From the NCBI GenBank assembly GCA_020403045.1, contig JADBYK010000097.1:1-53867 (forward strand): DNA of 53,867 nucleotides, written 5' to 3'. The DNA is from Cytophagales bacterium (GTDB lineage: Bacteria; Bacteroidota; Bacteroidia; Cytophagales; Cyclobacteriaceae). Position 1 is the first letter of the stretch. The number at the start of each line of letters is the position of its first letter. Positions 1 to 53,867 of this stretch are shown piece after piece. The translations under genes and the position numbers were made by a program. Under the pieces are notes generated by a model. It saw only the letters and a list, made by a program, of their open reading frames with translations. It made no database searches and was not told the origin of the DNA.

Positions 1-150
1 CGTATACCGCTTGGCGAAAAAGCAGCGACCCTCCTTTGTTCATCGCGTAAGGCAACTACCCCTAAAAACGAAGCGTCATTTTAAGACCTAATTCCCCTAC
101 GGAAATATGACTTTTTAGACTAGTTTAGTCGGACAAGAATGTTAAATTTT

Positions 151-711
151 ATGAAAAAACTACTGGTATTTGTTTTACTGGCAATGTCGTTGGTTGCAAA
201 TGGTCAAAACTATCGAAAAGTTTTTCTCGGTATCGATTGGGGCGCACCTTTGGGAAAGAACAGTGGGATTGGCTCTATTTCCCTCGAACCTAGTTACCGC
301 ATAAACGATAAAATGAGTGCGGGTTTTAGAATAGAACATAACGGCATAGTCTCGATGACTGGTGGTAGTAATCCGTTTGTAGGATCCCTTGGTGTCAGCT
401 ATCAATATTATCTACCTTTTAAGCCCCGCGTTTTTGTTGGAGGTGGCTTTGCCATTTTTAATCCTAGCAATAATTTTTTAATTAGCAATACAGACACACA
501 GAACGAACGAAATCGATTAGGCTTCTTTCCAAGAGTGGGTGTAGATCTTGGTCATTTTCGACTGATCGTGGAGTATAATTTCGTTGGTAACATGACTGAC
601 TATGTTTTTGCCTATAGAGGCTCACCAGCTCCCACTGGGCAATTTGAATCGATCAACAAAAACTATCTAAATTTGAAGATTGGCTTTTTCTTTGGCGGAG
701 GTAAGAAATAG
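151..711 (+). CDS. Outer-membrane beta-barrel protein, porin-like
   Basis: The protein of about 186 residues opens with a signal peptide (MKKLLVFVLLAMSL, cleavage near ANGQ). The rest alternates hydrophobic and polar residues and is rich in Gly, Tyr and Phe, as in small outer-membrane barrels, and it ends in FFFGGGKK. An ATG at 139 lies in frame, but the one at 151 gives a standard signal peptide, so 151 is preferred. I infer a structural or small-solute barrel in the outer membrane; no substrate can be read from the sequence. It converges on the methyltransferase gene with 6 bases between the stops. The 150 bases before it hold no recognisable gene. Confidence 0.75.
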   Translation: MKKLLVFVLLAMSLVANGQNYRKVFLGIDWGAPLGKNSGIGSISLEPSYRINDKMSAGFRIEHNGIVSMTGGSNPFVGSLGVSYQYYLPFKPRVFVGGGFAIFNPSNNFLISNTDTQNERNRLGFFPRVGVDLGHFRLIVEYNFVGNMTDYVFAYRGSPAPTGQFESINKNYLNLKIGFFFGGGKK

Positions 712-717
712 TCTATG

Positions 718-1491
718 TTATTGGTCTTTCCTACCAACATATAATACTTCTTTGCTCTCAATCCCAAAATAGGTTGTTTTCTCTACCGTGAAATCGGAGG
801 CAAATGTGTTGGCATCCGTTTGAAGGCCTGCCGATGCAATCCGCTTTGAATAATCTTTTCCAAACATTCGCACATGGTCATCTTGGCCAAAAATCTTTTC
901 ACGCTCGCGCGGATCAGTAATGGAATTGTCTTCAAAGGTTACATCCGGCACAGGTGAAAAGAAGGGCACTTGCAAAATTGCCCAACCGCCCGGTTTTAAA
1001 ACTCGCCTGATCTCACGCATAGCCTTGATGTCATCTTTGACATGCTCTAGTACATGATTGCACAACACCACGTCAAAATGATTTTCCCCGAAGGGAATTT
1101 CATGGATATCCATTTTTACTTTGGCTAAGGGAGACTCAATGTCCGCGGTGATGTAGCCTTCACCATGTTGGGCTTCAAAGGGTTTCATGAAGCAATGCTC
1201 GGGGGCTATGTGCAACACCTTTAACTTTTGTTGAAAGAAATTAGTTTTTTGCTGAAGGTACAGCCATATCAAACGGTGTCGTTCGAGGCTCAAGCAGCCG
1301 GGGCAAAGTGCATTAGGACGTGGGTTGATTCGGCCGTAGGGTAAAAACTGTCGGTAATGATTTTTGCAAATCGGACACTCCACCTTGTTACCCATGTAGA
1401 AAATGCCTAGTGCTTTCAGGCCCAGTCCGCTAAAAAGCTGCAGGTATTTGCGTGGGACAAACCGAATGAGCAGAGAAATCAATGTTTTCAT
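718..1491 (-). CDS. SAM-dependent methyltransferase with N-terminal zinc ribbon
   Basis: The 257-residue protein has a CPIC...CPGC pair (C-x2-C twice) near the N terminus, which should bind zinc, followed by a class I methyltransferase fold. The fold shows an acidic ITADIE strand end, DVVLCNHVLEHV (motif IV) and the LKPGGWAILQVPFF stretch typical of the Methyltransf_11 group. The substrate is unknown; relatives often sit near polysaccharide genes. The frame stays open upstream to 1731, but that part translates a repeat element. The ATG at 1491 lies 6 bases after a perfect TATCTTTG promoter element, which decides the start. It is divergent from kdnA, so a role in surface polysaccharide modification is possible but is only inference. 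Confidence 0.8.
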   Translation of the reverse strand: MKTLISLLIRFVPRKYLQLFSGLGLKALGIFYMGNKVECPICKNHYRQFLPYGRINPRPNALCPGCLSLERHRLIWLYLQQKTNFFQQKLKVLHIAPEHCFMKPFEAQHGEGYITADIESPLAKVKMDIHEIPFGENHFDVVLCNHVLEHVKDDIKAMREIRRVLKPGGWAILQVPFFSPVPDVTFEDNSITDPREREKIFGQDDHVRMFGKDYSKRIASAGLQTDANTFASDFTVEKTTYFGIESKEVLYVGRKDQ

Positions 1492-1497
1492 TGGGCG

Positions 1498-1505
1498 CAA
1501 AGATA
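1498..1505 (-). promoter_or_regulatory. Bacteroidota -7 promoter element TATCTTTG
   Basis: A perfect match to TAnnTTTG ends 6 bases before the ATG at 1491, implying a leaderless or nearly leaderless transcript. No TTG -33 element was seen at the usual distance. Confidence 0.5.
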
Positions 1506-1560
1506 GGTTTCTGGCTGTAGGTTTCAAGGTACCAAGCGACCTAAGGGCAGGCATCGGCCA

Positions 1561-1675
1561 GGGATAGTAGCGGAAATCCCATGCCCGATGGCTATCGGGC
1601 TGGATTGCAGCGGATAGCCCGGTGGCCGACTGCGCTTCGCACGGCCAGGCCGCAAAGTTCCGGTTAAATACCTTA
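1561..1675. repeat. Palindromic intergenic repeat, copy 1
   Basis: A GC-rich block in the kdnA/methyltransferase divergent region. It contains the hairpin GCCCGAT-GGCT-ATCGGGC (1583-1600), a TAGCGGAAATCCC-type core, GCAGCGGATAGCCCGG, and a second stem around GGCCG...CGGCC. A related block with the same hairpin and an AGTAGCGAAAGCCCG core lies at 18419-18525. It looks like a dispersed REP-like family; I see no coding capacity. Confidence 0.55.
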
Positions 1676-1718
1676 CCTACCACGATGTTGTAGCCTGCAA
1701 TTTGAAACCTGAAATTCG

Positions 1719-1726
1719 TATTTTTG
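1719..1726 (+). promoter_or_regulatory. Bacteroidota -7 promoter element TATTTTTG for kdnA
   Basis: A perfect TAnnTTTG match, 20 bases before the kdnA ATG at 1747. It excludes the in-frame upstream ATG at 1702 as the start. Confidence 0.45.
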
Positions 1727-1746
1727 CACACTTAACGTTATCAATT

Positions 1747-2955
1747 ATGCCAGGATCTGAACTGTTTGGAATAGAAGAACGCAAAGAGGTAAATGATGTC
1801 ATGGAAACGGGCATCCTCTTCCGCTATAACCACGATGCACAGCGCAACAATATTTGGAAAGCCCGCGAGTTTGAGGCAGAGGTAAAAAAGGTAACAGGCG
1901 CAAAGTTTGCCCATGCGGTATCGAGTGGCTCTACGGCCGTCTCGTGTGCATTGGCTGCCGCAGGAATAGGTGCCGGGGACGAGGTAATCGTGCCTCCATT
2001 TACCTACATCGCTTCGGTAGAGGCGGTTTTGTTTGCTGGCGGGTTGCCGGTGTTTGCCGAGATTGATGAGTCGCTTTGCCTAAGCCCCGAGGGAATTCGC
2101 GCAGCTATCACTCCAAAAACGAAAGCGATCATGCTCGTGCATATGTGCGGTGGCATGGCCAAGCTGGATGAGATATTGAAAATTTGCAAAGAACATAATC
2201 TAACGTTGATTGAAGATGCCGGCCAGGCTTTTGGCGCCTCTTACAAAGGCACTTCGGTAGGCTTATTTGGGAAAACCGGTTGCTATTCGTTTGACTTTTT
2301 TAAAATTGCTACGTGTGGAGAAGGTGGAGTGATGGTGACCAACGATGAGCAAGCCTATCGCCATGCCGATAGTTTTTCAGATCACGGCCATGACCACGTA
2401 GGCAATAACCGCGGAATGGAAAATCATCCGATCGTGGGCTTCAATTATCGCATTGGAGAAATCAACGCTGCCATTGGATTGGCGCAGACGCGCAAGGTGC
2501 CGTTCATCCGCGAGAAGAATCGTGAACTTAAAGCTCTATTAATGAATGAACTTTCGAAAATCGAAGGAGTGAGTTTCAGCACGTTGGCAGATCCTGCCGG
2601 AGACTCGGCCACGTTCCTAAATATTCTGATGCCCGATACTGAAGCGGCTAAGCGCACAGTAGATGAATTCAACAAAGCGGGTGTTGGTGGTTTTAATTAT
2701 TGGTTTACGAACATGTATCATTTCATCAACCAATGGAATCATTTGCGCGATTTAAAAACGGCAGCTAAACTTCCGATCCATATCCTGGGCGCTCCGCAAG
2801 ACTATAACAACTTGCATTTACCAAAGTCACAAGAAACCGTTGGCCGATTGATTTCGTTTGGCATCCGTTGCACGTGGAAAGAGGAAGAAGTAAAAGCATT
2901 GGCACAAAAAATTTCTGGTTGTATTAAAAACGCTTTAACTCCAGTACATGCATAG
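1747..2955 (+). CDS. kdnA: 8-amino-3,8-dideoxy-manno-octulosonate aminotransferase, KdnA
   Basis: This 402-residue DegT/DnrJ/EryC1/StrS-type PLP enzyme transfers an amino group to the C8 aldehyde made by KdnB. The product is Kdo8N, which replaces Kdo in LPS. Visible landmarks are the MPGSELFG start, AGDEVIVPPFTYIASVEAV, the EDAGQ loop with D157, and the PLP lysine K186 in SFDFFK before CGEGG. FSDHGHDH is a hallmark of the KdnA subgroup. The overall text resembles Shewanella KdnA as I remember it. kdnB follows after an inserted ORF6N gene, which supports the assignment. A general nucleotide-sugar aminotransferase is the alternative. Confidence 0.85.
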   Translation: MPGSELFGIEERKEVNDVMETGILFRYNHDAQRNNIWKAREFEAEVKKVTGAKFAHAVSSGSTAVSCALAAAGIGAGDEVIVPPFTYIASVEAVLFAGGLPVFAEIDESLCLSPEGIRAAITPKTKAIMLVHMCGGMAKLDEILKICKEHNLTLIEDAGQAFGASYKGTSVGLFGKTGCYSFDFFKIATCGEGGVMVTNDEQAYRHADSFSDHGHDHVGNNRGMENHPIVGFNYRIGEINAAIGLAQTRKVPFIREKNRELKALLMNELSKIEGVSFSTLADPAGDSATFLNILMPDTEAAKRTVDEFNKAGVGGFNYWFTNMYHFINQWNHLRDLKTAAKLPIHILGAPQDYNNLHLPKSQETVGRLISFGIRCTWKEEEVKALAQKISGCIKNALTPVHA

Positions 2956-2965
2956 CGAGTAAATC

Positions 2966-3487
2966 ATGCAACTTAAAAGTATTCAAAGCAAGATCTATGA
3001 AATCCGCGGGCAAAAAGTAATGCTTGATTTCGATTTAGCTGAACTTTATGAAGTAGAAACAAGGGTTCTGAATCAGGCTGTAAAAAGAAATATTGATATT
3101 TTCCCGGAAGATTTCCTTTTTCAACGTACTACTAAAGAATGGAAAAATATGTCATCACAAATTGTGATGACATACCCAGCCAAAAGGCCTAAAACTGCTT
3201 TACCCTTGGTTTTTACAGAACACGGAGTTACTATGCTCGCGAACGTATTGAAAAGTAAGAAAGCTCGGCAAACAAGTGTGGCTATTGTGCGTGCGTTTAT
3301 TGCCCTCAAACAATTTGTGATTTCTCATAAAGAGTTGTCGATTCAGCTCAATGAACTAGAAAAAAAGTACAACAAGCAGTTTAAAGACGTATACGAAGTG
3401 ATTAATTACCTACTTAGAAAAGATAAACAGGAAATAGATTTTAAAGAAAGGAAACGTATTGGTTTTGATACAAAAACCCAGGATTAA
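2966..3487 (+). CDS. ORF6N-domain DNA-binding protein
   Basis: A 173-residue protein with an N-terminal ORF6N domain (about residues 5-95): YEIRGQKVMLDFDLAELYEVETRVLNQ, then FPEDFLFQ and LPLVFTEHGVTML. A charged helical, probably coiled-coil, tail follows. ORF6N and KilA-N domains are known from phage antirepressors and from many solitary genes in Bacteroidota chromosomes; a regulatory or selfish role is inferred. It lies 10 bases after kdnA and its end nearly touches kdnB, so it splits a two-gene pathway operon. Its codon use is more AT-rich than kdnA. No terminal repeats were found around it. Confidence 0.85.
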   Translation: MQLKSIQSKIYEIRGQKVMLDFDLAELYEVETRVLNQAVKRNIDIFPEDFLFQRTTKEWKNMSSQIVMTYPAKRPKTALPLVFTEHGVTMLANVLKSKKARQTSVAIVRAFIALKQFVISHKELSIQLNELEKKYNKQFKDVYEVINYLLRKDKQEIDFKERKRIGFDTKTQD

Positions 3488-3497
3488 AGATTATACA

Positions 3498-4577
3498 ATG
3501 CATAAGAATTTTAAAGGAATTGAAAAGACCGTATTTGGTCGTGGCAGTTTTAACCAGTTAGGTGAAATTGTAGAAGCACAGCGCCATCAGAACGATGGAT
3601 TTATGCTTTACTTGGTCGATAACTATTTCAAGGGAAAAGAATTAGCGAATCGTATCCCCATGAAAGCGGGTGATACAATTATGTATATCGATGTAGATCA
3701 ATACGAACCTACAACCCAACAAATCGATTCCATTCGCGACTCAGTAAAAAAGACAAGAGGAATCCCTGCAGCCGCCATTGGCATTGGAGGTGGATCGATC
3801 ATGGACATTGCCAAAGCTGTTTCGTTGATGTTTACCAACGAGGGTTCTTCACAATTATATCAGGGATTGAATCTAATTAAGAAGCCGGGCATCTATCACA
3901 TAGGCGTGCCAACTATCTCTGGCACAGGAGCCGAAGTATCCATGACTGCTGTGCTGACAGGCCCCGAAAAAAAATTAGGATTGAAATGCGAGTGGACCGT
4001 CTTCAATCAAGTAATACTGGATCCGGATTTGATTGCAAGTGTGCCACGCAATTGGTGGTTCTACACCGGGATGGACACTTACATCCATTGCATCGAATCT
4101 GAAAACGGAACGCTGAACAACGCGTACAGCCATGCCTATGCTGAGCAGTCACTAAAACTTTGCAGAGAAATTTATTTAGGCGACAAGAGCGGACAGACTG
4201 CAGATAATGATGATAAACTGATGGTGGCTTCGCTCATGGGGGGATTGAGTCTAACTTATTCTGAAGTGGGCGTTTGCCATGCCTTATCATACGGGCTTTC
4301 TAAAATCTTAGGAACAAGGCATTGCTATGCGAATTGCATTGCGTTCAACCATCTGGAAGATTTTTATCCAGACGGAGTGAAAGAATTTAAAACGATGATC
4401 GCCAAACACAAAATCGATTTACCGCAAGGATTATCTAAAGATTGGACGGACGATCAGATCACCAAAATGGCGCATGTATCCTATAACCTTAGCCACATGT
4501 GGAATCATGCCATTGGCAGTGATTGGAAAGAGAAGGTGAGTATTGAGAGTATTGAGAAGCTTTTTAGAAGACTTTAA
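3498..4577 (+). CDS. kdnB: 3-deoxy-manno-octulosonate 8-oxidase, KdnB
   Basis: This 359-residue iron-type alcohol dehydrogenase oxidises C8 of Kdo to the aldehyde used by KdnA. It begins MHKNFKGIEKTVFGRGSF. The NAD-binding IGIGGGSIMDIAKAVS and the PTISGTGAEVSMTAV stretch are family signatures. Metal ligands are expected in GMDTYIHCIES, VCHALSYGLS and GTRHCYANC. The frame extends to 3459, but the ATG at 3498 matches the known KdnB start and leaves the ORF6N stop intact. Pairing with kdnA makes the pathway assignment strong; on its own it would only be called iron-containing alcohol dehydrogenase. Confidence 0.85.
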   Translation: MHKNFKGIEKTVFGRGSFNQLGEIVEAQRHQNDGFMLYLVDNYFKGKELANRIPMKAGDTIMYIDVDQYEPTTQQIDSIRDSVKKTRGIPAAAIGIGGGSIMDIAKAVSLMFTNEGSSQLYQGLNLIKKPGIYHIGVPTISGTGAEVSMTAVLTGPEKKLGLKCEWTVFNQVILDPDLIASVPRNWWFYTGMDTYIHCIESENGTLNNAYSHAYAEQSLKLCREIYLGDKSGQTADNDDKLMVASLMGGLSLTYSEVGVCHALSYGLSKILGTRHCYANCIAFNHLEDFYPDGVKEFKTMIAKHKIDLPQGLSKDWTDDQITKMAHVSYNLSHMWNHAIGSDWKEKVSIESIEKLFRRL

Positions 4578-4579
4578 TT

Positions 4580-4627
4580 TCACGCAAAGACGCTTTAAAT
4601 CTCACGCAAAGACGCTAAGGCGCAAGG
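4580..4627. repeat. Left inverted-repeat arm of the GxxExxY cassette
   Basis: Two direct copies: a partial copy at 4580-4594 and a full 26-base copy at 4602-4627 with core CACGCAAAGACGCTAAGGCG. The full copy matches the reverse complement of 5038-5063 at 24 of 26 positions. Confidence 0.8.
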
Positions 4628-4636
4628 GATACAAGT

Positions 4637-5014
4637 ATGACAGAAAATGAATTGTCCAAAGTAATTGTTCATTGTTGTTTCAAAATACATTCCACGCTAG
4701 GGCCAGGGCTTCTTGAATCGGTGTATGAGGAATTACTTTCATACGAACTTAAAAAAGAAAGCCTAGTATTCAGTAGGCAACAAGGCATACCATTAGTTTA
4801 TGATAATGTCAAACTAGACCTTGGTTTTAGATCTGATATTATTGTAGAGAACAAAGTAATCGTGGAGATCAAATCAGTTGAGTTAATTGCGCCTGTGCAT
4901 CAAAAACAACTATTAACCTACTTGCGAATTACAGGAATTAAGTTAGGATTGCTGGTTAACTTCAATGAAGCACTGATCAAGGATGGAATTCAAAGAATTG
5001 TAAATGGGCTATAA
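4637..5014 (+). CDS. GxxExxY family protein
   Basis: A 125-residue protein carrying the name-giving motif G24-x-x-E27-x-x-Y30 in LGPGLLESVYEELL. The DIIVENKVIVEIKSVE stretch then resembles a PD-(D/E)XK nuclease-like core (D...E-x-K). The family is common in Bacteroidota and cyanobacteria; its function is not established, and nuclease activity is inferred only from the core. The gene starts 10 bases inside one inverted-repeat arm and stops 24 bases before the other, so it appears to be a self-contained cassette between kdnB and trmN6. The residue spacing fits the usual family length of about 125. Confidence 0.88.
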   Translation: MTENELSKVIVHCCFKIHSTLGPGLLESVYEELLSYELKKESLVFSRQQGIPLVYDNVKLDLGFRSDIIVENKVIVEIKSVELIAPVHQKQLLTYLRITGIKLGLLVNFNEALIKDGIQRIVNGL

Positions 5015-5037
5015 ACAATTCTTGGCAATATTATGAG

Positions 5038-5063
5038 CTTTGCGCCTTAGCGCCTTTGCGTGA
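5038..5063. repeat. Right inverted-repeat arm of the GxxExxY cassette
   Basis: A 26-base arm, the reverse complement of 4602-4627 with two mismatches. It ends 3 bases before the trmN6 ATG, so it supplies the immediate 5' leader of that gene. Confidence 0.8.
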
Positions 5064-5066
5064 ACC

Positions 5067-5765
5067 ATGTTTCAATTCAAACAATTCTCTATCGAAGACG
5101 ATCGCTGCGCGATGAAAGTAGGGACAGATGCCGTCTTGTTAGGGGCGTGGGTTGACGTTTCAAAAGCAAAGAAAATCTTGGATGTTGGTACGGGATGCGG
5201 GATAATCGCCTTGATGCTTGCTCAACGTACGGATGAAGATGTTCGCATAGATGCCATTGAAATAGAAAAGCAAGATGCCATTCAAGCTTTAGAAAATAGT
5301 AATCAATCAACTTGGGCAAAACGAATAAAAGTAACTCATCAATCTTTACAAGGGTTCAAGGGCACTGAATCTTTCGATTTAATCGTCAGCAATCCGCCCT
5401 ACTTCATCAATAGTCAATTGCCCCCATCGATAGATCGCGCAAAAGCGAGACATACTCATTCATTGAGTTATCAAGAATTAATCGATCATTCTACCCGGCT
5501 CTTAAAGAATGAAGGAAGACTAGCTGTCGTGCTTCCCTACATTGAAGGAAAAGACTTTGTGAATCTCGCCTCGATCCGTGGATTAATTTGCGTCCGCCAG
5601 CTGGCATTTTACTCACGGAGAGAAAAGCCACAAGAACGATGGCTGTTTGAATTTACTTTCATCCCTCAAACGATGGTCGCTGAACAGATGATATTGCACG
5701 GAGAAGGAGAAACGTGGTCTCCCGAATACAAAGCGCTCACCAAAAGTTTCTATCTGAAACTTTAG
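5067..5765 (+). CDS. trmN6: tRNA1(Val) adenine-37 N6-methyltransferase (TrmN6/YfiC)
   Basis: This 232-residue protein methylates N6 of A37 in tRNA1(Val) using SAM. It starts FQFKQFSIEDDRCAMKVGTDAVLLG, the conserved N-terminal signature of the family. It has the SAM loop DVGTGCG (39-45) and the amino-methyltransferase motif NPPY (109-112). The length is normal for the family. The GxxExxY repeat arm abuts its start codon, leaving little room for a private ribosome-binding region; genes of this phylum often lack Shine-Dalgarno sequences. A HemK-like methyltransferase is the alternative, but the N-terminal signature favours TrmN6. Confidence 0.85.
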   Translation: MFQFKQFSIEDDRCAMKVGTDAVLLGAWVDVSKAKKILDVGTGCGIIALMLAQRTDEDVRIDAIEIEKQDAIQALENSNQSTWAKRIKVTHQSLQGFKGTESFDLIVSNPPYFINSQLPPSIDRAKARHTHSLSYQELIDHSTRLLKNEGRLAVVLPYIEGKDFVNLASIRGLICVRQLAFYSRREKPQERWLFEFTFIPQTMVAEQMILHGEGETWSPEYKALTKSFYLKL

Positions 5766-5842
5766 ATTTTCTAAGAGGCCGTTCATCAAAATTTTACCTA
5801 TCTGATTGTATAAAACTGCTATTATTGCGAAAAATTTGATTG

Positions 5843-8068
5843 ATGAGCCGTTTGGTTTTTTTGCTGTTGGTGTGCACGGTGCAAAGTTGGGCACAACTAC
5901 CCGGCTTACCCATCAAAAAAACAACCGAACGTATTTTCATAGATGCTGAAATGAACGAGGCTGTCTGGCGCGAGGCCGAGGTGGCGAAAGATTTCAAACA
6001 ATTCTTCCCATTTGATTCTTCCTATGCCAAAGCACAGACGGAAGTGCGTATGACGTATGACGATAAATTCATTTACGTGTTTGCAATCATGTACAATATT
6101 GGCGAACAGAGCTATGTAACACCTTCTTTGCGAAGAGATTTTCGGGGAGAAGCAAATGATTCGTTTGTCGTACAGTTCGACACCTTCAAAGACAATACTA
6201 ATTCGTTTCAATTTGGAATTAATCCCTTCGGTGTGCAGCGCGAAGGACTGGTTGCCAATGGCGGAAGTACAAACCAGTCGGATCTTTCTTTGAACTGGGA
6301 TAATAAATGGTATTCACAAGCAAAAATACTAGACGGAAAATGGGTGTGTGAGTTTGCTATACCCTTCAAGTCACTAAGATACAAGCATGGCCTAAGCTCA
6401 TGGAATGTTAACTTTTACCGAATCAATAGCAACAATGCCGAGCGATCGACCTGGGCGCCCATTCCAAGAAATTTTCCGTTGATTTCGTTGGCATTTACTC
6501 GGCCATTGATTTGGGATCAACCATTGGATAAGCCGGGGTCAAATGTTTCACTAATCCCATTCATTGCAACCCGTGTCAATCAAAACTCCGAAAAAGGTGA
6601 ACAACCTCAACAGAGTAATTCGTTTGGTGGCGATGCTAAAGTTGCCATCGGTCCAGCCTTGAATTTGGATTTAACAGTCAATCCCGATTTTTCGCAGGTG
6701 GAAGTCGATCAACAAGTAACCAATCTTGATCGATTTGAAATTTTCTTTCCTGAGCGGAGACAATTCTTTTTAGAAAATGCAGACTTATTCTCAGACTTTG
6801 GTGGCGAAGGGAATCGCCCTTTTTTTTCAAGGAGAATTGGTGTTACCCGCGATCAAAATACTGGGCAGAACGTTGAGAACCCGATTTATTTTGGTGCTCG
6901 ACTAAGTGGGAAGGTCAATAACAATTTACGTGTAGGCCTGCTTAGTATGCAGGCGGGACAAGACAAAAATAACAACCTGCCTTCCACTAACTACACGGTA
7001 GCAACATTCCAACGAAAGCTCTTTGCGCGGTCAAACATCGGTATGATCTTTATCAATAAGCAAGCATTTCAAGACTCGATAGGTGCTGATTTTGTTACTA
7101 GCCCACAAAAGTTTAATAGAGTGATTGGATTGGACTACAATCTGGCCAGCAAAGACAATAAATGGAATGGCAAATTTTACTATCATCGTTCGTTTACCAA
7201 TAATCAAACGGACTCTTCATTTGCCATGGCCGCGCGTCTGGCGTATAACACCTTTCGGTGGGATGTTTCCGGAACTATTCAAAACATTGGAGCGAATTAT
7301 AATCCTGAGGTGGGTTTTGCTCGAAGAAAGGATTATTTGCGGTTAGCACCCACGGTTTGGTATAATTTCTATCCAAGGTCAAAAATAATCAACAACCATG
7401 GCCCAGGTTTAGATTTTGATGTGATAGGCAACAAAAAATACGGAATCACCGATTACGATTTTAATTTCATGTATCGCATCCGGTTTCAAAGCACAGCTCA
7501 GTTCAACATCCGACTTCGGCAGGAGTACGTTTATCTATTTAGTGCGTTTGACCCCACCAACACTGGAGGCCTTCAGCTGGCTACAGGAACAGACTATACC
7601 AATAATGTAGTAGTGGCTAGTTATATTTCTGACGCTCGAAAGAAATTTTTCTTCGATATTTCAACACGTTCCGGTGAGTATTTTAACGGGAATCGAATCA
7701 ATTTTTCAGGGGCTATCAATTACAGAGCTCAACCTTATGCGGTGCTTTCGGTCAACTATACTTATAATCAAATCAACCTTCCGGCACCTTATAAGACCGC
7801 GGAGCTGATACTTATTGGGCCACGCTTTGACATTACATTTTCACGAAAAGTTTTTTGGACAACGTTTGTTCAGTACAACAATCAAATCAATAATGTAAAT
7901 ATCAACTCCCGACTTCAATGGCGATTTCGGCCGGTTTCTGATCTATTCATCTCTTATACAGACAACTACTTTGCCAGTGCTGAGTTGAAAGATGGTATTC
8001 AGTACCAAAGTTGGCAGCCAAAGCTCCGTGCCATCGTGCTAAAATTTACCTACTGGTTAAATTTGTAA
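5843..8068 (+). CDS. DUF5916 outer-membrane protein with CBM9-like N-terminal domain
   Basis: A 741-residue secreted protein. The signal peptide (to SWAQ, about residue 19) is followed by a CBM9-like domain, with IDAEMNEAVWREAEVAKDFKQFFP and the EVRMTYDDKFIYVFAIMYN strand. After that comes the DUF5916 hallmark NLDLTVNPDFSQVEVDQQVTNLDRFEIFFPERRQFFLENADLF. The C-terminal 450 residues look like an outer-membrane barrel ending in LKFTYWLNL. The function is unknown; polymer binding or uptake at the outer membrane is inferred. The ATG at 5843 is chosen over the adjacent TTG. It is a paralogue of the gene at 18531-20816, with the same ending motif. Confidence 0.88.
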   Translation: MSRLVFLLLVCTVQSWAQLPGLPIKKTTERIFIDAEMNEAVWREAEVAKDFKQFFPFDSSYAKAQTEVRMTYDDKFIYVFAIMYNIGEQSYVTPSLRRDFRGEANDSFVVQFDTFKDNTNSFQFGINPFGVQREGLVANGGSTNQSDLSLNWDNKWYSQAKILDGKWVCEFAIPFKSLRYKHGLSSWNVNFYRINSNNAERSTWAPIPRNFPLISLAFTRPLIWDQPLDKPGSNVSLIPFIATRVNQNSEKGEQPQQSNSFGGDAKVAIGPALNLDLTVNPDFSQVEVDQQVTNLDRFEIFFPERRQFFLENADLFSDFGGEGNRPFFSRRIGVTRDQNTGQNVENPIYFGARLSGKVNNNLRVGLLSMQAGQDKNNNLPSTNYTVATFQRKLFARSNIGMIFINKQAFQDSIGADFVTSPQKFNRVIGLDYNLASKDNKWNGKFYYHRSFTNNQTDSSFAMAARLAYNTFRWDVSGTIQNIGANYNPEVGFARRKDYLRLAPTVWYNFYPRSKIINNHGPGLDFDVIGNKKYGITDYDFNFMYRIRFQSTAQFNIRLRQEYVYLFSAFDPTNTGGLQLATGTDYTNNVVVASYISDARKKFFFDISTRSGEYFNGNRINFSGAINYRAQPYAVLSVNYTYNQINLPAPYKTAELILIGPRFDITFSRKVFWTTFVQYNNQINNVNINSRLQWRFRPVSDLFISYTDNYFASAELKDGIQYQSWQPKLRAIVLKFTYWLNL

Positions 8069-8143
8069 AATTTTTTCTACCTCTTTATCAGATAGTTACA
8101 ACAAATAAAATACATGTTTAAACATATATTTTAGAACTTCCGT

Positions 8144-8151
8144 TATACTTG
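8144..8151 (+). promoter_or_regulatory. Possible -7 element TATACTTG for the YceI gene
   Basis: Matches TAnnTTTG at all but one position, 18 bases before the ATG at 8170. No convincing -33 element. Confidence 0.3.
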
Positions 8152-8169
8152 CACAAAATAAACAAAACC

Positions 8170-8745
8170 ATGAAAAAATTTAACACACTTTTTGCTGCGA
8201 TGTTAATTGCAGGCGCAACTGTTGCACAAACAAATTGGACTTTGGACAAAGGTCATTCAAGCGTTGCTTTCAGCGTTGCCCACATGGTAGTCTCAGAAAC
8301 TACCGGAAACTTTAAAGATTTTGATGTAAAAGCTGTTAGTAAGTCAGAAGATTTTGTTGGAGCCGAAGTAGAATTCACCGCTAAAACCGCGTCTGTTTTT
8401 ACTGACAACGAAAAGCGTGATGGCCACTTGAAATCAGATGATTTCTTCAATGCGGAAAAATTCCCTGAAATTAAATTCAAAGGTACTATCGTAAAAGAAG
8501 GTGGAAAATACCTACTAAAGGGAAACTTAACAATGCGTGATGTTACAAAGCCGGTTACTTTTGACCTTACCTATGGTGGAAAGGTAAAAGCATATGGTGG
8601 CGAAAAAGCAGGTTTCAAATTTACCGGAAAAGTAAACCGTCAGGAATTTGGTTTGAAATTTAACAAGGCACTAGAAGGCGGTGGACTTGTTGTTGGTGAC
8701 GAGGTAGAATTCACTTGCAAAATTGAATTGAATAAAGCTGCGTAA
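8170..8745 (+). CDS. YceI-family periplasmic protein
   Basis: This 191-residue protein has a signal peptide (MKKFNTLFAAMLIAGATVAQ) followed by the YceI lipocalin-like fold: WTLDKGHSSVAFSVAHMVVSETTGNFKDFD, then NEKRDGHLKSDDFFNAEKFPEIKF and GNLTMRDVTKPVTFDLTYGG. YceI proteins bind polyisoprenoid-type lipids in the periplasm; the ligand here is unknown. The gene ends before a strong hairpin terminator, and a MarR regulator follows, an arrangement that often regulates stress-linked YceI genes. The ATG at 8170 gives a proper signal peptide. Confidence 0.92.
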   Translation: MKKFNTLFAAMLIAGATVAQTNWTLDKGHSSVAFSVAHMVVSETTGNFKDFDVKAVSKSEDFVGAEVEFTAKTASVFTDNEKRDGHLKSDDFFNAEKFPEIKFKGTIVKEGGKYLLKGNLTMRDVTKPVTFDLTYGGKVKAYGGEKAGFKFTGKVNRQEFGLKFNKALEGGGLVVGDEVEFTCKIELNKAA

Positions 8746-8756
8746 TATGCCGCTTT

Positions 8757-8796
8757 AAAAAAGCCATAGCCAGCACAATTGGCTATGGCTTTTTCT
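8757..8796 (+). terminator. Rho-independent terminator after the YceI gene
   Basis: A perfect 11-bp stem AGCCATAGCCA/TGGCTATGGCT (8762-8772 with 8780-8790), a 7-base loop and a following T run. The A run before the stem makes it plausible on both strands. Confidence 0.9.
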
Positions 8797-8813
8797 TTAG
8801 ATAAAATATTTCA

Positions 8814-9263
8814 ATGAAAATCGAAGAAGAAATACAGCAACCAAAATTTCGAAATGTGCACCATAAGGCAGCTGTTAACTTACTTTATACTGCCGCGTGG
8901 TTGGAAGATCGAAATAAAAACTTCTTTAAAGAATACCAAATTACTAATCAACAATTTAACATCCTCCGCATTTTGCGTGGGCAGCTTCCAAAAAAAATAT
9001 CAGGCGCGGAAATTAAAAACAGAATGCTGGACAAAAACTCAGACGTGTCCCGGCTTTTGGATCGGCTCATCTTAAAAAAACTAATTACTAAAAGTCAGTG
9101 CCCCAATGATAAACGTGCTGCGGATGTGCTGATAACAGAGGCCGGTCTTGATCTGCTTAAAAAAATTGATGGTAAAATGGACGAAACCGATTTAGCGGTC
9201 TTTCACCTGACAAAAACGGAAGCAACTCAGTTAAGTGATTTATTAGATAAGTGTAGGGGATAA
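8814..9263 (+). CDS. MarR-family transcriptional regulator
   Basis: A 149-residue winged-helix protein. The DNA-binding region reads FKEYQITNQQFNILRILRG, then ISGAEIKNRMLDKNSDVSRLLDRLILKKLI (recognition helix), then the wing with SQCPNDKRAADVLITEAGLDLL, which carries the D-x-R-x-x motif typical of MarR. It probably binds its own or the upstream YceI promoter as a dimer; the ligand is unknown. It starts 18 bases after the terminator, so transcription must partly read through or start within the short gap. Confidence 0.9.
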   Translation: MKIEEEIQQPKFRNVHHKAAVNLLYTAAWLEDRNKNFFKEYQITNQQFNILRILRGQLPKKISGAEIKNRMLDKNSDVSRLLDRLILKKLITKSQCPNDKRAADVLITEAGLDLLKKIDGKMDETDLAVFHLTKTEATQLSDLLDKCRG

Positions 9264-9308
9264 GACTTAAGACTTAACAAGTAAGATGCCGTACAAATAT
9301 CCGGGTTA

Positions 9309-11033
9309 TTAAATCTTCGCCAATTCCTCTCTCACAAAATCCATCAGTTCCTTAATATACTTCTTACTGAAATCAAATTGGATACCTGCCGCTTGGTAGA
9401 TCTCCGGTATTGATTTCGTGTAGCCCAATTTCAAGGCATTCATATAACCTTGCAATCCTTTCCGCTTATCCAATTTATAATTTCTCCAGACTGCTATTGC
9501 ACCCAGTTGCGCCATGCCATACTCAATATAGTAGAATGGCACTTCATATAAGTGCAACTGCTTCTGCCATAAATAGTCTTTCGCTTCTTGCAACCCAGAC
9601 CAATCCGTGACTGCATCAGCAAATTGATCAAACGTTTTATTCCAGTTCCCTTTTCTGTCTTCGAGCGAATGAGTTGGATTCTCATAGATCCAATGTTGGA
9701 ATTTATCAATGGTAGCCACCCAAGGCAATGTTTCAATAATGTCTTCTAATTGTTCGCGCTTTGCTCGTTTTAAGTCTTGTTCATTCGGAAAAAAGATTTG
9801 CCATTGATCCATCGATATCAACTCCATTGCCATCGAAGCCAACTCGGCCACTTCCATCGGAGGCGATTTGAAATCATTGAGCTCTAAATCTTTGGTCAGA
9901 AAATTATGAACGGCATGACCGCCTTCATGCATGATGGTCGTCATGTCGCGCATGGTGCTGGTGGCGTTCATAAAAATAAACGGCACACCAATTTCAGCCA
10001 ACGGATAATTGTATCCACCGGGAGCTTTTCCCTTCCTCGATTCCAAATCCAGATGCCCCATCTCCTTCATGATCGACAAACATTGACCCAAATAAGGATC
10101 TAATCTGGTAAAGCAATCAATCGATCGCTCAGTAAGCTCTTTCCCATCTTTAAATGCTTTCAACGCTTCTCGACCTTCGGCATCTACTGCCTTATCCCAC
10201 GGGCGAAGTTGTGAAACCCCCAATAGCTCTTTCCGCTCTTTTGATAACTCATTCAAGATGGGCACCACTTCGGATTCAATCGCTTCATGAAAATTAAAAC
10301 AGTCTTTGGGCGAGTAGTCAAAACGACCGTACGCTTTGAACATGTAATCTCTAAAGTTGGAAAAATCTGCATTCAAAGAAACCTGGTGGCGTAACCCAAC
10401 TAATTTAGAAAACAATTCATTCAACGTATCTTTGTCTTGCAGCCTGCGCGCAGAGATTTTGTGGTAGACTTCTTCGCGCTGAGTCCGATCGGTTGACATC
10501 AAGATCACAGCGGCCTGCTGCAATGTCATCTCCTGACCGTTTAGTTCTATCATCATGGCTCCGGAAATAGATGCATACTTTTGCATCTCGGTGGTAATCT
10601 CCGTCATCAAGGGTATATTCTCTTCACGGTATAATTCTACTTCCTTTTTCAAGTTTCGAATCATCATGTCATAGCCAGGCTCTTTCTCAAGCTGACTCAA
10701 CCAGGGAGATTGCAGTACCTTTTTATTAAATAGATCGGAATACGGTGCTGCCTGTGGCTGAATATGTTGAACAAAATCCTGATAACTCTTACCGTATTCT
10801 TCGTTTTCTGTAAAGCAAGTCATACGGATGTAGCGCCAGCCCAGATCTTCGCTCAACACAGATTCCAATTCACTTCTATGCTGTAGCCATTTTTTCAAAT
10901 CGGCAGCTGTGTTGAATTTTTGTTCCACCAATTTATCCAAATAGGGCTTTAACAATTCCCAAGTCGATACTTTAAAGTCTTCAGGTAAAAAGTTACGTGT
11001 TGGCCTTACTGGCACTTCTATCACATTGTTCAT
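9309..11033 (-). CDS. M3-family oligoendopeptidase (PepF-like)
   Basis: A 574-residue cytosolic zinc metallopeptidase. The catalytic HEGGH motif sits at residues 369-373 in TTIMHEGGHAVHNFL. A distal conserved block (MEVAELASMAMELISMDQW) supplies the third zinc ligand Glu, and PFYYIEYGMAQLGAIAVWRNY is a typical C-terminal substrate-binding block. The family cleaves short peptides of roughly 6-20 residues, serving peptide turnover. The frame extends to 11102, but MNNVIEVPVRP at 11033 is the natural start. No signal peptide is present. It is divergent from the SMP-30-like lipoprotein. Confidence 0.92.
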   Translation of the reverse strand: MNNVIEVPVRPTRNFLPEDFKVSTWELLKPYLDKLVEQKFNTAADLKKWLQHRSELESVLSEDLGWRYIRMTCFTENEEYGKSYQDFVQHIQPQAAPYSDLFNKKVLQSPWLSQLEKEPGYDMMIRNLKKEVELYREENIPLMTEITTEMQKYASISGAMMIELNGQEMTLQQAAVILMSTDRTQREEVYHKISARRLQDKDTLNELFSKLVGLRHQVSLNADFSNFRDYMFKAYGRFDYSPKDCFNFHEAIESEVVPILNELSKERKELLGVSQLRPWDKAVDAEGREALKAFKDGKELTERSIDCFTRLDPYLGQCLSIMKEMGHLDLESRKGKAPGGYNYPLAEIGVPFIFMNATSTMRDMTTIMHEGGHAVHNFLTKDLELNDFKSPPMEVAELASMAMELISMDQWQIFFPNEQDLKRAKREQLEDIIETLPWVATIDKFQHWIYENPTHSLEDRKGNWNKTFDQFADAVTDWSGLQEAKDYLWQKQLHLYEVPFYYIEYGMAQLGAIAVWRNYKLDKRKGLQGYMNALKLGYTKSIPEIYQAAGIQFDFSKKYIKELMDFVREELAKI

Positions 11034-11105
11034 CGATCCGTCTATTAATCCCCAAATAAACTTTAAATTTATCAATTCATAAAACTTAAAATTGAACATC
11101 ATTCT

Positions 11106-12110
11106 ATGAGGATTTTCTACACCTCCCTACTCGCAGTTTTGCTGGTTCATTGCAGTCCCAAGAAAGAAGCTCAACAAACCAGCTTAACAGTTTCTTTAGA
11201 GCGACTGAGTCCATTACTTGACTCAGTGATCTCCAACGAAGTAACAATTTCGGTCATCGCTCAGGGTTTTGAATGGAGCGAGGGAACGCTTTGGTTAGAC
11301 GACAAACAGATGTTGCTGTTTTCAGATGTACCTACTAATACTATTTACCAATGGACAGAAAAAGAGGGAGCAAAAGTTTATCTAAAACCATCAGGGTATA
11401 CCGCAGCAGTTCCAAATCCAAAAGCCCAAGGCTCTAACGGACTGACACTTGACCAAGAAGGTCATCTTATTATCTGTCAACATGGTGATCGTAGGATCGC
11501 TATGATGAATTCACCCACCGACCAGCCAAAGGCGGAGTTCACTACCGTAGCCTATGAATTACACGGTAAGCGATTCAATAGTCCAAACGATGTGGTGGTC
11601 AATAATTTTGATTACTATTTTACCGATCCGCCTTACGGATTGATCAATCAAATGGAGGACTCTTCAAAGGAAATTCCATTTCAAGGTGTTTATCAGTATA
11701 CCTCAAACAAAAAAACATTGATATTAATTGATACCCTCACGCGCCCTAACGGGCTCGCCTTTTCGCCTGACAATAAAAAACTATTTATCGCCAACTCAGA
11801 TCCGGAAAAAGCTATTTGGTATGAGTATTCGTTAAATCCGTTCATGCAGATCGTATCTGGCAAAATCTTGTATGATGCGACCAGCTATACGAAAACAGAA
11901 AAAGGTTTACCCGATGGATTGAAAGTAGACGCGCAGGGAAATATCTTTGCGACAGGTCCGGGAGGGATTTGGATATTTAGCGGAAGTGGTCAATTGTTAG
12001 GGAAGATAAAAGTAGAAGAAGCCACATCCAATTGTGCACTCACTGCTGATGGCAAAACGCTCTTCGTCACCAACGACATGAACATTTTGCGAATTCAATT
12101 AAGAAAATAA
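11106..12110 (+). CDS. SMP-30/gluconolactonase-like lipoprotein
   Basis: A 334-residue protein with a lipoprotein signal, MRIFYTSLLAVLLVHC, acylated at C16. The six-bladed propeller of the SMP-30/gluconolactonase (LRE) family follows. Landmarks are GFEWSEGTLW, SDVPTNTIYQW, RFNSPNDVVV, YFTDPPYGL, TLTRPNGLAFSPDNK, and the C-terminal KGLPDGLKVDAQGNIFATGPGGIWIF. The family includes calcium-dependent lactonases; sugar-lactone hydrolysis in the periplasm is the likely but unproved role. The next small membrane-protein gene overlaps its stop (TAATGG), so the two are translationally coupled. Confidence 0.9.
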   Translation: MRIFYTSLLAVLLVHCSPKKEAQQTSLTVSLERLSPLLDSVISNEVTISVIAQGFEWSEGTLWLDDKQMLLFSDVPTNTIYQWTEKEGAKVYLKPSGYTAAVPNPKAQGSNGLTLDQEGHLIICQHGDRRIAMMNSPTDQPKAEFTTVAYELHGKRFNSPNDVVVNNFDYYFTDPPYGLINQMEDSSKEIPFQGVYQYTSNKKTLILIDTLTRPNGLAFSPDNKKLFIANSDPEKAIWYEYSLNPFMQIVSGKILYDATSYTKTEKGLPDGLKVDAQGNIFATGPGGIWIFSGSGQLLGKIKVEEATSNCALTADGKTLFVTNDMNILRIQLRK

Positions 12111-12348
12111 TGGAAATATTGATTAGCATGTTGGGATGGATTGGTTTTTTGCTTGTCATAGGAGCATATAGTCTCAATAGCTATCAAAAAATAAAATCCG
12201 ATTCCCTCATTTTTCAATTGATGAATTTAGCAGGTGGCATTCTGCTGATCATTAATAGTGTGTACAAAGAAGCGTATCCGTTTAGTTTATAAATACGGTG
12301 TGGGTGGTAATTGCGGTCAGTTCCATAATCAAAAAGAAAAAGAAATAG
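12110..12348 (+). pseudogene. CBU_0592-like small membrane protein, frameshifted
   Basis: The first 60 codons give MEILISMLGWIGFLLVIGAYSLNSYQ and then LMNLAGGILLIINSVYKEAYPFSL. This is the two-helix start of a CBU_0592-type inner-membrane domain. A stop (12290-12292) follows at once, but the other frame from 12292 continues as NTVWVVIAVSSIIKKKKK and ends at 12348, which is the missing third helix and a basic tail. One base lost between TTA and AAT (12289-12291) explains this. It may be a true mutation, a sequencing error or a frameshifting site. The second half overlaps the leader of the next gene. Confidence 0.7.
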
Positions 12349-12350
12349 TC

Positions 12351-12995
12351 ATGAAAATACTCCTTTGCATTGTAGTTCTTACGATTTGCAATCATCTCTT
12401 AGCTCAAGACTTTGATGGATTTGTTATTACGGAAAGTGACTCAATATTTAAGGGTTATATGCGAATTGTAAGCGGTGGAGAAAATGGTACAAAATTTCTC
12501 TTTACTAAAAATAAAAAAAAGAAACCAAGAGAATTCTTTTCTAGTGAACTAAAATATTATGCTTATAAAAAAGACACTTTCATCTATCTGCGAAATTTTT
12601 ATCCTTTTGAAAACGCTGATTATGCAGTCGACATTCTGGAAGCAAAAGTATTAATCTCGAATGGACGTCTAAAGCTTTATTCAAGCACAATCGTTCCCAA
12701 CAAAAAAGACCCTAATCGAGTACTTGTTACCATGCCAGGTGGAACAGGCAACGGCTACTCTTCACCCATAAGTCATACCTATGCAACGCCTGAATCGATT
12801 TTTATTGTCAAAAATCAAGATGGGGAGTTAATAGGTATTCGAAAGAATAATGAAGATTTTATAAGAGCCATGGAATTTATAATTGGAGATAACATCGATC
12901 TATTCAAAAAGGTCAAAACAAAAATATTAAGGTTTGCTGATATGAAACAAATAATTACCACCTATAATCATAGTAAAAATGAAGTGCCTCAATAG
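12351..12995 (+). CDS. Secreted hypothetical protein
   Basis: This 214-residue protein was not recognised. It begins with a signal peptide (MKILLCIVVLTICNHLLAQ), so export is likely. The mature part is rich in Lys, Phe and Tyr: DGFVITESDSIFKGYMRIV, then KKKPREFFSSELKYYAYKKDTFIYLRNFYPF, which is the text of Bacteroidota exported all-beta proteins that start with a turn such as GFVITxxxDTIxG. The frame is open upstream to 12258, but that part is the shifted tail of the preceding gene, so 12351 is the start. Its last 17 bases overlap the following lipoprotein gene. Confidence 0.7.
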   Translation: MKILLCIVVLTICNHLLAQDFDGFVITESDSIFKGYMRIVSGGENGTKFLFTKNKKKKPREFFSSELKYYAYKKDTFIYLRNFYPFENADYAVDILEAKVLISNGRLKLYSSTIVPNKKDPNRVLVTMPGGTGNGYSSPISHTYATPESIFIVKNQDGELIGIRKNNEDFIRAMEFIIGDNIDLFKKVKTKILRFADMKQIITTYNHSKNEVPQ

Positions 12996-14073
12996 CCTGG
13001 CCTTAATTGCCTTGTTAGCAGCATTGTCGTGCCAACCCAAAAGAAAGTTTGAAATTGGACTTAATGCTTTTTTTCAGCGGGAGTTCAAAGAAAATGAACC
13101 AGGTGGTGCGTTGCTGATTATCAAAGGCGAAAAAATCATTTTCTCAAAAGGTTATGGTTTAGCTGACCTAAAATCACAAGAAAAAATTACGACCCTTACT
13201 CTTTTTAATACTGGTTCTATCTCAAAAACTTTTGTTTCAAATGTCATTCTAGCGCTACAAGAAGAAAACAAACTTTCCATCAGCGATAGTTTGGCTAAAT
13301 ACTTTCCAAACTTCAAGAATAAAGAAATTGCGAAGAAAGTAAAAATTCACCATCTACTTTCTCACACCTCTGGGTTGCCTGATAACCGTTGGAGTTTACT
13401 GACTGAAGAATTTCTATTGACCGCAAAAGACAAAGAGAATTGGGCACCCATCCTGCTAAATGATTCCCTTCTTTTTGAGCCTGGTTCAAAATATGAATAT
13501 TCAAATCCTGCATTCAATGCCCTCGCATTAATTATAGAAAGGGTCGAAGGCAAAAAGTGGCAGCAGGTTGTGACAGAAAGAATACTTAAACCCTCTGGTA
13601 TGAATAGCAGCGTTATTACAGATGGTTCATTCCCTGATCAAGGAGTGGCACATGCCTATGTAAAAAAGGAAAGGGAATGGAAAGAGTTGGACTATGGCGA
13701 AGAGCCCACTTTTGCCGCTGCAGGTAATGGTGGAGTCTGGAGCTCTGTAGAAGAACTTGCGAAATATGAAATAGCCATTCGCAAATCAGTTTTTCTGAAA
13801 AAAGAAACGATCGAAAAATCAAGAACACCTTTTTTGTATGCAAATTGGCAAGACAGTATCCCACCATTTATTGGGCACAGTTGGTTTATAGACAGACAAG
13901 ACAGTTTGAAAGTAGTATCACATACGGGTTCGCAAGGAGGCTTCATTTCTGACTATGTAAGCATCCCGGAAAAGGAAATTTTGTACGTAATCCTTTGTAA
14001 TACACCCAAACCAATAGAACCGTATAGAAAAAAGATTTTTAAATTGCTGAAGAAATATAATTGGCTTGACTAA
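12979..14073 (+). CDS. Beta-lactamase-fold serine hydrolase, lipoprotein
   Basis: A 364-residue lipoprotein (LAALSC, acylated C18) of the class C beta-lactamase/DD-peptidase superfamily. The three active-site motifs are present: S80-x-x-K83 in NTGSISKTF, Y174-S-N in YEYSNPAFN, and H315-T-G in VVSHTGSQGGF. Substrates could be D-amino-acid peptides or esters; resistance activity should not be assumed. It overlaps the preceding secreted gene by 17 bases and is followed after 21 bases by a second member of the same superfamily. Confidence 0.9.
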   Translation: MKCLNSLALIALLAALSCQPKRKFEIGLNAFFQREFKENEPGGALLIIKGEKIIFSKGYGLADLKSQEKITTLTLFNTGSISKTFVSNVILALQEENKLSISDSLAKYFPNFKNKEIAKKVKIHHLLSHTSGLPDNRWSLLTEEFLLTAKDKENWAPILLNDSLLFEPGSKYEYSNPAFNALALIIERVEGKKWQQVVTERILKPSGMNSSVITDGSFPDQGVAHAYVKKEREWKELDYGEEPTFAAAGNGGVWSSVEELAKYEIAIRKSVFLKKETIEKSRTPFLYANWQDSIPPFIGHSWFIDRQDSLKVVSHTGSQGGFISDYVSIPEKEILYVILCNTPKPIEPYRKKIFKLLKKYNWLD

Positions 14074-14094
14074 ATTGAAATTTCCAATAATGTT

Positions 14095-15591
14095 ATGAAA
14101 AAACTACTCATCGCCTTTTCCTTATACGTAATAAACTATTCCGTCTTGGCGCAACCGCTTATAGCTCAATTAAAAGAATTCGATGCGTATGTCGAAAAAT
14201 CACGGGTAGAATGGCAAGTGCCGGGTATGGCGGTGGCTGTGGTAAAAGACGGTAAAGTGATTTTTGCAAAAGGATATGGTGTTCGACAACTAGGAATTAA
14301 AGATATGGTAGACACACAAACACTTTTTGCGTGTGCCTCTACCACCAAAGCAATGACTGCTGTGTGCATGGGCATTCTAGTAGATGAGGGAAAGGTGAAG
14401 TGGGACGATGCAGTGATAAAATACCTGCCAGAATTTCAGTTGGCTGATCCTTATGTAACCCGTGAGTTAAAAATCCGCGACCTTTTTACTCACAATAGTG
14501 GCGTAGGTAATACGGATTTCTTGTGGAGCATCATGAACATTCCTTCCGATGAAATCTTGCGTAAAATGCAGCAAGTCGAACCCAGCTATTCTATCCGATC
14601 TGGTTTCATCTACCAAAACATTTTTTACCTAGCAGCCGGGAAAGTGATTGAAAGGTTATCGGGTCAAAAATGGGAAAATTTTATTCAGGCCAGAATTTTT
14701 CAGCCACTCAAAATGGCAAGGACTTTTTCCACATCTAAAAAGGCGCAAGACCCCAACCACTCTAAACCACACTATATGGTCAACGGGTCGATTGAAGCCA
14801 TTGATGCAACCCGTGCCGATGAAATTGCACCGGCAGGAAGTGTGCATTCTTCCATTGACGACATGGGAAAGTGGATGGCCTGTATGCTTGATAGCAGCAA
14901 GTATGATGGCGGCCGACTTTTGAAAGCAAACACCTGGAAGGAATTGTTTAAACCACAGGTGATAGTGCCTGCAAATGAATTCTATCCCACCATGCAATTG
15001 ATTAAACCCAACTGGACCACGTATGGATTAGGCTGGTTTCAGCATGACTACAAAGGCAAAAAAATAAATTATCACACGGGTAGTTTGGCAGGCGAGGTGG
15101 CCATCCATGCGCAATTACCCGATTCTAAAATAGGAGTTTATGTGTTTGGCAACTACGATCACGCAGAAGTTAGGCACGCCTTGGTCTACAAAACCTTTGA
15201 TCTTTTTGCGTTGGGTGGCAACAGAGATTGGAGCGCTGAATTTTTAAAATTGTATACCGGACTAAAACAGAAAGGTGAAAAGGAAGAGAAAGATTTTGAA
15301 GCCAAGCGAGTGACCAACACCATTCCAACAAAACCACTGGACGAGTATGCAGGAAAATATACTGATCCGTTGTATGGTCAACTCGAAATCACAGTTGTCA
15401 ATGGCGCACTGTCATTTACAGCCAATAACTTTTTAAAAGCAACCCTATCACACTGGCACTACGATACATTTAGGGGAATGTATGAAAAAGACTGGTACGG
15501 GAATGCGATCGCCAACTTCAGTTTAGATACCTCTGGGAAAATTGAAAAGGTGGATTTTGAAGGGATGGTGTTTAAGAAGGTCGTAGAATAA
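14095..15591 (+). CDS. Beta-lactamase-fold serine hydrolase with C-terminal DUF3471-like domain
   Basis: A 498-residue secreted protein; the signal peptide ends near SVLAQ (residue 20). Catalytic motifs are S82-x-x-K85 (CASTTKAM), Y173-Q-N (FIYQNIFY) and H327-T-G (NYHTGSLAG). About 100 residues after the hydrolase domain (from PLDEYAGKYTDPLYGQLEI) match the small beta DUF3471 module seen at the C terminus of many of these enzymes. The function is an inferred periplasmic esterase or peptidase. It is adjacent to its paralogue at 12979-14073 but lacks the lipobox, so the pair may work at different sites. Confidence 0.92.
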   Translation: MKKLLIAFSLYVINYSVLAQPLIAQLKEFDAYVEKSRVEWQVPGMAVAVVKDGKVIFAKGYGVRQLGIKDMVDTQTLFACASTTKAMTAVCMGILVDEGKVKWDDAVIKYLPEFQLADPYVTRELKIRDLFTHNSGVGNTDFLWSIMNIPSDEILRKMQQVEPSYSIRSGFIYQNIFYLAAGKVIERLSGQKWENFIQARIFQPLKMARTFSTSKKAQDPNHSKPHYMVNGSIEAIDATRADEIAPAGSVHSSIDDMGKWMACMLDSSKYDGGRLLKANTWKELFKPQVIVPANEFYPTMQLIKPNWTTYGLGWFQHDYKGKKINYHTGSLAGEVAIHAQLPDSKIGVYVFGNYDHAEVRHALVYKTFDLFALGGNRDWSAEFLKLYTGLKQKGEKEEKDFEAKRVTNTIPTKPLDEYAGKYTDPLYGQLEITVVNGALSFTANNFLKATLSHWHYDTFRGMYEKDWYGNAIANFSLDTSGKIEKVDFEGMVFKKVVE

Positions 15592-15618
15592 CTAACTAAG
15601 AAAGTTGTAAATTGCAGC

Positions 15619-17220
15619 ATGAAAATTCAAGAACTTGAAATTGTCAACTTCAAAAGGTTCTCGCATCTAAAAATTAGCAAAATTCCATTGGATGCAAAAC
15701 TTGTATTATTGATTGGTTCAAATGGAAGCGGAAAAAGCTCAATATTTGACTCTTTCGATTGGCTAAGCAAGGGCAGGTTCAAGGGCTATCCAACTAATGG
15801 TGATGAATATTATAGAAAAGACATAGGAAAGGAGAGTTCTCTTTACATTTCTTTTCACGAAGATATAAAAATAAGGAAAACTGGCAACACTTTTGAAGGC
15901 CCATTTGAAATTGCCAAAAAGTTTTTCGGGAGAAGTAGTATTCGAATAGTACCAAGAATAAGTAATAACTCAAATGTTGATGCTGTCATTACTGATGGTG
16001 ATAGTCCCGCAACTTATATTGACAATGACTCTAGATTTTTAAACGATATAAGTCTTTATATAAACCAAATTGACTTCGCTTTGAGAGAGCCCGTATTCAA
16101 GGGCGAACAAGCCGATACATTAAAAATTTTTCAAGATCAAATAAAACCTCTGAATGATTCACTGGCCAATATATTTGGTGGAAACGAAGAGACAAGGATA
16201 CGGATTGCCGAATATCGCAACGCAACTCCAAGTACCAATGCACAACTAATATTCAAAAAAGGAGAATCGAAAATCAACTATGACCTGTTAAGTCATGGTG
16301 AAAAGCAAGTAATAATATTACTTTTAAATTTTTTAGTAAGGAGGAAGTATTATGAAAACTCAATAATCTTTATTGATGAGATGGATTGCCATCTCAATAC
16401 TTCTCTTCAGTATCGTTTGCTTGAAGAAATTGTTGATAAATGGATTCCTGAAAACTCTCAGCTATGGACTGCATCACACGCCTTAGGGTTTATCGATTTC
16501 GCTAAAAAATCAAAGCAAGCATCAACTATAGACTTTGACTTACTGAATTTTGATTTAGACCAAGAACTCTACCCCAACGATAAAGAAGACGTAGATATCT
16601 ACGAAATTGCGATACCTAAAAATCTATTGTTTGAAATCATGAGTAAGAAAAGAATCATTTTTTGTGAAAATCAAAATGATGAATTCTATCAACTAATGAA
16701 TATCAAAGATTGCTTATTCGTTGGGTTGACTGACTCCAGAGAAGTCTTCTTACAAATTAAAAGAGACAAAAGATACTATGGCGTACGGGATAGGGATTAT
16801 TTGATGAGCTCTGAAATTCAAAGGCTAAAGAATTATTATCCAAATCTTTATATTCTACAATACTACAATTTCGAAAATTATCTTTATCATCCAGATAATA
16901 TTGAGGAGTTAAAAGTCGAGGCATTCGAAAAGAATGAATACATCAAAGAAATAAGGAAACAGAAGAATAATAGCTATGAAAACATTTTAATTAACCTCAA
17001 AGCAGCGAGAAGCTATGAAGAATTTAAGACAGACAAGATAAAATCTGACAATATTGATGAGATTACCCAATCGCTTAAGAGTGAAGACTTCGAAACCTAT
17101 TACAAGTTTTTTGATATGAAAAAGTTCTCAAAAGGCTACTTAGAGAAGTTAAATTTGAGCAGAACAAATTTATGTCAGACTAGCTGGTTTAAATTAAAAT
17201 TGGAAGAAATTCTTAAATGA
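15619..17220 (+). CDS. AAA ATPase fused to DUF4435/TOPRIM-like domain (OLD/PARIS-like)
   Basis: This 533-residue protein starts with an SMC/RecF-like AAA domain: MKIQELEIVNFKRF, Walker A GSNGSGKS (33-40), an ABC-type signature LSHGEKQ (224-230), Walker B IIFIDE (249-254) and the switch WTASH. The C-terminal part has FCE (E350) and GVRDRDYL (D391, D393), the E...DxD layout of TOPRIM nucleases, then FENYLYHP as in DUF4435. OLD nucleases and the PARIS phage-defence pair AriA/AriB share these modules, so a fused defence nuclease is a reasonable inference. It stands alone, is AT-rich compared with its neighbours, and its stop abuts the next gene's stop. Confidence 0.75.
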   Translation: MKIQELEIVNFKRFSHLKISKIPLDAKLVLLIGSNGSGKSSIFDSFDWLSKGRFKGYPTNGDEYYRKDIGKESSLYISFHEDIKIRKTGNTFEGPFEIAKKFFGRSSIRIVPRISNNSNVDAVITDGDSPATYIDNDSRFLNDISLYINQIDFALREPVFKGEQADTLKIFQDQIKPLNDSLANIFGGNEETRIRIAEYRNATPSTNAQLIFKKGESKINYDLLSHGEKQVIILLLNFLVRRKYYENSIIFIDEMDCHLNTSLQYRLLEEIVDKWIPENSQLWTASHALGFIDFAKKSKQASTIDFDLLNFDLDQELYPNDKEDVDIYEIAIPKNLLFEIMSKKRIIFCENQNDEFYQLMNIKDCLFVGLTDSREVFLQIKRDKRYYGVRDRDYLMSSEIQRLKNYYPNLYILQYYNFENYLYHPDNIEELKVEAFEKNEYIKEIRKQKNNSYENILINLKAARSYEEFKTDKIKSDNIDEITQSLKSEDFETYYKFFDMKKFSKGYLEKLNLSRTNLCQTSWFKLKLEEILK

Positions 17221-18339
17221 CTACCCTATCTCAATCACCACGTCATCCGTCATCGGATGACCTACACATGTAAGCACGTAGCCCTCCGCACGCTCACTTT
17301 TGGATAGTCCCTCCTCTTCATCCAATTTAACCTGACCTGACAACGCCTTACCACGGCAGGCGGTGCACAGCCCACTTTGACAAGAATAAGGAAGATCTAT
17401 TCCCTTATCTAAGGCCGTTTCTAAAATGGTGCGGTTGTGGTCAACCATTATTTTGTACTCGTTGCCATCGTAGCGAATGATCACCTCTCTCGACTTCTTT
17501 TCCCCGGCAGGCTTGGCCGACTCCTCTTTCTTCGCCTTATCGATAACACCGGTGACGAAGCTTTCCTTGAAAATCTTGTCCGCTGGAATTTTATGTTCGG
17601 CCAATAAATTGTCCACGTTTTTCATCATTCCCTCGGGGCCGCACATGAGGTAAGTAGTTTTTTCTAAGCCCCAAGCCGGGATGCGCTCAAAAAGTTTGGT
17701 TAACATTTCCTTGTTCAAAAGACCTGAATACCCTTGCCAATTCATGGGGGCATTGTCCAACACATGAATCACATGCAAACGACCCTCATAGGTTGTTTGA
17801 AGCTGATCGAGGTGATTTTTGAAAATGATACTGTCAATGTCGCGATTGCAATAAATCAGCGAGCAAATACTATCAGGCTCTTGGTTCAATAATGATTTGA
17901 TAATAGACATCATAGGAGTAATTCCCGAACCTCCTGCAAAAAAAACGAGGTGCCTCTTATTCTCCTTCTTAAACTCGGTAGTGAATTGCCCCATCGGGTC
18001 CATCACTTTCATTTTATCCCCCACCTTCAAATTATCGGGTAGCCAGTTTGACACGAGCCCCTTGTCGACTCGCTTAACGCTGACAACTAAATCTGTATCA
18101 ACAAAAGGAGAACTGCATAGTGAATAGGCTCTTCTCACTTCCTTGCCCTGAACCGTGGTAATCAATGTTAGAAACTGCCCAGACTTGTATGCTATGTTTC
18201 CGGTAGCTGGCTGTTGAAAAGCAATGGAAATGGCGTCTTTTGTTTCAGCAATGATCTCTTTTACTGTCAGATCGTGGTAGTGAGGGCCTGCGGGTGTCTC
18301 TACTTTTTTCTCGCTTTTCTTGAATAATCCAAATGCCAT
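17221..18339 (-). CDS. Ferredoxin-NADP reductase-like protein with C-terminal 2Fe-2S domain
   Basis: A 372-residue electron-transfer flavoprotein of the PaaE/HCR type. It has an FAD-binding barrel (GQFLTL, RRAYSLCSSP at 69-78), an NAD(P)-binding part (FAGGSGITPMMS, MCGPEGMM), and a plant-type ferredoxin domain with C320-x4-C325-x2-C328 and C358. A charged linker (about 262-285) joins them. It should move electrons from NAD(P)H through FAD to 2Fe-2S, then to an oxygenase or desaturase partner. No partner is adjacent, so the acceptor is unknown. A perfect TAAATTTG element precedes it. Confidence 0.9.
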   Translation of the reverse strand: MAFGLFKKSEKKVETPAGPHYHDLTVKEIIAETKDAISIAFQQPATGNIAYKSGQFLTLITTVQGKEVRRAYSLCSSPFVDTDLVVSVKRVDKGLVSNWLPDNLKVGDKMKVMDPMGQFTTEFKKENKRHLVFFAGGSGITPMMSIIKSLLNQEPDSICSLIYCNRDIDSIIFKNHLDQLQTTYEGRLHVIHVLDNAPMNWQGYSGLLNKEMLTKLFERIPAWGLEKTTYLMCGPEGMMKNVDNLLAEHKIPADKIFKESFVTGVIDKAKKEESAKPAGEKKSREVIIRYDGNEYKIMVDHNRTILETALDKGIDLPYSCQSGLCTACRGKALSGQVKLDEEEGLSKSERAEGYVLTCVGHPMTDDVVIEIG

Positions 18340-18359
18340 AAAAACTTTTTAAAAGAACA

Positions 18360-18367
18360 CAAATTTA
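18360..18367 (-). promoter_or_regulatory. Bacteroidota -7 promoter element TAAATTTG
   Basis: A perfect TAnnTTTG match, with 20 bases between it and the ATG at 18339. Confidence 0.45.
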
Positions 18368-18418
18368 CGGATAAGGTTTCAAGTAACTAGTGTAAACCAA
18401 CTGATTTATAGGCACACT

Positions 18419-18525
18419 TTGCAGCAGGGATTGAGCCCCGATTGCTATCGGGGTTTGAGCCGAGTTGGCTTTGCGCGGTTGGTGGCGAGTAGCGAAAGCC
18501 CGACCCGTTTCGGGGGCTGCCAAAA
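18419..18525. repeat. Palindromic intergenic repeat, copy 2
   Basis: The hairpin CCCCGAT-TGCT-ATCGGGG (18436-18453) is followed by AGTAGCGAAAGCCCG and a second stem ending CGGGGGCT. It shares the hairpin core and the TAGCG-AAA-CCC block with 1561-1675. It lies just downstream of the DUF5916 gene, where it might also act as its terminator. Confidence 0.5.
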
Positions 18526-18530
18526 AATAA

Positions 18531-20816
18531 CTAAAGATTTAACCAATACGTCAACTTCACCACCAGGGCCTGGATGTTGGTGCGAGCGTCTGCAGGATAT
18601 CCACTGACCACATGATTATAGACGATAAAGAAATCAGAAGCTGGTTTAAAGCGCCATTGTAAGCGCGCATTGAGATTAGCACTTTCAAATCTTGTGTTGT
18701 ATTGAAACACCCCGGTAAAAAACAATTTGGATGTAAATGTAAAATCCAATCTGGGCCTAAGAAGTAAAAATTCTGTGTCTCCGTATGGTTCTCCTAGTTG
18801 CAGGTTATTGTAGTCAGCAGTGAATGATAGGCTACCATACGGTTGATATCGAAAATTGAGTGTACCTCTATAGCTTTGCCGGGTGCCAGAGTAAAATTGA
18901 CCTGCCGTTGATTCGATAGAGTAATTAACAACTCTTCTTGTGTTGGAGTTATACTGAAGGTTGAACTCAGTCCATTCAAACTGCTCACCAGCGAGATAAG
19001 TTCCGTTACCTCGTGGATAAAGTGGGTTAAATTTTTCAGGCAATTTTTGAAAAATACGACTGCCCGAAACACTAAAAGATGAAGTGTTCAGAAAATTGAT
19101 ATTGTAATCTAATGTAAACGTTCGATCGGTCAGTACACCTCCCGGTATATAGGTATAGTTGAACTCACCACCTAGATTTTTCTGTGCAACGGAAGATTGG
19201 GTAGGGTAAAAATTTCCCTGAATCCGTGCAAAGCCACTCAAATAGCCTGGATAGACGCTCAATGACGGCACGAATCCCGTCTCTGCTACATAATTTTTTC
19301 CGACAAAATTATTGGCGAAGAAAACGTTTAGGTGACGTGTGTTGTATCCCAGAAAATTTCCGGCCGAATAGTTGTCATTAGAATGAAACGCATCGATAGA
19401 TCGATGGTAGTAAAAGTCGCCACTCCACTTGTTGCTCTTTGTGATCAAGTTAAAGTCTACCCCGGCAACCCTATTGTACGTATTTAGAACAGTATCTTGC
19501 CCCACCTTCTTTACCAGATCGCGCTGATAGAATTTTCCGCGTTGATAGGATCCAAGCCCAAGCGACTGCTTGTCAACAACAAAAAAACTAACATTAGATC
19601 GTGAAAACACTTGACGTTGCACAATGGCCATGGAATACATTTGAGCAGGCAAGCCTAACGATTCTTTTTCCTGTGTGCGCATATTCAGCATACCAATTCT
19701 CCAATTTTTTCCCACTTTACCACTTAGCCTCGCGCCATATTGGATAGGCACCTGGCGTGCGGAGCCGGAAGAATCTACCACCAATCCGATGCGTCTACTA
19801 AAGAAAGGGCGTGTATCCGGAAAACCGGGAGTGGAAAACAAATCACTGTTCTCTAGAAAGAACTGCCTCCGCTCAGGGAACTGAAATTCAAACCTTGTAA
19901 GATTAATCACTTGCTGGTCTACCTCTACGTTTGAAAAATCGGGATTGACGGTTAAATCCAAATTCAGCGATGGACTCACCGCTATCTTAGCGTCCACGCC
20001 AATGGCAGATGAACTAACGGTTGGCTCATTCTTTTCGTGATCGCGCGAGGAGCTGCCTGCCAAGTAAGGGATCACGGAAATATTTGCTCCCGCATGGGGT
20101 GCCGAAGTCGCCCATTGCAGTTTACCCGTATAAGCAAACGAAGCAGGAATATATTGTATAGGCGTTGCAATCCAACTGGATACTTGATTGCGTTTAACAT
20201 CATTCCGTAAAAAGGTAACATTCCACTCTTTTACATTATGATTGTAACGAAATGACTTAAAAGGAATGGCTAGTTCGGCCACCCATCGATCCTGATAACG
20301 CGTGGCATGAGAATACCATTTATTGTCCCAACTATTGCTAAATGAGCCATCTCCATCCTGGCCTCCATTGGAAATAATCCCCTCTGACTGCACACCGTAG
20401 GGGGTAATCGTAAAGAAAAATCCATTGGTATAGTCATTGAATGGATCTAAATAAATACCAATGTTATCATTCCTGTCCCAGTCAATATCTCGTCTTAAGG
20501 ATTGCACGATATCCGGCTTGCTGTCATCGTAACACACGAATGACACGTATAGAAAATGGTCATCAAAGGTCATCCTTGCCTCCGATTGAAAGGTGGGGGG
20601 TAGCGAATCTACCGGATAGTTCAAGTAGAAATTTTTTGCAACATCAGCCGCGAGCCATTCCGGTTCATCTAGTTTGCCATCTAATACAATTGCTTTATTG
20701 GCTTTTGCGATCGGCAGACCGGTGCCCGGCTTATTTTTGGGCTGCGCCACTGACGACAGTGGCAATAAAGCCACCTTTAAAAAAATGATTATTAAGAAAG
20801 TTTTATTGCTCCGCAT
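18531..20816 (-). CDS. DUF5916 outer-membrane protein with CBM9-like N-terminal domain, second copy
   Basis: A 761-residue secreted protein with a signal peptide (FLKVALLPLSSVAQ). A CBM9-like domain begins at IVLDGKLDEPEWLAADVAKNFYLN. The DUF5916 hallmark NLDLTVNPDFSNVEVDQQVINLTRFEFQFPERRQFFLENSDLF is present, and a long barrel region ends VKLTYWLNL, almost the same end as the gene at 5843-8068. The two are clearly paralogous but differ throughout, which suggests different ligands. The ATG at 20816 is chosen because a TAGATTTG promoter element overlaps the upstream GTG at 20828. An unusual inverted repeat covers the start (20816-20902). Confidence 0.88.
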   Translation of the reverse strand: MRSNKTFLIIIFLKVALLPLSSVAQPKNKPGTGLPIAKANKAIVLDGKLDEPEWLAADVAKNFYLNYPVDSLPPTFQSEARMTFDDHFLYVSFVCYDDSKPDIVQSLRRDIDWDRNDNIGIYLDPFNDYTNGFFFTITPYGVQSEGIISNGGQDGDGSFSNSWDNKWYSHATRYQDRWVAELAIPFKSFRYNHNVKEWNVTFLRNDVKRNQVSSWIATPIQYIPASFAYTGKLQWATSAPHAGANISVIPYLAGSSSRDHEKNEPTVSSSAIGVDAKIAVSPSLNLDLTVNPDFSNVEVDQQVINLTRFEFQFPERRQFFLENSDLFSTPGFPDTRPFFSRRIGLVVDSSGSARQVPIQYGARLSGKVGKNWRIGMLNMRTQEKESLGLPAQMYSMAIVQRQVFSRSNVSFFVVDKQSLGLGSYQRGKFYQRDLVKKVGQDTVLNTYNRVAGVDFNLITKSNKWSGDFYYHRSIDAFHSNDNYSAGNFLGYNTRHLNVFFANNFVGKNYVAETGFVPSLSVYPGYLSGFARIQGNFYPTQSSVAQKNLGGEFNYTYIPGGVLTDRTFTLDYNINFLNTSSFSVSGSRIFQKLPEKFNPLYPRGNGTYLAGEQFEWTEFNLQYNSNTRRVVNYSIESTAGQFYSGTRQSYRGTLNFRYQPYGSLSFTADYNNLQLGEPYGDTEFLLLRPRLDFTFTSKLFFTGVFQYNTRFESANLNARLQWRFKPASDFFIVYNHVVSGYPADARTNIQALVVKLTYWLNL

Positions 20817-20902
20817 GAAAAAGGCCACAAATCTAATTAATCAAATCGATGCTTCTTTAACCGTTGGTGTAAACGGCCTTTTTCACGCTGAAGTTGTGGC
20901 CT
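20816..20902. promoter_or_regulatory. Promoter and competing inverted repeats at a DUF5916 start codon
   Basis: On the minus strand TAGATTTG (20828-20835) is a perfect -7 element ending 11 bases before the ATG. The start-side bases TGAAAAAGGCC (20816-20826) pair perfectly with GGCCTTTTTCA (20875-20885). AGGCCACAA (20822-20830) pairs perfectly with TTGTGGCCT (20894-20902). The two pairings overlap and exclude each other. Confidence 0.45.
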
Positions 20903-20936
20903 GCTTGTTAACAACCTGTTAACGACTGATGAAAAG

Positions 20937-21992
20937 TCAATTATCAAATGCTTGTACTTTCTTGGCGAGTGCCATGTAGGAATCATCAGAAGAAAGAGTG
21001 TTCGTAAAATAGAATGCCAACAAAGTATCTATCCATGCAATGGCTTTCTCCTGACCTAAAAACTCTTCTCCACCCGGATACACTCGTGTGTTTCCCTGCA
21101 GTGATATTTCGCCTAAAGGAAGTACGCGAGAAGCTTGCCATTGCACGCTACATCAAACGGACTTTCTCAGCCTTTCATAGACTGGCTCTTGTATTGGAAG
21201 GATACCCAATAACACCAATGCCAACCGTATGGAAACACCATTGTAGGTGCTATCAAAGCCTCCGCCCTCCGTATAAAATCCGGCAGCATTTTGCTGGGCT
21301 AATGCTAATTCTATGTATTCAACTCCTATCGCTTTTGCTTGTGCATCGTTTAGAAAGCTACCCATCGAATAAAACGCTACTGCATCAAAAAGCAACCGAT
21401 TAGGCGCATCGGCATCATACAGCTTTAAGATTTCGGCTTGTGTTTTTAGATAAGTTAGTCCAAGTTGAAATTTCGCTGTAAGATTATTTAGTCTTGTCGT
21501 GAGCTGGTCGGCAGGCCGATTTTTGTACCAAGTTGATTGCTGCAATAAAACCAAAGACTGCCCAAGAGCAGCCGTGAAAAAAGAAATTCCGCTTGATAAA
21601 TCGCCATTAGTTGGTTGGCCGAGATAGGCTAAGTTAGACGGGATTACTAATTCGAAATCACCTGCCGGCTTCTGCCGTGCAAACGAATATTCTGCAGCTA
21701 AAATAAATTTAGCAAGTGCTGCATCGCTGTTCAAGCGGACTGCATACGAAGCAAGAAATGCGATGTCCACTTGAAATCGTACATGAAAATAGCCGTCTCT
21801 GTTTCTGCCCAGTGCTCCCTCTGCTGTAGGTTCTTTGGTCAGGCCATCGATAACATCGGTCGGCAATTATTTTGTCAATGTTTCATAGGAAGAGACCTTT
21901 GATAGAAGGTTCTCATTGCAGTTGGCTGTAGGCAAAGAGCTATTGCAACTAAGTGTAATTAAAAGAGTTACGATCAATGCTATTTCTCTCAT
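20937..21992 (-). pseudogene. Secreted helical lipoprotein gene with two in-frame stops
   Basis: Reading one frame from the ATG at 21992 gives a lipoprotein signal (MREIALIVTLLITLSC, C16), then TAA at codon 42 (21869-21867), a long open stretch, TGA at codon 280 (21155-21153), and the end at codon 352. The frame itself is intact throughout. The protein text (DGYFHVRFQVDIAFLASYAV; GGGFDSTYNGVSIRLALVLLG) looks like an alpha-helical toroid, as in some polysaccharide-active enzymes, but no family was recognised. Nonsense mutation (for example CAA to TAA and CGA to TGA) is the simplest cause. The middle part could only be made from a TTG at 21866, without a signal. Confidence 0.7.
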
Positions 21993-22194
21993 GTGCTACT
22001 AATTGTTTTTTAATTGCCACATGGAATCGTTGAGCTTGTTATCATCCTTTTGAGTGTAGAGCATCTTAATGGCGATTTCATGGTGTAATAGATGAATTCT
22101 TGTAAACCCTTTCGACTATTTAAAGTTAGCAAGGTTTAATAGAACTTAGTTCTTATTGGATTGCATTAGTTTACTTCTGCAAAATACCTATTTC

Positions 22195-22455
22195 TTGCCC
22201 GCAATTGTAAGTCGGTTAGCAGGCAGCAATAGTATTAACGACCGCTCAAGGGCTGCGGTGGACCAAGAATTACGACTGGATAAATCTGCATTAGTTGGCT
22301 GGCAGCGATAAACTAAGTTATACGGACTTACCAGCTGAAAATCGCTGCCAGCCGAGCATAGGCATATTTTGTAGCTAAAACGAAATTAGCTAACGTGGAA
22401 AAATGTTTTCAACTACCACTCTATACTATTGGGATCCAGTTGAAATTCGAACTTC
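22195..22455 (-). pseudogene. Decayed tandem copy of the neighbouring lipoprotein gene
   Basis: No reading frame remains, but the DNA aligns with about 21490-21780 of the adjacent gene. Shared runs include GATAAATC-GCATTAGTTGG, CTAAGTTA-ACGG and GCTAAAA-AAATTAGC, with short gaps. It is a fragment of a second copy in the same direction. The rest of 21993-22558 shows no gene. Confidence 0.6.
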
Positions 22456-22558
22456 TCCCAACAAACATCAGGATTGACGAAGAGTTAATCACTATCCCAT
22501 ACATCACCGTGCAGTGCCTCTCACAAAGCTCACTGTATTTTTGACAGGTATGACTTCG

Positions 22559-22948
22559 TCAATATGACTCATCTCTTGATAGCCAAAAAATAAAGAATAG
22601 AGGATAAATCAATAAAAACAGATTTGGAAGCCACCACTGCAACTGAAAATCTCTTGTGATTGTCCAATAAGAAATAGCCATGAGGCCAGATACGCTTGTC
22701 ATCACCAATGAAATCATCGCCCAGAATCTCCACAACTCTTTTTTCTTGCCCCTTAAGTAAAGACTAAAAAGTCCAGAACCCGAGATGGCCATATCGAGAG
22801 GAAAAAAACTCCAGTTCCAAGCTACTAATATTGGGTTGGTATAATCGTTATACAAATAGGCTTCGTCTATCAAGTGAAATGCAGTGATCAGCCAATAAAT
22901 GATAAACCCAAAATCGACTACAAGAAAAAATTTAGGCAAATGCTTCAT
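22559..22948 (-). CDS. YvaD/DUF5360-like four-helix membrane protein
   Basis: A 129-residue inner-membrane protein with four hydrophobic segments, roughly residues 7-27, 40-65, 75-97 and 105-124. The pattern PILVAWNWSFFPLDMAISGSGLFSLYL, with a loop of basic residues and then a W-rich third helix, resembles YvaD (DUF5360) proteins. No catalytic motif is visible and the function is unknown. It begins 4 bases after the DUF2147 gene and is almost certainly co-transcribed with it. The start MKHLPKFFLVV is the first good ATG. Confidence 0.75.
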   Translation of the reverse strand: MKHLPKFFLVVDFGFIIYWLITAFHLIDEAYLYNDYTNPILVAWNWSFFPLDMAISGSGLFSLYLRGKKKELWRFWAMISLVMTSVSGLMAISYWTITRDFQLQWWLPNLFLLIYPLFFIFWLSRDESY

Positions 22949-22952
22949 GGGA

Positions 22953-23387
22953 TTAATCTTTATCGTGGCTACTTCTTTTCCAGATTTCAGTTAGACCAAA
23001 CATCGGTAAACCCACATAGCCAGTTAGTTCCAAGGTGCTTTCGTTTACCAACTTTAACTGACTGTTATAGGTTTTGCCACTCTCCGGATCGTAAATCTTA
23101 CCTTTCCACTTTCCATCAGCGTACACAAGATTAGAAATGATTTCGAGGCCTTCTAATTTTCTGTTGCGCTTGGCTGGATCCGGATTTTCGGAATCGGTAA
23201 ACGGTTTACCTTTTTCATCCACAGCGGGCGTAATCCAAATCATTTTGCCGAAATAGCAGGATTCCTGTCGATAGATTTCAATTTTCGCATCCTTATCGGA
23301 AGTAAGCCAAACGCCTACTATCCGATCTGATTGAGCGTTCACTGGCACCATTGAAATAATGAAGCAAATAGTAAATAGAATTTTCAT
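22953..23387 (-). CDS. DUF2147 secreted protein
   Basis: A 144-residue protein with a signal peptide (MKILFTICFIISMVPVNAQ) followed by the DUF2147 pattern: DRIVGVWLTSDKDAKIEIY, CYFGKMIWI, DSENPDPAKRNRKLEGLEI, YADGKWKGKIYDPESGKTY and a C-terminal GYVGLPMFGLTEIWKR. This is a small lipocalin-like beta barrel expected in the periplasm. The biochemical role of the family is not established. It is first in a two-gene unit with the YvaD-like gene. The signal and full domain support 23387 as start. Confidence 0.9.
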   Translation of the reverse strand: MKILFTICFIISMVPVNAQSDRIVGVWLTSDKDAKIEIYRQESCYFGKMIWITPAVDEKGKPFTDSENPDPAKRNRKLEGLEIISNLVYADGKWKGKIYDPESGKTYNSQLKLVNESTLELTGYVGLPMFGLTEIWKRSSHDKD

Positions 23388-23713
23388 ATCGTTTTTTCAC
23401 ATAAATATGAAAGCTTAGGAGCGCCCGGCTGGGAACAAACTTACCGAAACGGATAAATTCGCCACTGAAACGGAAGGGGTGTTTTTCAAATTATCGCAGT
23501 TGTTTTCTTCATTGCCCTCACCCATTTAAACTCTTCCATTCCATTTAGCTTGTATGTCCCTCTCCCGGGGGATAGGGGATGATGAACTGCGTGAACGTAG
23601 TACCTCAATGGGGTGAGGGTAGAAAAGGGCGCGTCAATTTCAAATGCACCCAACGGAAGTCATCAGCTCAATCGCTCAACCTACTTTAAATGGAAAGGGG
23701 CAAGCACTGCTTT
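23388..23713. other. Intergenic stretch with one repeat
   Basis: 326 bases without a credible gene. The only structure seen is the palindromic unit at 23515-23619. Promoter elements for the DUF2147 gene must lie at its left end, but no clear TAnnTTTG was found. Confidence 0.5.
23515..23619. repeat. Palindromic intergenic repeat of the CCCTCACCC/GGGTGAGGG type
   Basis: The outer arms CCCTCACCC (23515-23523) and GGGTGAGGG (23611-23619) are perfect complements. Inside, CCCTCTCCCGGGGGATAGGG forms a second stem and CTGCGTGAACGTAG a third. Repeats of this design are dispersed in many bacterial genomes. Confidence 0.6.
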
Positions 23714-24586
23714 TTACAGCCGAAAAATTGATTTGACTAGCTCGTGGTCAAGAACATTTTTCAAAATCAAATCGGGCTGCCTTGGCTGCTGCAAGGGATG
23801 TGCCTGGTAAACGGTCTTGTAAAGTTTGTCAGTTTGCTCAAAGCCAATGTTGGTTTCTGAAGTAGCAACTTTATTTATCCGTTGCAAATAATTGACGTTA
23901 AAAAGTAGATTATCTTTATCCACCCAACCTTGCTTTACAAAGGCATTTGTCTTTTTAGCACATCGGCATGGATTGGATTTATTAACAAGGCCGCATTTTT
24001 TATCCATCCATTGGTGCAGGTCTTTTCGGGCGCGAACCAGTCGCTGACGATAGTTATCGGAAGATATGTTCAGGATCTCAGCTCCTATTTTATGATCCAC
24101 ATCAAAGATTTCACCCAAAACATAAATCATCCGTTGCTCCCGATCTAAACAGAGCAGCATACCAGCCGTACAACTCACTTTCACCTCTTCAATTTCACGT
24201 TCGCGTTGTAGTTGCTCCTCTTCGGTCAATACTTCATCCGCGAGGGAATCCAAGCCTCCAAAGTACTCACCAAACTCGGAAATCATCTTTTCAGCTGGCC
24301 TCTTTTTCACATTCAGAAAGTGGTTAACCACAATCCGGTAGAGCCAAGTGCGAAATTCACTTTCGCCCTTAAACGTGGCCAGGTTAGTGATCACTTTCAC
24401 CCACGCATCTTGTGCCAAATCCTCTGCATCATGCGGATTGAAAGCCATCTTCCAGGCCACGTTGTAGACAAACATTTGATGTCTCCTGATCAGCTGCTCC
24501 AAAGCCTCCCGGTCGCCTTGCCGGAAAGCATTTACCAACTCAGTGTCTGTTTGGTCAGTATAAGAAGCGGGAAAAATATCTAGCAT
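23714..24586 (-). CDS. ECF-type RNA polymerase sigma factor with long C-terminal tail
   Basis: A 290-residue sigma-70-family protein. Region 2 is visible in LVNAFRQGDREALEQLIRRH, DAEDLAQDAWVKV and FRTWLYRIVVNHFLN. Region 4 covers LDREQRMIYVLGEIFDVDHKIGAEILNISSDNYRQRLVRARKDL. After about residue 195 comes a tail of about 95 residues that begins CGLVNKSNPCRCAKK, a Cys-rich patch possibly binding zinc. Such tailed ECF factors are known in Bacteroidota and may self-regulate; no anti-sigma gene is next to it. It follows the monooxygenase-like gene by 6 bases and is probably co-transcribed with it. Confidence 0.88.
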   Translation of the reverse strand: MLDIFPASYTDQTDTELVNAFRQGDREALEQLIRRHQMFVYNVAWKMAFNPHDAEDLAQDAWVKVITNLATFKGESEFRTWLYRIVVNHFLNVKKRPAEKMISEFGEYFGGLDSLADEVLTEEEQLQREREIEEVKVSCTAGMLLCLDREQRMIYVLGEIFDVDHKIGAEILNISSDNYRQRLVRARKDLHQWMDKKCGLVNKSNPCRCAKKTNAFVKQGWVDKDNLLFNVNYLQRINKVATSETNIGFEQTDKLYKTVYQAHPLQQPRQPDLILKNVLDHELVKSIFRL

Positions 24587-24592
24587 TGTATT

Positions 24593-24988
24593 TTACTTGT
24601 AGAAATCAAAGTGACCCATCACGGTAATCTTTTCAATTGAACCGAAGAACTCGCCAAATGCTGGATTTTGCTCGGCCTCTTTCATTGCTTTGGCGGCATC
24701 ATCTAGCGTTTTCCATTCAACAATGTCAATAAAAGTATTTTCACTGGCAATAAATTCATTAGGTTCTTTTGTCCAACGCAATGTTTTGTAGCTGACGAAG
24801 CCTGGTGCGTTGCTCACGTTGGCTCGCACTCTCTCTAAAATGGTTGGAAAGTCTTTGATCTTCTCTGCTTTGATCTGGTAGATGACTACCTCCGTTACAT
24901 TTTTGCTCATAATTGATTTGTTTTTTGTTGATTGGGCTGCCAAACTGATGGCCATAATTGCAAATAAGATAGTGTTTAAAGTCTTCAT
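24593..24988 (-). CDS. Antibiotic-biosynthesis-monooxygenase-like (ABM) protein
   Basis: A 131-residue protein. MKTLNTILFAIMAISLAAQ looks like a signal peptide, and an internal MSKNVTEVV (24910) could be a cytosolic start. The ferredoxin-like domain reads VVIYQIKAEKIKDFPTILERVRANVSNAPGFVSYKTLRW, then FIDIVEWKTLDDAAKAMKEAEQNPAFGEFFG. ABM-fold proteins include small oxygenases and many of unknown role; no cofactor site is obvious. It sits directly ahead of the sigma-factor gene and may be its target or input, which is only inference. The frame continues upstream to 25036 without a convincing start. Confidence 0.8.
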   Translation of the reverse strand: MKTLNTILFAIMAISLAAQSTKNKSIMSKNVTEVVIYQIKAEKIKDFPTILERVRANVSNAPGFVSYKTLRWTKEPNEFIASENTFIDIVEWKTLDDAAKAMKEAEQNPAFGEFFGSIEKITVMGHFDFYK

Positions 24989-25195
24989 GGTTTTTTTGTT
25001 TTTGAGATTAGACAAGCAAGTGTAAATGTGTGACAATCAAATATTCGGGGCAGCTGACGAAAAGGCCCAGCTTATTGAATACAAATGATCACATAATTTC
25101 AATTCAACCTATTTGAATAAAAAGGATGGCTAAAAAAGTAGAATAAACGCTTTCAGGTCGGTGGGGAGCCTGAGCAGAAGCTCTGTAGCGGGTGA

Positions 25196-25957
25196 CTAAC
25201 TGCCCAACCATGCTTTAAACTCAGGCGCACGCTCGCGACTTACCAAAACTTCATCTTTGGTTGGTAAGGTAAGAAGGACCTTGATCTTGCCATTGAAATG
25301 TTGGTGGTTGCTTTTTATGGAGCTGAAAGAAATAATGAATTGCCTGTTGGCTCTGAAAAAAATCTGCGGGTTGAGCTGAGCTTCCAACTCTTCCATGTTT
25401 TGATCCAGAATAAACATTTCCCCAGATTTGGAAAAGAGGTGCGATACCTTGTTCTCACTATGAATAAACGCAATGCTCTCTACAGGAATACTCTTTAATT
25501 CATCGCGAAAGTGAACGAGTAATCGGGTGCGATATACTTTTTCCTGACCTGCAATTTGCTTTATCAACTTTTCGACATCCAACGGAGGTTGATTGTTGTG
25601 ATTAAAAAGTGTTTTGTATTTTTCAATCGCTTTGCTGAGCTCCTCCGCTTTCACCGGTTTTAGTAAATAGTCGATGCCATTAACTTTGAATGCCTCAATG
25701 GCATACTGATCAAATGCCGTGGTGAAAATAATTGGTTTAGTCATTTTCACCTGCCGAAAAATAGCTAAGCTTAGTCCATCTGAAAGTTGAATATCGCTGA
25801 TGATTAAATCATAATCCGCATTGGATTGAAACCAGCCGATGGCACTTTCTACCGCATCGAAATGGGCCACCACCGTTGCGTGTGGGGCAACTTCTCCGAT
25901 CATCCGTTTCAAATGGCGCAGGGCGGGTTGTTCGTCTTCCAATAAAACCAATCTCAT
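25196..25957 (-). CDS. LytTR-family response regulator
   Basis: A 253-residue regulator. The receiver domain has LEDEQPALRHLKRMI, the phospho-acceptor D55 in LIISDIQLSDGLSL, and the conserved T/K at ITFTTAF-type and YLLKPVKAEEL positions. The LytTR DNA-binding domain (about 150-253) shows RLLVHFRDELKSIPVESIAFIHSENKVSHLF and FFRANRQFIISFSSI. Its start overlaps the end of the histidine kinase gene by 4 bases (ATGA), so the two are coupled. It lies at the end of the efflux block, and control of those efflux genes is a plausible inference. Confidence 0.93.
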   Translation of the reverse strand: MRLVLLEDEQPALRHLKRMIGEVAPHATVVAHFDAVESAIGWFQSNADYDLIISDIQLSDGLSLAIFRQVKMTKPIIFTTAFDQYAIEAFKVNGIDYLLKPVKAEELSKAIEKYKTLFNHNNQPPLDVEKLIKQIAGQEKVYRTRLLVHFRDELKSIPVESIAFIHSENKVSHLFSKSGEMFILDQNMEELEAQLNPQIFFRANRQFIISFSSIKSNHQHFNGKIKVLLTLPTKDEVLVSRERAPEFKAWLGS

Positions 25958-27018
25958 AGATCTAATAAGGGTAATGTTACACGAAAGAGTTGACTTGTCT
26001 TTTCCACCTCAATCGATTTCTTGCTCATCAACTTATAGCGATCCTGAATATTTTTCAGTCCGACTTTACTGCTATTCTCCACATGACGCTTAGGCTGAAA
26101 AGTATTTTCAACAATGAGCGAATCTTCATTGGCGCGAATGGTAATCAGCAGCGGGTGTTGGCCATTGATTATGTTATGCTTTACCGCGTTCTCTACTAGA
26201 TTTTGTAACGCCAGCACCGGAAGAAAAAGCCGATGTTGTGGTGAGGGGATGTCGACAGCAAGTTGCAGGTGCTCACCAAACCGCTCTTTCAGCAAATGGG
26301 TGTAAGCCTCAATCATTTCCAACTCTTCCTTCAGCGTTACTACCTTTTGGTCGCGGTTCGACAGAACATATCGGTACACATCACTCATCTTTGATAAAAA
26401 GTAATTTGCACTTTTGGGATTTTCTTCAATCAAAGAAGAAAGTGTATTAAAATTATTAAATAGAAAATGGGGGTCTAATTGTTGTGTTAAAATCTGAATT
26501 TGGTTTTCCAGATTGGCTTGCTTCAATTGTTCTGTCTCCACTTGCGAGGCCTGCCATCGTTGAAAAAAGAAAGCACCCACATTTACACCCATTACCAGCA
26601 GGCTTATCAAGCTCGCCAAAATAGCGGTTGGAATAAAAATGAGTGATACTTCGTGTTCATGCCATTGTTCTAATTGAAACACATACACGTAGGATAGCAG
26701 GCACCCAAATACAACAACAATAGTCAGGCAAAGCTGAATACCACTTTGAGTGAAAAAACGCCAAAAGGGTTTCGCTGTCCACGGAAGCACTTTATCGAGC
26801 GCATCACTTACCATGAAACTAATTTCGAGGTTAATGGCCGACCACGCAATCGCAATGACAATGTCATACAGGTAAGCCCACCCTCCGAACCGAACGTAGT
26901 ACTCATCAAAGCTCTCGTCAGACACTAAAAAGAAAGCAACAATGTAGAGGATGATTCCAAACAAAGGCGACCCGAAATAACGCATCCAGTTGCGCAGTGA
27001 AAATGAAAAATCTTTCAT
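25954..27018 (-). CDS. LytS/YehU-type sensor histidine kinase
   Basis: A 354-residue membrane kinase. Four hydrophobic segments (about residues 16-34, 50-70, 92-114 and 128-152) precede a short coiled coil and the His_kinase domain. The phospho-accepting H184 sits in QLDPHFLFNNFNTLSSLI. The ATP-binding part reads VLALQNLVENAVKHNI, then VENTFQPK and GLKNIQDRY. No extracellular sensor domain is visible, so the signal may be membrane-borne. MKDFSFSLRNW at 27018 is chosen over a TTG 21 bases upstream. It follows the outer-membrane barrel gene by 64 bases. Confidence 0.92.
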   Translation of the reverse strand: MKDFSFSLRNWMRYFGSPLFGIILYIVAFFLVSDESFDEYYVRFGGWAYLYDIVIAIAWSAINLEISFMVSDALDKVLPWTAKPFWRFFTQSGIQLCLTIVVVFGCLLSYVYVFQLEQWHEHEVSLIFIPTAILASLISLLVMGVNVGAFFFQRWQASQVETEQLKQANLENQIQILTQQLDPHFLFNNFNTLSSLIEENPKSANYFLSKMSDVYRYVLSNRDQKVVTLKEELEMIEAYTHLLKERFGEHLQLAVDIPSPQHRLFLPVLALQNLVENAVKHNIINGQHPLLITIRANEDSLIVENTFQPKRHVENSSKVGLKNIQDRYKLMSKKSIEVEKTSQLFRVTLPLLDL

Positions 27019-27082
27019 GCCAAGAGTTTTAATGGGCAAGCTACGACTGTGAAATTAGAAATTTATTTGTAATCAATGCGGA

Positions 27083-27691
27083 TTAATTAAGCGGTGTTTT
27101 GATGCCGACCTGTGCGCTTATTCCATTCAATGGCTGATGTTGTAGCGAGCTTAAATCTGGAATGGATAAATATTGAACCTCCGAGTACAGAATGAAATTT
27201 TTAGTGATCTCAAAATCAAACCCTCCTCCTGCCCGAAATGCAAATGCCTGAATAGACGGCTTATCAATTTGAACGCGGCTACCAATGGCCGTTGTAATCT
27301 GTGGTAAGTTTACCAAAGCAAGGCCCAACCCCAAGTAAGCATAAGGTGAAAACCGACCGACCAGCCTAGTATAACCAAAATCGCCCCCCAAATTTATCGC
27401 CTGCACCCTGTCATTGAATGCCAGCGTAATCCCTTGGGTCACCAACTCATTCTTGTACCCCATGTCGTATGAGTCGACAAATATTCGCGTAAAAAAATAG
27501 TCTTTGTAGTTGACTTGAAATTGGAAGGTAAACGTGTTGCCTGCATAGTCAGACTCTTCTGGCCCGCTGGTTGGATAATAAATTCCCACTGCACCATTGA
27601 AGTAATAGTCAAATCGCGATGGCGTTTTATTTTGAGCGACTACCACATTAGTTAACCAACAAACAACAAGGAGTAAGACTATTTTCTTCAT
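27083..27691 (-). CDS. Outer-membrane beta-barrel protein downstream of the RND-TolC gene
   Basis: A 202-residue protein with a signal peptide (MKKIVLLLVVCWLTNVVVAQ). The rest reads as a small barrel: RFDYYFNGAVGIYYPTSG, FTFQFQVNYKDYFFTRIFVDSYDMGY, YAYLGLGLALVNLP, FAFRAGGGFDFEITKNFILYSEVQYL. Its start overlaps the RND-TolC stop by 4 bases, so it belongs to that operon. It may be an accessory envelope factor of the pump, or just a co-transcribed barrel; no specific family was recognised. Confidence 0.8.
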   Translation of the reverse strand: MKKIVLLLVVCWLTNVVVAQNKTPSRFDYYFNGAVGIYYPTSGPEESDYAGNTFTFQFQVNYKDYFFTRIFVDSYDMGYKNELVTQGITLAFNDRVQAINLGGDFGYTRLVGRFSPYAYLGLGLALVNLPQITTAIGSRVQIDKPSIQAFAFRAGGGFDFEITKNFILYSEVQYLSIPDLSSLQHQPLNGISAQVGIKTPLN

Positions 27692-30600
27692 TGGGTGGGA
27701 TTGATTTTTTCTAGTTCTATAAACGTGCTGTTGAGCTGCATCCGAATATTTGCAATACCAAATTGAGCCTGCGTTAACACCAATTCAGCATCTTTCACTT
27801 CCAACCACTTCACTAAACCTTTCTTGTACCGATCGGCTTGCGAAGCAAGAGAGCGTTGTGCCGATTCAACCACGTGTTCTTGAACTGTTAATTTTCGGAG
27901 CAGCTCTTCATACTTGTTGAGTTGCTGGTCATACTCTAGCACCGACCGGTTGATGGCATCTTGGTATTGCAATGTGCTTTGTTGTATATCTGTATTAGCT
28001 TGCTGCGTTCTTGCTTCACGTCTGAAGCCGTTAAACAACGGGATGGTGATGCTCGCGCCCACAAATGAACTTTGCGGAAATTTCCAAGTTGCAAGATCTA
28101 ATCGATCATCTTGCCCTTGCAGTTGCCAATTACCCGTGAGTGAAAGAATGGGCAAGCTGGCAGATAGGGCAACACGCAAACTCTGCTTTGCCAACGTAAT
28201 TTGAGATTGGTACACATCCAAGTCTGCCCGATTTACAAAGTTCGGGTAGCGCTTCTCTTCACTTACGTCATACGAAAAATCTTCGTCAGTTAACTTGATC
28301 AACGTGTTGGCTTTCAAACCCAATTGATAACGGAGCAGATTCAATAAATTTTCCTCTGCATAGCGAAGCTGAATCAAATCCAATTCTTGCACTTGCCTAT
28401 CCGTAAAAACGCGAAGAGTATCGTTGGGGATGGCAAAGCCATTTACCAACATGTCCCGCTGAAACGCAAGTGCCAAGGTGTATCTTCTCATCGACTCTTC
28501 TACTACGTTGCGTTGCGATTTAATAAACAAGATATCGTTATATGTTTTTTTGATCTCGTAAGCCACTTGTTGCTCGGAAGCCCTTACCTTCTTTTGTGCC
28601 ATTTCGCTACTGATGGCAGCCTGCTTGATGTTGGCAGACGTTTGCAAATTAATCAGGTCGAAAGTTGCATTGACCCCTGCAATGATAGCATGGTTGCTAC
28701 CCGCCTTAATAGCTTGCACGGGACCAAAGATCAATTCGCCCGTAGCCGGATCTGCCGAGAGCGAAGGAAAAAACACAACCGGAATCTGCGTGGCATGAAG
28801 GTAATTCCCAAAGCCATTCAATTGCGGCAGGCGATAACTGAATGCTTCGCGTTGCAAGGCATGTTGCTTCAAAGGCTCTAGTTTTGCTATTCGGACGGCC
28901 GCATTATTTTCCATGCCCAAAGCCAATGCGCTTTTTACAGAAAGCTGTAACGTGTCTTGTGCTTGTACAGACGATGGAAGGAAGTTGAAAAATAGAATGA
29001 CGACAACTGCCGCTGCCTTCAACAGTACTCCTCTATAATTATTGAACCTCGTTGTTACGTTGTGTATGATGGCATACACCACCGGCACAATCACCAGCGT
29101 AAGAAACATGCTACTGGTGAGCCCGCCCATAATGGCCCAGGCCAATCCGTTTTTCACTTCCGCTCCGTTGCCCTTCGCAATGGCAATGGGTAACATGCCC
29201 AGCACCATGGCGATGGTGGTCATCATGATAGGTCGCAGTCTCGTCTTGCCACTTTCCTCGATGGCGTTCGCCAGCGATTCTCCTGATGTTAAATTTTGGT
29301 TGATGCGATCGACTAATAAAATGCCGTTCTTCGCCACCAGCCCCGTCATCATGATCATTCCGAAGATAGAAAAAATGTTGATGCTCTCGCCCGTAAGGCC
29401 CAAAGCGAGCAATGCCCCAATCACCGCGAGTGGAATAGAGAACAGTACTACGAACGGATCGATCCATGAATTATACAAGGCCACCATGATAAAATACATG
29501 AGCAAAATGCCGGCACCAAAGGCAAGCCCGAGCGGGCCGAAGCTGTCATCTTGATTCGCTAAGTCACCTTGAAAATCTAACGAAACACCTTGTACATCTT
29601 TGAGTTTTGAAATGGCGGTTTTTATATCTTCACCTACATCGCCAACAGGCCTACCTGCCACACCACAAAAAATCGTTACCGATCCATTCTTGTTGGTGCG
29701 CTCCAGCATAGCCGGTGTGCTTAACGGTTCAATCCTTGCGACTTGTCCTAACTCAACGAGTTGGCCAGAAGAACTGTACACTTCTAATTGTGTTAACGTA
29801 TTGATGTCTTGTTTTGCAGCAGGATTCAGCGTAATGCGAATAGGAACGCTCTCGGTCTTCTCTTCTATCTTCAATTCATCATAACCTACCATAGCAATTC
29901 GAACAGCGGTGCCGAGGTCGGTAGCGTTTACGCCAAACCGTGCCATTTTATCCTTGTCGGGAATAACTTGCACATCGTATTTTCGTGCGGTGCCGCTGAT
30001 ACGGATGTCATAGGTGCCTTGAATGGAACGCATAGCAGAAGCCAACTCCTTGGAAATCTCACTCACTTTTTCGCGGTCTGTTCCGCTTACTAATAATTGA
30101 ACCGGTGCCTCATCGGCTGTGCCGAATAAGCCAATCATTGCGATTTTTACTTTTGTGCCGGGAGAGGATAAAATACTTCGTTGGATTTCCCTACCCAATT
30201 GTTGAATAGACTTAGTACGCTTCTCTTTGCTTTGAAAGTTGAGGCTGAATTCGAAGTTCCTCTCCTCGGGAGCTCCCCATGCTTCGGCTGCAACACCATG
30301 GTTCACCATGATGCGGGTAATTTCAGGAAACTGCTTCGTTAAGTTGGTCTCTATTTTTTTGCTAAACGATTCCGTTTCCAACAACGTAGTACCGGTAGGC
30401 AATTGAACGGTCACGGCCATTTCACCACGGTCGATGCGTGGCGCAAACTCACTGCCAACGTAACCCAGTATAGGCAATAGTAGCGAGGCCACAAACAAGC
30501 CAAACGCCAGTGCAATTACTTTCATTTTATTTTGAAGAGACCATTGCAATAGTTTGCCATAGCCATCTTCTAATGCTTTAAAATGTTTTTCGAACCACAA

Positions 30601-32112
30601 ACCAAACCGCCCCGCCCAAGTAGCAGCCGATAAATGTTCGAGCTGACCAAAGCGGCTGGCCAACATGGGTGTGATGGTAAAGCAAACGATCAAACTAAAC
30701 AGCGTGCTGATTACAATTACCATGGCAAACTCGCGCACGATATCACCCACCAATCCGCCTGTCAATGCGAGCGGAAGAAAAACAACCACATCGACTAGCG
30801 TAATTGCGAAAGCGGTAAACCCAATTTCTTCGCGCCCGTCAATAGTGGCTTTTATCTTATCTTTTCCCATTTCTAAGTGACGGTAAATATTTTCCAACAC
30901 CACAATCGAATCATCTACCAATATGCCCACCACCAAGCTCATCGCCAACAACGTCATCAGGTTTAAGGTGTAGCCCAAAAAATACATGAAGATGATTGTG
31001 CTTAACAATGAGGCGGGCAACGAAACAAGCACAATCATAGAGCTCCGCATGCTGTGCAGAAAAACCAACATCACCAGCGCCACCAAACCGATGGCCAACA
31101 GCAAATCAACTTTTACAGCCGTAGCGGAAGCCGTAGTAAATACCGAACCGTCTTGCGCAATGGCAAACGTTAGCTTCTTACCGGCATAGGTTTGCTCTAA
31201 CTCTTTTAACTTATCCTGAATTTGCGCACTCATCTCCACCGCGTTGGCATTGTTTTGTTTAAATAAAGTAAGGCCTACAATACTTTTCCCATCTAATCGG
31301 CTAGTAGTTTCCTTTTTCTTGGCATAGCGCACAATTTCTGCAACATCCGCTAATCTGATATCACTTTTCACCCCGCTAGAGATAAGTGTATTTCTCAATT
31401 CTTCAATGTTGGTTACTTTGCCCGTGACGCGAATTCCTTGCTGATAGCCATTGGAGGTGACGTTGCCAGCAGGCACGTTGATTTCTGCTTGCTCTAGTGA
31501 TGCTACAATTTGTGAGACAGAAATGCGGTAATGCTTTATTTTTTCCGGACTAATCTGCACTATGTATTCCTTCTCTTCCAATCCGATAAAATCAATTTTT
31601 CCCATTCCCTTTAACCGGGCGAGTTGTGGTTTGATTTGGTTCTTTAGCAATGCGGACAACTCATCGTTGCCCATGGCGGCCGAAGCGGCTGCTTTGATTA
31701 CGGGAACTTCGTTGATATTGAATTTACTTACCACCGGCTTCTTTGCTTGCGAGGGAAGCCTATCCACTACTTCGTTCACTTTGCGTTGCACCTCTTGAAA
31801 TGACTGCTCAACTTCAGCTCCATAAATAAACTCGATGTTGATCAGCGAAAAATCAGGGTTGCTGCTGCTGGTGATTCGCTTCACCTTTTCTACACTGGCA
31901 ACAGCTTCCTCAAGTGGTTTAGTAATCGATTGCTCAATCTCTGCCGGAGATGCCCCCGGGTACAAAGTGCCAATGCTGACATAAGCGATGTTAAACTTTG
32001 GCAACAGTTCATAGTTCAATTTTTGGTAGGCGAATATTCCACCCAACCCTAAGATGATGAAGATGACCACTACAATAAGTGGGCGCTTAATTGATATTTC
32101 TACTATTGACAT
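27688..32112 (-). CDS. RND efflux permease fused to a TolC-like outer-membrane factor
   Basis: A 1474-residue fusion. Residues 1-1020 are an AcrB/HAE1-type RND pump: two TM blocks (12 helices), the paired proton-relay aspartates D400-D401 in MSLVVGILVDDSIVVLENIYR, and the second-half counterpart FGMIMMTGLVAKNGILLVD. Residues 1025-1051 look like an internal signal peptide (LLKAAAVVVILFFNFLPSSVQA), with a likely cleavage after A1051. Residues 1052-1474 form a TolC/OEP domain with coiled coils and the TIPLFNGFRREARTQQA strand. The substrate is unknown (drugs, lipids or metabolites). The adaptor precedes it by 8 bases, so one operon encodes all three parts. There is no stop or frameshift at the junction. 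Confidence 0.93.
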   Translation of the reverse strand: MSIVEISIKRPLIVVVIFIILGLGGIFAYQKLNYELLPKFNIAYVSIGTLYPGASPAEIEQSITKPLEEAVASVEKVKRITSSSNPDFSLINIEFIYGAEVEQSFQEVQRKVNEVVDRLPSQAKKPVVSKFNINEVPVIKAAASAAMGNDELSALLKNQIKPQLARLKGMGKIDFIGLEEKEYIVQISPEKIKHYRISVSQIVASLEQAEINVPAGNVTSNGYQQGIRVTGKVTNIEELRNTLISSGVKSDIRLADVAEIVRYAKKKETTSRLDGKSIVGLTLFKQNNANAVEMSAQIQDKLKELEQTYAGKKLTFAIAQDGSVFTTASATAVKVDLLLAIGLVALVMLVFLHSMRSSMIVLVSLPASLLSTIIFMYFLGYTLNLMTLLAMSLVVGILVDDSIVVLENIYRHLEMGKDKIKATIDGREEIGFTAFAITLVDVVVFLPLALTGGLVGDIVREFAMVIVISTLFSLIVCFTITPMLASRFGQLEHLSAATWAGRFGLWFEKHFKALEDGYGKLLQWSLQNKMKVIALAFGLFVASLLLPILGYVGSEFAPRIDRGEMAVTVQLPTGTTLLETESFSKKIETNLTKQFPEITRIMVNHGVAAEAWGAPEERNFEFSLNFQSKEKRTKSIQQLGREIQRSILSSPGTKVKIAMIGLFGTADEAPVQLLVSGTDREKVSEISKELASAMRSIQGTYDIRISGTARKYDVQVIPDKDKMARFGVNATDLGTAVRIAMVGYDELKIEEKTESVPIRITLNPAAKQDINTLTQLEVYSSSGQLVELGQVARIEPLSTPAMLERTNKNGSVTIFCGVAGRPVGDVGEDIKTAISKLKDVQGVSLDFQGDLANQDDSFGPLGLAFGAGILLMYFIMVALYNSWIDPFVVLFSIPLAVIGALLALGLTGESINIFSIFGMIMMTGLVAKNGILLVDRINQNLTSGESLANAIEESGKTRLRPIMMTTIAMVLGMLPIAIAKGNGAEVKNGLAWAIMGGLTSSMFLTLVIVPVVYAIIHNVTTRFNNYRGVLLKAAAVVVILFFNFLPSSVQAQDTLQLSVKSALALGMENNAAVRIAKLEPLKQHALQREAFSYRLPQLNGFGNYLHATQIPVVFFPSLSADPATGELIFGPVQAIKAGSNHAIIAGVNATFDLINLQTSANIKQAAISSEMAQKKVRASEQQVAYEIKKTYNDILFIKSQRNVVEESMRRYTLALAFQRDMLVNGFAIPNDTLRVFTDRQVQELDLIQLRYAEENLLNLLRYQLGLKANTLIKLTDEDFSYDVSEEKRYPNFVNRADLDVYQSQITLAKQSLRVALSASLPILSLTGNWQLQGQDDRLDLATWKFPQSSFVGASITIPLFNGFRREARTQQANTDIQQSTLQYQDAINRSVLEYDQQLNKYEELLRKLTVQEHVVESAQRSLASQADRYKKGLVKWLEVKDAELVLTQAQFGIANIRMQLNSTFIELEKINPTQ

Positions 32113-32120
32113 AAACTGGA

Positions 32121-33197
32121 TTATTTAGTTGAATTAGTTGTGTTGGCAATTGTTAGAATCATTCCCTCCATCACATTCTCAACACCTCTGGCTACTATTG
32201 TCGTGTTGGCTGCAATACCTTGTGTTACTTCCACTTGATTTGCGCGAGAGTTACCCAAGGTTACCTGTTGAAGACGTGCTTTGTTTCCTTCCAAAACATA
32301 AACGGCAGGAGTTACACTATTCAGCACCAGAGCGCTTTTAGGAATCAATAAGACGTCAGTGGTATTCTCTTCTTGAAAGAAAGCGCGCAGTGTCATTCCT
32401 GCTTTGGCGTTCATGGTGTTGTTAAACTCAACCTGCACTTGAAATTTCCCCGACTCATTGGCTTTTGGGCTCACAAAAATTATTTTCCCTAAAATCAAAA
32501 CATCGCGCATGGCATCAAGTCGTATTCTTACCTGATTGCCAATCTGAATGGAAGCAATCGCTTTTTCATCCAGCCATAGCAGTGCCTTTAACTTTTCAAT
32601 ATCAATGAGATTGACTACCGGTGTGCCAACTTGGAGATAACCACCCACGTCTGTGAGCTTTTCAACAATCATTCCCGTGAAGGGCGCATGAACCGAGCTT
32701 TCTTTGATTTGTTGCTCGAGTGACTTTACGTTGTATCCCCACTGCATCATTTGTAAATGGGCATTTTCCACTTCTGCCGTTGATGTATTATTGGCAGCTT
32801 GCAGCCGTAAATACTTTTCGTAGTCGATCTTTGCTTTATTGTATTGCACGTTAGCGGATTTCAATTCTATTTCCTTTAGCGTGGCGTCTACCTTACAAAG
32901 TATTGCGCCCTCCTTCACCACATCACCTTGCTTGACATATAATTGAAAAATCTTGCCAGTGGCCTCGCTAGCTACCACCACTTCTTGAAAGGGCTGGGTG
33001 ATGCCTTGAACTGAAAACCCATCCGATATTTTTTGCGGCAATAACTGAAGTGATTCTACCGTGGTAGGAACGGGCGCTTGTGCCTCCTTTGCCTCTCGAA
33101 GCTTAGTGTTTTGACTATTTCTTAGCTGCCAGGCTAAAACACCTGCTGCTAAACCAATAACAACAACTGCAACAATTATTCTGACGGACTGTTTCAT
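32121..33197 (-). CDS. Periplasmic adaptor (membrane-fusion) subunit of the RND pump
   Basis: A 358-residue protein with one N-terminal anchor helix (VRIIVAVVVIGLAAGVLAW). The usual adaptor domains follow: the lipoyl halves GKIFQLYVKQGDVVKEGAILCKVDATL and VHAPFTGMIVEKLTDVGGYLQVGTPVVNLID, a short hairpin with LQAANNTSTAEVENAH, and a beta-barrel (IRLDAMRDVLILGKI). It bridges the inner-membrane pump and the TolC part encoded next in the operon. MKQSVRII at 33197 is the chosen start; a TTG 24 bases earlier is possible. It is the first gene of the minus-strand efflux block. Confidence 0.93.
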   Translation of the reverse strand: MKQSVRIIVAVVVIGLAAGVLAWQLRNSQNTKLREAKEAQAPVPTTVESLQLLPQKISDGFSVQGITQPFQEVVVASEATGKIFQLYVKQGDVVKEGAILCKVDATLKEIELKSANVQYNKAKIDYEKYLRLQAANNTSTAEVENAHLQMMQWGYNVKSLEQQIKESSVHAPFTGMIVEKLTDVGGYLQVGTPVVNLIDIEKLKALLWLDEKAIASIQIGNQVRIRLDAMRDVLILGKIIFVSPKANESGKFQVQVEFNNTMNAKAGMTLRAFFQEENTTDVLLIPKSALVLNSVTPAVYVLEGNKARLQQVTLGNSRANQVEVTQGIAANTTIVARGVENVMEGMILTIANTTNSTK

Positions 33198-33416
33198 AGA
33201 TTTTTCTCTTTTGTTGCTCAAAAGTGAAAAGATTTAGACAGCCGCGTGGCCAGAAAATAACCGAAGCGTAGAAATCAGGCACTGAAGTGAAAAACTAGGA
33301 AGGTAGCGAAGCGCTAGGGCGAAGAGGTACTGTATATAGCCGATACATAAAAGCGCTTTTGAGCAGAAACTAAAAATCAAACACAGAGCAACTCATTTTA
33401 TGAACGGACAATAAAT

Positions 33417-33452
33417 AGTAGAGACAATCACTGCAAGGCGATTGCCTCTACT
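33417..33452. repeat. Hairpin repeat AGTAGAGACAATC/GATTGCCTCTACT
   Basis: Arms of 13 bases (33417-33429 and 33440-33452) match with one mismatch around a 10-base loop. It resembles the dispersed GTAGAGAC-type hairpins of environmental genomes. No T run follows, so a terminator is less likely. 33198-33416 shows no gene. Confidence 0.55.
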
Positions 33453-33467
33453 GTCTTTCCGCGCTTT

Positions 33468-33596
33468 TTATTTCAGACTTGTTACAATTCCATAGGTACC
33501 GTAGGCAATCATATAGCCAAGTGTATATTCAGGAAATGCCTTTTCAAACTTCGCTTGAAGTTGCGCATAATCGGCTTTCGCGATATCACTTAAGCC
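33468..33596 (-). pseudogene. C-terminal gene remnant
   Basis: An open stretch of about 42 codons on the minus strand, GLSDIAKADYAQLQAKFEK through AYGTYGIVTSLK to a stop, with an upstream stop and no start. The amino-acid text looks protein-like. It would be a left-over C terminus; the family was not recognised. Confidence 0.35.
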
Positions 33597-33610
33597 TCAG
33601 AGCAGGTTAA

Positions 33611-34277
33611 TTTTTTCTGCCTAAACATATTTTTGGAGTTCCCATAGATGGTATTGGTGAAATCTTCACCAACCTCAGAACGCCTATTTGGATAAGACAA
33701 ATCTTTGATAGCTTTTTGCTTAAATTTTTATATGGTGATTGTAAAATGCTCGGTGTCCCAAAACCGGATCATCAATTGTATGAATCCCATCCAGTTATAA
33801 ACAGTTTACTATTTTATTACCTCTCACATGGTGAAATTGAAATTGAAATTAAACCGGATATTAGCAAATTCACTGTAAGCAGAGTCGAATTCACCGATGG
33901 AAGTGTAGAAGATACTGACCTTGTAATTTATGCTACAGGATATAAGTATTCTTATCCTTTCATAGAAAAGGAACTATTAGATTGGGGTGAAACTTATCCT
34001 CGATTCTTTGCCCATTTATTCTCCCATAAATTTGATAACCTTTTCATGATTGGATCATATAAGAATGATGTTGCTTCAATATCCCAGCCTATTACCAATC
34101 TGAGATTGTTGCGAAATACTTGAAAAACAAGCTTAATAAGAATTACAAGAAAAAGAAAAATTTTTAAATCTAATTAGAAAAGAGAACAAAAATATTTCAG
34201 GAGGGGTTAAATACCTGAGAAATGAAAGACACAAAGCGGCAGTTAAACATTTTGTTTATATTATCTTAAAAGCTTAA
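33611..34277 (+). pseudogene. Flavin-containing monooxygenase remnant
   Basis: Only the C-terminal part of an FMO-like flavoprotein remains. An open frame from 33611 gives PKHIFGVPIDGIGEIFTNL, then the FMO hallmark DLVIYATGYKYSYPF and RFFAHLFSHKFDNLFMIG, stopping at 34123. Other frames then carry the expected tail: EIVAKYLKNKLNKNYKKKK, then NLIRKENKNISGGVKYL through HKAAVKHFVYIILKA to 34277. The N-terminal FAD and NADP loops are absent, and two shifts break the tail. It lies next to a saccharopine-dehydrogenase-like gene, an association also seen elsewhere. An ATG at 33716 could make a fragment, but it would be inactive. Confidence 0.75.
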
Positions 34278-34401
34278 GTAAGAAAATTTGATTCCATTTG
34301 CTTTTCTGGATTGAGGAGGGTGGTCTTAGTAAAAGGCATAAGAATTTCCTAAGTGGTGGTCATGTACTAAGCAACAATTTATAAATTTTAAAATTACAAA
34401 A

Positions 34402-35466
34402 ATGAAAAAAAAGGGAAACAAGACGAAAGAAAAAGTGCTCGTTTATGGCGTTATGGGATTCACGGGAAACCTCTTCTTAGAGTATGCATTTGATAAAAAC
34501 ATGCCTATTATACTTGGGGCACGAGAGGACTCAATAAGACAGAAGTCTAATGGCTATGGGAAGGAATGTCGCATTTTTGCAATTGACGATACCCAGAGCA
34601 TTATACCCCACCTAGCAGACGTAAAGGCGGTTGTCAATTTAGCCAATATTTCCTACCGTGTGAATAGACATTTCATAGACGCCTGCATTGAGACCAATAC
34701 ACATTATGTGGATCTTGCGGCCGAATACCCTGATATGATTGAGATGTATAATCTTCATGATGCAGCACTAGCCAATGGCGTTATGCTAATGCCTGGAGCA
34801 GGCTTTAATCTGGCACCAAGTGATATTGCTGGATTAATTGCATCTGAATTGTTGCCAAATCCGACCAAATTAAGACTTGGATTTGCCACGTTTGGAAATG
34901 CATCCAGAGGAACAATAAATACAGTATTGCGACTTGCTGCAGAAACTGGACATTCGCGTATTTCTGGAAAACTTGTTGCCACCAGCCCTGCTTCTGCAAA
35001 ACACTCGTTCTTTGCAGAAGGCAAAGAATATGTCATGGTTCATAATCCCATAATGGGCGATGCCATAGCTAGCTTTGTGAGCACAAATATTCCGGATATT
35101 ACCTCCTATGCTTACTATCCTTGGATATTGGTTCAGTTTATGAAAGGACGCTTGGATTGGCTACGAAAATTCCTAATAAACCACACTCATTGGTTCTTCC
35201 CGTTAGGTCCAACAAAGAATGAGCTAAAGACCCAGCATAGCTATACTTGGGCTGAGGTCGAAGACAAACGTGGCGATAAATTGATTGTGACTATCAGGGG
35301 TCCACAGCCATACATATTCACGGTCAGAATAATAGGCAATATTATTCAGCGGTTGGTAGATGGAAATATCAAAGAAGGATTTATTCCTCCATCTTTTTAC
35401 GGAAGGAAACTTATCGAAAGCATCGATGGTGTTCAAATCAGCGTTGTTAATAAGTTTCGACCCTAA
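34402..35466 (+). CDS. Saccharopine-dehydrogenase-like NAD(P)-binding protein
   Basis: A 354-residue oxidoreductase. The N-terminal Rossmann loop VLVYGVMGFTGNLFLEYA and the ILGAREDSIRQ strand match the saccharopine dehydrogenase NADP-binding family. NLANISYRVNRHFIDACIETNTHYVDLAAEYPDM and MLMPGAGFNLAPSDIAG follow as in trans-acting enoyl reductase-like members. The substrate is unknown; lipid or polyketide roles occur in relatives. The gene is AT-rich with a poly-lysine start (MKKKGNKTKEK) and lies in the decayed accessory stretch after the FMO remnant, suggesting transfer as a pair. It is separated from the next gene by 361 bases. Confidence 0.82.
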   Translation: MKKKGNKTKEKVLVYGVMGFTGNLFLEYAFDKNMPIILGAREDSIRQKSNGYGKECRIFAIDDTQSIIPHLADVKAVVNLANISYRVNRHFIDACIETNTHYVDLAAEYPDMIEMYNLHDAALANGVMLMPGAGFNLAPSDIAGLIASELLPNPTKLRLGFATFGNASRGTINTVLRLAAETGHSRISGKLVATSPASAKHSFFAEGKEYVMVHNPIMGDAIASFVSTNIPDITSYAYYPWILVQFMKGRLDWLRKFLINHTHWFFPLGPTKNELKTQHSYTWAEVEDKRGDKLIVTIRGPQPYIFTVRIIGNIIQRLVDGNIKEGFIPPSFYGRKLIESIDGVQISVVNKFRP

Positions 35467-35775
35467 AAGCCTTTGTTATTGTTAGCCGACCAACAATCTT
35501 CACTCCTCTGGTCATGCTTATTTCCTCCGTGGCAAGTATTCTGTTTTGCCTTAATGTGTCAACTGATATTTTGCCGGCAAACTAGTCGTATCGGAAAATA
35601 AACGAGTCTCTCAATTACACCCTAACTCTAGTCGCAATGAAAAATAATCGGCAGGGTGAACCAAAAAATAGTTTACGAATAGATCCTCCGCTTAAGCGGT
35701 AGACATTCAAATTGCTTGCCCTGAATTTATAGAACAATGAAGCACGATGCAATGGATGCCCAAATTTCTCCACTC
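35467..35775. other. Intergenic stretch with a 12-bp palindrome
   Basis: No gene seen in 309 bases. The perfect palindrome CCGCTTAAGCGG lies at 35689-35700 and could be an operator. Nothing else stands out. Confidence 0.4.
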
Positions 35776-35812
35776 CAAAAAAAAGACCGCCTCATCAATT
35801 TGAGACGGTCTC
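35776..35812 (-). terminator. Rho-independent terminator of the repeat-domain secreted gene
   Basis: The 11-bp stem AGACCG-CTCA/TGAG-CGGTCT (35784-35794 with 35802-35812 after a short loop; one mismatch) is followed on the minus strand by a run of eight T. It lies 16 bases after the stop at 35828. Confidence 0.85.
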
Positions 35813-35827
35813 TTAAAATAAAGCAGC

Positions 35828-36433
35828 TTACTTCAGTGAAATCCCAGCTATGTTTCTGCCGGTCGAGTAAACCATGGCTGTTGCCTCCGCATCTTCTTTC
35901 TTGGTTTTTTTGGCGAACGTCATCACATCTTTCTCAATAGAGTTGTTGACTATTCCGTAGGTGACAAAAGGGATGAGCTTGATTCCACCATACGAAGAAC
36001 TCTTTACTGAGTAGGACTGAATCGGCTCCGCAAGAACATAGGCGGTAATTCCCCAAATCTTGGTTACGGTAGCTATTCCACTATTCTCTGGTGTGGCTAC
36101 ATCCGTAAAACGAATGGCCTGAGCCGTTTTGCCTCCCGAATAGATAATCGCATCGAAAGAAGTATTCGACTTCTTTACTTTTCGAGCCGACAATCTAACA
36201 AACTGATTCGCCTTGTCGGAGATGGTCTCGTTTACAACCCCTCTCGTTAAAAGAGAAATAATTTTGGGGCTCGTTTTAATTGTGGCCACCGTTTCATACT
36301 GGCGTAAAGGCTGGTTTAAAATGTAGACCTCCTTGCCTTGAATCTTTGCTACCCTTGCGAGTGAAGGGTCCTGCGCTTGCACCGACAGCACACTTCCTAG
36401 AAGCACGACTGCCATCATTTTCATGATTTTCAT
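35828..36433 (-). CDS. Secreted protein with two tandem repeat domains
   Basis: A 201-residue protein with a signal peptide (MKIMKMMAVVLLGSVLSVQAQ). The mature part is two related units of about 85 residues. Unit 1 starts VAKIQGKEVYILNQPLRQYETV; unit 2 starts VTKIWGITAYVLAEPIQSYSV. Both continue through LL-RGVVNETISDKA / FVTYGIVNNSIEKDV, K-rich stretches, and IIYSGGKTAQAIRF / MVYSTGRNIAGISL. This shows an internal duplication. No family was recognised; a periplasmic binding role is possible. It has its own terminator and a pair of direct repeats upstream, so it is probably a separately controlled single-gene unit. Confidence 0.75.
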   Translation of the reverse strand: MKIMKMMAVVLLGSVLSVQAQDPSLARVAKIQGKEVYILNQPLRQYETVATIKTSPKIISLLTRGVVNETISDKANQFVRLSARKVKKSNTSFDAIIYSGGKTAQAIRFTDVATPENSGIATVTKIWGITAYVLAEPIQSYSVKSSSYGGIKLIPFVTYGIVNNSIEKDVMTFAKKTKKEDAEATAMVYSTGRNIAGISLK

Positions 36434-36476
36434 TTGTATATAATCTGCTACAAAAATCTACAAATGAGAGCGGCCT

Positions 36477-36529
36477 GCTATTGATTTGAGTTAAGAACCC
36501 CTGTGGGCGCCATTGATTTGGGTTAAGAA
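36477..36529 (-). promoter_or_regulatory. Two 21-bp direct repeats, candidate operators
   Basis: On the minus strand TTCTTAACYCAAATCAAT plus RGC occurs twice (36477-36497 and 36509-36529), 19 of 21 identical and 32 bases apart, about three helical turns. They lie 44-96 bases upstream of the secreted gene at 36433. Confidence 0.5.
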
Positions 36530-36552
36530 AAATAAATTGATTGAGAAGTCGC

Positions 36553-36594
36553 AAAATAAAAACAAAGGTCAATACAATAAATGCATTGACCTTT
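36553..36594 (-). terminator. Terminator of the erythromycin-esterase-like gene
   Basis: The perfect 10-bp stem AAAGGTCAAT/ATTGACCTTT (36564-36573 with 36585-36594) has an 11-base loop. It is followed on the minus strand by a T-rich run. It lies 120 bases after the stop at 36715. Confidence 0.7.
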
Positions 36595-36714
36595 CTGCCG
36601 TAATCGGTAATTCTTTACTTCTTTACACAAAAGAGTGCGTTGATTCCAAAATTAGAATACAGCCCTATCATCACTTGCTCCAAGTGTCCGTAGTATTTTT
36701 GAAACGGATTTCTC

Positions 36715-38109
36715 CTAATTTGGCTTTGTACCTGTCGTTTTCTCTAAAAAAACAATAGCATCATATTCGGCTCCAAGCCGTTGTTCCACGGTAGATTTCT
36801 CCATGGTAGATCCGATGAAATACACTTTCATCGGTTTATCAAAAAGTGCCTTTAGCTCCGCATTCCCATTTATGGCAGACATGGGCAGAAAAAACTGCGA
36901 CCATTTTCCCAACGCAAATGCCTGGGTAATAGTATGCTCTGGCTTAGGATCGATTTTCAACTCACCCAACACAGGCGCACCATTTACTTCATGTACAACT
37001 CTTACGGTTCCGCCATTAGTAAAGAAACCAATTGTATAGTAGTTTGCCTGATAACGCTGTTTCAAATGATAGCCCATTTGCGTGGTGATTGACTTGTTGT
37101 TTCCGGAGTGCCCTGCATGGGCCCAAAGTATCATTTTCTTGCTGTTCTCAAACTTCTGTATCCAATCCACGTTGTCCGCCATCGTGGTATCCCGGTAATT
37201 GAAACCCTTCAATTCGTCTTCCACGTAAATAAATCCATTGAAAGTTTGTTGAACTATCTTCCAATGGCGTAATGTTAACTCGTATGCCCGCTCTCCGCCT
37301 TTGGCTATGAGTGCTGCCTTGTTGGATTGAAAATAGGCGTTGATCGTATTCCACTGATTTCGAAAGTCAGACACCGCAGTTGGAAGAATTTTCAATAATT
37401 GCTCATTGCTGTACTTCGTAAAATATTCCTCAAAGTCATTGAGAAAGTGCTTGGATGTCGTGTTAAAGGATGACACGTATGATGGATCAAATTGTGATAT
37501 GTATGCCTGAACGCGCTTCGCACTCGGTTCACACGTTTGATTATCAAAACCATAAAAAGTAACTTTATTTGCGGCAGACTGGCCATTGTTATATTCCCTC
37601 AGCCATTCAATGAGCTGAACAAACTCCTGATTGTTGTAGACCCAACTGTTTTTAATACTCTGCACAGCACTTAAGCCTGTGCCTGCACCTCCAAGAATGT
37701 ATTCATTGATGTTTTGTGCCGTGGAGAAATTCGTCTCTACCGAAAGAACCCGAAAATTCAATTGTTGAACCATGTGCCGAATCATCCGATGCCGGAGTGT
37801 TACAAACTCACTCGTTCCGTGTGTTGATTCACCCAGTGCCACAATCTGCTTATCAGCTAAAAAGGGATTGAGTGTCGCCAGATCGGCTGTGCTTGAAGTG
37901 GGAGTCAATGAAGAAATGGAGGTGATCAAGTTGCCAAACCCCTGATTGTTGAGTGTCTCCAGAACCTGAGCGGAAGAAGGGCTCGGATCATTTTTGGAAC
38001 TGCAGGAGGCGAACAAAAATAGCGCTGCCGAAATCGTTAGTGAAGCCATTAAAAGCTTAGTTGCCACTAAGCCCCTTAAAATAAATGTAATTCTTGAATT
38101 CGTTTTCAT
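36715..38109 (-). CDS. Erythromycin-esterase-family lipoprotein
   Basis: A 464-residue lipoprotein; the lipobox LFASC gives C36. The erythromycin esterase fold is shown by ALGESTHGTSEF (E94, H97), the LRHRMIRHM helix, VLSVETNFS (E125), FYGFDNQT and WAHAGHSGN. These are the catalytic His/Glu patches of EreA/EreB. In Bacteroidota most family members are not macrolide esterases, so resistance should not be inferred; the true ester substrate is unknown. The gene stands alone between its own terminator and a divergent histidine kinase gene. Confidence 0.87.
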   Translation of the reverse strand: MKTNSRITFILRGLVATKLLMASLTISAALFLFASCSSKNDPSPSSAQVLETLNNQGFGNLITSISSLTPTSSTADLATLNPFLADKQIVALGESTHGTSEFVTLRHRMIRHMVQQLNFRVLSVETNFSTAQNINEYILGGAGTGLSAVQSIKNSWVYNNQEFVQLIEWLREYNNGQSAANKVTFYGFDNQTCEPSAKRVQAYISQFDPSYVSSFNTTSKHFLNDFEEYFTKYSNEQLLKILPTAVSDFRNQWNTINAYFQSNKAALIAKGGERAYELTLRHWKIVQQTFNGFIYVEDELKGFNYRDTTMADNVDWIQKFENSKKMILWAHAGHSGNNKSITTQMGYHLKQRYQANYYTIGFFTNGGTVRVVHEVNGAPVLGELKIDPKPEHTITQAFALGKWSQFFLPMSAINGNAELKALFDKPMKVYFIGSTMEKSTVEQRLGAEYDAIVFLEKTTGTKPN

Positions 38110-38329
38110 AAATATTTTTTTGTTTGGTTACTTGCTCAAAATAACGGCATCACTTCGAAAACAGCCGAGTTTATATGTTGAGTTGAATAGTTGTTACATC
38201 AATGAAATTCCTCTTTGACGAATTGAATTCATCAAAGAGGAAAAATTTAAAATCTTCGATTTTATTTTCGTTTGTTTGGGGAATATTTAGGCGGACGGAA
38301 TGCCATTTCGTTAAATTGAGAGTACTTTG

Positions 38330-39358
38330 ATGAATCAAATTGTGTCAGTAAACAGAATGAAAAGTCTTTTTGAAAATACAACGCATTTGAAAAGCATTTA
38401 CAAATGGATGGTACTACTTGCGATAGGCATTGTCATCACAGTATCTGTTGTACTGAATAATTCAAAGATTAACTACGCCTTTGTTACAATAGCTATTCAA
38501 CCCCTTTTGGCAGCTTTCTATCTCATCGTTATTGCGATAGGGTACTGGCTTGGCGTTACGCTTTTTAGTACAAGAAAATACCTTCGTTACTTAGTTTCCC
38601 TTATACTGTTAGTCGCTTTGGGCGCTGCAACTGCCGAGTACCTAAGCCCCTTTGAAGGACCCGATTTTGGCCCTATCAGCATAAACCTGCATGTAATCAG
38701 CTTAACATTTATTTTATTGTTGGCAGCCTATGCGCAATCAGTACGAGAATTTATCGGACGAAAGGTGGAGATGCAGGAATATCGATACCAAAAAGTTCAG
38801 GCTGAGTTACAGTTATTGAAAAGACAACTGAATCCACATTTTCTTTTTAACACCCTGAACAGTATTTATTTCAAGGCAACGCAGCAAAGTGATGAAGCGG
38901 CAGACATGATTTTAAACTTGTCGGACTTACTCAGGTATCAACTCAAAATGGAAACGACCAATGAAGTGACGCTACAGGAAGAAGTTGATTTTCTACAACA
39001 CTATATTTATTTTGAAAAACGGAAATTGCCTCCAAACATGACAGTCGCTTTCAATTGCCAGATTGACGCCCCAAAGCTAAAAGTAGCACCTAACATGCTG
39101 ATGACGTTGGTAGAGAATGCGTTTAAGCATGGCGTACTGGCTCAGGATGTTGGTGTAATTTCTATAGAGCTTATCCAGAAAAAGGGTTCACTATTATTAC
39201 AAACATTCAATCCGATTGGCGACCTCGAAATAAAAAGAAGTGGAACGGGAACAGAAAATCTAAAGAAGCGCTTAGACTTTCTTTACCCGAACCGGCACAA
39301 GCTTACCTTTGACAAAAAAGAAAATACATTTCATGCAAGCCTCCAAATCGAATCATAA
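38330..39358 (+). CDS. LytS/YehU-type sensor histidine kinase, second pair
   Basis: A 342-residue membrane kinase. Four hydrophobic segments (about 25-42, 50-72, 86-101 and 118-136) are followed by a helical linker and the His_kinase domain. H170 sits in RQLNPHFLFNTLNSIYFKA. The ATP site reads APNMLMTLVENAFKHGVL and TGTENLKKRLDFLYP. An ATG at 38330 directly after a TTG is chosen; MKSLF at 38357 is also possible. The response regulator gene starts 26 bases before its stop. The 220 bases upstream are shared with the divergent esterase-like gene. Confidence 0.92.
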   Translation: MNQIVSVNRMKSLFENTTHLKSIYKWMVLLAIGIVITVSVVLNNSKINYAFVTIAIQPLLAAFYLIVIAIGYWLGVTLFSTRKYLRYLVSLILLVALGAATAEYLSPFEGPDFGPISINLHVISLTFILLLAAYAQSVREFIGRKVEMQEYRYQKVQAELQLLKRQLNPHFLFNTLNSIYFKATQQSDEAADMILNLSDLLRYQLKMETTNEVTLQEEVDFLQHYIYFEKRKLPPNMTVAFNCQIDAPKLKVAPNMLMTLVENAFKHGVLAQDVGVISIELIQKKGSLLLQTFNPIGDLEIKRSGTGTENLKKRLDFLYPNRHKLTFDKKENTFHASLQIES

Positions 39359-40028
39359 AATCATCCGATGTGTAATTGTTGAAGATGAACCTGATGCGCA
39401 AACCCTCTTAAAAAGCTATTGCCAGAAATCAGGAAACCTGGAAGTGAAGGCAACTTTTTTTGATGCACTTTCTGCCGTGCGATACGTAGAGCAAAATGCC
39501 GTTGACCTACTCTTTCTGGACATCCAATTGCCCGGCATCAGCGGGCTGTCGATGCTGCCGCTTCTTACGTATCAACCAAAAGTGATTTTCACCACTGCCT
39601 ACGGTGATTACGCTCTCGAAGCCTTTAATTTTAATGTGATCGATTATCTATTAAAACCAATTCGGTTTGAACGCTTTTTAAAGGCCATTGCAAAAATGGA
39701 CGACCACACCCAACGGGCTCTGCCCGAAAAGATTACTTTTGATCAGGTTGCCAACGAAGCCTTTGCACCGGCAAAAGTAACGCACGTAGAAGCCTTTGGA
39801 AACTACTTAAAAGTACATGACTGCTCTAAGGCAGTGATTCTTCATTTGACCATGAAAGATATCGCAGTGCGACTGGAGCCATACGGATTTATTCGTGTTC
39901 ACAAAAGTTACTTGGTTAACGCTCCATTTGTGCAGAAGGCAACTGACACCGAATGTTTATTAACCACGGGTGTTTCTATACCAATCGGCATCAGCTATAG
40001 GCAGCAAGTGAGATCGAAGTTTGCCTAG
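39333..40028 (+). CDS. LytTR-family response regulator, second pair
   Basis: A 231-residue regulator. The receiver has CVIVEDEPDAQTLL, D63 in LLFLDIQLPGISGLS, and FTTAYGDYALEAFNFNVIDYLLKPIRFERF. The LytTR domain (about 135-231) shows VTHVEAFGNYLKVHD, LTMKDIAVRLEPYGFIRVHKSYLVN and a final PIGISYRQQVRSKF. It overlaps the kinase gene, so the two are coupled. No adjacent target gene is obvious; the erythromycin-esterase-like and repeat-domain genes are candidates by position only. Confidence 0.92.
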   Translation: MQASKSNHKIIRCVIVEDEPDAQTLLKSYCQKSGNLEVKATFFDALSAVRYVEQNAVDLLFLDIQLPGISGLSMLPLLTYQPKVIFTTAYGDYALEAFNFNVIDYLLKPIRFERFLKAIAKMDDHTQRALPEKITFDQVANEAFAPAKVTHVEAFGNYLKVHDCSKAVILHLTMKDIAVRLEPYGFIRVHKSYLVNAPFVQKATDTECLLTTGVSIPIGISYRQQVRSKFA

Positions 40029-40084
40029 TTTGTTTTGGTTAAGATGAATTTTTGTCTTTAATCGAAACTATCCATTAGGAATGC

Positions 40085-40180
40085 CTATTTTGAAATTTCT
40101 TGAATCTTCGCTGCATCGAACTGTGGAACTGCAACTTGTTGAAAGCTCTTTAAAGCCCATTTCTCTGCCGTGACTTTTTT
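40085..40180 (-). pseudogene. Possible C-terminal gene remnant
   Basis: An open stretch of 31 codons ending in a stop, with text such as VTAEKWALKSFQQVAVPQF and DAAKIQEISK. There is no start, and an upstream stop. It may be a decayed gene end or chance; the rest of 40029-40283 has no gene. Confidence 0.25.
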
Positions 40181-40283
40181 TCAAGGGTAAGATGTAACCT
40201 GCAAAAAAGCACAAGTGAAATTCATTTTACATGCAACCCTTTGCCCATAATTGGCATCTTAACGGAAATAACCTAAACTCAAT

Positions 40284-40583
40284 ATGATAAGAAACAAAGT
40301 TTCCGCTTCGTGGGGGGCAGCAGTCCTTCTAATTTCAACTTTTTTTAACAATGACAGGGTGTTCAATACGAGAAGCCGTTCGAAAAGCTGTTGATGAGAG
40401 AACACAAACAAAACTGCCCAACAAGCCTCTAAATAGGGAACAAATAAGTGAAGACGTAGATTATTATGTCAGCACCGTTAAAAAAATATGCCCTTATCCT
40501 TATATGAACTCATCAAAAAAAAAATTGACAGCTTTGCCAATGATTTTAAAAAACATCAATCCCGTGAGCCTTTAGTGTTTTAT
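40284..40583 (+). pseudogene. Lipoprotein gene, frameshifted and cut by the IS element
   Basis: From the ATG at 40284 the text MIRNKVSASWGAAVLLISTFF ends in a T7 run. Adding one T restores LTMTGCSIREAVRKAV, a clear lipobox with a Cys. The next part (ISEDVDYYVSTVKKICPYPYM) resembles the N terminus of S41-peptidase-like lipoproteins. A second shift at an A10 run (40515-40524) would restore IDSFANDFKKHQSREPLVFY. The gene then hits the IS end at 40584. Both shifts are single-base losses in homopolymers, so sequencing error is a fair alternative for them, but not for the IS truncation. Confidence 0.65.
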
Positions 40584-41988
40584 CCCAGATTATGCATTAG
40601 AAAATTCTAATGGTTGACTTTTTTGCCTCACAATATCAAATAATCCGTCCAGCCATATTCGTTTTTCTCCAATCGCTGAGATGTTCAGGGTTGTTTTTCC
40701 AGCATGTTTTGTGATCCAACTTCCTAATGCAAAGCATTTGAATCGTAAGGTGCTTAAAGTGGCCTGGCTCTTACTCTGAAGCACTATTTGCCTGAACAAA
40801 CTCATCAGGTTATAACCCATCATGATGGTTCTAAATGCAGCTTCTGTGGCCCAAAACTTGTCCATGCAAAAACTATCCAAGCCAAAATCATATTTGAGTT
40901 CTTTGATGCGGTTTTCAGCGTCCGCACGGTCTTTGTAACTAAGCCATATTTGCTCAGCGGGAAGGTGGAGATTAGTAACATATAAGATGTAGCGATACCT
41001 GCCCAAGGGTTCATCAAACAATAAGAGTTTGCCAGTGGCTTTGGTGAGTGTCTCTATGTTTTTTCGAACTGCAACCATTCTTCTTGGATGCTGCCAATTG
41101 TGAGATTGATATTCAAACTCGGTGATCTCTATACCATCTTTTAATTTTGTCCATTCTTTTTTTGACCGCATTTCTTGTTTGATGTTGGGGTACATTTTCA
41201 CAGCGATGATGTAGTTGGTTTTCTTTTCTTGTTCTAAATAGTTCAAGAAATCATGGGCATAAAACCCACTGTCTGCCCGTACCAATCCTACTTTTTTATC
41301 TTTCAGGATTTCAAAGGTTTCATCGATAAATGCCTTGGCATTGCTGAGTGCCGAAGTATTGCCTGGCCGGAGCCATGCGTTGGCCACCATCCTTGTTTCG
41401 GCTATGAAGGCCATGAGTGGGTGATGGGATGACCTCCCAGGCTTGTTAGGATTATACCCTACTTTACTTCCTTCTTGTTCCCCATAGCGTGTCATCACCA
41501 AACTATCGAAATCAACGGAAATATTTTTTATCTTCAGGTTATCGACAAACCATTTTTGCAGCGGCACAAACACTTCGGTGTTCCGCTTCCAACTAAACTT
41601 TTGAAAGAACCTGCTGTAAGTACTTTGAGAGGGGGCTTGTTTCCAGCCAAAGATTTCTTGCAAGACTTTGTCGTAACGCAAATAGGCAGAGTGACTGAAG
41701 CGACCCGCACCGTTCCAGATACTTGTCCAAAAGCATTCAATGATATGTATCGGTTCATACCCGCGGTTAGAACCTTTCTCCGAAAGGTCTAGCCCACTCA
41801 TGAATGCTTTGATGCCTATGTTGTCAACTATATCTTTCATACGCTTCATGCCGCCCCAAGCGGTGACATTTTTATCCGTAAATAATACTTGTATCTCTTT
41901 CATCTGGTTGGTTTTGTTTGATCGTCAAGTAAAGATAACTTAATCAGGCTTTTATGAATGCATTAATGTTCCGAATGAATAATCTGGG
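40584..41988 (-). mobile_element. IS1380-family insertion sequence
   Basis: One transposase gene lies between terminal inverted repeats that share CCCAGATTAT, then CATT after one mismatch (left end from 40584, right end to 41988). The length of about 1.4 kb fits a small IS. Flanks read TTAT and TTAA, so no clean 4-bp target duplication is seen; this may reflect later mutation or deletion. It cut the lipoprotein gene at 40284-40583. Confidence 0.85.
40590..41903 (-). CDS. IS1380-family transposase
   Basis: A 437-residue DDE transposase. The family hallmark GYNPNKPGRSSHHPLMAFI is present, followed by NAWLRPGNTSALSNAKAF. DDE residues are expected in ISVDFDSLVMTRYG (D), GLVRADSGFYAH (D) and YKDRADAENRIKELKYDFGLD (E). 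The N-terminal helical DNA-binding region is intact and there is no internal stop, so the element could still be active. It starts MKEIQVLFTDKNV and is read against the direction of the interrupted gene. Confidence 0.93.
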   Translation of the reverse strand: MKEIQVLFTDKNVTAWGGMKRMKDIVDNIGIKAFMSGLDLSEKGSNRGYEPIHIIECFWTSIWNGAGRFSHSAYLRYDKVLQEIFGWKQAPSQSTYSRFFQKFSWKRNTEVFVPLQKWFVDNLKIKNISVDFDSLVMTRYGEQEGSKVGYNPNKPGRSSHHPLMAFIAETRMVANAWLRPGNTSALSNAKAFIDETFEILKDKKVGLVRADSGFYAHDFLNYLEQEKKTNYIIAVKMYPNIKQEMRSKKEWTKLKDGIEITEFEYQSHNWQHPRRMVAVRKNIETLTKATGKLLLFDEPLGRYRYILYVTNLHLPAEQIWLSYKDRADAENRIKELKYDFGLDSFCMDKFWATEAAFRTIMMGYNLMSLFRQIVLQSKSQATLSTLRFKCFALGSWITKHAGKTTLNISAIGEKRIWLDGLFDIVRQKSQPLEFSNA

Positions 41989-42049
41989 TTAAATGATAGT
42001 GGAGAACGCTATTGCTAACCGTTGTGCCATCATTAAAATAATTAGGCCA

Positions 42050-42640
42050 ATGAAAATCATTTCAATCCTTTCACTAACTCTCTTATTTTCTGCCCGTTTA
42101 GTCGCTCAAAAGGAATCGCGTGGCACTCTTTGGAAGCCTTCGCAACCCAATTTTGCAGTATAGCAGGCACTGGAAATTGAGGCCGTACCTTTTGTTTATC
42201 TGAGCAAAGGCTACCATGTATCAGTGGGCTACCGCTTACAAAAATTCAGATTTAGCGCAAGCATTATCGATGCCGGAGCCTTTGACTCCGAGGCTTCGAA
42301 TGATGAATTTGAGAGATTTGAGAGCATGGGAACGTTTGGCCTTTTCGCTGGCTACAATGTTTGGAAAAATCTGGAGATGTACGTGTTCGTAGATAGGCAA
42401 GTATTTGACATCAAACAAAAGAGTAGTTCAGAAACGAAATAAATAAATTCTGTTTCTCCCGGAATTGGGGTCAGCTATCGATTCTTTATTGGTCGTTAAT
42501 TTTATATTCAGCCAGGGTATCACTTATCTATAAGAGCTGGACAAGACATAAAATTCAAGGACGATACTTCCTATTCAATTTCCACTGCCGATTTCTTCCC
42601 TGTTGTTAGATTTGGTATAAAGCCATGGAAGAAGTTTTAA
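42050..42640 (+). pseudogene. Outer-membrane protein gene with three in-frame stops
   Basis: A single frame from the ATG at 42050 to 42640 gives 196 residues: a signal peptide (MKIISILSLTLLFSARLVAQ), barrel text such as VPFVYLSKGYHVSVGYRLQKF, and a barrel end (FIQPGYHL-type, VVRFGIKPWKKF). It is broken by TAG (codon 38, 42161-42163), TAA (codon 131, 42440-42442) and TAA (codon 150, 42497-42499). No shift is needed, so homopolymer errors cannot explain it. Nonsense mutations (for example CAG to TAG, CAA to TAA) are the simplest cause. It lies 62 bases right of the IS element. Confidence 0.7.
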
Positions 42641-42935
42641 TTATTGTCTAAAATAAGCCTATCAAGGTTTGTCTAATTCAACCTATTCAATAATTTTCAA
42701 TTCATCTCAGACTCGAATCCATTTTCCATTTTGCGACTCAGGAATGTAAGTGTTGATTGTTAGATGATACAAATTTACATATTTAGCAAGGTGGCTATTT
42801 TCTGGTAGCGTGGAATTTTCAGTTCTCACCGCCCACTTGAATTCGTATGATACACAAGTGGATGGATGATTTTCCTGGCCGGAAGAGAGACTATTTCAAA
42901 AAATGCTTCCCACATCGCAATCTTAAAACTTTGCG
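42641..42935. other. Intergenic stretch before purB
   Basis: No gene seen. A 7-bp inverted repeat CCACTTG/CAAGTGG (42833-42839 with 42855-42861) is the only structure noticed. The purB frame runs open from 42866, but it is non-coding there. Confidence 0.4.
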
Positions 42936-42943
42936 TATTTTTG
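42936..42943 (+). promoter_or_regulatory. Bacteroidota -7 promoter element TATTTTTG for purB
   Basis: A perfect TAnnTTTG match ending 18 bases before the GTG at 42962. An upstream ATG at 42866 would lie before the promoter, which supports the GTG start. Confidence 0.5.
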
Positions 42944-42961
42944 TTTCCTAACTTTTTTATC

Positions 42962-44305
42962 GTGCTTCAACCCTCCCTTTACTCCATTTCCCCCATAGAT
43001 GGCCGTTATGCTCCGTCTACCGAATCGCTACGACCTTATTTTTCTGAGTTTGGATTGATTCGGTATCGAGTGCTCATAGAAGTCGAATATTTTATTGCGC
43101 TCACCGAGATTCCACTACCTCAACTCGCTTCTTTTCCATCCGATAAAGCAATCGCGCTGCGCGCTATTTATCAGAATTTTTCGGAGGCACAAGCGCAACA
43201 GATAAAAGACATAGAAAAAACCACCAACCATGATGTAAAGGCAGTTGAATATTTTCTCAAAAATGAATTTGATCAATTGGGACTGTCGGCTTTCAAAGAG
43301 TTCATTCACTTTGGGTTGACTTCTCAGGATATAAATAATACCGCTACTCCGCTATTGTTGAAAGAGTTTTTGGAAAGAGAGTTTTTACCGCTGTTGAATA
43401 AAATGGTGTCACTGCTTGACCAACAGGCAACACAATGGAAGGATATCGCCATGCTGGCGCGCACACATGGGCAGCCCGCCTCCCCTACCCGTCTGGGAAA
43501 AGAAATTCACGTATTTATTGAGCGAATCAGAAAGCAGCAAGTGCAGCTGCATACTATTCCACATTCTGCTAAACTGGGAGGAGCAACGGGTAACTTTAAC
43601 GCACACCACGTTACCTTTCCACAGGTCGATTGGGTTGGTTTTGCCAATAACTTTACCCACCAGAAATTAGGACTTCAGCGCAGCCACCCCACCACACAAA
43701 TAGAGCACTATGATAACATGGCCGCGCTGTTTGATAACCTAAAAAGAATCAATACCATTCTGATTGACTACAGCCGAGATGTGTGGCAATACGTAGCAAT
43801 GAACTACTTCAAACAAAAAATTAAAGAAGGCGAAGTGGGATCTTCTGCCATGCCGCACAAGGTAAACCCGATTGATTTCGAAAATGCGGAAGGAAATTTA
43901 GGATTGGCCAACGCGCTGTTTGAGCACCTTTCGGCTAAACTACCCATCTCGAGATTGCAACGCGACCTAACTGACTCAACCGTTCTCCGAAATATCGGTG
44001 TGCCGCTGGCCCACACATTTATTGCGCTGAAATCATTAGAAAAGGGAATCAATAAACTAGAGTTAAATCAATCTGCTATTGACAAAGATCTGGATGACAA
44101 CTGGGCCGTAGTGGCCGAGGCCATTCAAACTATTTTAAGAAGAGAAGGATATCCAAATCCATATGAAGCGTTGAAAGCGTTGACAAGGAAAAACGAGAAG
44201 ATTAACCAAGAAAAACTTACAGAGTTTATCAATTCTCTTGCTATCAATGAGTCTATTAAATCTGAGTTGAAAAAAATCACACCTTTCAACTACACTGGGT
44301 ATTGA
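42962..44305 (+). CDS. purB: Adenylosuccinate lyase
   Basis: PurB converts SAICAR to AICAR and adenylosuccinate to AMP in purine synthesis. From GTG at 42962 the protein has 447 residues, the normal length. Landmarks are LYSISPIDGRYAPSTESLRPYFSEFGLIRYRV, TNHDVKAVEYFLK, HFGLTSQDINNTA, ARTHGQPASPTRLGKE and the signature loop GSSAMPHKVNPIDFENAEGNL. The alternative ATG at 42866 would add an unusual hydrophobic leader that precedes the promoter element. Its stop directly abuts that of the convergent TolC gene. Confidence 0.95.
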   Translation: MLQPSLYSISPIDGRYAPSTESLRPYFSEFGLIRYRVLIEVEYFIALTEIPLPQLASFPSDKAIALRAIYQNFSEAQAQQIKDIEKTTNHDVKAVEYFLKNEFDQLGLSAFKEFIHFGLTSQDINNTATPLLLKEFLEREFLPLLNKMVSLLDQQATQWKDIAMLARTHGQPASPTRLGKEIHVFIERIRKQQVQLHTIPHSAKLGGATGNFNAHHVTFPQVDWVGFANNFTHQKLGLQRSHPTTQIEHYDNMAALFDNLKRINTILIDYSRDVWQYVAMNYFKQKIKEGEVGSSAMPHKVNPIDFENAEGNLGLANALFEHLSAKLPISRLQRDLTDSTVLRNIGVPLAHTFIALKSLEKGINKLELNQSAIDKDLDDNWAVVAEAIQTILRREGYPNPYEALKALTRKNEKINQEKLTEFINSLAINESIKSELKKITPFNYTGY

Positions 44306-45751
44306 CTAGTTATCGGGCGTATATAGCAAAGTTCCAGTAGCAAAATCAAAAAGTGTCAGTCGTCTTAGATTAAAATAAGAAGACCAGTAAGTGCGTAAAG
44401 CCTCCAAATAACTTCGCTTTGCGTTGTCTTTTTCCGTCAAAGCAATATTCAAATTAGTAATATCGATCTTGCCAATCAGGTATCGATTCTGCGCCACATT
44501 GTACCGTTCCCTTGCTACCTCGTCTGATTTTTTGGTGATCTCAATCTGGAGTCGCAGCAGCTCAAATTGCCGCACCTGAGTTATAATTTCTTGTTCTGCA
44601 TTCACCTCGTCTTGTGCAATGGTGTAGTCATTCAATTTTTTATTGGCGTAGGCCGTCTGCATGGTTGCCTTATTTCTTCCCCAATTGAGTACAGGAATGT
44701 TGAAGCCCACATTGAATTGTTGTTGTTGCTGTGGGTTGTTGTACAAATCGCCCACGACCAGCCCGGCATTATTGAGCCCATAAGAAGCAACCAAGGTAGT
44801 TGCGAGACGACTGCCTTTGGCTCTTGCCACTTCGCTTTCGGCTTCCAGTCGCCTTCGCTCAAATGAAACGTAAGCCGCTCGATTGAGCTTTGCATATCTA
44901 AGTGCCTCATCCAAATTAGGTTCAAGCAAGGGAACTGTTTCGGGAAGTAGGAGTTCAAATTCCTCGTCATTTTTGAGACCTAAATAAATGCGCAGAAGGA
45001 GGCTTGCATTTTGTTTGTTGATTCGAGCTGCAGCTACGTCTTGCTTCGATTTGAGCAGCTGCAATTCCACCTGCAACAATTTATCTTGTGAGGTAGTGCC
45101 GATGTTATAGCGACCTTGCTCAATTTTAAAAATGGTGTCGTTGTTCGCCAAATTAAATCGTGCAATTTGTTCATCAATCTGGGCAGCAATCACCCGAAAA
45201 AAAAGATCTGAGGCGTTTTGAGAAATGAACTCTAACTGCTCGACAAATTCTCTCTTTGACTCCTCATACTTCAACGGCAAAGTCAGCCGATCCCATTTAA
45301 AACTATTATAAGCATAAATGGGTTGGTCCAATCTAATATTAAAAACATTTCCACTCCACAGTTTAGAGTTCCTTGCGATGTCGGTAAAGTAGTTGAAATT
45401 TGTATTGGCGGAAATAGTACCACCGGTCCACCGAAGGGGCTGCTGTAAACCCACATTCACTAACGAATTCGTTTGGTTAATAGGTTGAAACAATCTTGAG
45501 CCATCTTGTTGAACAACCTGTACGTAACTCAAGCTATATGAAGGTGCATTCCCACTAATTGCTAACTGGGGGTTATAGCGTGCCCTAAAAGTGCGGTACT
45601 CCCAATACCTCGTTTTCTTTGCTGTTTCTGTTCTTTTAGAAGAAGGAGACTGCGCGCGCGCGCGCGCTATCACATCTTCGATTGTAAGTTTATTTTGGGC
45701 GTGAACCGTAAGGGAGCCTACCAAGACTAGAAGAAAAATAATTTTATTCAT
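44306..45751 (-). CDS. TolC-family outer-membrane channel protein
   Basis: A 481-residue protein with a signal peptide (MNKIIFLLVLVGSLTVHAQ). Two TolC/OEP repeats follow, with long coiled coils such as QLLKSKQDVAAARINKQNASLLLR and the strand text NVGLQQPLRWTGG and NVGFNIPVLNWGRNKATMQTA. It should form the exit duct for the adaptor and permease encoded upstream. Near residue 30 the codons for ARARA form a perfect (GC)8 run, a possible slippage site. It overlaps the permease gene by 8 bases. The purB stop touches its stop, with no terminator between. Confidence 0.92.
   Translation of the reverse strand: MNKIIFLLVLVGSLTVHAQNKLTIEDVIARARAQSPSSKRTETAKKTRYWEYRTFRARYNPQLAISGNAPSYSLSYVQVVQQDGSRLFQPINQTNSLVNVGLQQPLRWTGGTISANTNFNYFTDIARNSKLWSGNVFNIRLDQPIYAYNSFKWDRLTLPLKYEESKREFVEQLEFISQNASDLFFRVIAAQIDEQIARFNLANNDTIFKIEQGRYNIGTTSQDKLLQVELQLLKSKQDVAAARINKQNASLLLRIYLGLKNDEEFELLLPETVPLLEPNLDEALRYAKLNRAAYVSFERRRLEAESEVARAKGSRLATTLVASYGLNNAGLVVGDLYNNPQQQQQFNVGFNIPVLNWGRNKATMQTAYANKKLNDYTIAQDEVNAEQEIITQVRQFELLRLQIEITKKSDEVARERYNVAQNRYLIGKIDITNLNIALTEKDNAKRSYLEALRTYWSSYFNLRRLTLFDFATGTLLYTPDN
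45652..45667. repeat. (GC)8 dinucleotide tract inside the TolC gene
   Basis: Sixteen alternating G and C bases near codon 30, encoding Ala-Arg-Ala-Arg-Ala. A loss or gain of one 2-bp unit would shift the frame and stop translation early. Such tracts also favour Z-DNA. Confidence 0.85.
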
Positions 45752-47123
45752 AACGCAATGAAGCTATCGGATCTTGCTGGGCAGCTCTTCGTGCAGGGGC
45801 TATCCCAAAAATTAATCCAACGGTGGCCGCGACACCAAACGATAAAATAATGGAAGCAAAGCTAATAATTGTTGGGATTCCCGCAACAGAGGAAACAAGG
45901 AAAGCAAAGGCTACTCCCAATGCAACGCCAATGATACCTCCGCTAACGCTGATCATTACAGCTTCAAATAAGAACTGTTGAACGACATCGCTTTTCTTGG
46001 CACCAATGGCCAAGCGCAAACCGATTTCCTTAATGCGTTCTAAAACGGAGGCCAGCATTATATTCATAATGCCAATTCCACCCACCAATAAAGAGATTCC
46101 GGCAATCGCACCAAGTACATAGTTAAATATGTCATTGGTGCGCTGCTGCTGCTTCAATAGCAATTCCGGAATTTCAATCTCATAGTCGACCACATCATAG
46201 TGTCGTCTTTTTAACATTCGGCTTATAATCTCAGCTGTATTGGCCAACCGATCTGTTTGATCAACTTGTATAACAAGCCTATCAATTTGATGATAGTTTT
46301 TTCGCTCTTGTTCCGTGTTATTGCCCACGCTTGAATTACTGTTACCCCCATTGCCCTGGTTTCGTTGCGCGGCAATTCGTAACGTTTCTGCCGTAATCAA
46401 TTCACGGTTTCGATAACGCACAAGCACCGTTTGAAGAGGGGCATATACATCCATGTTAAAATCACGGATGCCAAGTTTGCTTATACTAGATTGCGAAATG
46501 GTTCTATCGGTAAGCACACCTATGATGGTAAGCCACTGAGACCCTACCTTTATGCTTTTGCCGATCGGATCCTCTGTTGGAAAAAATCTACTTTTTATCC
46601 CAGCCCCAATAATGCATACGGTGCCGCCATTTATCAATTGTGCTGGATTGAACCACTTCCCTGTCGCTAATGAAAAAGAATAAATATTAAAATAGGAAAG
46701 TTCTATCCCAACTAATTTCGCTGATCTCCTAAATCCATGTCGTATAATATAGGTATCTAAGATGATTTCAGGACTCACTTCTTTCAATTTCGGCAATACT
46801 GAAATGATGCTATGTACATCTCGAATTGTTAAACCGGGAGAAAATTTTTTCTTTTCCTTTTGCCCTACTTTTTCGGAAATCTTTTGTTCTGTCTGTTCAA
46901 TAATAGGCTTTACCACAATGTTGTTAACACCAACTAATTTCATTTGATCGATGATCTCTTGTTGCGCTCCATTACCAATGGCAAGCATAGCTATAACAGC
47001 GGCCACCCCAAAGATAATCCCAAGCGCAGTAAGCAATGACCGAAGTCGATTTGCAATAACCGCATCAGTGGCAATATAAAAGTTAGCCCATAAGCGGGGA
47101 CTCATTACTGGAAAAAATTTCAC
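45744..47123 (-). CDS. MacB-like ABC transporter permease without ATPase domain
   Basis: A 459-residue FtsX/MacB-type permease. One TM segment near the N terminus (LLTALGIIFGVAAVIAMLAIG) is followed by a large periplasmic MacB domain. Three C-terminal TM segments (YVLGAIAGISLLVGGIGIMNIMLASVLERIKEIGLRLAIGA is the family hallmark) end IAPARRAAQQDPIASLRYE. It lacks any Walker motifs. The GTG at 47123 overlaps the adaptor stop as GTGA; MSPRLW at 47105 is the alternative. It sits between adaptor and TolC genes, but no ATP-binding gene is present in the operon. Confidence 0.9.
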   Translation of the reverse strand: MKFFPVMSPRLWANFYIATDAVIANRLRSLLTALGIIFGVAAVIAMLAIGNGAQQEIIDQMKLVGVNNIVVKPIIEQTEQKISEKVGQKEKKKFSPGLTIRDVHSIISVLPKLKEVSPEIILDTYIIRHGFRRSAKLVGIELSYFNIYSFSLATGKWFNPAQLINGGTVCIIGAGIKSRFFPTEDPIGKSIKVGSQWLTIIGVLTDRTISQSSISKLGIRDFNMDVYAPLQTVLVRYRNRELITAETLRIAAQRNQGNGGNSNSSVGNNTEQERKNYHQIDRLVIQVDQTDRLANTAEIISRMLKRRHYDVVDYEIEIPELLLKQQQRTNDIFNYVLGAIAGISLLVGGIGIMNIMLASVLERIKEIGLRLAIGAKKSDVVQQFLFEAVMISVSGGIIGVALGVAFAFLVSSVAGIPTIISFASIILSFGVAATVGLIFGIAPARRAAQQDPIASLRYE

Positions 47124-48445
47124 TGGATGCTAACTTTGACAGTGTCTCCCTTCGCTTCCTTTTCTACCTCCTTCTTTTTCGACCGCTTGCCATTTTGCTG
47201 CGGCAAAAGCACTACCTCCTGATCTTGCTTACCATAGGGTAGCGAAAGAAAAACTTTATCATCGGCTGATAACCCCGCTAAAATAATGGCTTCATTTGAA
47301 TTGGTTTCGCCCACCACTACTTCTTGTTTTAAAGTGCGTATACCTTCCTTTTTGAAAACATAGGTGATCGAATCGTGTTGGGTGTGCAAACTTTCTAAAG
47401 GCACGAAAGTCATTTCGGTGAGCACCTTGGCGGTAATTCTATTACTGGTCGTCATGGCGGGCCGGAGTGAAGCATCCGATTCTTGAATTTCTATTAACAC
47501 TTCAAATACTTTTGCGTCTGAATTGGGGCGCTGCTCGCCTACGTTAGCAACTTTTGTAACCAGGCCGCTCAATTTCTTATTCGGATCGGAGTCAAGACCA
47601 ATATTAACTTTTTGCCCTACTTTTATTTTTCTGATGTCTACTTCATTTACATACGTCTTCGATTGCATTTTGGTCAAATCGGGCAACTGCGCCACATTGG
47701 GCTGCCACATCATGATCCGAGAACCTTCTTTGATTGCCTGGCCGTCCCAACCCTTTTCGTAAATTACCATGCCATCTTGTGGCGCGGTAACGTTAAACAT
47801 TGACATAATTTTTGACATACCCTCAAAATCGCCTCGCACCTTCCTCAGCTCAGCGTTCACCTCCCTCATTTTTTCAATATTCTGGTTTTTTTTGATTTTA
47901 TAATTCTCCAACGCTTGCTGATACGCCCGGTGCGCCTTTTCAAGATTTATTTCAGCTTGTTTGATACTTGCAGGTGGCTCAAATTTTGATTGCTGTAAAA
48001 TAATTTCCTTTTCATCTGCCCCATACTTCAGGTTAATCAATTCATCCCGAGCTTGTCGCATTTGTAAAGTGGTATCCAATTGCATCTGAGCAAATTTTGA
48101 GCTCGCCTTTTCAAAATCATTTTGCTTTTGGTTATACTTTGTTTGGAAACCCGATTGATCTAACGTTGCCACCCAATCGCCCTTTTTTACTACTGTTCCC
48201 TCTTCAACAATCTTTTGAAGTGTAACCTCCCAAATCTCGTATTGCGTTAGAACGCTAGGGCCAACAATTTTTACTGAGTTCTTTGCCTCTAGCTCGCCCG
48301 TAGTCTCCACTTCTACTCGGAACTCCCCCTTTTTTACAGAAGCTATTATTTCAGACGAATCGCTGGCATTCGATCCCCTGAGAATAAAAAAACCGAACAC
48401 TATTACAAGAACGGCTGTGGCTGCGACAATGTAGTTTCGCTTCAT
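47120..48445 (-). CDS. HlyD/MacA-like efflux adaptor
   Basis: A 441-residue periplasmic adaptor with one anchor helix (YIVAATAVLVIVFGFFIL). Lipoyl halves frame a long coiled coil: EGTVVKKGDWVATLDQSGF, then the helix from KYNQKQNDFEKASSK to MSKIMSMF, then VTAPQDGMVIYEKGWDGQAIKEG. A barrel domain follows (YVNEVDIRKIKVGQKVNIGLDS), with VVVGETNSNEAIILAGLSADDKV near the end. It links the permease to TolC. It is the first gene of the operon. The lysine-rich end (KRSKKKEVEKEAKGD) is typical of its Bacteroidota relatives. Confidence 0.92.
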   Translation of the reverse strand: MKRNYIVAATAVLVIVFGFFILRGSNASDSSEIIASVKKGEFRVEVETTGELEAKNSVKIVGPSVLTQYEIWEVTLQKIVEEGTVVKKGDWVATLDQSGFQTKYNQKQNDFEKASSKFAQMQLDTTLQMRQARDELINLKYGADEKEIILQQSKFEPPASIKQAEINLEKAHRAYQQALENYKIKKNQNIEKMREVNAELRKVRGDFEGMSKIMSMFNVTAPQDGMVIYEKGWDGQAIKEGSRIMMWQPNVAQLPDLTKMQSKTYVNEVDIRKIKVGQKVNIGLDSDPNKKLSGLVTKVANVGEQRPNSDAKVFEVLIEIQESDASLRPAMTTSNRITAKVLTEMTFVPLESLHTQHDSITYVFKKEGIRTLKQEVVVGETNSNEAIILAGLSADDKVFLSLPYGKQDQEVVLLPQQNGKRSKKKEVEKEAKGDTVKVSIQ

Positions 48446-48573
48446 GGATAGGAATTTGGTGTTAAGTTATGTACTGCTTTCGAGACCAAAAGGTTACATG
48501 CCGCTCCGCCTTTCTACAGCTTAAATCTAATTGCTGTAAGGTGTAAGCTGCTCGGCACTCGCTAAAACGATCA

Positions 48574-48603
48574 GGGCAGCGATTTATTTTTCAATCACTG
48601 CCC
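48574..48603 (-). terminator. Hairpin downstream of the acyltransferase gene
   Basis: The 11-bp arms GGGCAGCGATT/AATCACTGCCC (48574-48584 and 48593-48603) have one mismatch. No strong T run follows on the minus strand, so this is a weak terminator call. Confidence 0.35.
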
Positions 48604-48651
48604 CGAAAACCAACTTCACGAAGGTATGATGAATGTATTCTATAAATAGTT

Positions 48652-49572
48652 TTATCGGATCTCCTCCCCAGGTCTGGTTTTCCATCGTTCGTGCATCCAC
48701 ACCCATTGCGAAGGGTGTTCGCGCACAATCTTCTCGGTAAAATCGGTAAACAACTGGGTATTTACCACAAGATCTGTCTCTTCATCGCCTGTAACGACTA
48801 GAGGAATTTCAGGAAGAATATGCATTTGCTGCATGCCTTTTTCATCGAGAAAAATGTAAGTCGGCACCACGGCACAACCTGTTCGCAAGGCTAAAATAGT
48901 AGCACCGATAGGTGTGGACGCCTTCATTCCAAAGAAATCAACAAAACGGCTTTTTACTTTCGTATCCTGATCAATCAAGATGGCAATGGATCCGCCCGAT
49001 TTCAACGCCTTAAAAAGACGAACACTTTCTTTCCCTCGTTCAATGGCAATCGCCCCAAATGCATTTCTATACTCCCACAACAAAGCGTTCAGTCTTTCGT
49101 CTTTCAGAGCTGTGCCAACAATATTTGGATTCAGTCCACGCAATGCCATGTTTGTAATTTGCAGGTCAAAAGCTCCTAAATGCGAGGTGAGAAACATCAC
49201 ACCTTTTCCTTTTGCAAAGGCCTTCTCATAATTTTCCATGCCATGGGTAGTCAGGAATTTCTCCAAATCGGAAAGCGATTTTACCTTTAATGAACGCAAA
49301 ATATCACCAGCGTTTTTGCCCAACATCACAAACATCTCTTTGCTCAAGTTAATCCGTTCGCGAATTGATTTTTCGTTGCCAAATGCAAGCCCGAGATGAT
49401 AGATTGCCCGCTGCCGGGGCTGTGGTGAGAATACATAAGCGAGGCGACCCAGAAAACCGCAGAAAGCTAGCCACACTTTACGCGGCAACAAATTGGACGC
49501 AAAAATCAAAAAACGAATAAAAAAGTAGAGACTCGTGTACTTGATCTCCTTTCTAATTGGACGTTTTTCCAT
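48652..49572 (-). CDS. Lipid A acyltransferase-like protein (LpxL/HtrB family)
   Basis: A 306-residue inner-membrane acyltransferase. One N-terminal TM segment (YFFIRFLIFASNLLP) precedes the acyl-transfer motif H131-x4-D136 in LTSHLGAFDLQI. The conserved IAIERGKESVRLFKALKSGGSIAILIDQDTK and FFGMKASTPIGATILALRTG blocks follow, with the C-terminal WVWMHERWKTRPG. It should transfer an acyl chain from acyl-ACP to lipid A. A TATCTTTG promoter element lies 6 bases before the ATG, supporting that start over a TTG at 49581. It is divergent from the SixA-like gene. Confidence 0.92.
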   Translation of the reverse strand: MEKRPIRKEIKYTSLYFFIRFLIFASNLLPRKVWLAFCGFLGRLAYVFSPQPRQRAIYHLGLAFGNEKSIRERINLSKEMFVMLGKNAGDILRSLKVKSLSDLEKFLTTHGMENYEKAFAKGKGVMFLTSHLGAFDLQITNMALRGLNPNIVGTALKDERLNALLWEYRNAFGAIAIERGKESVRLFKALKSGGSIAILIDQDTKVKSRFVDFFGMKASTPIGATILALRTGCAVVPTYIFLDEKGMQQMHILPEIPLVVTGDEETDLVVNTQLFTDFTEKIVREHPSQWVWMHERWKTRPGEEIR

Positions 49573-49578
49573 GAAATA

Positions 49579-49586
49579 CAAAGATA
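49579..49586 (-). promoter_or_regulatory. Bacteroidota -7 promoter element TATCTTTG
   Basis: A perfect TAnnTTTG match ending 6 bases before the acyltransferase ATG, the same spacing as at 1498-1505. Confidence 0.5.
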
Positions 49587-49611
49587 CGAGCAGGATTTGT
49601 TAATTTTATAT

Positions 49612-50121
49612 GTGAAAAAACTTTATCTCATACGTCATGCAAAATCCAGTTGGGACAACCCGGAGATCGATGACTTCAACCGTCCGTTGAATTCCCGAGG
49701 AGAAAAAGATGCCCCAAAAATGGGTAGGCGATTAAAAGAAAAAAGGCTTACGCCAGACATAGTTGTCTCAAGTCCAGCTGTAAGAGCTTTGGACACATGT
49801 AAAATAATTTGCGAAGTCTTGAGTTTTAACAAAACGAAAATCATCGAGAACAAATCTCTTTACCACGCGAGCGAAGAAGAAATTCTAAGAGTCGTTCGCA
49901 GTTTGAGAGACAGAACAGGCGATGAGGAAGAAAATGTGTTGCTGTTTGGACACAACCCCGGCCTCACCGATTTCGCCAATCGCTTATTGGAAGAGAAAAT
50001 TTTGAATATACCTACTACTGGAATTGTCTGCGCAGAATTAGCTATCAGAAAATGGGAGGATGCGGATTGGGGATGTGGAAAAATGTTGTTTTTTGATTTT
50101 CCGAAAAATAAGATTGACTAA
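49612..50121 (+). CDS. SixA-like histidine phosphatase
   Basis: A protein of about 169 residues from the GTG at 49612 (KKLYLIRHAKSSWDN). The RHG motif with H9 is the phosphohistidine nucleophile, and the second His is in LLFGHNPGLTDFANRL. RHAKSSWD plus DFNRPLNSRGEKDAPKMG matches the SixA branch, which dephosphorylates phosphohistidine on His-Asp relay proteins in Escherichia coli. The target here is unknown. An ATG at 49610 is immediately followed by TGA, so GTG is the best start; a TTG at 49597 is possible. It ends 9 bases before the convergent gene. Confidence 0.88.
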   Translation: MKKLYLIRHAKSSWDNPEIDDFNRPLNSRGEKDAPKMGRRLKEKRLTPDIVVSSPAVRALDTCKIICEVLSFNKTKIIENKSLYHASEEEILRVVRSLRDRTGDEEENVLLFGHNPGLTDFANRLLEEKILNIPTTGIVCAELAIRKWEDADWGCGKMLFFDFPKNKID

Positions 50122-50129
50122 AAATGTTT

Positions 50130-52010
50130 TTAGAAATAGTGTCGCCAGTTAAAGAGAACACGAGCAGTAATGTGCCATACCGATTGTAACTCGATAGGTG
50201 CCCGACCCACCGGGGCAACAGTGCGAGCCTGATAGGGAACATCTACACCAAACGAAAACTGCACTTTTAAAGTAGAACTTTGGTCTTGCGAAAAAGAACG
50301 CACCGGCCGGTACTCAAAAACCGGAAAATCAATTTTAGCTGACTTATAAGACAAAATGTAAAGATCGCCAGCAGCATCTGGCACGAACAACGCATCTGTA
50401 GTACTTCCTATTCCATACAACGATACTCCGAACTCTCTCCCTAAAATAAACTGAAACCGTCCGATGCCTGAGCGAATGCCTGATTGCCACGGAATAGCAC
50501 CACCATTGACGGCCCCAACTGCCATACGTTGCAATGCCTTTGGTGACACGAGCGCGAGAATTGGACCTACCACCAGCAAGTCGCCAGGCAAAAGCCAAAA
50601 AGGAAGGCGCAGCCGAATATTGTATGCAGAGCGCCCAGGAATAACAGACGTAATAGAGGTGGCCGGAGAAGTCGGATCTTGATTAATAAACTGATGTGAT
50701 GATGGCGCGTCCTGTCGCCAACCAACTTGAAGAAAAATCAATCCATCGCCAGACTGATTCAACACGCCATCTAAGCCATACCCTATCATTACATTGGCCT
50801 CCAAGCCACCAATGCCGCCTCCTTTATTCTGTACCGTTCCAAAGCCACCTGAAACCGAGGATCCATTCAATGACGTAGAGACACCTGCAAACAAACCAAG
50901 CTCCGCGCGAAAACGGGGAAGCTCACCTTCTCCCGTGGCCAAACCGGGTAAGGGCGTTTTTAATAGCACTTCCCTAACCAGGTCGCGGGTCAGTTTTCGG
51001 GACGGTAAAAAATTGTTCTTGCAAACGTCCAACGTATCAGGCCCGATAGTTGAGTCAAGAAAAATTTTCTCCGGCTCAATAGGCAACTTTCCATTGGAAG
51101 CAGCAATAAGCTGCATTAAACTTCTTTGAACAGCAGCGGCAGCTACCTCTGCGTCTTGAGCGCGCAGGTAGGCATCTCCCTTTGCTAACATTTTTTTTCC
51201 TTCCCATGTCTGCACTTCAACGCCACGTTCATTATAATGATCGTGAGTTCCTTTTCGTAGGGAGGCATTACCCCATGTACCTACGATGTGCCCGGCCGCA
51301 AAAGCGTCTTCCAGGAAATGGAGCGCAAAAGCTTCATCCGCAAGACTGGCCAAAATAAGGGCCGACTTTTGAGTAGTGGATAAATTCTCATTTGCGTATC
51401 GTTGGGCTTTCACAAGAGCTGACTGATGAAACCACGTATAGGCTGCCACCGCGTTCAGGGGTGCGCCTTTCATCAAACATTCAGCCAAGTACTTTTCGAG
51501 CCCTATCTCAATTTCGTGCCGAGCTAACAAAAAGTGCACATTGTTTGAACCGGCTCGTGTCGCATAGTCGATATCTGCGCGTTGCAGCCGGATGTCAGAA
51601 TCACGAATGGCATTTGTATACCCGCTCTCATTTTTCGATCTTTTTAAATCGACATCCAAACGCGCAGCTACGTCCGCTACTTTCAAAATCCACTTCGAAT
51701 GTAGCACAGATTTGAGCATGTCGCTGGGGGAGCAACTATGGTCACCAGCTATGGCCGGCCAAGCGGCAAAATCAAGTTGGGTAGGGGCAAGCGATTGGGT
51801 TGTATCAATCACCGAAAGCGTGAGGCGACCTTCGTATCCTTTTCTTGCTTCCGCCCATAACAGATCGAAGAGCGTCCGTTGCTCTGCATTTAGTTTTTGA
51901 ATTGCCAGTAGAGCAATTCTCCGGTGCTCCGGATACACCCAAGCCACCGCATCATTTGAACCACTTGCCAGGAAGAACAGAACCAGTAGCAGGACAGTTA
52001 TCTTTTTCAT
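50130..52010 (-). CDS. Zinc phospholipase C/P1-nuclease-like domain fused to outer-membrane barrel
   Basis: A 626-residue secreted protein. The signal peptide ends AVA and the mature protein starts with W24. A free N-terminal Trp is a zinc ligand in zinc phospholipase C and S1/P1 nucleases. Other zinc-site text is EHRRIALLAI, FAAWPAIAGDHS, and H231-F-L-E-D-A-F-A-A-G-H241. The C-terminal 270 residues (from about LPRFRAELGLFAGV) look like a barrel ending VWHITARVLFNWRHYF with a terminal Phe. The role is inferred: a surface- or periplasm-tethered lipase or nuclease. The barrel call rests on text alone. Confidence 0.7.
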   Translation of the reverse strand: MKKITVLLLVLFFLASGSNDAVAWVYPEHRRIALLAIQKLNAEQRTLFDLLWAEARKGYEGRLTLSVIDTTQSLAPTQLDFAAWPAIAGDHSCSPSDMLKSVLHSKWILKVADVAARLDVDLKRSKNESGYTNAIRDSDIRLQRADIDYATRAGSNNVHFLLARHEIEIGLEKYLAECLMKGAPLNAVAAYTWFHQSALVKAQRYANENLSTTQKSALILASLADEAFALHFLEDAFAAGHIVGTWGNASLRKGTHDHYNERGVEVQTWEGKKMLAKGDAYLRAQDAEVAAAAVQRSLMQLIAASNGKLPIEPEKIFLDSTIGPDTLDVCKNNFLPSRKLTRDLVREVLLKTPLPGLATGEGELPRFRAELGLFAGVSTSLNGSSVSGGFGTVQNKGGGIGGLEANVMIGYGLDGVLNQSGDGLIFLQVGWRQDAPSSHQFINQDPTSPATSITSVIPGRSAYNIRLRLPFWLLPGDLLVVGPILALVSPKALQRMAVGAVNGGAIPWQSGIRSGIGRFQFILGREFGVSLYGIGSTTDALFVPDAAGDLYILSYKSAKIDFPVFEYRPVRSFSQDQSSTLKVQFSFGVDVPYQARTVAPVGRAPIELQSVWHITARVLFNWRHYF

Positions 52011-52203
52011 CTTTAGCCTTTTTACAAACGACCCAATACATTTGTTCAGCTTTCAAACTAGCTAATTAATTTCTATTTTCAAGGCCACAAAAACCAAAAG
52101 AAGTTATGAAATGGCCAATAAGTTCTCAACACCCAACGGTATGATAATTCTGGCCATTCCATGTGACCTTAAAAACTAAATATTATAAAAAGTGTGGCAT
52201 TGA

Positions 52204-52695
52204 AATGACACCTACCCAATTGATCATCAATCCAGACTTGATGAGGTGGAGAAACGTAACTACTCCGCTGCCAATGCCCTTACCTGGATAGATGTTTCAA
52301 GTGTGCTTTTCTTTTTTGGAATACTGTTGGCAGTAGGTGCGCTTGAATCAATGCAGACGTTGCACCATTTTGCAACTTACCAAAGTGAAATGTTGGGAGA
52401 TAATCGAATAATTATTACGTTGATTGGGGCCGTATCCGCCATTGTTGATAATGTACCGTTGGTGGAAGCATGTATGGGGATGTATTCGTTAGATGTCTAT
52501 CCTATTGATAGCATGATTTGGGCGTATCTGGCTTATTGCGCTGGTACGGGTGGAAGCTTATTGGTAATAGGCTCCGCAGCCGGAGTTGCAGTAATGGGCA
52601 TGGAGAAAATGGATTTCATTTGGTACTTAAAGAAAATCAGTTTTCTGGCGCTAATCGGGTATCTGGGTGGCGCGCTCGTTTACTTGATGTTTTGA
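52204..52695 (+). pseudogene. NhaD-type Na+/H+ antiporter, C-terminal remnant
   Basis: An open stretch of about 163 codons with the last third of NhaD: WIDVSSVLFFFGILLAVGALESM, AIVDNVPLVEACMGMY, YCAGTGGSLLVIGSAAGVAVMG and WYLKKISFLALIGYLGGALVYLMF. The DNVPL and GTGGS motifs are family marks. A normal NhaD has well over 400 residues, so the first two thirds are missing; an in-frame TGA lies at 52201. A GTG at 52246 could make a fragment of 149 residues. It converges on another antiporter gene (52708). Confidence 0.75.
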
Positions 52696-52707
52696 TAGGA
52701 GCTCTCA

Positions 52708-53734
52708 TTAGATTACATCCTCAACTTTCTCAGAAGAGCTTTGCTTGTTCAACAACAAACCAATTGTCATCATCAGACCAGTAAAGACGATTACAATAAA
52801 GAGCACACCTTCACTTAGGCTTGCAATGCGTTGACTTTCGGGGATGCTGTAGAATAAAAGTATCGTGATCAATCCCCGAGGCGCTATTAATGTTAAAGGG
52901 GCTGAGTTTACTTTTAATACGAATTTTAAAAAAGCAAAGCGTAGCAGTAACGTGATAACAATGATAGCCAATCCCATTAAAAGAACTTCTTGGGATCCAA
53001 GCAGAAGCAAGTTGACGGAATAGCCAAAAAGTAGAAAAAAGAATGTGCGAATAATGAAAGCTGTTTCAGCGGTCATCAACTTTAGTTCTCTGGTTACCTC
53101 ACTAAGGCGATCAATTGATAAGAACCTATGAACAATCCGGAAATCAAACAATCTGAAATTGTTTAATACCAATCCAAAGCATAGCACCAAGATAAGCGAA
53201 GGGAGATGTAAAAGCTTTGCCAACGAATAGGTCAAAACAATAATGGCAAACGTGAGAAAAAATCGAATATGAGTAGTAACATGGTTAAGCAAAAAGATCA
53301 GAGATACGGTGCTAGCTATCGAAATAAGTAGAATAAGAATAACATCCCAGCCAAAACAAAATAAAGAACCTAATCCTGAGGAATGGTCAGCAACAAAATA
53401 GTTGAAAGCGATAATACCCAAGATATCGGAAAAGGTACTTTCATAAATCACAAACTCTTTTTTTTCCTCATTCAGAGCGCTAACGCTGGGAATAGCAATG
53501 GCACTGCTGATAACTGACAAGGGAATGGCGTGGACTAATGCCTGTTGAAAATCAGTGCCGTAGTAAGTACTGAATAATAACGCAATTAAACCCGATGTGA
53601 AACCAAGTAGTGCCAATGCCGATATGAACGCCCGACCAATCAATGGCAATTTTTTCTTTTCAATGGATAAATCAAGGGAAGCTTCCAACACAATAAATAT
53701 CAAACCGGTAATTCCTAAAATCTCTAGCAGTCGA
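52708..53734 (-). CDS. Cation/proton antiporter, 3' exon interrupted by a group II intron
   Basis: The frame gives about 342 residues after the intron, with ten or so hydrophobic helices. It begins LLEILGITGLIFIVLEASLDL, which matches an internal helix of CPA-family exchangers rather than a start. Conserved text is AIPLSVISSAIAIPSVSAL, FVIYESTFSDILGII (the Asp helix), LHLPSLILVLCFGLVLNN, FLLFGYSV and LIAPRGLITILLFYSIPE. The N-terminal helices must lie beyond the intron, outside the window. Read straight through, the frame opens at 53796 with MKGDFHVRF, but that is translated intron domain V. A functional protein therefore needs splicing. Confidence 0.75.
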
Positions 53735-53867
53735 GTCACCCAAGGGAGTTTCACCCTTAGGTTCTCACGGAACCGTACGTGAAAGTCTCCCTTCATACGG
53801 CTCTTCCTGTTTAATCACAAATGTATTTCTACATTATGGATATACCAACTTCCAGTGTGCGAATAAG
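53735..53867 (-). mobile_element. Group II intron, 3' part
   Basis: On the minus strand a GNRA-capped hairpin AATGTA-GAAA-TACATT (53820-53835) is followed by domain V (53770-53803). A domain VI-like stem CCTAAGGG/CCCTTGGG comes next, and the likely 3' splice end GTGAC sits at about 53735. The 5' part and any reverse transcriptase gene lie outside the window. A clear bulged branch-point A was not identified. Confidence 0.8.
53770..53803 (-). ncRNA. Group II intron domain V catalytic hairpin
   Basis: The 34-base hairpin GAGCCGTAT...ACGTACGGTTC (minus strand) carries the catalytic AGC triad and a GAGA tetraloop with paired GAAGG/CTTTC flanks, the standard domain V layout. Confidence 0.87.

Follow-up and report, generated by a model that had tools for sequence, protein, structure and literature searches.

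Passages of PMC4424553 describe most bacterial group II introns as located outside housekeeping genes, with some found within them, particularly in cyanobacteria, and an excerpt of PMC6003770 states in the same sense that housekeeping genes are seldom interrupted by such introns. According to the former, IIC introns insert at terminators and, in a smaller fraction, at attC sites; for the IIC-attC introns a section of PMC7923331 gives the consensus TTGT/T and an IBS1-EBS1 pairing of 3-4 bp. We have found a group II intron of a multicopy family that interrupts codon 61 of an antiporter gene behind its first base; it lies in the sense direction and probably inserted by an off-target route. Like the introns of protein-coding genes covered in parts of PMC4424553 (cyanobacterial, CL, ML), it lies in the sense direction and its splicing would restore the protein; it differs in that the host is here an accessory antiporter instead of a housekeeping gene. 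Group II introns in coding genes are already known and the antiporter case is a further example. In the collection of papers searched, no work joined group II intron, Bacteroidetes and antiporter.

The window, i.e., the whole stretch of DNA analyzed (53,867 nucleotides), is a complete contig (C122) of a 4.02 Mb assembly in 124 contigs, 98.96% complete. The features relevant here are all located at its right end:

52226 to 52695, plus strand: nhaD remnant lacking its 5' part (the C-terminal ~150 residues are left), the frame changing near 52240 (TIGR00775)
52708 to 53729, minus strand: exon 2 of an antiporter of the Na+/H+ exchanger type (PF00999), beginning with the second base of codon 61 and including the stop (from homologues)
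53730 to 53867, minus strand: 3' part of a group II intron, with the end of the IEP gene, domains V and VI and the 3' splice site (RF00029, 60.2 bits)
53731 to 53796, minus strand: false N terminus, 22 intron codons in frame with exon 2 (ORF 52708 to 53796)
53770 to 53803, minus strand: domain V, 34 nt with AGC triad, starting with GAGCCG (Rfam match)
53834 to 53866, minus strand: last 10 codons of the IEP (reverse transcriptase/maturase), LFAHWKLVYP, and its stop (read from the sequence)

The Rfam model Intron_gpII (RF00029) matched positions 53730 to 53805 of the minus strand over its full length (model 1 to 77) with 60.2 bits, the cut-off being 40 bits. This match, together with the GAGCCG start, confirms the domain V with AGC triad that a sequence-only reading of this DNA had located at 53770 to 53803; the 34-nt string occurs a single time in the window and was matched by none of 100 shuffles at up to three mismatches. 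The window and contigs C44 and C84 of the same assembly have a common sequence up to GGTGACTCGAC and are divergent beyond, so that the 3' splice site is placed after 53730, the last intron base, and the exon boundary proposed earlier (53735) had to be moved. The ORF 52708 to 53796 opens at an ATG within domain V and reads through into exon 2, just as had been noticed from the letters, and for annotation this means that a gene call from 53796 carries a false N terminus of 22 residues. The contig stops at 53867 and so contains neither the 5' domains nor the greater part of the IEP, nor any exon 1; the break was probably caused by the repetition of the intron.

The intron tail of 137 nt is present, 100% identical, at the start of one contig (C44:3-139) and at the end of another (C84:18643-18779), and a more diverged intron copy is located near the end of C38. 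Matches over some of the 137 nt were detected in 20 of the 62 genomes of the genus, the window genome counted (at least 100 nt in 8 of the 62), and in 31 of 291 genomes sampled from the wider order, many of these confined to domain V. A complete copy of 1923 nt in a genome of the same genus (L221, in G012) has a tail 99% identical to that of the window and a frame of 407 residues with the C-terminal end NLFAHWKLVYP. Two further copies of 1937 nt each (L074 and L075) were found in G186, a more distant genome of the order. In their 5' part they match the Rfam model group-II-D1D4-2 (80.3 bits), and their IEP, 411 residues long, matches TIGR04416 (group_II_RT_mat, 404.5 bits), has RVT_1 and GIIM as its sole Pfam matches at E up to 1, and has the GsI-IIC RT as best PDB match (202.4 bits). 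The short IEP with RVT_1 and GIIM as its only Pfam matches is a likeness of this relative to group IIC-attC introns such as S.ma.I2 (PMC4424553, PMC7923331). By these domains and the best PDB match of the G186 protein, the family may be IIC-like.

The 5' ends of the related copies read GTGTGTCTTGAA, the one of the window copy being off the contig. Two copies, L218 (754 nt) and L222 (757 nt), look ORF-less because they contain no frame of at least 120 residues. In a stretch of G041 (L217, 1825-3977) an intron begins at 1825, and ~1.4 kb further in there is another match resembling a 5' end; no frame reaches 120 residues here either, and the arrangement looks like one intron adjoining or sitting within another. 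In the window's own assembly there are three matching intron 3' ends vs. two 5' ends (C43 and C124). The latter are 98% identical to each other and 75-77% identical to that of L221, vs. 99% for the 3' tail, so that more than one subfamily may exist. The search for the intron reverse transcriptase that had been suggested yielded no RVT_1 by Pfam profile in this assembly, and the contig keeps only the last 10 codons of the IEP.

Directly after the intron there are 340 open codons, with the stop at 52708. Four full-length homologues of 400 residues are 70-78% identical over all 340 residues and have codons 1-60 joined directly to them, so that the frame 52708-53729 is without the first 60 residues present in the homologues. 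The intron was placed after the first base of codon 61 because the homologues continue uninterrupted there, and the DNA match to genome G028 ends no more than 2 bases from the intron edge. When we compared homologous loci, taking the best 80 of at least 583 confirmed candidates in the genome collection, in 78 of these 80 the frame upstream of the intron position was free of stops over 58 residues or more (a test that measures openness and does not prove a start codon), and the other two were cut by contig ends. A simple domain V pattern was absent from these best 80 of at least 583 loci. The comparison supports an intron inside the antiporter reading frame and in sense orientation, as the sequence-only reading had claimed; a start of the antiporter just after 53735 in relatives, which would have refuted this claim, was not what we found, since they have 60 further residues there. 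Precise splicing would restore the antiporter frame.

PF00999 (Na_H_Exchanger, cation:proton antiporters) matches three of five full-length relatives, L013 (2e-20, residues 17-387), L014 (5.6e-18, residues 17-384) and L018 (2.2e-16), with no match at E up to 1 in the other two (L020 and L040). The window copy shares this family with its uninterrupted relatives L013 and L014 but differs in being without the first 60 residues on the contig, and exon 2 alone gave no match to PF00999 at E up to 10, under HMMER filters that drop most weak matches. A search of solved structures with the antiporter alignment gave no match at E 0.001. Counting the window genome, 32 of 96 genomes gave a homologue, and in 6 of the 96, which include those with the four full-length ones, it is at least 70% identical; by this distribution the antiporter is an accessory gene, and the idea of an essential host gene was not sustained.

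Exon 2 is free of stops, frameshifts and excess amino-acid changes. Over 277 codons in common with G028 the dN was 0.064 and the dS 1.14 (ratio 0.056). The dN values of the window to four outgroups (0.156, 0.182, 0.177 and 0.233) were not in excess of those of G028 to the same four (0.171, 0.186, 0.193 and 0.263), the dS to the outgroups being saturated. Such conservation would be expected if the insertion is recent, and equally if splicing has kept the gene functional. The neighboring nhaD is in a different condition. In G028 (L091/L092) this gene is complete and located tail to tail with the antiporter, and the orientation is the same in the window. What is found here is 91.6% identical to residues 325-479 of that G028 nhaD and matches TIGR00775 at positions 277-412 of 420 with 142.7 bits, below the cut-off of 577.1 as expected for a fragment. 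Since the adjoining gene is a frame-shifted remnant, the locus is partly decaying. At the DNA level nhaD also matches two further places in the genome (C42 and C48).

Exon 1, which the sequence-only reading proposed to look for, could be located by neither route in the assembly (98.96% complete): the best protein match (E 0.098) covered 37 residues elsewhere on C44, and the sole DNA match to the contig of the nearest relative stops no more than 2 bases from the intron edge. Neither of the two 5' junctions seen in the assembly (C43 and C124) carries the antiporter exon 1. We also checked by synteny whether the 5' flank at C124 could be paired with a 3' end, using 8 of the 54 genomes with the C124 gene and comparing downstream genes of at least 90 residues with the window, C84 and the first 12 kb of C44; there was no match and no flank was paired. 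The split gene proposed at the outset therefore stands as regards an intron in sense within the frame; because neither exon 1 nor RVT_1 was found in the assembly, a split and spliced gene is not told apart from a 5'-less remnant.

It is possible, although we consider it the less probable course, that exon 1 was lost after the insertion, e.g., when intron copies recombined, and that what is left is a pseudogene without its 5' part next to a decaying nhaD remnant. The absence of exon 1 from an assembly this complete, the truncated and frameshifted nhaD and the several intron copies available for recombination are all in line with such a loss. On the other hand, three 3' ends vs. two 5' ends imply that at least one upstream flank is unrecognisable in the assembly, so exon 1 may be missing from it without having been lost, even if loss would also account for its absence; and exon 2 is without decay, though a recent loss would look alike. 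This alternative shares the insertion event with the reading that we prefer, and their probabilities overlap. In the preferred reading, off-target insertion with the gene kept, exon 1 would still be located upstream of the intron.

The insertion sites of related copies are near a core ACAAACGT/T, and for several the site is on the 3' arm of a palindrome that resembles attC. We scanned 20 loci with the exact motif GTGTGTCTTGAA and obtained a 5' end for 8 of them. The 5' exon ends were AAACACAAACGT in L217 and L218, AAACACAAACGC in L221, ATAGCCAAACGT in L222, TATACAAACCGT and TATACTAAACGT in the G186 copies, and, in the window's own assembly, AAACACAAATGT at C43 and TACTAAAGACGT at C124. The 3' exons begin with T in 15 of 17 copies, the exceptions being C44 (G) and the distant L230 (C); that of the C38 copy begins with C. 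A T at the start of the 3' exon is a likeness to the group IIC-attC introns of PMC4424553 and PMC7923331, and so is the position of several copies, judged by eye and from folds, on the 3' arm of such palindromes. Two differences from them stand out: the related 5' exons mostly end with CGT after an A-rich stretch, vs. the TTGT of the PMC7923331 section, and the window copy is in coding sequence, at a place where the homologous antiporter sites do not read TTGT.

From the eight 5' exons and sixteen 3' exons (L230 omitted) we built a target matrix, the antiporter not being used in building it. The site at codon 61 ranked 1st of 360 in G028 (a partial gene), 1st of 1189 in L013, 31st in L014, 2nd in L015 and 1st in L017, ranks that are not independent because the antiporter homologues are related. 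The antiporter codons at the site, ACN CAA ACN YTN, resemble the target core of the family. The exact core AAACGT was absent from the homologous sites checked, which read AAACAC (G028 and L014), AAACCT (L013 and L015) and AAACGC (L017), so that pairing there would involve four or five of the six bases. ACGTTT is found around intron nt 329-343 in five of the six copies with both ends (not in L217); being complementary to AAACGT, it is plausibly EBS1. These ranks suggest that the intron inserted off target, at a place that happens to match its usual one.

The folding of seven of the eight 5' flanks (L217 omitted) and of three antiporter homologues at the same distance did not cleanly separate the usual sites from the antiporter site. 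For L221 (z -1.97), L222 (z -2.66) and L074 (z -1.47) the prediction was a long stem that closes close to the insertion point; by eye we take these stems to be attC-like. The flank of L075 also folds well, through different pairs (z -3.66), and those of L218 (z 0.01), C43 (z -1.23) and C124 (z -0.17) did not stand out. The antiporter homologue sites (z -1.38, 0.47 and -0.20) had no stem closing near the site. A hairpin is thus common at the sites of the family yet not shown to be required, and we read the window copy as an off-target insertion on a short core. Four empty sites were rejoined: their longest stop-to-stop frames (106, 150, 83 and 81 codons) are all antisense to the intron, and the longest sense frames have 67, 47, 53 and 53 codons. 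With sense frames short at all four, none is within a long sense frame, unlike the window copy.

The events would have been as follows. A multicopy intron family, whose relatives encode a RT/maturase without recognised endonuclease domain and with GsI-IIC as nearest solved relative, would have met antiporter codons, ACN CAA ACN YTN, that allow exon-intron base pairing. Off-target retrotransposition guided by this pairing is the most likely way of entry at codon 61, because these codons resemble the core, and precise splicing would then give back the antiporter frame. We offer only as speculation, and a rather unlikely one, that an attC-targeting IIC-like intron came into a coding gene by chance codon match and that the antiporter is now splicing-dependent, with ion homeostasis coupled to maturase-assisted splicing.

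A chimeric assembly, with the intron end and the antiporter misjoined at a repeat, could be imagined since the contig terminates in one, but we reject it as very improbable: intron and antiporter meet at the 3' splice site, the reading frame of the exon agrees with that of the homologues and the site resembles other targets, none of which is expected of a random misjoin. Still less credible, and also rejected, is a naturally short antiporter starting just downstream of an intergenic intron, for although the longest ORF begins at the intron, the homologues have ~60 more N-terminal residues, similar in sequence, and exon 2 alone lacks the PF00999 match found in three of five full-length relatives.

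What makes the locus useful is that the resemblance to the targets of a repeat-seeking intron family speaks for an accidental landing in a gene, and that relatives of the same genus with the empty site are available for comparison. Should the antiporter prove to be spliced, nature would have provided a test of whether working genes can carry introns of this kind.

Other copies are found in varied surroundings. Intergenic attC-like palindromes (AACAAA ... CAAACGT) are the landing sites at C43 (L084, 9670-9789) and in the flanks of L221, L222 and L074, and a shorter match to the C43 copy is located at C84:16452-16493. The C124 copy (L083, 126-245) is ~34 bp past the stop codon of a conserved 259-residue gene present in 54 of 58 genomes of the genus; without a clear palindrome, it is perhaps another off-target insertion. 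At the end of C84 (L007) the intron 3' end is followed after 13 bp by the ATG of a ~188-residue frame that, by eye, resembles a Crp-type regulator.
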